From: a virus
Virus record (IMG/VR): IMGVR_UViG_3300037963_002654
Coordinates: 24,391-51,078 of that record
Strand: one strand, 5' to 3'
Length of the DNA: 26,688 bases
In this document: one piece after another, positions 1-26,688 of the stretch
Numbering within the stretch: position 1 is the stretch's first letter
Layout: every line of letters begins with the position of its first letter
Position numbers and translations under genes: made by a program
Notes under the pieces: model-generated
Databases searched by the model: none
Seen by the model: only the letters and a program-made list of their open reading frames with translations
Told to the model about the DNA's origin: nothing

Positions 1-3000
1 TCATTATAAACTATTGTAGACGGGGGGTAAGCTTCTGGATAAATAGTTAAAAGAACTTCTCCAAACTCTTTGTCGTAACCAAGAGATATACCCCCATAAC
101 CTCCCATTGGGTCAAATATGGTCTTTAAAGCGGTGTGTATAACTTCTTTGTGGAACATATATCTATATGCCAAATAGTTAGCATCTCCTATATCTCCCAT
201 TACCCCCTGATTATCTATACTTGAATAATCTAACGCAACTAAAGGATTGTCGTTTATTTTAAGATTTGTAAATGAATCAAAATATTTTTGCATTCCTAAA
301 GAGTCTCCTAAAGACGACACAATATATCCACCGCCCTTTCCTCTTGTTAATTTTAAAAATTTACTATTATTATCATCGTAATAATATACTGCTCTATCTG
401 TAATTGCATTACCATGCATATGTTGTGAACCAAAGTTTTCACTTACATAATCAAATCTTTCTATAACACTACTTGTTCCTGTTACAGTTGTAATAGCACC
501 CCCTTCTCCTGTAGGTATCATTACTCTAGGATTAACAGTTAATTGACAAGTCCCACTATTTTGTAAAGCAAATAAATTATTTTGCAATTTAAACATTTGT
601 GTAATTTCTCCTTTAGAGTGGTCTAAATCTCTTATTTGATTTGGGGGAAAAATAGAAAAGGCGTCACTAAAGTCTCCAGCAAATTTTGCTTCAGAAAAAG
701 CTACTGTAGATGGCCATTGTGTTTCTCCCACCCAATCTACTGGCTGTAAAGAAAACGCTTGAAGTATATTGTCAGCATCATAAGAGTTATTATATGCTGC
801 TGCCCCAAAATCATCTGGTATTCCCTTTGGTATAATATCACCACTTGAGCCAAAAAAGAAACCATGTCTTAAATCTAAATTGGTTTCTGTTTCTACAGGA
901 CAAGTGTATGCTATACAAACCCCTTGTTTTGCGTCATCTTTTGTGTAACCATTTGGGTCTGTAGAAACTCTTTCTGCTGCACTGTCGTGATTTTTCTTTA
1001 AATTAAAGTTACATATAAAAGTGTCTCCACCAAATACATGATTACCGTTATTACCTACCGCTGTAAATTGAGTGTCTTGATTAACTTGTTGAAAATGGCC
1101 TGTAGATATAAATCTATTTTTTTGAAAAGAATTTAAACTATTGCCACCATACATAGTTGCTAATGATTGTTTTTTTGATATTGAAGCCATTGTTACTTCT
1201 GGAGAATATTTACTCCATCCACTACCCCCTTGTGTTTTACTACGAGTATCATCAGCATAAATTGGAAAATTACTACCAGTTATAGACCCTGAATATTCAG
1301 ACCCATAATTCATTTGAGTTTGACTACCCCCAAAAACCCAAGAAATTCTTTCTCTCCAATTATTATCTTGCAAACAATGTCTTGTTATAGGAAGCATTCC
1401 GTGAGTGGGTAAACTTAAAACAATCGTTCTGTGGCTTTGTGAAAAATCAGAATACCCCTCTGTGTATGTCATAATTTTATCAAGACCATTATCTTCTTCT
1501 TGGTCCACGTTGCAACCATAACCAAAGTTTATATCATCTCTACTAGAGTCTAAACTAAATTTATTATTTCCTTTACAGAAATCATGCCACATAGTTGCAT
1601 TTTTAAATGGTCTACTAGAGCCTAATGCTGATTTAGAAACCTCTAGCCCTGGGCCAACTATTTGTGCATGTAAAATATTAGACTCGTTCCAATGATTGTC
1701 AGTTCCAGGAGTTTTATCTGTCCATAGTCTTTCAAATGATGTGTTAGTAGCACCATCATTATGAGCATTAGATATTATATCTGGCATAATATTCATTGCT
1801 CTTGCTCCATTAGGATAATGGTCCTCCATTTCTAAGTTTTCGTATATATCGTCGCTGTCCCCCCAAGCATTTCCTCCTACAAATTGAGGATTATACCACC
1901 TGTTACTACCCTGTCCTCCAAACCATCCTCCTGAGCCACTTGGTGCAGTTGCCATCCACCTTCTCCTACTAACCATGCTATATCCATCTCCAAGCCCACT
2001 AGGAACATCATAAGCGCCTGCAGTGCTTCCCATTGAAAAACTATTCCAATCTCCCCTTGCCATACCGTACATAGGATAAGCTCCAATTCTTTTGGTATAA
2101 TATTTAGCGTAAAGACCTGTATTAAACTCCCTATTCCAGTTACTACCTGAGCCATGTGGACTTGGTAAATCGGATGGGTCAGCCCATAAATCGTCCATTT
2201 GCGCAGTGTCATCACCTGGTGTAGTGCCACTTAAAGCATCATAATTAAATCTATATTGAAATATTCTCCAATCCTGTTGCCATGAAGTAGAAAAACTATT
2301 TTGCATACTAAACTTGTGAGCCCAACCACCAAAGTCTACAGATACCCCTCCATAAAAAGCTGTACCTCCTCCCAATAAAGCTGGGTCAATCATGCATGTA
2401 AACATGTTTAAATGAAACTTTGGTTGCTTGTAATCTGGGTTTGTGTCATTAGGCAGGTTTTCATCTGCATCAACTTCTGCATACATTCCGTCAGACAAGT
2501 AGTGATTAAAGAAAGTTTGAAACGGCCAATTACTTGGTCCCCCTATATTTTCTACAGATTGTTTTACAGCATATCTTTGTTCAGTTATTTTTAATCTATC
2601 TCCTGATGCAAAGTTTAAATTAAACTCGTCGTTAATAATTGCGTCTGGCGAATCTAAAGTGTACACATTAGAGAAATGCCAATAGTCATCACCCCCTATT
2701 GGATTATCTGTTATAGCTGGGCCACCATCCCAGGCAGCGCCATTTGCTAAATCTGATAAGCTTAAATAAGCATTTGCTGATGTAAAAGTGTCATTAAAAT
2801 TAGTTCTGTGGTTTCCATATCTATTAGACCTATAAGACTGACTCGTTAAAGTCCATAAAGGCATTGGGTCATTTCCATATCTTCCGTCCATTTCTACTCT
2901 TTGAGCACCAAACCATTTATTAGGGTCTTCATGTTGACCAAAATAATTCCACACTGAACCGTTGTCATCTTGATATCTTACAGCTCTTTGTAAAACACCT

Positions 3001-6000
3001 GAGGTCACAATACTTCTATTATTATCATCTCTCTCCACTCTTACTATTGAATAACCACTAATTTTTTGACATGTTGCTGCAGAAAGTTTTACTTCAAAAT
3101 ATGGATACAAAGGACATCCATATTGACCCTCTCCTGGGTGGTCTCCGTGATAATTACTACTATATGGTATTTCATAATCTGTAGTTGAATCCCAAGTTTT
3201 ATTAGGATAATCTAAAAACCCTGCATCTAAATCGTGTCTACTTGTTTGAAAATAATATGGCCAAGCTGGACGAGACCTTGCAATTTGACTTGTTCCTGGA
3301 GCATATTGGGGCTCCAAATATTCAGCACTATGTTCTGGCATTCTTACATCTCCAATTCTTTTTACAAATAAAGGGTTTCCCTTTTTGTCATAAAACTGTA
3401 TTCCAAACCTATAAACCTCACCCCTTCTATATCCTACAAAATTAGAATTGTAAACAGGATTAGCATAACTTGCATAATACCCCCCTTCCCCAGAATCTAT
3501 GTCTAGTTCATAAAATGGAGCCTGAGCTCCTTCAAAATTTCCTGTGCTAATAAGTTTATTTGTCTTGTCAAGCTGTATAGGTTTTCCAGGGCTTTCTTTT
3601 GCCCCTAAAACTCTAAATGTAACTCTTACCCCTTCATATTCTGGAGCATCTTCAGTTCCTGGCAATGCTTCGTCAAAGTATTTACTTTGAGCTCCAAATA
3701 TTCCCCTTTTTCTTTCAACTTGTTGTAAGACTCCTGATGAATCCCAACGAGGTATTCCATGTTTACTTCTTAAATCATAAAAACCTGCATTAGTTTCTCC
3801 TGCTGTTCCTGGTCCTTTAATATATCTATATAAATCTACATCATTAGGTTTACAATATGTTCCATTACTATTTGTTTCTGGTTTTACCACACTAGGGTTA
3901 GTTCCACTTGCACCAAAAGTTAAACCACCATGAGAATATAATAGGTCATGATACAAATGAGGATTACCCCCTTCATATGTGTGGTTTTGGTTTTTAGAAT
4001 TATAAGAAACCACTGTAAAGTCTGTGTTTATTTCATCTCTTGCTCCTAAAAGATTACCACAAAACAGTCTATTGTCTTTAATCTCTAAAGCCTTACATGT
4101 GTCCCATGAAACAAAATCTGTACCAAATTGTTCTACTATAATTTCTTCAGTAGTTTGTTCTTGGCCTGTATGTATCCAATCTATATTTATATTACTACCA
4201 CCTTCAGGTATTGCGTAGGTGTTAATAACTTTTCCATTTGCAGGAGCACCCCCAACATAAGGCATGTGTATTAATTGTAAAAAAGGGAATTTTGTGTCTA
4301 CATTTTCTATAGTACCTGTAATACTTTTTCCTGTGTTTTCATTAGCATTTCCTCCTTTTGTAAAAGCAGCAGGAACACTTTTGGAACTAACAGGTAATGA
4401 TGCTGGATTTGATGCTGGAGATATTCTAGAAAATCTTCCGTCTTTTGTTTTATATCTAAAACAATATGAATGCGCTATTGCGTCTAAAGAACCACCTTCT
4501 GTAAATCCAGTTACTTTTGGAATTGATAAATTTGCTTCAACAAATAAATCAAAAAAACTAGGATTGTTTATTTGTTCAGCATATATACCAGGATTTGCAC
4601 CAACATTTATAGTTCTTAATGGTATATCTCCATCTGTAAAATACAATCTTCTAATACTAGAGCTTTCTTCTACACCAACCACTTTTAATTTTTTCTTTCT
4701 TTTAAACCCTAGTTGACCTACAAAAAACATTTCATAAATATCACCTTCTACAAAATTTTCAGGAGTAGTTAAATAGCCATCTTTTTTTTGACCTGTTTTT
4801 ATAATAAAATCTACTGTTTCTTCAACATCGCTGTCAGCAGCAGCTGCCCAAGTTCCTAAAAGCACTAAATAATCACTAAAAGAATAATGTCCTAAAATTT
4901 GCATATTAGCATCATTACCTTCTCCATCATATTGATAATCACTAATGCTAGTCTCATTTAATGTGCAATCAACATTTAATAGCTCTACATTTGTTAACAC
5001 TATAGGCTCAGGGTCTTCAGGGTATTCTACTGCACCAGTAGTTGGGTCTAACCAGGCACCATAATTCCATGCAATAAAATAACCTATTTGATTCAAAGCT
5101 TCACCTAGTGAACCAGCAGCTCCTTGACTTAAATCTATATCATAAGTGTCTAAAAACCATTGGTCTGCAGAGCTTGTCCATAAATCAGCAATAGCATCAT
5201 AATCAGAAGTGTCTTGAATTACTCCATAATTAAAAGGTATATTAGCACTGGCACTAGTTAAAATTTCACCACTTGTAGTTACAGTAAGATTTGTAACATA
5301 AGCATCTGTGGAAGAATTAAAAACTAATTGCAGTCCACTAGGAGAAAATGTTGCGCTAGCTGTTACATAATTTTCAGCATTTGTAATTGCTTGAGCAACA
5401 AGCATTGTTAGGGTATTTGGATTTGCGTTAAGATAACTTGCTGTAACTTCTGGTGGTAAATCAAAATCTACTACCAACTCATTTCCATCGCTTAATGTTA
5501 ATGTTGCCGTAAAGCTTAAGCCAAGAGCATCACTTTCACTAGATATTATATATCCAATAGGAATTGAAGAAGCACTTTCTACAAAATAATTATAAAAAGA
5601 AACAAGTATACTTGATGGAGGCCAAAGTATTCCGCTATATGTATTCCAATCTGTTGCTCCAGAAGCATCTTGAATAAGAGATGCAATCGTTTCCATTCCA
5701 GAATAATTTTCATATCCTGTTGCATTTGCAATCAAGTTGTTAAAATTATTCGTTCCCCAACCCATATAGGTCATGTCTCCTGTTTGAAAAAATTGAAGCA
5801 AATCCATTCCTGCCAAGTAACTATTTGCTCCATAAGTTCCTGATTCAGTCATAGTATCCCAAGCAAAAAAATCAGACCAACCTGTTGCAATGCTACCATC
5901 ATATGTGTTTAACTCAGTTTGCACAAAATCCCATTGTATTGGATTTGGTATATTAAAACCTTCTGAAGTAGAAACCTCACTTACTAGATTAAAACAAAGT

Positions 6001-6158
6001 CTATCGCTATCGTATGGTTGTATAGAAACATTTTTACCAGCGTAAGAAGTTAGTCTTACATTATTGGCAAATCTATATGAGTCTTTTGGTTGAGCAGCGG
6101 GGTCCATATCAACCTTCATTCCCTTAAAAAAACTATTTGGTTTTCCAGCTTTTCTCAT
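1..6158 (-). CDS. Giant tail muzzle/nozzle-type protein, partial (C-terminus outside window)
   Basis: One uninterrupted minus-strand frame of 2052 codons starts at ATG 6158-6156 and runs off the left edge, so the stop is not seen. The N-terminus has a KGMKVDMDP segment (residues 12-20) followed by YRFANNVRL (28-36). This is the pattern I associate with T7 gp12 / P22 gp10-type tail nozzle proteins and the crAss-like muzzle. Near the visible end, GYDKEFGEVLLTI (about 2027-2039) then STIVYN resembles the beta-strand repeats of the same group. The protein is rich in Gly, Asn, Ser, Trp and Tyr, as expected of an extracellular beta-rich virion protein, and has no obvious membrane segment. Its ATG overlaps the preceding stop by one base (TAATG), so it is probably translationally coupled to the ring-type gene upstream. 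It is longer than I expect for a muzzle, so a fused receptor-binding or spike region is possible. Family call moderate; virion role likely. Confidence 0.7.
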   Translation of the reverse strand, partial: MRKAGKPNSFFKGMKVDMDPAAQPKDSYRFANNVRLTSYAGKNVSIQPYDSDRLCFNLVSEVSTSEGFNIPNPIQWDFVQTELNTYDGSIATGWSDFFAWDTMTESGTYGANSYLAGMDLLQFFQTGDMTYMGWGTNNFNNLIANATGYENYSGMETIASLIQDASGATDWNTYSGILWPPSSILVSFYNYFVESASSIPIGYIISSESDALGLSFTATLTLSDGNELVVDFDLPPEVTASYLNANPNTLTMLVAQAITNAENYVTASATFSPSGLQLVFNSSTDAYVTNLTVTTSGEILTSASANIPFNYGVIQDTSDYDAIADLWTSSADQWFLDTYDIDLSQGAAGSLGEALNQIGYFIAWNYGAWLDPTTGAVEYPEDPEPIVLTNVELLNVDCTLNETSISDYQYDGEGNDANMQILGHYSFSDYLVLLGTWAAAADSDVEETVDFIIKTGQKKDGYLTTPENFVEGDIYEMFFVGQLGFKRKKKLKVVGVEESSSIRRLYFTDGDIPLRTINVGANPGIYAEQINNPSFFDLFVEANLSIPKVTGFTEGGSLDAIAHSYCFRYKTKDGRFSRISPASNPASLPVSSKSVPAAFTKGGNANENTGKSITGTIENVDTKFPFLQLIHMPYVGGAPANGKVINTYAIPEGGSNINIDWIHTGQEQTTEEIIVEQFGTDFVSWDTCKALEIKDNRLFCGNLLGARDEINTDFTVVSYNSKNQNHTYEGGNPHLYHDLLYSHGGLTFGASGTNPSVVKPETNSNGTYCKPNDVDLYRYIKGPGTAGETNAGFYDLRSKHGIPRWDSSGVLQQVERKRGIFGAQSKYFDEALPGTEDAPEYEGVRVTFRVLGAKESPGKPIQLDKTNKLISTGNFEGAQAPFYELDIDSGEGGYYASYANPVYNSNFVGYRRGEVYRFGIQFYDKKGNPLFVKRIGDVRMPEHSAEYLEPQYAPGTSQIARSRPAWPYYFQTSRHDLDAGFLDYPNKTWDSTTDYEIPYSSNYHGDHPGEGQYGCPLYPYFEVKLSAATCQKISGYSIVRVERDDNNRSIVTSGVLQRAVRYQDDNGSVWNYFGQHEDPNKWFGAQRVEMDGRYGNDPMPLWTLTSQSYRSNRYGNHRTNFNDTFTSANAYLSLSDLANGAAWDGGPAITDNPIGGDDYWHFSNVYTLDSPDAIINDEFNLNFASGDRLKITEQRYAVKQSVENIGGPSNWPFQTFFNHYLSDGMYAEVDADENLPNDTNPDYKQPKFHLNMFTCMIDPALLGGGTAFYGGVSVDFGGWAHKFSMQNSFSTSWQQDWRIFQYRFNYDALSGTTPGDDTAQMDDLWADPSDLPSPHGSGSNWNREFNTGLYAKYYTKRIGAYPMYGMARGDWNSFSMGSTAGAYDVPSGLGDGYSMVSRRRWMATAPSGSGGWFGGQGSNRWYNPQFVGGNAWGDSDDIYENLEMEDHYPNGARAMNIMPDIISNAHNDGATNTSFERLWTDKTPGTDNHWNESNILHAQIVGPGLEVSKSALGSSRPFKNATMWHDFCKGNNKFSLDSSRDDINFGYGCNVDQEEDNGLDKIMTYTEGYSDFSQSHRTIVLSLPTHGMLPITRHCLQDNNWRERISWVFGGSQTQMNYGSEYSGSITGSNFPIYADDTRSKTQGGSGWSKYSPEVTMASISKKQSLATMYGGNSLNSFQKNRFISTGHFQQVNQDTQFTAVGNNGNHVFGGDTFICNFNLKKNHDSAAERVSTDPNGYTKDDAKQGVCIAYTCPVETETNLDLRHGFFFGSSGDIIPKGIPDDFGAAAYNNSYDADNILQAFSLQPVDWVGETQWPSTVAFSEAKFAGDFSDAFSIFPPNQIRDLDHSKGEITQMFKLQNNLFALQNSGTCQLTVNPRVMIPTGEGGAITTVTGTSSVIERFDYVSENFGSQHMHGNAITDRAVYYYDDNNSKFLKLTRGKGGGYIVSSLGDSLGMQKYFDSFTNLKINDNPLVALDYSSIDNQGVMGDIGDANYLAYRYMFHKEVIHTALKTIFDPMGGYGGISLGYDKEFGEVLLTIYPEAYPPSTIVYN

Positions 6159-6817
6159 TATACATTAAGTAATCCATTTAAACTTTTAACAGGAACTAAA
6201 GTGTTCCATATTGCAGCAGCTTTTTTCATTTCTATTGGTGTAGGCATATTGTCATTTCCTCTAGCTTGAGCACATAACCTAGACCAATTTCTTTCCATGT
6301 CAACATATATTGCTCTTGCAAGCTTTCCATTGTAATAATCTCTAGCTTTATATTTCCACATTATATAAGCAGACACAGCGTCTTCGTGATTGTCTGCAAT
6401 AGTAGGAAATCCCTCCTCGTCAGTGTCTATAGCGTAATAAGCAACATCTAAAGATGAAACATCATTAGTAGATACGTTTATTGTATCTTCAGTTAAATAA
6501 AAACTATTTTGCCTATCTGTGTCAGCGGGAAAAGTTGCAGAGCTTTGAGAAAAATATGTTGAGCTGGAAGCGTCGCCAGATTTTTTAACATCTATTAAGC
6601 TTAAAAAGTCATTGGGTAAAGAAGCTTGTTTGTTAGCAATACTTAAAGTTGCTGTTTTTTTAACAAAAGTTTTATATGAACCTATTTTTCTTTCTGCCTC
6701 AAAAGCCCATTCTACAAAATTATAGAAGTTTTTAGAAGCGTCAGAAATATCCATATTTCGCATTACAGTTGCTACAACTCTTTTAACACTTACTCTTTTT
6801 CCAGCTAATCCATTCAT
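6158..6817 (-). CDS. Head-tail ring/adaptor protein (crAss-like type)
   Basis: 219 residues. The N-terminal half is helical, with FVEWAFEAERKIGSYKTF (about residues 33-50) and then ASLPNDFLSLIDV (about 65-77). A beta-rich middle is followed by EGFPTIADNHEDAVSAYIMW and a basic helical segment ending near DMERNW. An early helix, the LP-x-DF turn and a late helical bundle are typical of tail-tube or adaptor proteins in podoviruses, and of the ring proteins below the portal in crAss-like phages. The gene sits between other connector candidates and the giant muzzle-type gene, and its stop overlaps that gene's start by one base. It starts one base after the stop of the basic 141-residue gene. The virion role is inferred from position and fold-like pattern; which ring it forms cannot be told. 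Confidence 0.6.
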   Translation of the reverse strand: MNGLAGKRVSVKRVVATVMRNMDISDASKNFYNFVEWAFEAERKIGSYKTFVKKTATLSIANKQASLPNDFLSLIDVKKSGDASSSTYFSQSSATFPADTDRQNSFYLTEDTINVSTNDVSSLDVAYYAIDTDEEGFPTIADNHEDAVSAYIMWKYKARDYYNGKLARAIYVDMERNWSRLCAQARGNDNMPTPIEMKKAAAIWNTLVPVKSLNGLLNV

Positions 6818-6818
6818 A

Positions 6819-7244
6819 TTAGTATTCTTTTACCTCTTTAATAACTTGTTTAAACCTATACAAAGGTAACACTTTACATTTTTTAAATTTTTTAGGCCTT
6901 AACCAAACTAACTTATTATAATAATTGTCTAGTATAGGAACCTTGTATTTAACTATTTCACCCGTTCTTTCTGTTTCTGCAATATCAACTCTTATGTGAA
7001 AAGGTCTTTTGTTTTTGCATTTTTTAACATAAACAGTTCCAAATTTTTTTGGCAACCTTAACTTTTCTCTATCCCTTGCAACGTTTTCAATTAAAATATC
7101 AAAATACTTACTTACAACTTTTCTATATTCTGTATAACTTAATTGTCTACTTCTTCTGCTTCCCTTTACTTTTATGCTTTTTTTTATATTATTATATATG
7201 TCTTTTAAAAATGTATATTTTTCTTTAAAATCTCTTATATTCAT
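6819..7244 (-). CDS. Small basic conserved phage protein, function unknown
   Basis: 141 residues, strongly basic (many Lys and Arg). The N-terminus (1-40) is helical and Lys-rich. The centre holds YFDILIENVARDREKLRLP (about 48-66), leading to KKFGTVYVKK. The end has YYNKLVWLRPKKFKKCK before a final Tyr/Arg-rich stretch. The 'LP-x-x-hG-x-hhhxK ... W/Y-x-x-x-W' layout resembles a small protein family I know from crAss-like and related Bacteroidetes phages, found among the structural genes. Its charge would suit contact with DNA or with an acidic virion partner, but that is inference. It is packed tightly between two connector-type genes (gaps of 1-2 nt), so it is almost certainly expressed with them. 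I do not recognise a named function. Confidence 0.65.
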   Translation of the reverse strand: MNIRDFKEKYTFLKDIYNNIKKSIKVKGSRRSRQLSYTEYRKVVSKYFDILIENVARDREKLRLPKKFGTVYVKKCKNKRPFHIRVDIAETERTGEIVKYKVPILDNYYNKLVWLRPKKFKKCKVLPLYRFKQVIKEVKEY

Positions 7245-7246
7245 AT

Positions 7247-7939
7247 TTATCTAGTTCTTGCTCTTTTTGACCTAGCATTTGCACTAGGAGCTGCTTTTGT
7301 TTGTGGTGCTGCCATTTTTGCCATCTTATCATCTACAGAATTATTTGTATTATCCGAACTTACTCTTAAATATATATTAAATTCTTTGGCTAATACAGTT
7401 TCTACTAAAGACTCTATAAGGTCTGCAGGTATAGGATATCCTGATATCATAGTTACAGCTTCTGGGTTATCTAAAACAGCTTTAATAGTTATAGTTTCAT
7501 TTGCGTCATAATGATTAGTTCCATCGCTGTTAATAATTACGACACTTCCCAAGCCTGTATACATTGCAAATAACTGACTTTCATTAGGGGCAAACCTTGT
7601 TGATAGCGCAAAGTCTCTTTCGGAAGAATTAAAAACTGGGACGTTTATTATTTTAGGAATGCCTGAAGTAGGCTGAGATAACATAACCTCTTTAATAGCT
7701 CGAAGATTAGGCCAGCCTATAAGTCTACCAAAAAATATAGGAGCTTCATTACTTCCTGTTATAATTGAACAACATTCTTCAGAAACATATCTTCCGCTAT
7801 CTGTATATTTAGTAAGCAAACTAGCTCTATGATAATGTATCATGTGTTTTATCTGGGAAAGAGACAAATTAGAATCTTCACCAGCTATACCTCCCTCTAC
7901 TATATTTTTAATATTATATGCTATTTCGTTTAAAGTCAT
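7247..7939 (-). CDS. Head-tail ring protein (crAss-like type)
   Basis: 230 residues. It opens MTLNEIAYNIKNIVEGG, followed by LSLSQIKHMIHYHRASLL (about residues 26-43). This start is typical of a conserved crAss-like and Bacteroidetes phage virion protein lying between capsid and muzzle genes, assigned to the ring-shaped connector stack. The centre is beta-rich, with repeated Pro-bounded strands, and a late helix has IPADLIESLVETVLAKEFN. The last 35 residues are Lys/Arg/Ala-rich, low-complexity and probably disordered. A GC-rich stem-loop lies just before the gene, and the next gene starts three bases after its stop. Family assignment is by eye. Confidence 0.62.
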   Translation of the reverse strand: MTLNEIAYNIKNIVEGGIAGEDSNLSLSQIKHMIHYHRASLLTKYTDSGRYVSEECCSIITGSNEAPIFFGRLIGWPNLRAIKEVMLSQPTSGIPKIINVPVFNSSERDFALSTRFAPNESQLFAMYTGLGSVVIINSDGTNHYDANETITIKAVLDNPEAVTMISGYPIPADLIESLVETVLAKEFNIYLRVSSDNTNNSVDDKMAKMAAPQTKAAPSANARSKRARTR

Positions 7940-7955
7940 AATTTATATTTAAAAA

Positions 7956-7987
7956 GATAAGGGGCAGGGCGAACCTAACCCCTCATC
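7956..7987 (-). promoter_or_regulatory. GC-rich intercistronic stem-loop
   Basis: In this AT-rich gap AGGGG (7960-7964) pairs with CCCCT (7979-7983). An inner AGG (7966-7968) pairs with CCT (7974-7976) around a GCGAA loop, and outer GAT (7956-7958) pairs with ATC (7985-7987). On the transcribed minus strand the hairpin is followed by TTATCTTTTT, so it could be a partial terminator, or an RNA processing or stability element between the 246- and 230-residue genes. One of four similar hairpins near the capsid genes. Confidence 0.6.
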
Positions 7988-8005
7988 ACAAAGCAGGGAG
8001 CAAAA

Positions 8006-8746
8006 TTATTTTCCCTCTAATTGTTTTATTTCATTATCAGCAACAGGCATTCTTTCATCTGCAACTGCTCCTAATATTTTTCTAGTGGCAATCTGACAAA
8101 CCTCTTCTCTTGCATGAACAGGCAACCATGTTATATAACTTGCACTATTTAAATTAGAAACATAGGTCATTACAACACTATAATTAACATTTGTAATTCC
8201 AGGTAAAACCCAATAGTAATCACCCACTCTTACGGCGTGATACGCACTTCCTGTTCCTGGCTGATTAAAAGGGTCCTTAGATGCTCTTAAAGCATCATCA
8301 ATGCTCATAATTTTACACTCACTTAAACCAGTAGTACCTCTTTTAACTTTAATTTCTAAAAGAGTTCCAAAATTTATTTCACCCACATAGCATCCTGTTC
8401 CTGCGGTGGTAGAATAACCCCATTCACCTCCAGGATATGTTGCTGTTACAGAGCCACCCAACCAATTTCCAGTGTCTCCATAATTTGTAAATTGTCTTTT
8501 ATAAGTTTGAAGGTCATCATCCTCATCTCCCCAAGGCTGTATTCTAAACACAGCACTTTTAACAAACTTGCTAAAATCATCTCTTAATTTTTGATTTGAA
8601 CCAAAAACATTAACGCGTTCACGCAGATATTCATTTATAGACAATTCTATAAATCCATTTAATTCTGTGCTTGTTAGCCAAGGAGAGTCAGCCCTATCTA
8701 ATATAAGCCTGACTCTTTCTTGTGCGTCTGCTAAACTATTAATCAT
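8006..8746 (-). CDS. Head-tail connector/adaptor-like virion protein
   Basis: 246 residues. The N-terminus is a helical bundle: DAQERVRLILDRADSPWLT, then ELNGFIELSINEYLRERV (about residues 28-45). A Gly/Tyr/Trp-rich beta region spans about 70-200, and the protein ends in a helix with HAREEVCQIATRKILG. The short 'T-x-x-E-hxxhhxxhhxEYh' helix pair at the start is common in head-completion and ring proteins directly downstream of capsid genes in tailed phages. It starts six bases after the stop of the 235-residue gene. The gap to the next gene holds a stem-loop. The virion connector role is inferred from position and this N-terminal pattern; no enzyme motif is visible. Confidence 0.55.
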   Translation of the reverse strand: MINSLADAQERVRLILDRADSPWLTSTELNGFIELSINEYLRERVNVFGSNQKLRDDFSKFVKSAVFRIQPWGDEDDDLQTYKRQFTNYGDTGNWLGGSVTATYPGGEWGYSTTAGTGCYVGEINFGTLLEIKVKRGTTGLSECKIMSIDDALRASKDPFNQPGTGSAYHAVRVGDYYWVLPGITNVNYSVVMTYVSNLNSASYITWLPVHAREEVCQIATRKILGAVADERMPVADNEIKQLEGK

Positions 8747-8752
8747 TTACTA

Positions 8753-9460
8753 CTATTTTTTAACTTTCTTTTTAGTAGCCTCCTGCTTTTGTTCAACTAA
8801 ATCCATTTCAACTTTACCATTACCATTTAATTGGCTTTTAAGTAAAGCAAAAATATCTTTATTGTCTTTAAACCATTTTATAACCTGGTCTTCTGATATA
8901 CCTATAGTTTGTGAACCATACTTAAATACATCTTTTTCCCAAGTTATAATTTTAGCCTCTTGCGCTTCTAAAACAAATACTCTATAGTGCTTGTCTTCAT
9001 CAAACCACATTCTCATAAAATATTCTGGATTTTCAGCAGCAATTTTTAATACATGCGCCTTTAGAATATCATCACGTGAATCTAGGTTTAGTCCTAATAA
9101 TCTCGCTAACTCTCTTACTTCAGCCATATTTAATTTAGCAGCTTCCATAACAGCATTAGCTGACGTCATAATTGCATTAGCTTCTTGCTCTTGTCTTACA
9201 ATAGCGTCATCTCTTATCCAAGAACCATTTTCCACTAGTGGATGTCCATTTAAAAATTCATCTACTAATTTGTGGTGTTCAAGATTAATGTTTAATCTTA
9301 TAACAGGTTGCGTATTAGGAAATCCTCTATGCGCTACACCATTTACATCTGTATATGTGTGCATTTTACCTGTCTTGTCTTTATAGTTTCCAAAAAAGAC
9401 ATAACTCATTTTAGTTGGGCTTTTACTTCTGTAAAATACCGCGTGTTCTGTTTTGCTCAT
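8753..9460 (-). CDS. Unknown virion-module protein with basic tail
   Basis: 235 residues, not recognised. The first 70 residues look beta-rich (FYRSKSPTKMSYVFFGNY, then VIRLNINLEHHKLVDEFL). The middle (about 85-150) is Ala- and Glu-rich and helical, with RELARLLGLNLDSRDDI and ENPEYFMRMWFDED. The last 20 residues are a Lys-rich tail. It lies between capsid-associated genes and the first connector-type gene, and its start is three bases from the stop of the 50-residue gene. This position suits a capsid-lining, cargo or internal virion protein, and the basic tail would fit contact with packaged DNA, but there is no direct evidence for that. A real gene is near certain from length and packing. 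Confidence 0.6.
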   Translation of the reverse strand: MSKTEHAVFYRSKSPTKMSYVFFGNYKDKTGKMHTYTDVNGVAHRGFPNTQPVIRLNINLEHHKLVDEFLNGHPLVENGSWIRDDAIVRQEQEANAIMTSANAVMEAAKLNMAEVRELARLLGLNLDSRDDILKAHVLKIAAENPEYFMRMWFDEDKHYRVFVLEAQEAKIITWEKDVFKYGSQTIGISEDQVIKWFKDNKDIFALLKSQLNGNGKVEMDLVEQKQEATKKKVKK

Positions 9461-9463
9461 AAC

Positions 9464-9616
9464 TTATTTTTTTAATTTTTGTCCATGCTTGCTAGTCCAC
9501 TTCAAGCCTGGCCCGCTTTGTTTAATTAATATATTGCACCCTCCCTTAGGAGTAGACTCCGAGTGCTCTTCCACTTTCCCTGTGGACGGGTTATATTTTA
9601 ATATTGTCCTTGCCAT
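9464..9616 (-). CDS. 50-residue basic protein, unknown
   Basis: A short open frame fills the gap between the 235-residue gene and a stem-loop. It begins MARTILKYNPSTGKVEEHSE and ends in a Lys/Gly-rich stretch (KWTSKHGQKLKK). ATG 9616-9614 follows the stem-loop at 9632-9647 by 15 bases, and the TAA at 9464-9466 lies three bases before the next start. That packing matches its neighbours and supports a real gene despite the length. It is positively charged with a Gly/Pro-rich middle, so probably has little fixed structure. It may be a minor capsid or DNA-associated protein, purely from context. Confidence 0.6.
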   Translation of the reverse strand: MARTILKYNPSTGKVEEHSESTPKGGCNILIKQSGPGLKWTSKHGQKLKK

Positions 9617-9631
9617 AATAATAATACCCAC

Positions 9632-9647
9632 CCCCTCCGAAGAGGGG
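9632..9647 (-). promoter_or_regulatory. UUCG-capped intercistronic hairpin
   Basis: On the transcribed minus strand CCCCTC pairs perfectly with GAGGGG around a TTCG loop, giving the very stable C(UUCG)G tetraloop. It is not followed by a T-tract, so a simple terminator is unlikely. It sits 15 bases before the start of the 50-residue gene and after the 153-residue gene. Confidence 0.7.
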
Positions 9648-9665
9648 ATAAGTATAAATTATATA

Positions 9666-10127
9666 CTAGTTATCAAATGTGATAGCAGCATAATTTTGTG
9701 CAAAAGCTTTTGCGTACCAACCAGTTCCATCAGAAACCAATTCTACTCTGTCTCCTTTTAAAGAAGCAGAAGCAAAAGTGATTTTTGTATTAGCCCCAGC
9801 AGCAACATCACCATCCGTACCAGCATTTTCGCCCTGAGTAGAGCCATATATAGCTCCATAAAAGTCATCATCTGCATTACCTTGAACTACAGTACATACA
9901 GCTGTGTCATAATCAGCAGTTAATATGATTGTAAAATTCAAACCTTCTGCAGCTCTTGGCAAAGTAACATCTACACCATTGGCGCCTAGTAAAATAACTT
10001 TACCAGAATCCGTATCTTCCAAAGTTGCATCAGCCGAAACTGTTTTAGTTTGGATGAACGAACCATTTAAGCTTTTTAAGACATCATCTGAATCAGCTGA
10101 ACGTCTTACGTTAAATACATCTTTCAT
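9666..10127 (-). CDS. Probable capsid decoration/head-fibre protein
   Basis: 153 residues, acidic and rich in Ala, Gly, Asp and Thr. After a helical start (MKDVFNVRRSADSDDVLKSL) the rest looks all-beta: SGKVILLGANGVDVTLP (about residues 41-57), FTIILTADYDTAVCTVVQG, and a closing GDRVELVSDGTGWYAKAF. The strand-turn pattern ending 'RVELVSDGTGWY' is common in small trimeric head-decoration and fibre domains of marine phages. It is encoded two genes after the major capsid protein, between two GC-rich stem-loops, which is the usual place for such a protein. There is no signal peptide or membrane segment. Decoration role is inferred; an unrelated minor capsid protein is the alternative. Confidence 0.55.
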   Translation of the reverse strand: MKDVFNVRRSADSDDVLKSLNGSFIQTKTVSADATLEDTDSGKVILLGANGVDVTLPRAAEGLNFTIILTADYDTAVCTVVQGNADDDFYGAIYGSTQGENAGTDGDVAAGANTKITFASASLKGDRVELVSDGTGWYAKAFAQNYAAITFDN

Positions 10128-10177
10128 TTTTTAATAATTTTAAAGTTAACACTTAGTTTCCTATTTTTAAATGATTA

Positions 10178-10201
10178 GAGGGGGGTTAACTATTCCCCCT
10201 C
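10178..10201 (-). promoter_or_regulatory. GC-rich intercistronic stem-loop
   Basis: GAGGGGG (10178-10184) pairs with CCCCCTC (10195-10201) around a 10-base AT-rich loop, 15 bases beyond the stop of the 105-residue gene. The base of the stem, and the adjoining CGTCACA, match the pattern next to the other hairpins (CCCCTCATCACA at 7979, CCCCTGTCGCCA at 10581). No strong T-tract follows on the minus strand. Confidence 0.65.
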
Positions 10202-10215
10202 GTCACATTGATTTA

Positions 10216-10533
10216 TTATACACCTGTACTAATTGCGTTAACTCCAGTAATATTAGTATGTACATATTTACTGTTTCTATCGTCAGCAACAGTAATAGTA
10301 GCATCTCTGTGAGTTGCAATAAGGTCTATTAAATACTTTATAACATCAGATTCTTTACCATCTACAGTATCTAGTCTTACATGGAAACCTACATCATCTC
10401 CACCTAAACCTCCGTTTCCGTAGATTTCAACAACTTGTGAAGCTTGAATATAGATACCAACTATTTGACTTGCATTAATTGCAATAGCATTATCGCTATC
10501 GTTATCAAAGTATAAAAATTTCATTTTAGCCAT
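10216..10533 (-). CDS. Small capsid-proximal protein, member of a five-copy paralogous family
   Basis: 105 residues, encoded directly after the major capsid gene. After a short strand (KMKFLYFDN) it has AINASQIVGIYIQASQVVEI (residues 17-36), which lines up with AYPLKSFVGIKYASATTIDL in the 100-residue protein encoded at 19914-20216. The second half (DVIKYLIDLIATHRDATITV, then a D and KYVHTNITGVNAI) matches the helix-strand-D pattern of the proteins at 19261, 20263 and 20594. I do not recognise the family. Position next to the capsid gene suggests a capsid-binding or cement protein made in high amounts, which the flanking hairpins would also fit. Alternative starts at M1 or M4 are both possible. 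Confidence 0.6.
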   Translation of the reverse strand: MAKMKFLYFDNDSDNAIAINASQIVGIYIQASQVVEIYGNGGLGGDDVGFHVRLDTVDGKESDVIKYLIDLIATHRDATITVADDRNSKYVHTNITGVNAISTGV

Positions 10534-10565
10534 TTTATTTTATTTTTTAAAGTTAAGATAGGGAG

Positions 10566-10585
10566 AGGGGAGAATAAACTCCCCT
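10566..10585 (-). promoter_or_regulatory. GC-rich stem-loop after the major capsid gene
   Basis: AGGGGAG (10566-10572) pairs perfectly with CTCCCCT (10579-10585) around a six-base AT loop, 17 bases after the capsid stop codon. On the transcribed strand the downstream sequence is pyrimidine-rich (CTCCCTATCTTAACTTT) but lacks a T-run, so it is at most a leaky terminator. It could protect or help process the capsid mRNA. Confidence 0.68.
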
Positions 10586-10602
10586 GTCGCCATCAATTAA
10601 AT

Positions 10603-12024
10603 TTACGAATTAGATAATATACCACAAGATAATGGATTTCTAAGAATAAGTCCAGATTCAGAAAGAATTTGACATTCAAAGAAGTCATCACCATTAGCAG
10701 CCATCATCGAGTTATAGTCATAAGGGTTAACCATACCAGGTACATATTTCTTAACAAAACTTCTGTTAAAACCTTCAGCACCTTTAGCAATCAACTCTAC
10801 ATTACTAACACCGTTTTGCATACCCATGTCTACAAATACCATTTTACCTGATTCATTTGAAGAATCAAATGTAGATGAAATAGAATTGTGTAAGTTCGGG
10901 TCATCAAATACTGGGCAGTAAGCTAATACCATCTTGTTACCAAGAACATTATACTCACTAAAGTTAGCGCCTAACGTAATGTCAGCACCACCTTTGCCAG
11001 CAAAAGTAGAAGCGCCACCAGCACCTTGAGAAACTAACAAGTCTTTCATTGCTCTGTGGAAGTCAATTCGTCCTTGTGTTCCTGTAAATACTGTAAATAC
11101 ATTTCCTTCTGCGTTTAACGCATTTTTAGAAAGTGTACCTATAAAGTTTACGATGTCTTCTTCTGTTAATGCACCAGCAGTATAAGTTGCTTGGTTAGAA
11201 CCATCAATTTGAGCTAATAGACCATCACCCATCATTGGAACTCCAGCTACAAACTCTCCGCCTTTAATACCAGTGTCTCCTGGGAAGTCAGCAGAATTAT
11301 CGTTCATAGTACTAGATTTCTTTCCGTACCATCTTTGTAATTCAAGCTCATACATGAATTGGTCAGTCATTTGTTGCTCTTTTGTAAAATACCATAGTCG
11401 GTGTCCGTTAGATTCAATCCAAGTAACATCAGTTAAGTCAGACCCCATAATTTTACATTTTTTACGAGATAGAGTTAACCAGTTCTTGTAAGTATCTGGG
11501 TAAGCGTAGTTTTGTCCAACCTCAGACCCTAAAGAACCTTGGTTAAACGCACTACCTATACAACCAATGATATCACCAGCTACAGTAGTTTCGTTAATAG
11601 CGTCAATAGCTCTAAGTGTAACAACGTTAGAACTTCCAGAAGCTGTAGGAACACTAGTTACTATAGCAGTATTTCCAGAAGGCATTCTTACTACGTCATT
11701 TACATTTAGATTGTCACCATGGTCACCAGAACCGTGCTTAAGAGTAACTGTAAAAGTTGCACCTGCAGAAACGTTTGGAGATGCTCCTGTGTGAACTACA
11801 GCTGGTTTTCTATAACGACCCATCATTTTCCATTCGAAAGCGTAGTCGCCAATAATTTTTTCTGCAGCATTTCTACCTGCAGCTTCTAACAAATATGTTA
11901 GAGAGAAACGTGGATATTGTGAGATGATTTTTTTACCAATCTCAGGGTATTTTAGTAAGTTGGTTACCAACGCCGTTTCGTCCGTTGTGTCCTTTCCATA
12001 CGTACCCGTATAAATCTTTGCCAT
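10603..12024 (-). CDS. Major capsid protein
   Basis: 473 residues. It lies in the expected place, after the portal and an acidic scaffold-like gene and before small capsid-associated genes. The N-terminal arm (residues 1-40) is followed by SLTYLLEAAGRNAAEKIIGD (41-60), a helix like that at the start of HK97-fold capsids. A beta-rich domain (about 75-150) has TVTLKHGSGDHGDNLNVNDVV, and a central region contains helices and Gly-rich loops. The last third carries VLGNKMVLAYCPVFDDPN and a strand-rich ending, as in other HK97-type shells. The codon mix is noticeably more regular than in its neighbours, as expected for a very highly expressed protein. No similarity search was made, so the identity rests on length, layout and gene order. 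The stop is followed by a stem-loop. Confidence 0.8.
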   Translation of the reverse strand: MAKIYTGTYGKDTTDETALVTNLLKYPEIGKKIISQYPRFSLTYLLEAAGRNAAEKIIGDYAFEWKMMGRYRKPAVVHTGASPNVSAGATFTVTLKHGSGDHGDNLNVNDVVRMPSGNTAIVTSVPTASGSSNVVTLRAIDAINETTVAGDIIGCIGSAFNQGSLGSEVGQNYAYPDTYKNWLTLSRKKCKIMGSDLTDVTWIESNGHRLWYFTKEQQMTDQFMYELELQRWYGKKSSTMNDNSADFPGDTGIKGGEFVAGVPMMGDGLLAQIDGSNQATYTAGALTEEDIVNFIGTLSKNALNAEGNVFTVFTGTQGRIDFHRAMKDLLVSQGAGGASTFAGKGGADITLGANFSEYNVLGNKMVLAYCPVFDDPNLHNSISSTFDSSNESGKMVFVDMGMQNGVSNVELIAKGAEGFNRSFVKKYVPGMVNPYDYNSMMAANGDDFFECQILSESGLILRNPLSCGILSNS

Positions 12025-12097
12025 TTTTAAATAATTTTAATTGTTATAAATAAATTAATACACAATAACAAATAAAATAGCGTTGCCTTTTTATTTA

Positions 12098-13126
12098 TTA
12101 CTTCATAAACTCAACAGGGTCAAAACCACCTTTTACCTTGGTGTCAACATGTTGAGACTTTCTACCTAGGTTTGGATTAGTAATCTTATTGATTACAGCG
12201 GCTTTACCCTTTTCCATTCCTTGGCCTCGCAACATCTTAAAAATCTTGTCTTTATATTTCCATAAAAACGCAGCATCCGCAACATTGGCATGATTACTGT
12301 ATAGTTCCTGAGCAAAATCCCCAGATGTTATGTAGTTATATAATTCCTTTTTCTCAGTATTTTTAATTTTACCTCCAAAGAAATCATTTTTTTCTTTAAT
12401 ATAATTTTGTAAAGCTTTTCTATTTTCTAGATTAGCTTTTTCTTTTTCAGAAACTCTTTGCTTTTCTATCTTTCTCAGTCTATCTCTTTCATTTGCAATA
12501 TAGTTTTGCAAATTTTTTCTAAGCATTACAGCTTCTCTTTTTAAAAGTCCAGAATCTTGCATTCTGTCTACAGTATCTTTAATCTCTGACTTTTCCATTC
12601 CAGAAGCTTCTAAGTCCGCTTCTACAAGCTTTCTGTCTCCCATTTTTAAAAAGTCCTGCAACTGTGTAATTGTGTCATTTGCAGGGACAGGGTTGTCAAG
12701 CATTTGTTTTACTGCAGCTTTAAAGCTTTTTTCATCCTTTGCATTAACCCCTATTTCAGAAGCTAAAGTTTCCCAGTCATAAGGAGCCTCTTTAGAAGTG
12801 TCTTCCTTTTTCTCCTCTGCTTTTTCCTCTTTTTCAGCTGTGGGTTCAGCGTCCCAATCTTCATCTTCTTCCTTTTCTTTTTCTTCTTCTTTAGACTCCG
12901 TTTCTACAGAATCCCAAGTAAAATCATCTTCGTCTGTTCCCTCTTCTTCCTCTGCATTAGCAGTAGGCTCTTCTTTTTCCTCTTCTACCTTAGGCTCTTC
13001 GTAGTTCTCACTAGCATTAAACGCTTTAGGGTCAAATGCTGGTTCTTTTTTTTCTTCAGTTGTTTCTGCAACTTCTTGCTCAACCTTTTCTATTAGGTCT
13101 TCGCCTGTTTTTTGTTCTTTGCTCAT
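12098..13126 (-). CDS. Acidic, coiled-coil scaffold-like protein
   Basis: 342 residues directly upstream of the major capsid gene. Residues 1-120 are extremely Glu/Asp/Lys-rich, low-complexity and surely disordered. The rest is helical, including EKSEIKDTVDRMQDSGLLKREAVMLR and a long charged region with NERDRLRKIEKQRVSEKEKA (about 212-231). The C-terminus is basic and ends GGFDPVEFMK. Acidic disordered arms, a helical core and a short basic end that touches the shell are usual for internal scaffolding proteins, and the position between portal and capsid fits. No protease motif was seen. A strong Bacteroidetes-type -7 promoter sits just upstream, so this gene and the capsid gene probably have their own late promoter. 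Confidence 0.65.
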   Translation of the reverse strand: MSKEQKTGEDLIEKVEQEVAETTEEKKEPAFDPKAFNASENYEEPKVEEEKEEPTANAEEEEGTDEDDFTWDSVETESKEEEKEKEEDEDWDAEPTAEKEEKAEEKKEDTSKEAPYDWETLASEIGVNAKDEKSFKAAVKQMLDNPVPANDTITQLQDFLKMGDRKLVEADLEASGMEKSEIKDTVDRMQDSGLLKREAVMLRKNLQNYIANERDRLRKIEKQRVSEKEKANLENRKALQNYIKEKNDFFGGKIKNTEKKELYNYITSGDFAQELYSNHANVADAAFLWKYKDKIFKMLRGQGMEKGKAAVINKITNPNLGRKSQHVDTKVKGGFDPVEFMK

Positions 13127-13147
13127 AATTTAAAATTTTGCTCTTTG

Positions 13148-13162
13148 CTTTGTACAAAGATA
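13148..13162 (-). promoter_or_regulatory. Late promoter with palindromic overlap, before the scaffold-like gene
   Basis: On the minus strand TATCTTTG (13162-13155) is a perfect match to the Bacteroidetes -7 element TAnnTTTG. It is overlapped by the perfect 12-base palindrome CTTTGTACAAAG (13148-13159). The start codon of the scaffold-like gene is 28 bases downstream. No clear TTG -33 element is visible at the usual distance. The palindrome could be an operator. Confidence 0.65.
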
Positions 13163-13174
13163 GTTATTATTTTT

Positions 13175-15475
13175 TTATTGATTTTTAGGAGATTGCTTAA
13201 GTCTCATTTCTTCTCTTTTTAACTTTCTATCCTCTTCTAATTTCTTTTCATCGCTTTTTCTTTTTTCATTATCTGCCTCTTGTTTAAACGATGCTGAAAC
13301 AACTTCTTTATCTAAAGATGTTTTAAGCTTATCTGCCTCTATATCAGCCTCTAAGTCTGCCTGTATATTAGCTACAGCAACTTTACCTTCGTTAAGTTTT
13401 TCAGCAGCAGCAACTTTACCTCGAATGTCCATTTCTTTTAATTGCATCTCATGTTGTCTTTGAGCCATTGACTCTTCTGCTGCAGCCTGTTGAGCTTGTA
13501 CTTGAGCTTCTTGTGCAGCTTGTTGCTGTTTTTGCATTTCTTTAATTCCGTTTTCTAATATATGTTCTGCTTCAGTAAGAGTTTCAGATTTAAGAACTTT
13601 TATAACGTTTAATAAATCAATATTACCACTTTGTAATGCTGATTGTGTAAGTTGTGTTATAGCTTGTTTAATAGCATCTTCTCTTCCACCTTCCGTTATA
13701 TATATACCATAATCGTTTAATGCAACATCAGGCATAACATCTAACATTTTAAAACCACCATCTCCTAAGATAAATCCTGCTTTTTTACCTTCTGCCCAAC
13801 ATACCTTCATTAAATTACAAGCTCTTTCTACAGCTCTTTTCTTTACTTCTGAATGTTGGAAAAACCAATTTTCTGTAACTAAATTAGATTGAACAACTGT
13901 TCTTTGTACATTTCCCACTGCTTCATATTGAGAAACCGCTCCTTCACGTTGTGGCGATATACCACAAACTTGTCCAGCTGTTTGCTCTAGCATTATTTTT
14001 AGGTTGATTAATTGCTGTACAGAATTAGATAAAGTAAAATCTACTTGCTGGAATTGCTGGAACCTTGCAGTATCAGCTCCTTCATCTCTAGAATTAATTG
14101 GTATTATACCATCATTCTTTATGTGATAAAGAACTGTTTGCATATCCATACCTATATTAGATGGCATTTGTGATACGTCGTAAACAACAGCTTTTCCTCC
14201 AGCTCTAGATAATGTCAACTCTATATGGTACATTACCACATTGTATAACATTTGTATATGTTTAAGAACATCAACTAAACTTGTTACTCTTCCCGAAGAA
14301 AGATTGTGCACACATCCTGTATAAGATAATGGCGTAGCTCCAGCATCATCCACAGACCTAACTTGATTCGGTCTTCTTCTGCAATTTACCATTATTTTTC
14401 CACCTATTTTAGTTGCCTCCCAAATATCGTCCACATGTTTTGTTTCTACCTCTTCTCCTTTTCTTGGTTTATATGTGTCTTTAACAAGTTTTCTAAACGG
14501 ATTAGCTTCATCATATTTATTAGGGGAAACCTTAACTTTTATTGCTCTTATTGATTTCCATTCACCATGAACTAATCTTATTTTTACGCCTGAATTAGCG
14601 TCATATTGTATCCAATCTAAATTAGAATTATAATGAGAAAGTTCGTCTCCAGAAGATATATGTCTCATGTTTTCTAATTCTATTACATCTTCTTTTGTAA
14701 GCTCATCTCCATACTCATCTAATATTTGATTAACTCCTAACCATCTTTGTTCTACCACCCATTGTGCATTATCTAAATAATCACTTTCTATATTAGCATC
14801 AAACGCTATATTTCTTGGGTCTATTCTTCTTATGTGCGGGTCTCCATTTAAAACTTCTACTTTATAAAAAACTTTTCCTGTTACCAAAAAGTCTCTAAAT
14901 CCATTTTTAAATAAATCCCTCCATCTATATTTTTCTTTTAAATAGTGTAATCCATCTTCTACAGTTTCTTCAATAGCTTCTTTATATGTGTATCTCATAA
15001 ACTCCTCTATATCATCAGGAATTTCCATACCCATAGTGTTTTCTGCTATATCCATACCCATGGTTTGATTAACCTCTTGTTTAACATGTTTTAATATAGA
15101 TTCAGCGACTAACCCCACCTTTACATCTTGTTTCCTGTTAAGAGCTGATTTATTAACAGAATTAACTTGCGTTTCTAATGGTCTTCGTAATTCTTCACTA
15201 GTAAGTAAATCTATTTTGGGGGCTATAATATTAAAGTTGGTCATACGAGCTGGAAATGGAGTTCCATACTGGTCAGTAACGTGCTCATAATCTTTTGGGT
15301 CAAAGTGACCGTGATAAGCTTGATAATTTTTAATATCCCTATACCTATCATTAACGTATAGACTATTATTATGCTGTGCAATATAAGGAGCCATAGCGTC
15401 CAAATTTTGTTCACACCATTTTTTATCTTTTTCCTTATCACTAAGGAGTTGCCTTGGAAAATTAGTAGTTGGCAT
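13175..15475 (-). CDS. Portal protein
   Basis: 766 residues, following the large terminase gene by two bases. The first 200 residues carry a helical, aromatic-rich region with MTNFNIIAPKIDLLTSEELR (78-97), a pattern I know from crAss-like portal proteins (a Pro-Lys-Ile stretch before E-x-x-RP). The wing and stem regions follow. The middle has LNGDPHIRRIDPRNIAFDAN (about 209-228), the 'hxxIxPxxhxxD' turn common to portals. From about residue 640 on there is a long Gln/Ala/Glu/Lys helical region, probably the barrel helix that reaches into the capsid. The portal ring joins the capsid vertex, the terminase during packaging, and the ring proteins encoded further down. Gene order and length both fit well. 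Confidence 0.85.
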   Translation of the reverse strand: MPTTNFPRQLLSDKEKDKKWCEQNLDAMAPYIAQHNNSLYVNDRYRDIKNYQAYHGHFDPKDYEHVTDQYGTPFPARMTNFNIIAPKIDLLTSEELRRPLETQVNSVNKSALNRKQDVKVGLVAESILKHVKQEVNQTMGMDIAENTMGMEIPDDIEEFMRYTYKEAIEETVEDGLHYLKEKYRWRDLFKNGFRDFLVTGKVFYKVEVLNGDPHIRRIDPRNIAFDANIESDYLDNAQWVVEQRWLGVNQILDEYGDELTKEDVIELENMRHISSGDELSHYNSNLDWIQYDANSGVKIRLVHGEWKSIRAIKVKVSPNKYDEANPFRKLVKDTYKPRKGEEVETKHVDDIWEATKIGGKIMVNCRRRPNQVRSVDDAGATPLSYTGCVHNLSSGRVTSLVDVLKHIQMLYNVVMYHIELTLSRAGGKAVVYDVSQMPSNIGMDMQTVLYHIKNDGIIPINSRDEGADTARFQQFQQVDFTLSNSVQQLINLKIMLEQTAGQVCGISPQREGAVSQYEAVGNVQRTVVQSNLVTENWFFQHSEVKKRAVERACNLMKVCWAEGKKAGFILGDGGFKMLDVMPDVALNDYGIYITEGGREDAIKQAITQLTQSALQSGNIDLLNVIKVLKSETLTEAEHILENGIKEMQKQQQAAQEAQVQAQQAAAEESMAQRQHEMQLKEMDIRGKVAAAEKLNEGKVAVANIQADLEADIEADKLKTSLDKEVVSASFKQEADNEKRKSDEKKLEEDRKLKREEMRLKQSPKNQ

Positions 15476-15477
15476 AA

Positions 15478-17298
15478 TTATTGTTCTTTATATGGGATTA
15501 TTCTACCACCTTGTTTTTTATAGTAGACAAATCCCAACTTTTTACCCTGTTCCTCTTTTTGTCTTGCTTGTATTTGAAATATATCTATATTGTGTATAAG
15601 ACATAAACCAAAAGCAATAGCCCTATCGGTATTTCTAGTGCCATAATCAGCAAGTTCGTTTAACAAATCTATGAACCATATATCATCAACATTTGTTTTA
15701 ATATAATCGTCCATGTACTGCTCCATTACAGATTTTGTTTGTTTATTCATCTGTAATCCATATCTGTTCCTAGTTAATGTTCCAGGAGCATGTGCAGTTT
15801 TTGGTTTTTCTTTAAGATATTTTAAAGCGCTTTTTCTTTTAAAATAATCTATAATACCAATTTTTGTATACTCTATAAGCATTTTTGCATTATAGTATAT
15901 TGCTAGTTTTAAACACCCATCCCAAAACTCTTCTGCTGTTTTAGGTCTTTCTGTGTAGTCTGCTATTATATAATCGCTTGGAAGCTCTGGAGATATAAAT
16001 CTTCTATATATAAGAGCGCTACCTAAAGATGTTGAAGCTTCTGCAGTATCTTGGTCATAAGAATCAATACCACCTATATCTAAACCCTCGTATTCATCAT
16101 TTGGATGTTCAAGAATTAAATAAGGTCCATTCTTATCAGCAACCCATTCTACAGTATCTGTAAACCCATCTTCATCACTCCAAGACCATTCTAGTCTTCC
16201 TCTTTGTATTTGGTTTTGATATTTTCTTTTACCCATTATTCTTCCTCTTTGAGCATTAATTAAAGATAAATCAAACCTACTTCCTTTAGTTTTTAAGAAA
16301 GCCTCTTCAACTGTAAGAGGATAGTTTTGTATATGTAGATTATAGGCTTTACTACTATCTCTTCCTTCTAATTTTTTTCTTTCTTCTAATAGTTCCTTTT
16401 TTGCATTACTCTCATCACTAATTCCTGTTTTTAAATCAAAAAAACCATGATAACAAACAGACGCTGGAATAAACATTGGTATAAGACCAAAAGAATCTGC
16501 ATTATAATACATTTCCATAAAGTCTTTAGATGATGTTTCTATATCACCACCAGTACCCCCAATAACAGGAACACCAAACTGTACATTACCATCCATAAAG
16601 CATGCTTTAGACGACATATAAGCGTTAAGCAATTCTTTAAACTCACCAGCTTCTTCGAATATCATAACACTCAAACGTTCTCCTTTAAATACTTCTGGAT
16701 TAGACATTGTTCTACAATGTATCGCAGATTGATATCCACTTATTTGCCATTTACCATCTTTAGTTTTCTGCTTATATCCACTTCTAATAATATCAGATGT
16801 GTCTTTTAAAACAGAATGTCTAAGATTAATGTGTTGTGCATTTAATCCTTTTTTCACCTTGTCAAAGAACGAATCAGCAGTAACTTGTAATCCCGCTGCT
16901 ATTCCCACTTCGTTATATGGATAAAATGTGTATTCATGTCCACATAACGCAGAATTCATATAACTAAAACCCTTGTCTCTGGCTTTAATAATAATCATCC
17001 CTTTCTCTTCCTCCTTACATTGTTCAAATAAGTCAAAGTACAACTTATCTAAATCCCTATACCAAGGAGCTATAAGAGTCTTTCTATTGCCATCTTCACC
17101 ACTATTACCAAGTATCTTATAAAAGTTAAGATAGTAGTAATGTTTTCCTGTTATACGGTCCATGCCTTTAGGCTTGTATCCGTACTTACATCTATGTATC
17201 TGTTCTTCCCAAAATTCTTGGTACGATACAGATTCAGGGTCTAAGTCAGGTATACCTTCATAGACAATAGGTGCATATTTTTTAATCCCTTTGCTCAT
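15478..17298 (-). CDS. terL: Terminase large subunit (packaging ATPase-nuclease)
   Basis: 606 residues. The ATPase domain has GKHYYYLNFYKI (51-62), a degenerate Walker A-like IIIKARDKGFSYMNS (102-116), Walker B VMIFEEAGEF (211-220) with acidic residues after the hydrophobic strand, and a Gly/Thr-rich coupling-type segment GGTGGD (247-252). The RNase H-like nuclease domain has the acidic set expected for metal binding: D412 in GGIDSYDQD, E477 in MLIEYTKIG and D558 in RNTDRAIAFGL. The lysine-poor Walker A and the 'HYYYLNF' segment are features I associate with crAss-like terminases. The protein would pump DNA through the portal encoded immediately downstream. The start overlaps the preceding small gene by 17 bases. 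Confidence 0.9.
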   Translation of the reverse strand: MSKGIKKYAPIVYEGIPDLDPESVSYQEFWEEQIHRCKYGYKPKGMDRITGKHYYYLNFYKILGNSGEDGNRKTLIAPWYRDLDKLYFDLFEQCKEEEKGMIIIKARDKGFSYMNSALCGHEYTFYPYNEVGIAAGLQVTADSFFDKVKKGLNAQHINLRHSVLKDTSDIIRSGYKQKTKDGKWQISGYQSAIHCRTMSNPEVFKGERLSVMIFEEAGEFKELLNAYMSSKACFMDGNVQFGVPVIGGTGGDIETSSKDFMEMYYNADSFGLIPMFIPASVCYHGFFDLKTGISDESNAKKELLEERKKLEGRDSSKAYNLHIQNYPLTVEEAFLKTKGSRFDLSLINAQRGRIMGKRKYQNQIQRGRLEWSWSDEDGFTDTVEWVADKNGPYLILEHPNDEYEGLDIGGIDSYDQDTAEASTSLGSALIYRRFISPELPSDYIIADYTERPKTAEEFWDGCLKLAIYYNAKMLIEYTKIGIIDYFKRKSALKYLKEKPKTAHAPGTLTRNRYGLQMNKQTKSVMEQYMDDYIKTNVDDIWFIDLLNELADYGTRNTDRAIAFGLCLIHNIDIFQIQARQKEEQGKKLGFVYYKKQGGRIIPYKEQ

Positions 17299-17467
17299 GT
17301 TCTTTATATGGGTCAGCGGGTCTTTTAGCGTCGTGAAGCTTACCTCCTATTTTAAAGGCAGTTTCTAAATTTTTTTGATATCGCTTAAAAGCACCTTCTT
17401 CCATATAAGTGTCTCCATCAACAACAAACTTTTTGTCCCCTATTTTTATTTTTTTTCGCTTTGTCAT
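17282..17467 (-). CDS. 61-residue basic protein overlapping the terminase gene
   Basis: A short Lys-rich protein with a beta-hairpin-like start (KIKIGDKKFVVDGDTYMEEG) and a helical basic middle (AFKRYQKNLETAFKIGGKLH). Its ATG overlaps the TGA of the 175-residue gene (ATGA, four bases) and its last 17 bases overlap the terminase start, so translation of the three is probably coupled. Such overlap strongly supports a real gene. Charge and location would suit a packaging accessory factor, but nothing in the sequence shows a function. Confidence 0.6.
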   Translation of the reverse strand: MTKRKKIKIGDKKFVVDGDTYMEEGAFKRYQKNLETAFKIGGKLHDAKRPADPYKEHEQRD

Positions 17468-17991
17468 ATTTTATCTTTTATGCTCATTTGCTCTTCTAAA
17501 TAACTCATTTTGGCTTCCCCTTTTATCTTCTGTCTGCTACCCCTTCTCTCAATAGCATCTAAGAGTTTTTGCCTAGTATTTAGAACTTTTTCAATACCAA
17601 TCATTATCTTCTGCATGCTTTCGGCATTGTCCTCGTTTATCCTTGTATCTCTCATTAAACGAGTATATTCGTCAATCTTTTCATTAAAAGCTACTAACTG
17701 AGCATCTAATGGGTCGAATTGAAGTTCTTTATACTTATTAATCGCTACAGCGATTTTTTTATTTTTTATACCCTTCCATTCATACTTGTCAAATACTGCC
17801 TTACTTACAGACTTAACTCTTTCTCTTTCTACAAAATGCCTATATGGACTATCGTAGTCACACACTAAAGCCACCCATAGCATAGCTTTTATACCCATAT
17901 CCTCCACTAAGTCTTTAAACTCTTCAACAGCATATAAGCCATCGTCTTCTTCTACTATTGCCCCCTTTTTGTCTAATTGTAATAAATACAT
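17464..17991 (-). CDS. Conserved protein before the large terminase; possible small terminase
   Basis: 175 residues, mostly helical. Residues 20-45 (AVEEFKDLVEDMGIKAMLWVALVCDY), followed by SPYRHFVERERVKSVSKAVF, resemble a protein I have seen near terL in crAss-like and Bacteroidetes phages. The second half (about 100-175) is a long charged helical region (LVAFNEKIDEYTRLMRDTR, then MQKIMIGIEKVLNTRQKLLD) likely to form a coiled coil. The position directly before the large terminase, an N-terminal globular domain and a helical oligomerisation region suit a terminase small subunit, though I see no clear helix-turn-helix. The call is positional and tentative. It ends in TGA overlapping the next start. 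Confidence 0.55.
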   Translation of the reverse strand: MYLLQLDKKGAIVEEDDGLYAVEEFKDLVEDMGIKAMLWVALVCDYDSPYRHFVERERVKSVSKAVFDKYEWKGIKNKKIAVAINKYKELQFDPLDAQLVAFNEKIDEYTRLMRDTRINEDNAESMQKIMIGIEKVLNTRQKLLDAIERRGSRQKIKGEAKMSYLEEQMSIKDKI

Positions 17992-17992
17992 A

Positions 17993-18460
17993 TTATCCGT
18001 TCATAGCTATCATAACCTCAAGCTTACAAGAAGCAGTGTCTGCATCTGCAGTTACTGACTCTATGTCTACAAAAGATGGCACAGCATGTGCGCTATCGTG
18101 AGCAGCAAGTTGAGGGTGTTCTGTTGTTGTGTTAGGTGTTGGCACTATAAATGATTTTCCAGCATCTAATTTTACCCAATATCCAGAAGCGGTAGATGAT
18201 TCTTTTTCAAATCCTATTATTACAAAATTTGTTGCATCAAGATTTGTTATTCTAAAATATTCTATAGTGTCTCTATCTAAAGTGCCCACATCTCCATGGT
18301 CATCAGCAAAATTCAAAAGAGTTGATGATGTTGTAGTTGCTGTATATACATGTTTATATACATTTGTAATAGTCTGTATAATCTTGGTGTGCGAAGAAGA
18401 ATAGTTTGTTCCATCTATAGTTAAGTCTTCGCTTACTGTAATTTTTAATGTTGATGCCAT
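17993..18460 (-). CDS. Small beta-rich virion-type protein, paralogue of the next gene upstream
   Basis: 155 residues, Thr- and Ser-rich. It aligns end to end by eye with the 154-residue product of 18467-18931. LKITVSEDLTIDG (5-17) matches LQITTRENIVIQG; TITNVYKHVYT matches NIVDVYTRVYS; TIEYFRITNLDATNFVIIGF matches SIKYVRITSLGKEPLVINVM; and KLDAGKSFIV matches EIEQNQSFFL. The pattern is all-beta without enzyme motifs. Similar small proteins are common in marine phage genomes among late genes, and I would guess a head or fibre component. It is two bases from the 175-residue gene and six from its paralogue, so all three are co-transcribed. No function can be assigned. Confidence 0.6.
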   Translation of the reverse strand: MASTLKITVSEDLTIDGTNYSSSHTKIIQTITNVYKHVYTATTTSSTLLNFADDHGDVGTLDRDTIEYFRITNLDATNFVIIGFEKESSTASGYWVKLDAGKSFIVPTPNTTTEHPQLAAHDSAHAVPSFVDIESVTADADTASCKLEVMIAMNG

Positions 18461-18466
18461 ATTTTA

Positions 18467-18931
18467 TTATTTAGCTGCTTCAGTACTTGCTATAAAAACC
18501 TCCACTCTTCCTGCGCCTTTATGACAATAAGCTTTAACTTCATCAATATCTTCTAAGCTTGTCATTTCTGAAGTTGTTATTGCATCTGAATCATCAGCCT
18601 CAACAACTAAAGAGTGTCTATATAAGAAGAAAGATTGATTTTGCTCTATTTCATATGCAAATGCAACATTATTTTCCCCCATAACATTAATTACCAAAGG
18701 TTCTTTACCTAAGCTAGTTATTCTTACATATTTAATACTACCATCATCAAAAACTCCAGCAGATACTGTGTCTGCATGTGTTGTGTATAGAGATGTTAGT
18801 ACTTGTTGTTTAAATGAGTAAACTCTAGTGTACACATCAACAATGTTTGCTATGTTCATTGTTCGTGTAGTCCCTTGTTGTCTTCCCTGTATAACTATGT
18901 TTTCTCTTGTAGTTATTTGTAAATTCGGCAT
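18467..18931 (-). CDS. Small beta-rich virion-type protein, paralogue of the next gene downstream
   Basis: 154 residues; the tandem partner of the 17993-18460 product, sharing the 'RITxL' core strand, the N-terminal 'L-x-I-T-x-x-E-x-hxhxG' strand and the late 'SFFL/SFIV' strand. Its C-terminal third diverges (VVEADDSDAITTSEMTSLED). The pair probably arose by tandem duplication, perhaps to make a hetero-oligomer or to serve different sites on the particle. The ATG overlaps the preceding stop by one base (TAATG). No signal sequence or membrane segment. Confidence 0.6.
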   Translation of the reverse strand: MPNLQITTRENIVIQGRQQGTTRTMNIANIVDVYTRVYSFKQQVLTSLYTTHADTVSAGVFDDGSIKYVRITSLGKEPLVINVMGENNVAFAYEIEQNQSFFLYRHSLVVEADDSDAITTSEMTSLEDIDEVKAYCHKGAGRVEVFIASTEAAK

Positions 18932-19230
18932 TATTTTTTCTTTTTAATTTTAAACTTTAACTTCCAAACACCATAGTCAACATAACTGTATGACTCCACA
19001 TGATATTCGTGTGTACTTAAATTTATATACGTGTCTGCTCCTTCATGGGTTTCTCCCCCCACATAATAATAGCTTTTGTCAAGAATTTCATAGTCATTGT
19101 CTATTAAATTCATAACTATTTTTTCCTCCCTTTCTGCTAGATTTAAGAATTCTTTAGAAAAGCTAATATGGTGCATGTCTCCTAAAAGATTTTTATGAAT
19201 AACACCAAACTCTGTTTTTTCTTTTATCAT
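18931..19230 (-). CDS. 99-residue protein with possible leaderless start, unknown
   Basis: Charged protein with a helical section SKEFLNLAEREEKIVMNLI (about residues 24-42), then Tyr- and His-rich strands (SYYYVGGETHEGADTYINLS), ending in a lysine run. Not recognised. The perfect -7 element TATCTTTG (19242-19235) ends only four bases before its ATG, so transcription would start at or next to the start codon. A later start at Met19 would remove this oddity but also a well-formed N-terminus. It ends one base into the next gene (TAATG). Confidence 0.55.
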   Translation of the reverse strand: MIKEKTEFGVIHKNLLGDMHHISFSKEFLNLAEREEKIVMNLIDNDYEILDKSYYYVGGETHEGADTYINLSTHEYHVESYSYVDYGVWKLKFKIKKKK

Positions 19231-19234
19231 ACCC

Positions 19235-19242
19235 CAAAGATA
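19235..19242 (-). promoter_or_regulatory. TAnnTTTG promoter element, four bases before an ATG
   Basis: Minus-strand TATCTTTG, then GGGT, then ATG of the 99-residue gene. It matches the Bacteroidetes -7 consensus exactly; no convincing TTG at about -33. The spacing predicts a leaderless or nearly leaderless transcript. Confidence 0.6.
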
Positions 19243-19260
19243 TAAAAAAATAACAACATG

Positions 19261-19914
19261 CTAATAACCGCTCGCTGTGTTGTTACTAACAATACTATTA
19301 ACACTTATTATTGCATTGTTTTTCTTAGTCATCAAAGAATCAAAAAAAATATCATTTTCCTCCCTAAAAACTTCTGATATTTGTTTCATAGTTTCTTTTT
19401 CTTTATCTATTTGAACAGTAATTCTAACCTCTTCAATACTGTTGCCTTGCTTAAACATTATGCCTAAAACAGAGTGTGTACTTGTAATTGTTGAGCCACC
19501 CGCATATTCTATGTCTTCAGGATATGTGGTATATGACTCTCCAAAACTTACCACACGCATTCCACAGAAGTTGTTCCTTGGATAAAGAATAAGTGTTTTT
19601 TCTTTTTGAACTATTGGTTTTACAAAACCATATCTTTGAACAGCGCCATAAACTATGTTGCCTGCATTAGAACTCATTGTTATTACACCAGTGGCAACGC
19701 CAGATATTGTTGAAACAAGTGTCTTATAAGAATAAGAAGAATTAGGGTCTTGTATAAAAATTTTATCACCCACTGCAAGACCTAATGTAGCAAAGTCTCT
19801 AAATTTCTCATCTGTAGCTAACCAATGAGACACAAGAAGATTTGTGTTTTTTGCAGTTACATCACATTCACCTAAATGAACATCCTTTCCGTATGAAAAT
19901 ATTATATTATACAT
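19261..19914 (-). CDS. 217-residue protein carrying a C-terminal copy of the small paralogous domain
   Basis: The first 100 residues (MYNIIFSYGKDVHLGECDVT, then a beta-rich part with VGDKIFIQDPNSSYSYKTLV) have no recognised relatives here. From about residue 107 the sequence returns to the family seen in three neighbours. LILYPRNNFCGMRVVSFGE corresponds to the 'hFP-x-x-x-F-x-G' strand pair, SVLGIMFKQG to the second strand, and ETMKQISEVFREENDIFFDS to the helix-strand-D segment. It is therefore either a fusion of an extra beta domain to the common unit or an expanded family member. It overlaps the stop of the 100-residue gene by one base, and no gene lies between it and the promoter at 19235. 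Function unknown; virion role inferred from location. Confidence 0.55.
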   Translation of the reverse strand: MYNIIFSYGKDVHLGECDVTAKNTNLLVSHWLATDEKFRDFATLGLAVGDKIFIQDPNSSYSYKTLVSTISGVATGVITMSSNAGNIVYGAVQRYGFVKPIVQKEKTLILYPRNNFCGMRVVSFGESYTTYPEDIEYAGGSTITSTHSVLGIMFKQGNSIEEVRITVQIDKEKETMKQISEVFREENDIFFDSLMTKKNNAIISVNSIVSNNTASGY

Positions 19915-20216
19915 TATTTTATTACCACTTTAGTAAATGATGATATTGCTGTTACATCTGCACAAGGAAATATTCCTTGCTCCTCATCAAATGTTATTAC
20001 AGAACCAGAGTATTTGCTAAACAGTTCAATTAATTTTCTTGCAGTCTGAACACCAGTTCCTGTATTTATAGTTAATGTAATCTTATAAGCTAAAGGAGCT
20101 TTTTCAAAAAATAAATCTATAGTGGTTGCTGACGCATACTTAATGCCAACAAAAGACTTTAGCGGATATGCTAAATAATCTGCAGCGGTGTTTACAAACA
20201 AAACGTATCTCTCCAT
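19914..20216 (-). CDS. 100-residue member of the paralogous family, possible leaderless start
   Basis: Contains LAYPLKSFVGIKYASATTID (residues 15-34), then LFFEKAPLAYKITLTI, then a helix TARKLIELFSKYSG and strand SVITFD. This strand-strand-helix-strand order is shared with the products at 10216, 19261, 20263 and 20594. The match to the capsid-proximal protein (SQIVGIYIQASQVVEI against KSFVGIKYASATTIDL) is the closest among them. The -7 element TATATTTG ends four bases before the ATG and there is no other Met in the first half, so the start is well fixed. Not a family I can name. Confidence 0.58.
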   Translation of the reverse strand: MERYVLFVNTAADYLAYPLKSFVGIKYASATTIDLFFEKAPLAYKITLTINTGTGVQTARKLIELFSKYSGSVITFDEEQGIFPCADVTAISSFTKVVIK

Positions 20217-20220
20217 GGTG

Positions 20221-20228
20221 CAAATATA
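20221..20228 (-). promoter_or_regulatory. TAnnTTTG promoter element, four bases before an ATG
   Basis: Minus-strand TATATTTG, then CACC, then ATG of the 100-residue gene. A 15-base hairpin lies eight bases upstream. No TTG -33 element at the standard distance. Confidence 0.58.
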
Positions 20229-20235
20229 CTAAATT

Positions 20236-20250
20236 AAACGCGAAGCGTTT
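20236..20250. terminator. Short GC hairpin between late genes (possible terminator)
   Basis: AAACGC (20236-20241) pairs with GCGTTT (20245-20250) around GAA. On the plus strand seven T's follow from the stem end, giving terminator form for rightward transcripts. On the minus strand the hairpin lies after the 108-residue gene's stop and upstream of the TATATTTG promoter. It could separate the two transcription units. Confidence 0.5.
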
Positions 20251-20262
20251 TTTTGCAAAATA

Positions 20263-20589
20263 TTACGGTTCGGTTGATTTAGTAACTGCCACCGAAGCAA
20301 TATTGCTATTAATTTTCTCAGAAGTTGCAGAATCAAAAATTACAACCAATGGGTTTTCACCCAAAGCCAACTCATTAGTTATACTTACTAAAACCTCTTT
20401 ATGTTTATTATTACTACTAGTTGTTATTTCAACAATATCATTATCCTTACCCGCAGCTCTTCCGTCTTCTTGTATAGGGGTGAAGCATATTTCTAGTACA
20501 GTATCTGATGCTGGCGAGCCTCCTCTAAAGTTTTTTGCTGGAAAAAGATGAACTGCTGTCCCATCGTGTATGTAAATAAACTTTTCCAT
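20263..20589 (-). CDS. 108-residue member of the paralogous family
   Basis: Begins MEKFIYIHDGTAVHLFPAKN, continuing FRGGSPASDTVLEICF (residues 21-36). It has the family's conserved 'hFPxxxFxG' strand, a variable acidic loop (QEDGRAAGKDNDIVEI), then KEVLVSITNELALGENPLVV and IFD. It aligns along its length with the 122-residue product next to it, including KEV-x(3)-I/L-x-N-E-h-A-h-G. The ATG lies five bases after the neighbour's stop. The family has no enzyme motif and looks like a single alpha/beta domain. I infer a small structural protein. Confidence 0.6.
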   Translation of the reverse strand: MEKFIYIHDGTAVHLFPAKNFRGGSPASDTVLEICFTPIQEDGRAAGKDNDIVEITTSSNNKHKEVLVSITNELALGENPLVVIFDSATSEKINSNIASVAVTKSTEP

Positions 20590-20593
20590 AATA

Positions 20594-20962
20594 TTATGTT
20601 GTATCTTGTGCTATACCCAATGTAGAAACAACTCCTGTGAAATACTCATTTGTAACATTATCTGCTAGAACTATTATAGGTTCATGACCAAAAGCTATTT
20701 CATTAGCCAAATCAATACTCACTTCTTTTTCTGAACCTGTTGCTACTTCTAAAAAAATATAAGCTGAATTCATTGCAACTGTAGGTTCATATTGTTGGGG
20801 GTTTTCAAAAAAAAATGCACACAAACCAGTCGACACATCAGACCTCATGCCCCTAAAAGATTCCACAGGAAACAATACAGAGTCTACATGATGGTCGTCT
20901 TGTATTAAACTACTAACATGTCTAGCGTAAATAAATTTACTGCTTACTATATTACTACTCAT
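20594..20962 (-). CDS. 122-residue member of the paralogous family
   Basis: KFIYARHVSSLIQDD (8-22) leads to VLFPVESFRGMRSDVSTGLC (29-48), with FFENP next, then KEVSIDLANEIAFGHEPIIV (79-98), LAD and NEYFTGVVSTLGI. It matches the 108-residue neighbour and, more weakly, the capsid-proximal protein at 10216 (the last strand and 'D-x(3)-N/S-x-Y-h' segment). The ATG lies inside the end of the 48-residue gene, in an ATGAGTAG overlap, so it is probably read by coupled translation. Start choice is firm because the two frames interlock. Confidence 0.6.
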   Translation of the reverse strand: MSSNIVSSKFIYARHVSSLIQDDHHVDSVLFPVESFRGMRSDVSTGLCAFFFENPQQYEPTVAMNSAYIFLEVATGSEKEVSIDLANEIAFGHEPIIVLADNVTNEYFTGVVSTLGIAQDTT

Positions 20963-21101
20963 CCTCTATTGATTTATCTGTTAACGTTATACATAGTGGC
21001 CCTAAAAAGAATTGAGCCTCCGTGTAAGGATGTACTGAATCGGGCTCATAGTGTCTTATACCTAACACAAATCCCCAATGAAAGCTAAATAATACCTGCA
21101 T
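20955..21101 (-). CDS. 48-residue protein, first gene of the late block
   Basis: A short aromatic-rich protein beginning MQVLFSFHWGFVLGIRHYEP and ending in an acidic stretch (DKSIEDE). It is the first leftward gene after the divergent control region. Its TAG stop (20957-20955) lies inside the start of the 122-residue gene, and TAGATTTG ends five bases before its ATG. Overlap plus promoter makes a real gene likely in spite of the size. The N-terminal 15 residues are moderately hydrophobic but too polar at H8/R16 for a confident membrane helix. Not recognised. Confidence 0.58.
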   Translation of the reverse strand: MQVLFSFHWGFVLGIRHYEPDSVHPYTEAQFFLGPLCITLTDKSIEDE

Positions 21102-21106
21102 GTATG

Positions 21107-21114
21107 CAAATCTA
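21107..21114 (-). promoter_or_regulatory. TAnnTTTG promoter element at the head of the late block
   Basis: Minus-strand TAGATTTG, then CATAC, then ATG of the 48-residue gene. The upstream sequence is a long A/T tract (21115-21140). It is the third late promoter placed so close to the start codon that the mRNA would have almost no leader. Confidence 0.58.
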
Positions 21115-21347
21115 CAAAAAAATTTTTTTTATTTTTTTACAAGTGTGTAAACCTTATTCCTAATATGACCACCCCCTTTCCATTTTTTCGAACCCCCGTC
21201 CCATTGTTTGCAATTCCTTTATTTAAACAGAAAAACAGCACATATTCGCCTCAGGAAAACCTTTCGGTTGTTCTTGAGTGCTCTCAGTACTATTTTTATG
21301 TACTAAAAAAATTAGTGTGCTTGTAAGAGAACGGCATAGGTTATTCA

Positions 21348-21356
21348 TTCACTATC
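21348..21356 (+). repeat. TTCACTATC box, partial copy
   Basis: First of four copies of a word found between rightward genes. This copy diverges after TTCACTATC (next bases CTC instead of AT). Confidence 0.4.
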
Positions 21357-21400
21357 CTCATGTGTATTGTGTAGCAGTATTCTTATGTTGTGTTGTTGTA

Positions 21401-21428
21401 TTGTTCTTTAAATGATTTGCTATAGTAC
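21401..21428 (+). promoter_or_regulatory. Candidate rightward promoter
   Basis: TTGTTCTTT (21401-21409), with 17 bases between TTG and TATAGTAC (21421-21428). The TTG resembles the Bacteroidetes -33 element, but the -7 part does not match TAnnTTTG. Confidence 0.35.
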
Positions 21429-21436
21429 TGTACAGT
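21427..21436. promoter_or_regulatory. Perfect palindrome ACTGTACAGT
   Basis: A ten-base perfect inverted repeat overlapping the end of the candidate promoter at 21401-21428. It shares the TGTACA core with the palindrome at 13148-13159. It may be an operator; short palindromes also occur by chance. Confidence 0.3.
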
Positions 21437-21547
21437 CATTGTCCCACTCCCGCCCAAGTTACGAAAAATATTTGACATTGTCAAGTGCTTGCTTAACATA
21501 CTTTACAATGCGTTATACTATTTGAGTGTTTGCTATCATATAACAAG

Positions 21548-21575
21548 TTTGTTCTTTTTTGTAGTGTGTTATAAT
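21548..21575 (+). promoter_or_regulatory. Candidate promoter for the rightward small-gene cluster
   Basis: TTTGTTCTTTTTT (21548-21560), with 18 bases from TTG to TATAAT (21570-21575), 28 bases before ATG 21603. Best formed of the rightward promoter candidates. Confidence 0.42.
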
Positions 21576-21602
21576 TAATTACTAATCTTTAAACTATTTA
21601 AT

Positions 21603-21755
21603 ATGCTACTTAAGTATTTGTTCTTCATACTAATAGGTATCGGTTTATCTATTGTATTTCATACTTGCTACAACAACCCACGTGTTTTTCGTGTGATACT
21701 TTGTATTACAAGTCTATACATCGTGTTCATCAGTTTGTGGCTACTTATTTTCTAA
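21603..21755 (+). CDS. 50-residue two-helix membrane protein
   Basis: Two hydrophobic segments, residues 5-19 (YLFFILIGIGLSIVF) and 31-50 (VILCITSLYIVFISLWLLIF), are joined by a short loop with NNPRVFR. The loop's two Arg suggest it faces the cytoplasm, with both ends outside. The A/T-rich leader (AAACTATTTAAT before ATG) is like those of the following genes, and the spacing to the next gene is 17 bases. Small membrane proteins of this form in phages are often holins, superinfection-exclusion factors or host-takeover proteins. Nothing here decides among them. Confidence 0.5.
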   Translation: MLLKYLFFILIGIGLSIVFHTCYNNPRVFRVILCITSLYIVFISLWLLIF

Positions 21756-21772
21756 CTACTAAATTATTTACT

Positions 21773-21883
21773 ATGAAAAGACTTATTCCTGAGCCACAAG
21801 TTGTCACTATCATTTGTATCATTGTTATACTTGCTATGGTAACAAGCTGTGGAGTGGGCTATCCACCATGTGGTCACCCATAA
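21773..21883 (+). CDS. 36-residue lipoprotein-like or membrane peptide
   Basis: After MKRLIPEPQ a hydrophobic stretch (residues 10-23, VVTIICIIVILAMV) is followed by T-S-C26-G, which fits the lipobox pattern [LVI]-[ASTVI]-[GAS]-C. The peptide after Cys26 is only 11 residues (GVGYPPCGHP plus the Cys). If processed it would be a very short lipopeptide; if not, a single-pass membrane peptide. The leader AAATTATTTACT before ATG matches its neighbours. Being next to a two-helix membrane protein recalls lysis or exclusion gene pairs, but the size is well below a typical outer-membrane spanin. Confidence 0.45.
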   Translation: MKRLIPEPQVVTIICIIVILAMVTSCGVGYPPCGHP

Positions 21884-21923
21884 TGTAACTAAACTATTTC
21901 TAACTTAATAAATTTATTATGCT

Positions 21924-22043
21924 ATGTCTAATTATCATTACTGCGTTAATAAAATACTTTCGCTTGACATCTCTAATGAGCGGAAAGTTCTTTGGTTAAA
22001 TGTATTTAACGACGCAAAATTCTTAATTGAACGCAACAAATAA
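21924..22043 (+). CDS. 39-residue protein before a terminator, unknown
   Basis: Starts MSNYHYCVNKILSLDISNER and ends FNDAKFLIERNK. It looks like a compact helical peptide. The stop lies seven bases before a strong terminator hairpin, and it shares the T/A-rich leader of the two genes before it, so the three probably form one short transcript from the promoter at 21548. An ATG five bases earlier opens a different frame of only 25 codons and is less likely. No function recognised. Confidence 0.5.
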   Translation: MSNYHYCVNKILSLDISNERKVLWLNVFNDAKFLIERNK

Positions 22044-22049
22044 TATCTG

Positions 22050-22076
22050 AGGGAACTTCGTGTTCCCTTTTTTTTT
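22050..22076 (+). terminator. Rho-independent terminator
   Basis: AGGGAAC (22050-22056) pairs with GTTCCCT (22062-22068) around TTCGT, followed by a run of T's to 22076. It ends the small-gene transcript that begins at 21603. Confidence 0.85.
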
Positions 22077-22081
22077 GCTCA

Positions 22082-22091
22082 GCCTTTGCCC
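22082..22091 (+). repeat. GCCTTTGCCC repeat, copy 1
   Basis: One of three perfect copies (others at 23394 and 23416) plus a variant at 22328 (GCCTTTGCGC). All lie in rightward intergenic DNA. This copy is preceded by CTCA, as in the CTCAGCC at 22294. Confidence 0.45.
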
Positions 22092-22104
22092 TTCTGCTTA
22101 CTAG

Positions 22105-22131
22105 TTTGTTCTTCTTATTATTGCTTAACAT
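22105..22131 (+). promoter_or_regulatory. Candidate promoter before the 48-residue coiled-coil gene
   Basis: TTTGTTCTTCTT (22105-22116), with 17 bases from TTG to TAACAT (22126-22131), 14 bases before ATG 22145. Confidence 0.38.
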
Positions 22132-22144
22132 AAATTATATAACT

Positions 22145-22291
22145 ATGAATGATAAATTAGAAAGTATCTTATATTTAGAAAGAAAAATCGGAAAGTTAAA
22201 TTATACAATAGAAAATCTAATTGAAGATAATATAAAATTAAAAGAAAAATTAAAAAAATGTCAAGACGAACGCTGGGGGATTGAAATATAA
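22145..22291 (+). CDS. 48-residue coiled-coil protein
   Basis: MNDKLESILYLERKIGKLNY is followed by a heptad-like stretch of Leu/Ile and Lys/Glu through LKEKLKKCQDE, ending RWGIEI. It is almost wholly helical and would dimerise. It stands alone between a terminator and a non-coding stretch, with an A/T-rich leader (CATAAATTATATAACT) like its neighbours. An in-frame TTG 39 bases upstream would add a hydrophobic start, but it lies within the promoter candidate and is less likely. A small antirepressor or host-protein binder would look like this; that is speculation. Confidence 0.55.
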   Translation: MNDKLESILYLERKIGKLNYTIENLIEDNIKLKEKLKKCQDERWGIEI

Positions 22292-22303
22292 TTCCTCAGC
22301 CTC

Positions 22304-22314
22304 TTCACTATCAT
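22304..22314 (+). repeat. TTCACTATCAT box, copy 2
   Basis: Perfect 11-base copy, preceded by CTCAGCCTC. It matches 23433-23443 and 26580-26590. Confidence 0.55.
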
Positions 22315-22595
22315 AATTTTTCGCCTTGCCTTTGCGCTACTCAGTGCTACGCCCTGCTCCCTTTTGTTCTTTTTTATGTTGTCCTTGTTCGTGATAATAC
22401 TTTCGTGCTGAACCTCTTTACTTTGATATATGTTCACCCATAAAGTCCCACGTTCAATCTCTTTTGTCTCTTGTAGTGATAATTCAGCGTTTCATAGCAC
22501 GCGTAGCAACCTACAATTTACAATATACAGAGAACATTCAGCTTTAGAGTTATGTTGCAAGTTACTATGCAACCTCTTTCCAATAGTATCAGCTG

Positions 22596-22625
22596 TTTGT
22601 TCTCTTTTTTTTTGGAATAAGAAAG
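22596..22625 (+). promoter_or_regulatory. Candidate promoter before the 201-residue gene
   Basis: TTTGTTCTC (22596-22604), a T-run, then TAAGAAAG (22618-22625) 18 bases after TTG. ATG 22675 is 49 bases further on. The earlier in-frame ATG at 22633 would leave an unusually short leader. Confidence 0.33.
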
Positions 22626-22674
22626 TGCCAATATGTTAAAGGCTTTCAATTACTTATTTATAAAATTTAATGCA

Positions 22675-23280
22675 ATGAACGATTTACTTACTAAAGCCCT
22701 ACAAAAGAAATTATCTGACGTAGGCAATATTCAAGTTAACTATTTAGACAGAACCAACGGTGTCAAGTCTGGCTCTCTATTCACTATCAACCCTTCATAT
22801 AAATATCTTATGATGAACTCTGAAACACTTACAGAAAGTGGTTATGAATACGAAACATCAGACCCAAAACCATTTGACTGTGCAAACATTATGATTATCA
22901 ATAGATACTATTCCAAAAAACAAAACAAGTGGATAGAAGAATTGGTACCTGCACTCGCAATCAATCTTAAATCAACAGAACAACCTGACGCAAACAAAAC
23001 TCGTTACTGTTCTATGATATTCAGAGGTACTTCCTTTGACAGATTAATGGACGAGATTATACTTGCGCATCAAAGTGGTCAAGATTTAGACAGAGCAAAA
23101 GCTTTGTACTCTATCATTGACAACAATGGTCTTACTGTCTCTGACTTCTTTGAGCATTTACAATCTGGCAAACCTATCAGCTTTGCACAATACAAACGTG
23201 GCAACAACATGAACTTCGTTGACGCTAAGTATTACACAGAAAAGATTGAGTCTGCCGAAGATGTTTCTAGCGACTTGTAA
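22675..23280 (+). CDS. 201-residue protein, unknown
   Basis: Begins MNDLLTKALQKKLSDVGNIQ. Two starts are in frame. ATG 22633 would add 14 residues, but ATG 22675 has the long A/T-rich leader (TTATTTATAAAATTTAATGCA) seen before the other genes, so I prefer it. Residues 20-110 look beta-rich (INPSYKYLMMNSETLTES, then a KPFDCANIMIINRYYS strand). The C-terminal half is helical (FDRLMDEIILAHQSGQDLDR, ALYSIIDNNGLTVSDFFEHL). Codon use is more even than in its neighbours (many AAC, GAC and CTT), suggesting high expression or a different origin. It is followed by two stem-loops. No motif or relative recognised; its position early in the rightward block suggests an early host-interaction protein. Confidence 0.6.
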   Translation: MNDLLTKALQKKLSDVGNIQVNYLDRTNGVKSGSLFTINPSYKYLMMNSETLTESGYEYETSDPKPFDCANIMIINRYYSKKQNKWIEELVPALAINLKSTEQPDANKTRYCSMIFRGTSFDRLMDEIILAHQSGQDLDRAKALYSIIDNNGLTVSDFFEHLQSGKPISFAQYKRGNNMNFVDAKYYTEKIESAEDVSSDL

Positions 23281-23286
23281 TCAATC

Positions 23287-23351
23287 AGATATCAGGGGGT
23301 ACTCAAACGTACCCTCTTATATCTATTAACTTTCCCTGTACGTCACAGGGA
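23287..23351 (+). other. Tandem stem-loops after the 201-residue gene
   Basis: First: AGATAT (23287-23292) with ATATCT (23319-23324), and inside it GGGTAC (23297-23302) with GTACCC (23309-23314). Second: TCCCTGT (23333-23339) with ACAGGGA (23345-23351) around ACGTC. Neither has a T-tract, so this may be a 3' stabilising structure or a small RNA rather than a plain terminator. Confidence 0.55.
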
Positions 23352-23393
23352 GACTATGGCGTGCTCACTGCGTTCGCACAATTACAAACAACC

Positions 23394-23403
23394 GCCTTTG
23401 CCC
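23394..23403 (+). repeat. GCCTTTGCCC repeat, copy 2
   Basis: Perfect copy, 22 bases start to start before copy 3. Confidence 0.45.
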
Positions 23404-23415
23404 ACGCCACCACTA

Positions 23416-23425
23416 GCCTTTGCCC
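23416..23425 (+). repeat. GCCTTTGCCC repeat, copy 3
   Basis: Perfect copy, followed by TCAAC and the TTCACTATCAT box at 23433. Confidence 0.45.
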
Positions 23426-23432
23426 TCAACTA

Positions 23433-23443
23433 TTCACTATCAT
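23433..23443 (+). repeat. TTCACTATCAT box, copy 3
   Basis: Perfect 11-base copy, 30 bases before a TTTGTTC promoter candidate and 86 bases before ATG 23529. Confidence 0.55.
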
Positions 23444-23472
23444 TATGCGCCGTAATTTTTCCTCCCATGTTC

Positions 23473-23501
23473 TTTGTTCGTCTCTTTTTTGTGTAAATAA
23501 C
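23473..23501 (+). promoter_or_regulatory. Candidate promoter for the amidotransferase/amidoligase run
   Basis: TTTGTTCG (23473-23480), with 17 bases from TTG to TAAATAAC (23494-23501), 27 bases before ATG 23529. It would drive the four-gene run to 26471, which has no gap longer than 11 bases. Confidence 0.42.
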
Positions 23502-23528
23502 GAGTAATAATTAATACAAATTTTAATC

Positions 23529-23717
23529 ATGGTAGACTTTATGAAAAATATTTTTGGGATAGGTCGCAATACTGACCTAAATCCTATTGACTCAAATTAT
23601 GACAACTCTGAAGAAGAGTATTACGCTCAACTTGAAGAAGACTGGGCAGATTTTGAAACAGAAATTATTAATGAAGAATCGGATTATTATGTATGGTGGA
23701 ATATAAAAGAATTATAA
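23529..23717 (+). CDS. 62-residue acidic protein, unknown
   Basis: MVDFMKNIFGIGRNTDLNPI, then a strongly acidic, Tyr/Trp-rich stretch (NSEEEYYAQLEEDWADFETE, ending YYVWWNIKEL). Net charge is clearly negative. It is the first gene of a run leading to the amidotransferase and amidoligase genes, and its stop is three bases before the next start. The Glu-rich sequence makes it a conceivable acceptor for amide-bond modification by the downstream ligase, but that is an idea only, and a DNA-mimic-like role would also fit. No homologue recognised. Confidence 0.5.
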   Translation: MVDFMKNIFGIGRNTDLNPIDSNYDNSEEEYYAQLEEDWADFETEIINEESDYYVWWNIKEL

Positions 23718-23720
23718 ATT

Positions 23721-24200
23721 ATGGCAAAACATAAACTTAACTATACTATTATTAGAGAAGCCTTGGGCGAGTATCTAAAAAATAAAGCAGTTATACCTAT
23801 GTATAACAAAAAACAAATCAAAGAAGAGGCTTACAAGCTTGAAGACTTAGAGAATAGTAAGGCGTTTCTTATAGACAATGCACCAAGAAAAAGAATGAGA
23901 GTTGATTTAAACATTACAAAACAAATTTTATTTGAAACTTTAGAAGGATTTTTAAGACAAGAACAAACACCAAAGTATTTTACTAGTGGTGCATCATACT
24001 CAACAGTAAATAATCAAAAATATGAAACAATAGAAACCTATCTTCAATTATATAAAGAAGCAGATTTAAATACTAGAGTAGAAAATATGATTTGGGTTAT
24101 AGAAAACCTTTTAAGTTGTGGAAACTTGAGAGCTAACATAACAAAAGACCAAAAGGAAAGACTTGTAATAGCAACCGAAAACTTACCAAAACATGAGTAG
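23721..24200 (+). CDS. 159-residue helical protein, unknown
   Basis: Lys/Glu-rich and mostly helical: LNYTIIREALGEYLKNKAVI (6-25), KKQIKEEAYKLEDLENSKAF, ITKQILFETLEGFLRQEQTP, and VENMIWVIENLLSCGN near the end. No membrane segment or motif is evident. It follows the 62-residue gene by three bases, and its stop overlaps the start of the amidotransferase frame (ATGAGTAG), so the genes are likely translated together. Its conserved place in the run, if seen in other phages, would suggest a partner or substrate-binding factor of the two enzymes. Confidence 0.55.
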   Translation: MAKHKLNYTIIREALGEYLKNKAVIPMYNKKQIKEEAYKLEDLENSKAFLIDNAPRKRMRVDLNITKQILFETLEGFLRQEQTPKYFTSGASYSTVNNQKYETIETYLQLYKEADLNTRVENMIWVIENLLSCGNLRANITKDQKERLVIATENLPKHE

Positions 24201-25209
24201 GGTTTGGGATGAAGGGGTAAATGGTATACCCTTCGACGCAATAGATGAATACCATGAATTAATTAATAACGAAAAAAATATAAATATGTGTGGATTAGTA
24301 GGCTTTTCAGGTAAAGCAGACACAAGTGTGTTAAAGGCTTTACATTTATTAGCGGACAATGATTCCAGAGGTGGCCACTCTACAGGAATGTTCGCAAACG
24401 GTAAAATATACAAAACATTAGATGAGTCTATGAATATATTACCAATGCTTGAATCAAATGATACAGGCAGTGTTCTTATAGGACACACAAGATATGGTAC
24501 TCATGGTGCTAACACCACTGAGAATGCACATCCATTTCAGCACAAAGGAATTATAGGTGCTCACAATGGTGTGTTAGATAACTATGAAGAGGTAGGTAAA
24601 AAGTATGGTATAGAGAAAACAGCTGTTGATTCAGAAATGATTATTAAAGTACTAGGAGAAAAACGAGATGCTAGTAAATTAGGATTATTTGGTGGAACAA
24701 AAGCTGTGCTATATACTGCTAGTGACAATAAACTTTATGTATACCGACACAATAACCCATTATTCTATTTAAGAAAAGAAGAAGGTGTTTATTTTAGTTC
24801 ACTCAAAGATGGCCTGGAAAATATAGCAGGTAAAAATGAAAAAATAAAAGAGTGTAAAAAAGATAAACTATTTATTTGGGAGAATGGAGAATTATTGCAA
24901 ACAATTAACATTAAACACAAACCTATACCAGCCACTAAAGTTATAAATACAAATTGGCAATCGTATGGTAATCATTTTGCAACACCCTCACACTCAAGCA
25001 TTTATGAACAAGCTAATATATTTGAACAAAATGATTGGGATAATTATGAGGAAGAAGATTATGCTAAAGCAGAACATTTGCAAAAGATAAGCTTAAAACT
25101 ACAAGAACTTGAAGAACATCTTGATATGGATTTAGATTCAAGAACAGCTTTAAGAAGTGCAATAACTGAATTAGATGAAATGGCTAACGAGATTTATTAT
25201 TCATATTAA
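24193..25209 (+). CDS. Class II glutamine amidotransferase (Ntn-hydrolase glutaminase)
   Basis: The core is a GlmS/PurF-type glutaminase domain with the expected motifs: Cys33 in MCGLVGFSG (the N-terminal nucleophile once exposed), RGGHSTG (59-65), GHTRYGTHG (97-105), ENAHPF (110-115), AHNGVLDNYEEV (123-134) with the oxyanion Asn/Gly, and VDSEM (145-149). It would hydrolyse glutamine and pass on ammonia. There is no SIS sugar-isomerase or phosphoribosyl domain. The last 100 residues are a charged tail, so ammonia must go to a separate partner, most simply the amidoligase encoded 11 bases on. Start is uncertain. ATG 24193 overlaps the preceding stop and adds 31 residues ahead of Met32-Cys33, which would need removal as a propeptide. 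ATG 24286 puts Cys directly at position 2 and has an A-rich leader. I give the longer frame because the upstream part reads like protein. Confidence 0.85.
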   Translation: MSRVWDEGVNGIPFDAIDEYHELINNEKNINMCGLVGFSGKADTSVLKALHLLADNDSRGGHSTGMFANGKIYKTLDESMNILPMLESNDTGSVLIGHTRYGTHGANTTENAHPFQHKGIIGAHNGVLDNYEEVGKKYGIEKTAVDSEMIIKVLGEKRDASKLGLFGGTKAVLYTASDNKLYVYRHNNPLFYLRKEEGVYFSSLKDGLENIAGKNEKIKECKKDKLFIWENGELLQTINIKHKPIPATKVINTNWQSYGNHFATPSHSSIYEQANIFEQNDWDNYEEEDYAKAEHLQKISLKLQELEEHLDMDLDSRTALRSAITELDEMANEIYYSY

Positions 25210-25220
25210 AATTTTAGATT

Positions 25221-26471
25221 ATGGGAAAAGAATATGAATTAGAAGAAGGTTATGTCATTGACATGAATGGCGATGAACAACATGAAGATGATTGTGTTCA
25301 GTTACATGATGGACAATGGTGTCATCAAGACGAAGCTAATTATTGTGAATCAGATGGAGAATATTACCATGAAAATGAAGGTAGAATACAATGGTGTGAG
25401 ACAAATGAATGTTATTATCTTGATGAAGAAATGATTTATGGTGAGCTGTATCAAGGTGGCGAAGGCTGGTTTCATCAGGATACTGATTATGAGTATTCAG
25501 AACATTCTGATAGATATTTTCAGTGTCGTGACACAGTAGAAGGCTGCGGATTTATATGGTCTAGCGCTAGAGAAGATTGGGTTCCAGAAGATGAATACAA
25601 TGAGTATGAGTGTTGGGATTGTACTTACACTATGAAAGACACTATGTTTACTGAAACATATGGAATGCCATACACATTTGGCGTAGAAATGGAAACTTGT
25701 AGTGGCTATTTAGAATATACAACTAAATATAATCTTAGGTGTGTAGAAGATGGCAGTATAGACGCACAAGAATATGTAACAGGAGTTCTTCAAGGTAACA
25801 AGGGTATGGATGAGCTAAAAATGATATGCGAAGCTGTTAATAGAGAATGTTATGTTGACAAAACCTGTGGTGTTCATGTGCATATAGGTGGTGCTAGCTT
25901 CAATAGAAGATTTAGTATACTATCTATTATGCTGGGACAAATGATGCAAGAGCAATTATTTAGAATTCAACCTAAATCAAGGAGAAAAAATACTTACTGT
26001 AAAGAAATACCTGAAAAGTACAGGGAATTAAGAACAGTAAATAAAAAACTATTTCCTTATACATATAAAAGAATGTTAAGGTTGCTTTCTCAATACATTG
26101 CTAATTGCTCAGGAGGATTTGATAAAACTAATTGTAAAAAATCATCTAATCCTAACGGACACTATTCATCTACACGATATAAGTGGCTCAATCTAAATAA
26201 CTTTAGTTATAGAGATAGGGGAGACACCATAGAGTTTAGACAACATAGTGGCTCACTTGATTATAATAAAATAAGAAAGTGGGTATTATTTTGTATGAGT
26301 TTTGTTAACTTTGTTGAAAACCATTCAAGAACCATAATAGAAGCATTCAACAGATTCCAAGAAGACCCAGCTATATGTATATCAATGCGTGAAGTGTTGG
26401 TTGCAAGCTTAGGTAAAGAAGGAGATGTTATAGCAGACTATTATGATAAACGTGAAGAAAGATTTAATTAA
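25221..26471 (+). CDS. Amidoligase-type (COOH-NH2 ligase) enzyme with acidic Cys/Trp-rich N-terminal domain
   Basis: 416 residues. Residues about 150-370 match the putative amidoligase family related to glutamine synthetase and gamma-glutamylcysteine synthetase: FGVEMET (153-159, acidic metal ligands), VEDGSI (175-180), CGVHVHIG (216-223, the metal/substrate His pair), RYKWLNLNNF (319-328) and TIEFRQHSGSLD (336-347, with the Arg that binds ATP or acceptor). Such enzymes use ATP to form an amide between a carboxylate and an amine. Residues 1-145 are an extra acidic domain with repeated Cys, Trp and Tyr (see Findings). It is the last gene of the run and follows the glutaminase gene by 11 bases, a pairing known in phages and bacteria. 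The target is unknown: a cell-wall peptide, a virion protein or a small metabolite are all possible. Confidence 0.85.
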   Translation: MGKEYELEEGYVIDMNGDEQHEDDCVQLHDGQWCHQDEANYCESDGEYYHENEGRIQWCETNECYYLDEEMIYGELYQGGEGWFHQDTDYEYSEHSDRYFQCRDTVEGCGFIWSSAREDWVPEDEYNEYECWDCTYTMKDTMFTETYGMPYTFGVEMETCSGYLEYTTKYNLRCVEDGSIDAQEYVTGVLQGNKGMDELKMICEAVNRECYVDKTCGVHVHIGGASFNRRFSILSIMLGQMMQEQLFRIQPKSRRKNTYCKEIPEKYRELRTVNKKLFPYTYKRMLRLLSQYIANCSGGFDKTNCKKSSNPNGHYSSTRYKWLNLNNFSYRDRGDTIEFRQHSGSLDYNKIRKWVLFCMSFVNFVENHSRTIIEAFNRFQEDPAICISMREVLVASLGKEGDVIADYYDKREERFN

Positions 26472-26497
26472 TCGTTATTGCATTCACACATTCTACA

Positions 26498-26573
26498 AGG
26501 GGGGAGTTGTAATCAATTTTAAGTTATAATACCAGTTATACTTTGTGTTCAAGATTACCGATTTCTCCCCCCT
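26498..26573. ncRNA. Three-helix structured RNA element (candidate)
   Basis: Nested helices: P1 AGGGGGGAG (26498-26506) with CTCCCCCCT (26565-26573); P2 GTAATC (26509-26514) with GATTAC (26553-26558); P3 AAGTTATA (26521-26528) with TATACTT (26537-26543), one bulge. No T-tract follows, so not an ordinary terminator. It lies 26 bases after the amidoligase stop. A leader element, 3' structure or small RNA are the choices; strand is not certain. Confidence 0.5.
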
Positions 26574-26579
26574 GTGTAG

Positions 26580-26590
26580 TTCACTATCAT
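26580..26590 (+). repeat. TTCACTATCAT box, copy 4
   Basis: Perfect 11-base copy, in the gap after the amidoligase gene, as the other copies are in earlier rightward gaps. Confidence 0.55.
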
Positions 26591-26688
26591 TGACATCAAA
26601 TATTACACTCTGAGTAAATAGGAGGAATGCATGCCTCGGTCTAATACGCCACTACTATTTATTTGTTAAAGTCCTGGCCAATGTTAAA

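Follow-up and report, generated by a model that had tools for sequence, protein, structure and literature searches.

Genes at the 3' end of the window

The window analysed here covers the final 26,688 bases of a virus record of 51,078 bases (24391-51078 of 51078). Since its end is also the end of the contig, the genes further downstream cannot be inferred from the window alone. Among its products, the terminase, the portal and the head proteins fall into phage head-and-packaging families. The host probably belongs to the Bacteroidota, because the sequences closest to the terminase are those of crAss-like phages and of Flavobacterium and Bacteroides phages (28-29% identity).

Two open reading frames lie close to this end on the plus strand, the first listed at 24193-25209 and the second at 25221-26471. 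A sequence-only reading had described class II glutaminase motifs in the first, amidoligase motifs in the second and 11 bases between them, and all of this was confirmed. Indeed, MCGLVGF (24286-24306), HTRYGTHG (24484-24507), HNG (24562-24570) and DSE (24628-24636) can be read directly in the first gene, FGVEMET (25677-25697), CGVHVHIG (25866-25889) and TIEFR (26226-26240) in the second, and the gap spans 25210-25220. With Pfam profiles, the first product matches GATase_6 with 52.4 bits (cut-off 27, E = 7e-14) and the second Amidoligase_2 (PF12224) with 76.8 bits (cut-off 22, E = 3.1e-21). Both family matches are far above chance, and PHROGs places the two ORFs in a glutamine amidotransferase and an amidoligase family, respectively.

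The first gene encodes a class II (Ntn) glutamine amidotransferase (GAT). Its Ntn glutaminase domain (24286-24906, plus strand), recognized by a profile match and with GlmS and PurF as solved relatives, contains the Cys, HTRYGTHG, HNG and DSE motifs. In an alignment of eight amidotransferases (A2), C33, R100, N125-G126 and D146 are invariant; the profile score above cut-off is accompanied by the nucleophilic Cys, the glutamine-binding Arg and Asp and the oxyanion Asn-Gly. The Cys, Arg and Asn-Gly are kept also in far more distant phage GATs. The window GAT shares the Ntn glutaminase residues of GlmS and PurF but lacks their sugar-isomerase or phosphoribosyl domain, and its synthase partner would be the separate amidoligase.

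In class II amidotransferases the catalytic Cys has to be N-terminal. In the ORF that opens at 24193 it is residue 33, behind a conserved extension of 31 residues, and an in-frame ATG at 24286 gives Met-Cys. Because of this requirement, the enzyme probably starts at 24286 (24286-25209, plus strand), removal of the Met exposing the Cys; the same start is suggested by the GATs of the relatives of type A, every one of which has Met directly before Cys.

The second gene (25221-26471, plus strand) encodes an amidoligase, probably of the glutamine-synthetase/glutamate-cysteine-ligase type. Its predicted catalytic domain (25635-26468, plus strand) carries FGVEMET, DGS, CGVHVHIG and TIEFRQH, and twelve residues (G154, E156, E158, D177, G178, S179, H219, H221, R319, E338, R340 and H342) are invariant in 54 amidoligases. 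The conserved acidic, HxH and ExR motifs of Amidoligase_2 appear together with a profile score above cut-off. The AlphaFold model (pLDDT 92.7, pTM 0.79) weakly resembles the glutamine-synthetase/glutamate-cysteine-ligase fold: its best PDB matches, YbdK, plant glutamate-cysteine ligase, PafA/Dop and glutamine synthetase, all belong to this superfamily, with a TM of about 0.3 (for the best, E 2e-3 and TM about 0.33). The conserved Glu/His/Arg catalytic motifs are common to these enzymes and the window amidoligase, but the latter is too distant for a sequence match in the PDB, where our search returned insignificant matches only, and it has an added N-terminal domain. This domain (25221-25634, plus strand; about 130 residues), recognized from the secondary structure of the model and the lengths of relatives, is built from short beta-hairpin units in tandem, with a high content of Cys, Tyr and Asp. 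It is absent from two relatives of 308 residues (L062 and L067). Its structural matches include a phage protein that bears the name LIM-domain containing.

Genes and peptide upstream of the amidotransferase

A 159-residue protein is encoded just upstream of the GAT gene (23721-24200, plus strand). It has 17 distinct homologues upstream of GAT, all in the closest clade. No function could be assigned to it, because it matches no Pfam or PHROGs family and its structure model is poor (pLDDT 63). The sequence-only reading had asked whether this gene and a neighbouring gene for a 62-residue acidic protein travel with the pair, and had named the acidic product as a candidate target. The first does travel with the pair within the closest clade. 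For the second, a homologue was detected only in the nearest relative, L016 (a single contig, L091 being the same one), which makes it a poor substrate candidate. In six other loci (L046, L052, L054, L055, L060 and L061), two conserved frames seem to overlap just 5' of GAT, ending in ...QHF..I and RF[FM]Y[KR][NH]R[KQ][LI][NT]; frameshifting or overlapping genes are possible there.

The first 31 codons of the listed GAT ORF (24193-24285, plus strand) encode a conserved acidic peptide, MSRVWDEGVNGIPFDAIDEYHELINNEKNIN, which is in frame with GAT here and in six sister-group loci. L017, L019, L023 and L028 carry it as an ORF of its own, which is read in another frame and overlaps with the start of GAT. 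The motif in relatives reads DE..[NG]G[IV]P[FYW][DE]AI[DEN][DE]Y, and the module is portable and 20-30 residues long. The predicted RNA structure of 24172-24310 is no more stable than that of shuffled sequences (z = -0.53). Special conservation of synonymous sites was considered for the codons of 24193-24285, where variation is low (1/18 codon columns), and was rejected, the neighbouring GAT block being equally low.

A third enzyme in the relatives of the pair

We gathered relatives of the pair from IMG/VR. In all loci whose upstream sequence reaches 3.5 kb or more (57/57), GAT precedes the amidoligase. One gene occurring without the other at random places, which the sequence-only reading had given as grounds for giving up the pair, is thus not seen in this subfamily, although some amidoligases of more distant phages lack a detectable GAT (see below). 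No natural GAT-amidoligase fusion was found among 157 sequences. A search of bacterial genomes with a narrow pattern gave two weak matches only.

In the relatives, genes on the same strand 3' of the pair encode a DnaB helicase, an HU-like protein, a Sak4-like protein, NinB, RusA and an exonuclease, followed by a member of the gamma-glutamyl cyclotransferase (GGACT/AIG2) family (5.5e-18). This GGACT gene lies about 5.5-8 kb downstream of the pair within an early replication/recombination cluster, with about ten replication genes in between in type A. Whole-record searches of nearly complete contigs of 62-71 kb found GGACT in 11/11 relatives. The family is rare enough that this is not background: a match of the same kind occurs in 187/50,697 phage records, many of them from phages known for the cassette discussed below. 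The YGxL and Glu positions are invariant, which suggests that the GGACT of the relatives is active.

The window's own contig has no GGACT, because the sequence stops 217 bases after the amidoligase. The nearest relative, L016, has one, and from the relatives we infer that the genome of the window phage has one too. The description of the system as two enzymes plus two unknown proteins therefore falls short, the third enzyme having been missed as the contig ends. By contrast, the observation that no ATP-grasp gene lies beside the pair extends beyond the window: a profile of the cassette ATP-grasp found no homologue in the same contigs (0/11 relatives, 62-71 kb), and neither did a search for the PF14395 COOH-NH2 ligase (0/11, 62-71 kb), while three five-gene phage controls were positive in both cases.

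A reduced form of a known phage cassette

RIO-1-like, phiEco32-like and LUZ24-like phages are known to carry a five-gene cassette made of GAT, two ligases, an ATP-grasp protein and GGACT, for which a role in peptidoglycan modification and superinfection exclusion has been proposed (PMC5498523; PMC10580990). A gene list for UFV-P2 is also available (PMC3890496), and several cassette papers cite Iyer et al. 2009 as the primary source. The idea of a peptidoglycan target linked to superinfection is therefore an already published hypothesis and not a new one. In the literature searched, we found no biochemical test of any cassette member.

The window's clade has GAT, Amidoligase_2 and GGACT near replication genes, as have, GGACT usually included, the five-gene phages (RIO-1, PSA-HP1, phiEco32, LUZ24/tf/UFV-P2 and, among Crassvirales, phi14:2 and cr108_1), but unlike them it shows homologues of neither the cassette ATP-grasp nor the PF14395 ligase. 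In addition, GGACT is adjacent in the five-gene cassette, whereas it stands 5.5-8 kb away in the window's clade. In a tree of 91 amidoligases, a single branch (100/100) splits the loci that carry an ATP-grasp or PF14395 gene (29 rows) from those of the reduced form (40), which include the window. This tree is unrooted and does not distinguish gain from loss. With GAT next to Amidoligase_2 in the window, and with GGACT/AIG2 present and the ATP-grasp and PF14395 members absent in the 11 relatives, the best reading is that the window system is a reduced variant of the known phage cassette for which peptidoglycan modification has long been proposed.

Two observations concern the GATs of the five-gene type. 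Those of L132 (phi14:2), L136, L139, L141, L144, L145, L147, L134, L089, L137, L082 and L068 begin with a hydrophobic, membrane-helix-like segment, and their catalytic Cys is not directly preceded by Met, so that these proteins must undergo processing or be anchored in the membrane. Many five-gene loci (L065:10948-11652, L068:10117-10770, L077, L079, L083 and L086) have, directly 3' of the amidoligase, a second Ntn amidotransferase-like gene of smaller size (MCIIIAKK...).

The same three families are found together outside these groups. In the Arthrobacter phage Salgado, GGACT (gene 97), amidoligase (gene 98) and GAT (gene 99) adjoin one another, gene 97 (L159:3327-3779), annotated as hypothetical, being recognized as GGACT with 2.1e-18. 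The families are those of the window's form, but the genes are adjacent and in another order, the sequences are distant and the host is actinobacterial. Natural fusions of an Ntn GAT with GGACT exist in phage C75C1 and in the phage of MW202828. An amidoligase lies about 0.9 kb upstream of the fusion in C75C1; in MW202828, profile comparison identified the gene directly upstream (L192:2218-3942, UOF82541), annotated as hypothetical, as a divergent amidoligase (hhalign E = 7e-5). On the other side, GGACT was not detected in the cassette phages cr108_1 and G014, the Bacillus phage 031MP002 combines an amidoligase with GGACT but has no detectable GAT, and in Porphyromonas, Christensenellales and Faecalibacterium phages the amidoligase stands alone, no GAT being detected. 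These counter-examples make the trio, as far as gene content indicates, a usual core and not an obligatory set, none of its pairs being obligatory.

Proposed function of the three enzymes

We consider it rather probable that the pair is the part visible in the window of a three-enzyme phage module, composed of GAT, Amidoligase_2 and GGACT, which would work as follows. GAT would release ammonia from glutamine. The amidoligase would use ATP to activate a carboxylate as acyl phosphate, in the manner of its glutamine-synthetase and glutamate-cysteine-ligase relatives, and would join it to the ammonia freed by GAT or to another amine. GGACT would then resolve a gamma-glutamyl amide formed on this route through cyclisation to 5-oxoproline. 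The activities of the enzymes, the hand-over of ammonia and the order of the steps are all inferred.

For the target, our leading guess, a tentative one, is a gamma-glutamyl compound of the envelope or peptidoglycan. The module may accordingly act on stem peptides or on the precursors of these, by amidation or by the addition of gamma-glutamyl groups, and so exclude other phages, the reduced trio performing one linkage; we hold this to be possible, though short of an even chance. It is what has been proposed for the RIO-1-like, phiEco32 and LUZ24-like cassettes (PMC5498523; PMC10580990), but the published support comes entirely from annotation. The membrane-helix-like segment preceding the catalytic Cys in about a dozen GATs of five-gene relatives also favours it, since ammonia would then be released at the membrane; however, no GAT of the window's clade has such an N-terminus, and no transport, flippase or wall gene was recognized nearby.

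The place of the genes in a replication/recombination cluster could instead reflect a target in replication itself, namely a nucleotide, a DNA base or a replication protein. Both forms are embedded among genes for DnaB, primase, Sak4, RusA, exonuclease, uracil-DNA glycosylase and thymidylate synthase. An early-gene position fits any host-takeover function as well, however, and no base-hypermodification gene was recognized among the neighbours examined; we regard such a target as unlikely.

Slightly less likely again, in our view, is that the module supports the nitrogen or glutathione-type metabolism of the host as an auxiliary metabolic function. The fact that cycles of the glutathione type include GGACT and gamma-glutamyl ligases speaks for this possibility, but the window's clade lacks the cassette ATP-grasp, which would be the glutathione-synthase step. 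A planctomycete phage whose genes include those for GAT, amidoligase, GGACT and a glutathione-synthase-like protein has been reported to promote growth, an effect claimed as an aid to nitrogen use, but the whole phage was tested and not the genes (PMC10945688).

The acidic peptide of 24193-24285 has a wider distribution than the enzymes. It is present in four contigs with no detectable amidoligase or GAT, in one of them fused to a spore-photoproduct-lyase-like (SPL-like) radical-SAM protein (L169:3001-4008) and otherwise as a free small ORF (for example L167:3001-3171 and L171:2992-3156), and no copy of it turned up next to the more distantly related pairs of type A. Further matches in L187, L189 and L190, inside long proteins beside tail genes, were taken as chance similarity. 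Because it occurs in contigs without the two enzymes, the peptide is, from its distribution, not specific to amidation. It is very improbable, though conceivable, that it is a portable phage module serving to tag or control early enzymes of unrelated kinds, a glutaminase here and an SPL-like protein elsewhere, which in turn modify it chemically or use it as a leader. Still harder to credit is that it is a genetically encoded substrate of the amidoligase: its acidic residues are conserved, it lies directly 5' of GAT and in some relatives it is a separate ORF, but its presence in contigs without the enzymes and its absence beside the distant type A pairs speak against this.

The three-enzyme module is the preferred reading. 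The cassette has been annotated for over a decade; the reduced clade narrows it down to a core of three enzymes, gamma-glutamyl chemistry included. Indeed, because GGACT is constantly present, it suggests that a gamma-glutamyl amide is made and then resolved, rather than that a carboxyl group is simply amidated. With three of the five enzymes kept, and two of these three fused elsewhere, a minimal set exists, which could be assayed in one tube or in one strain.
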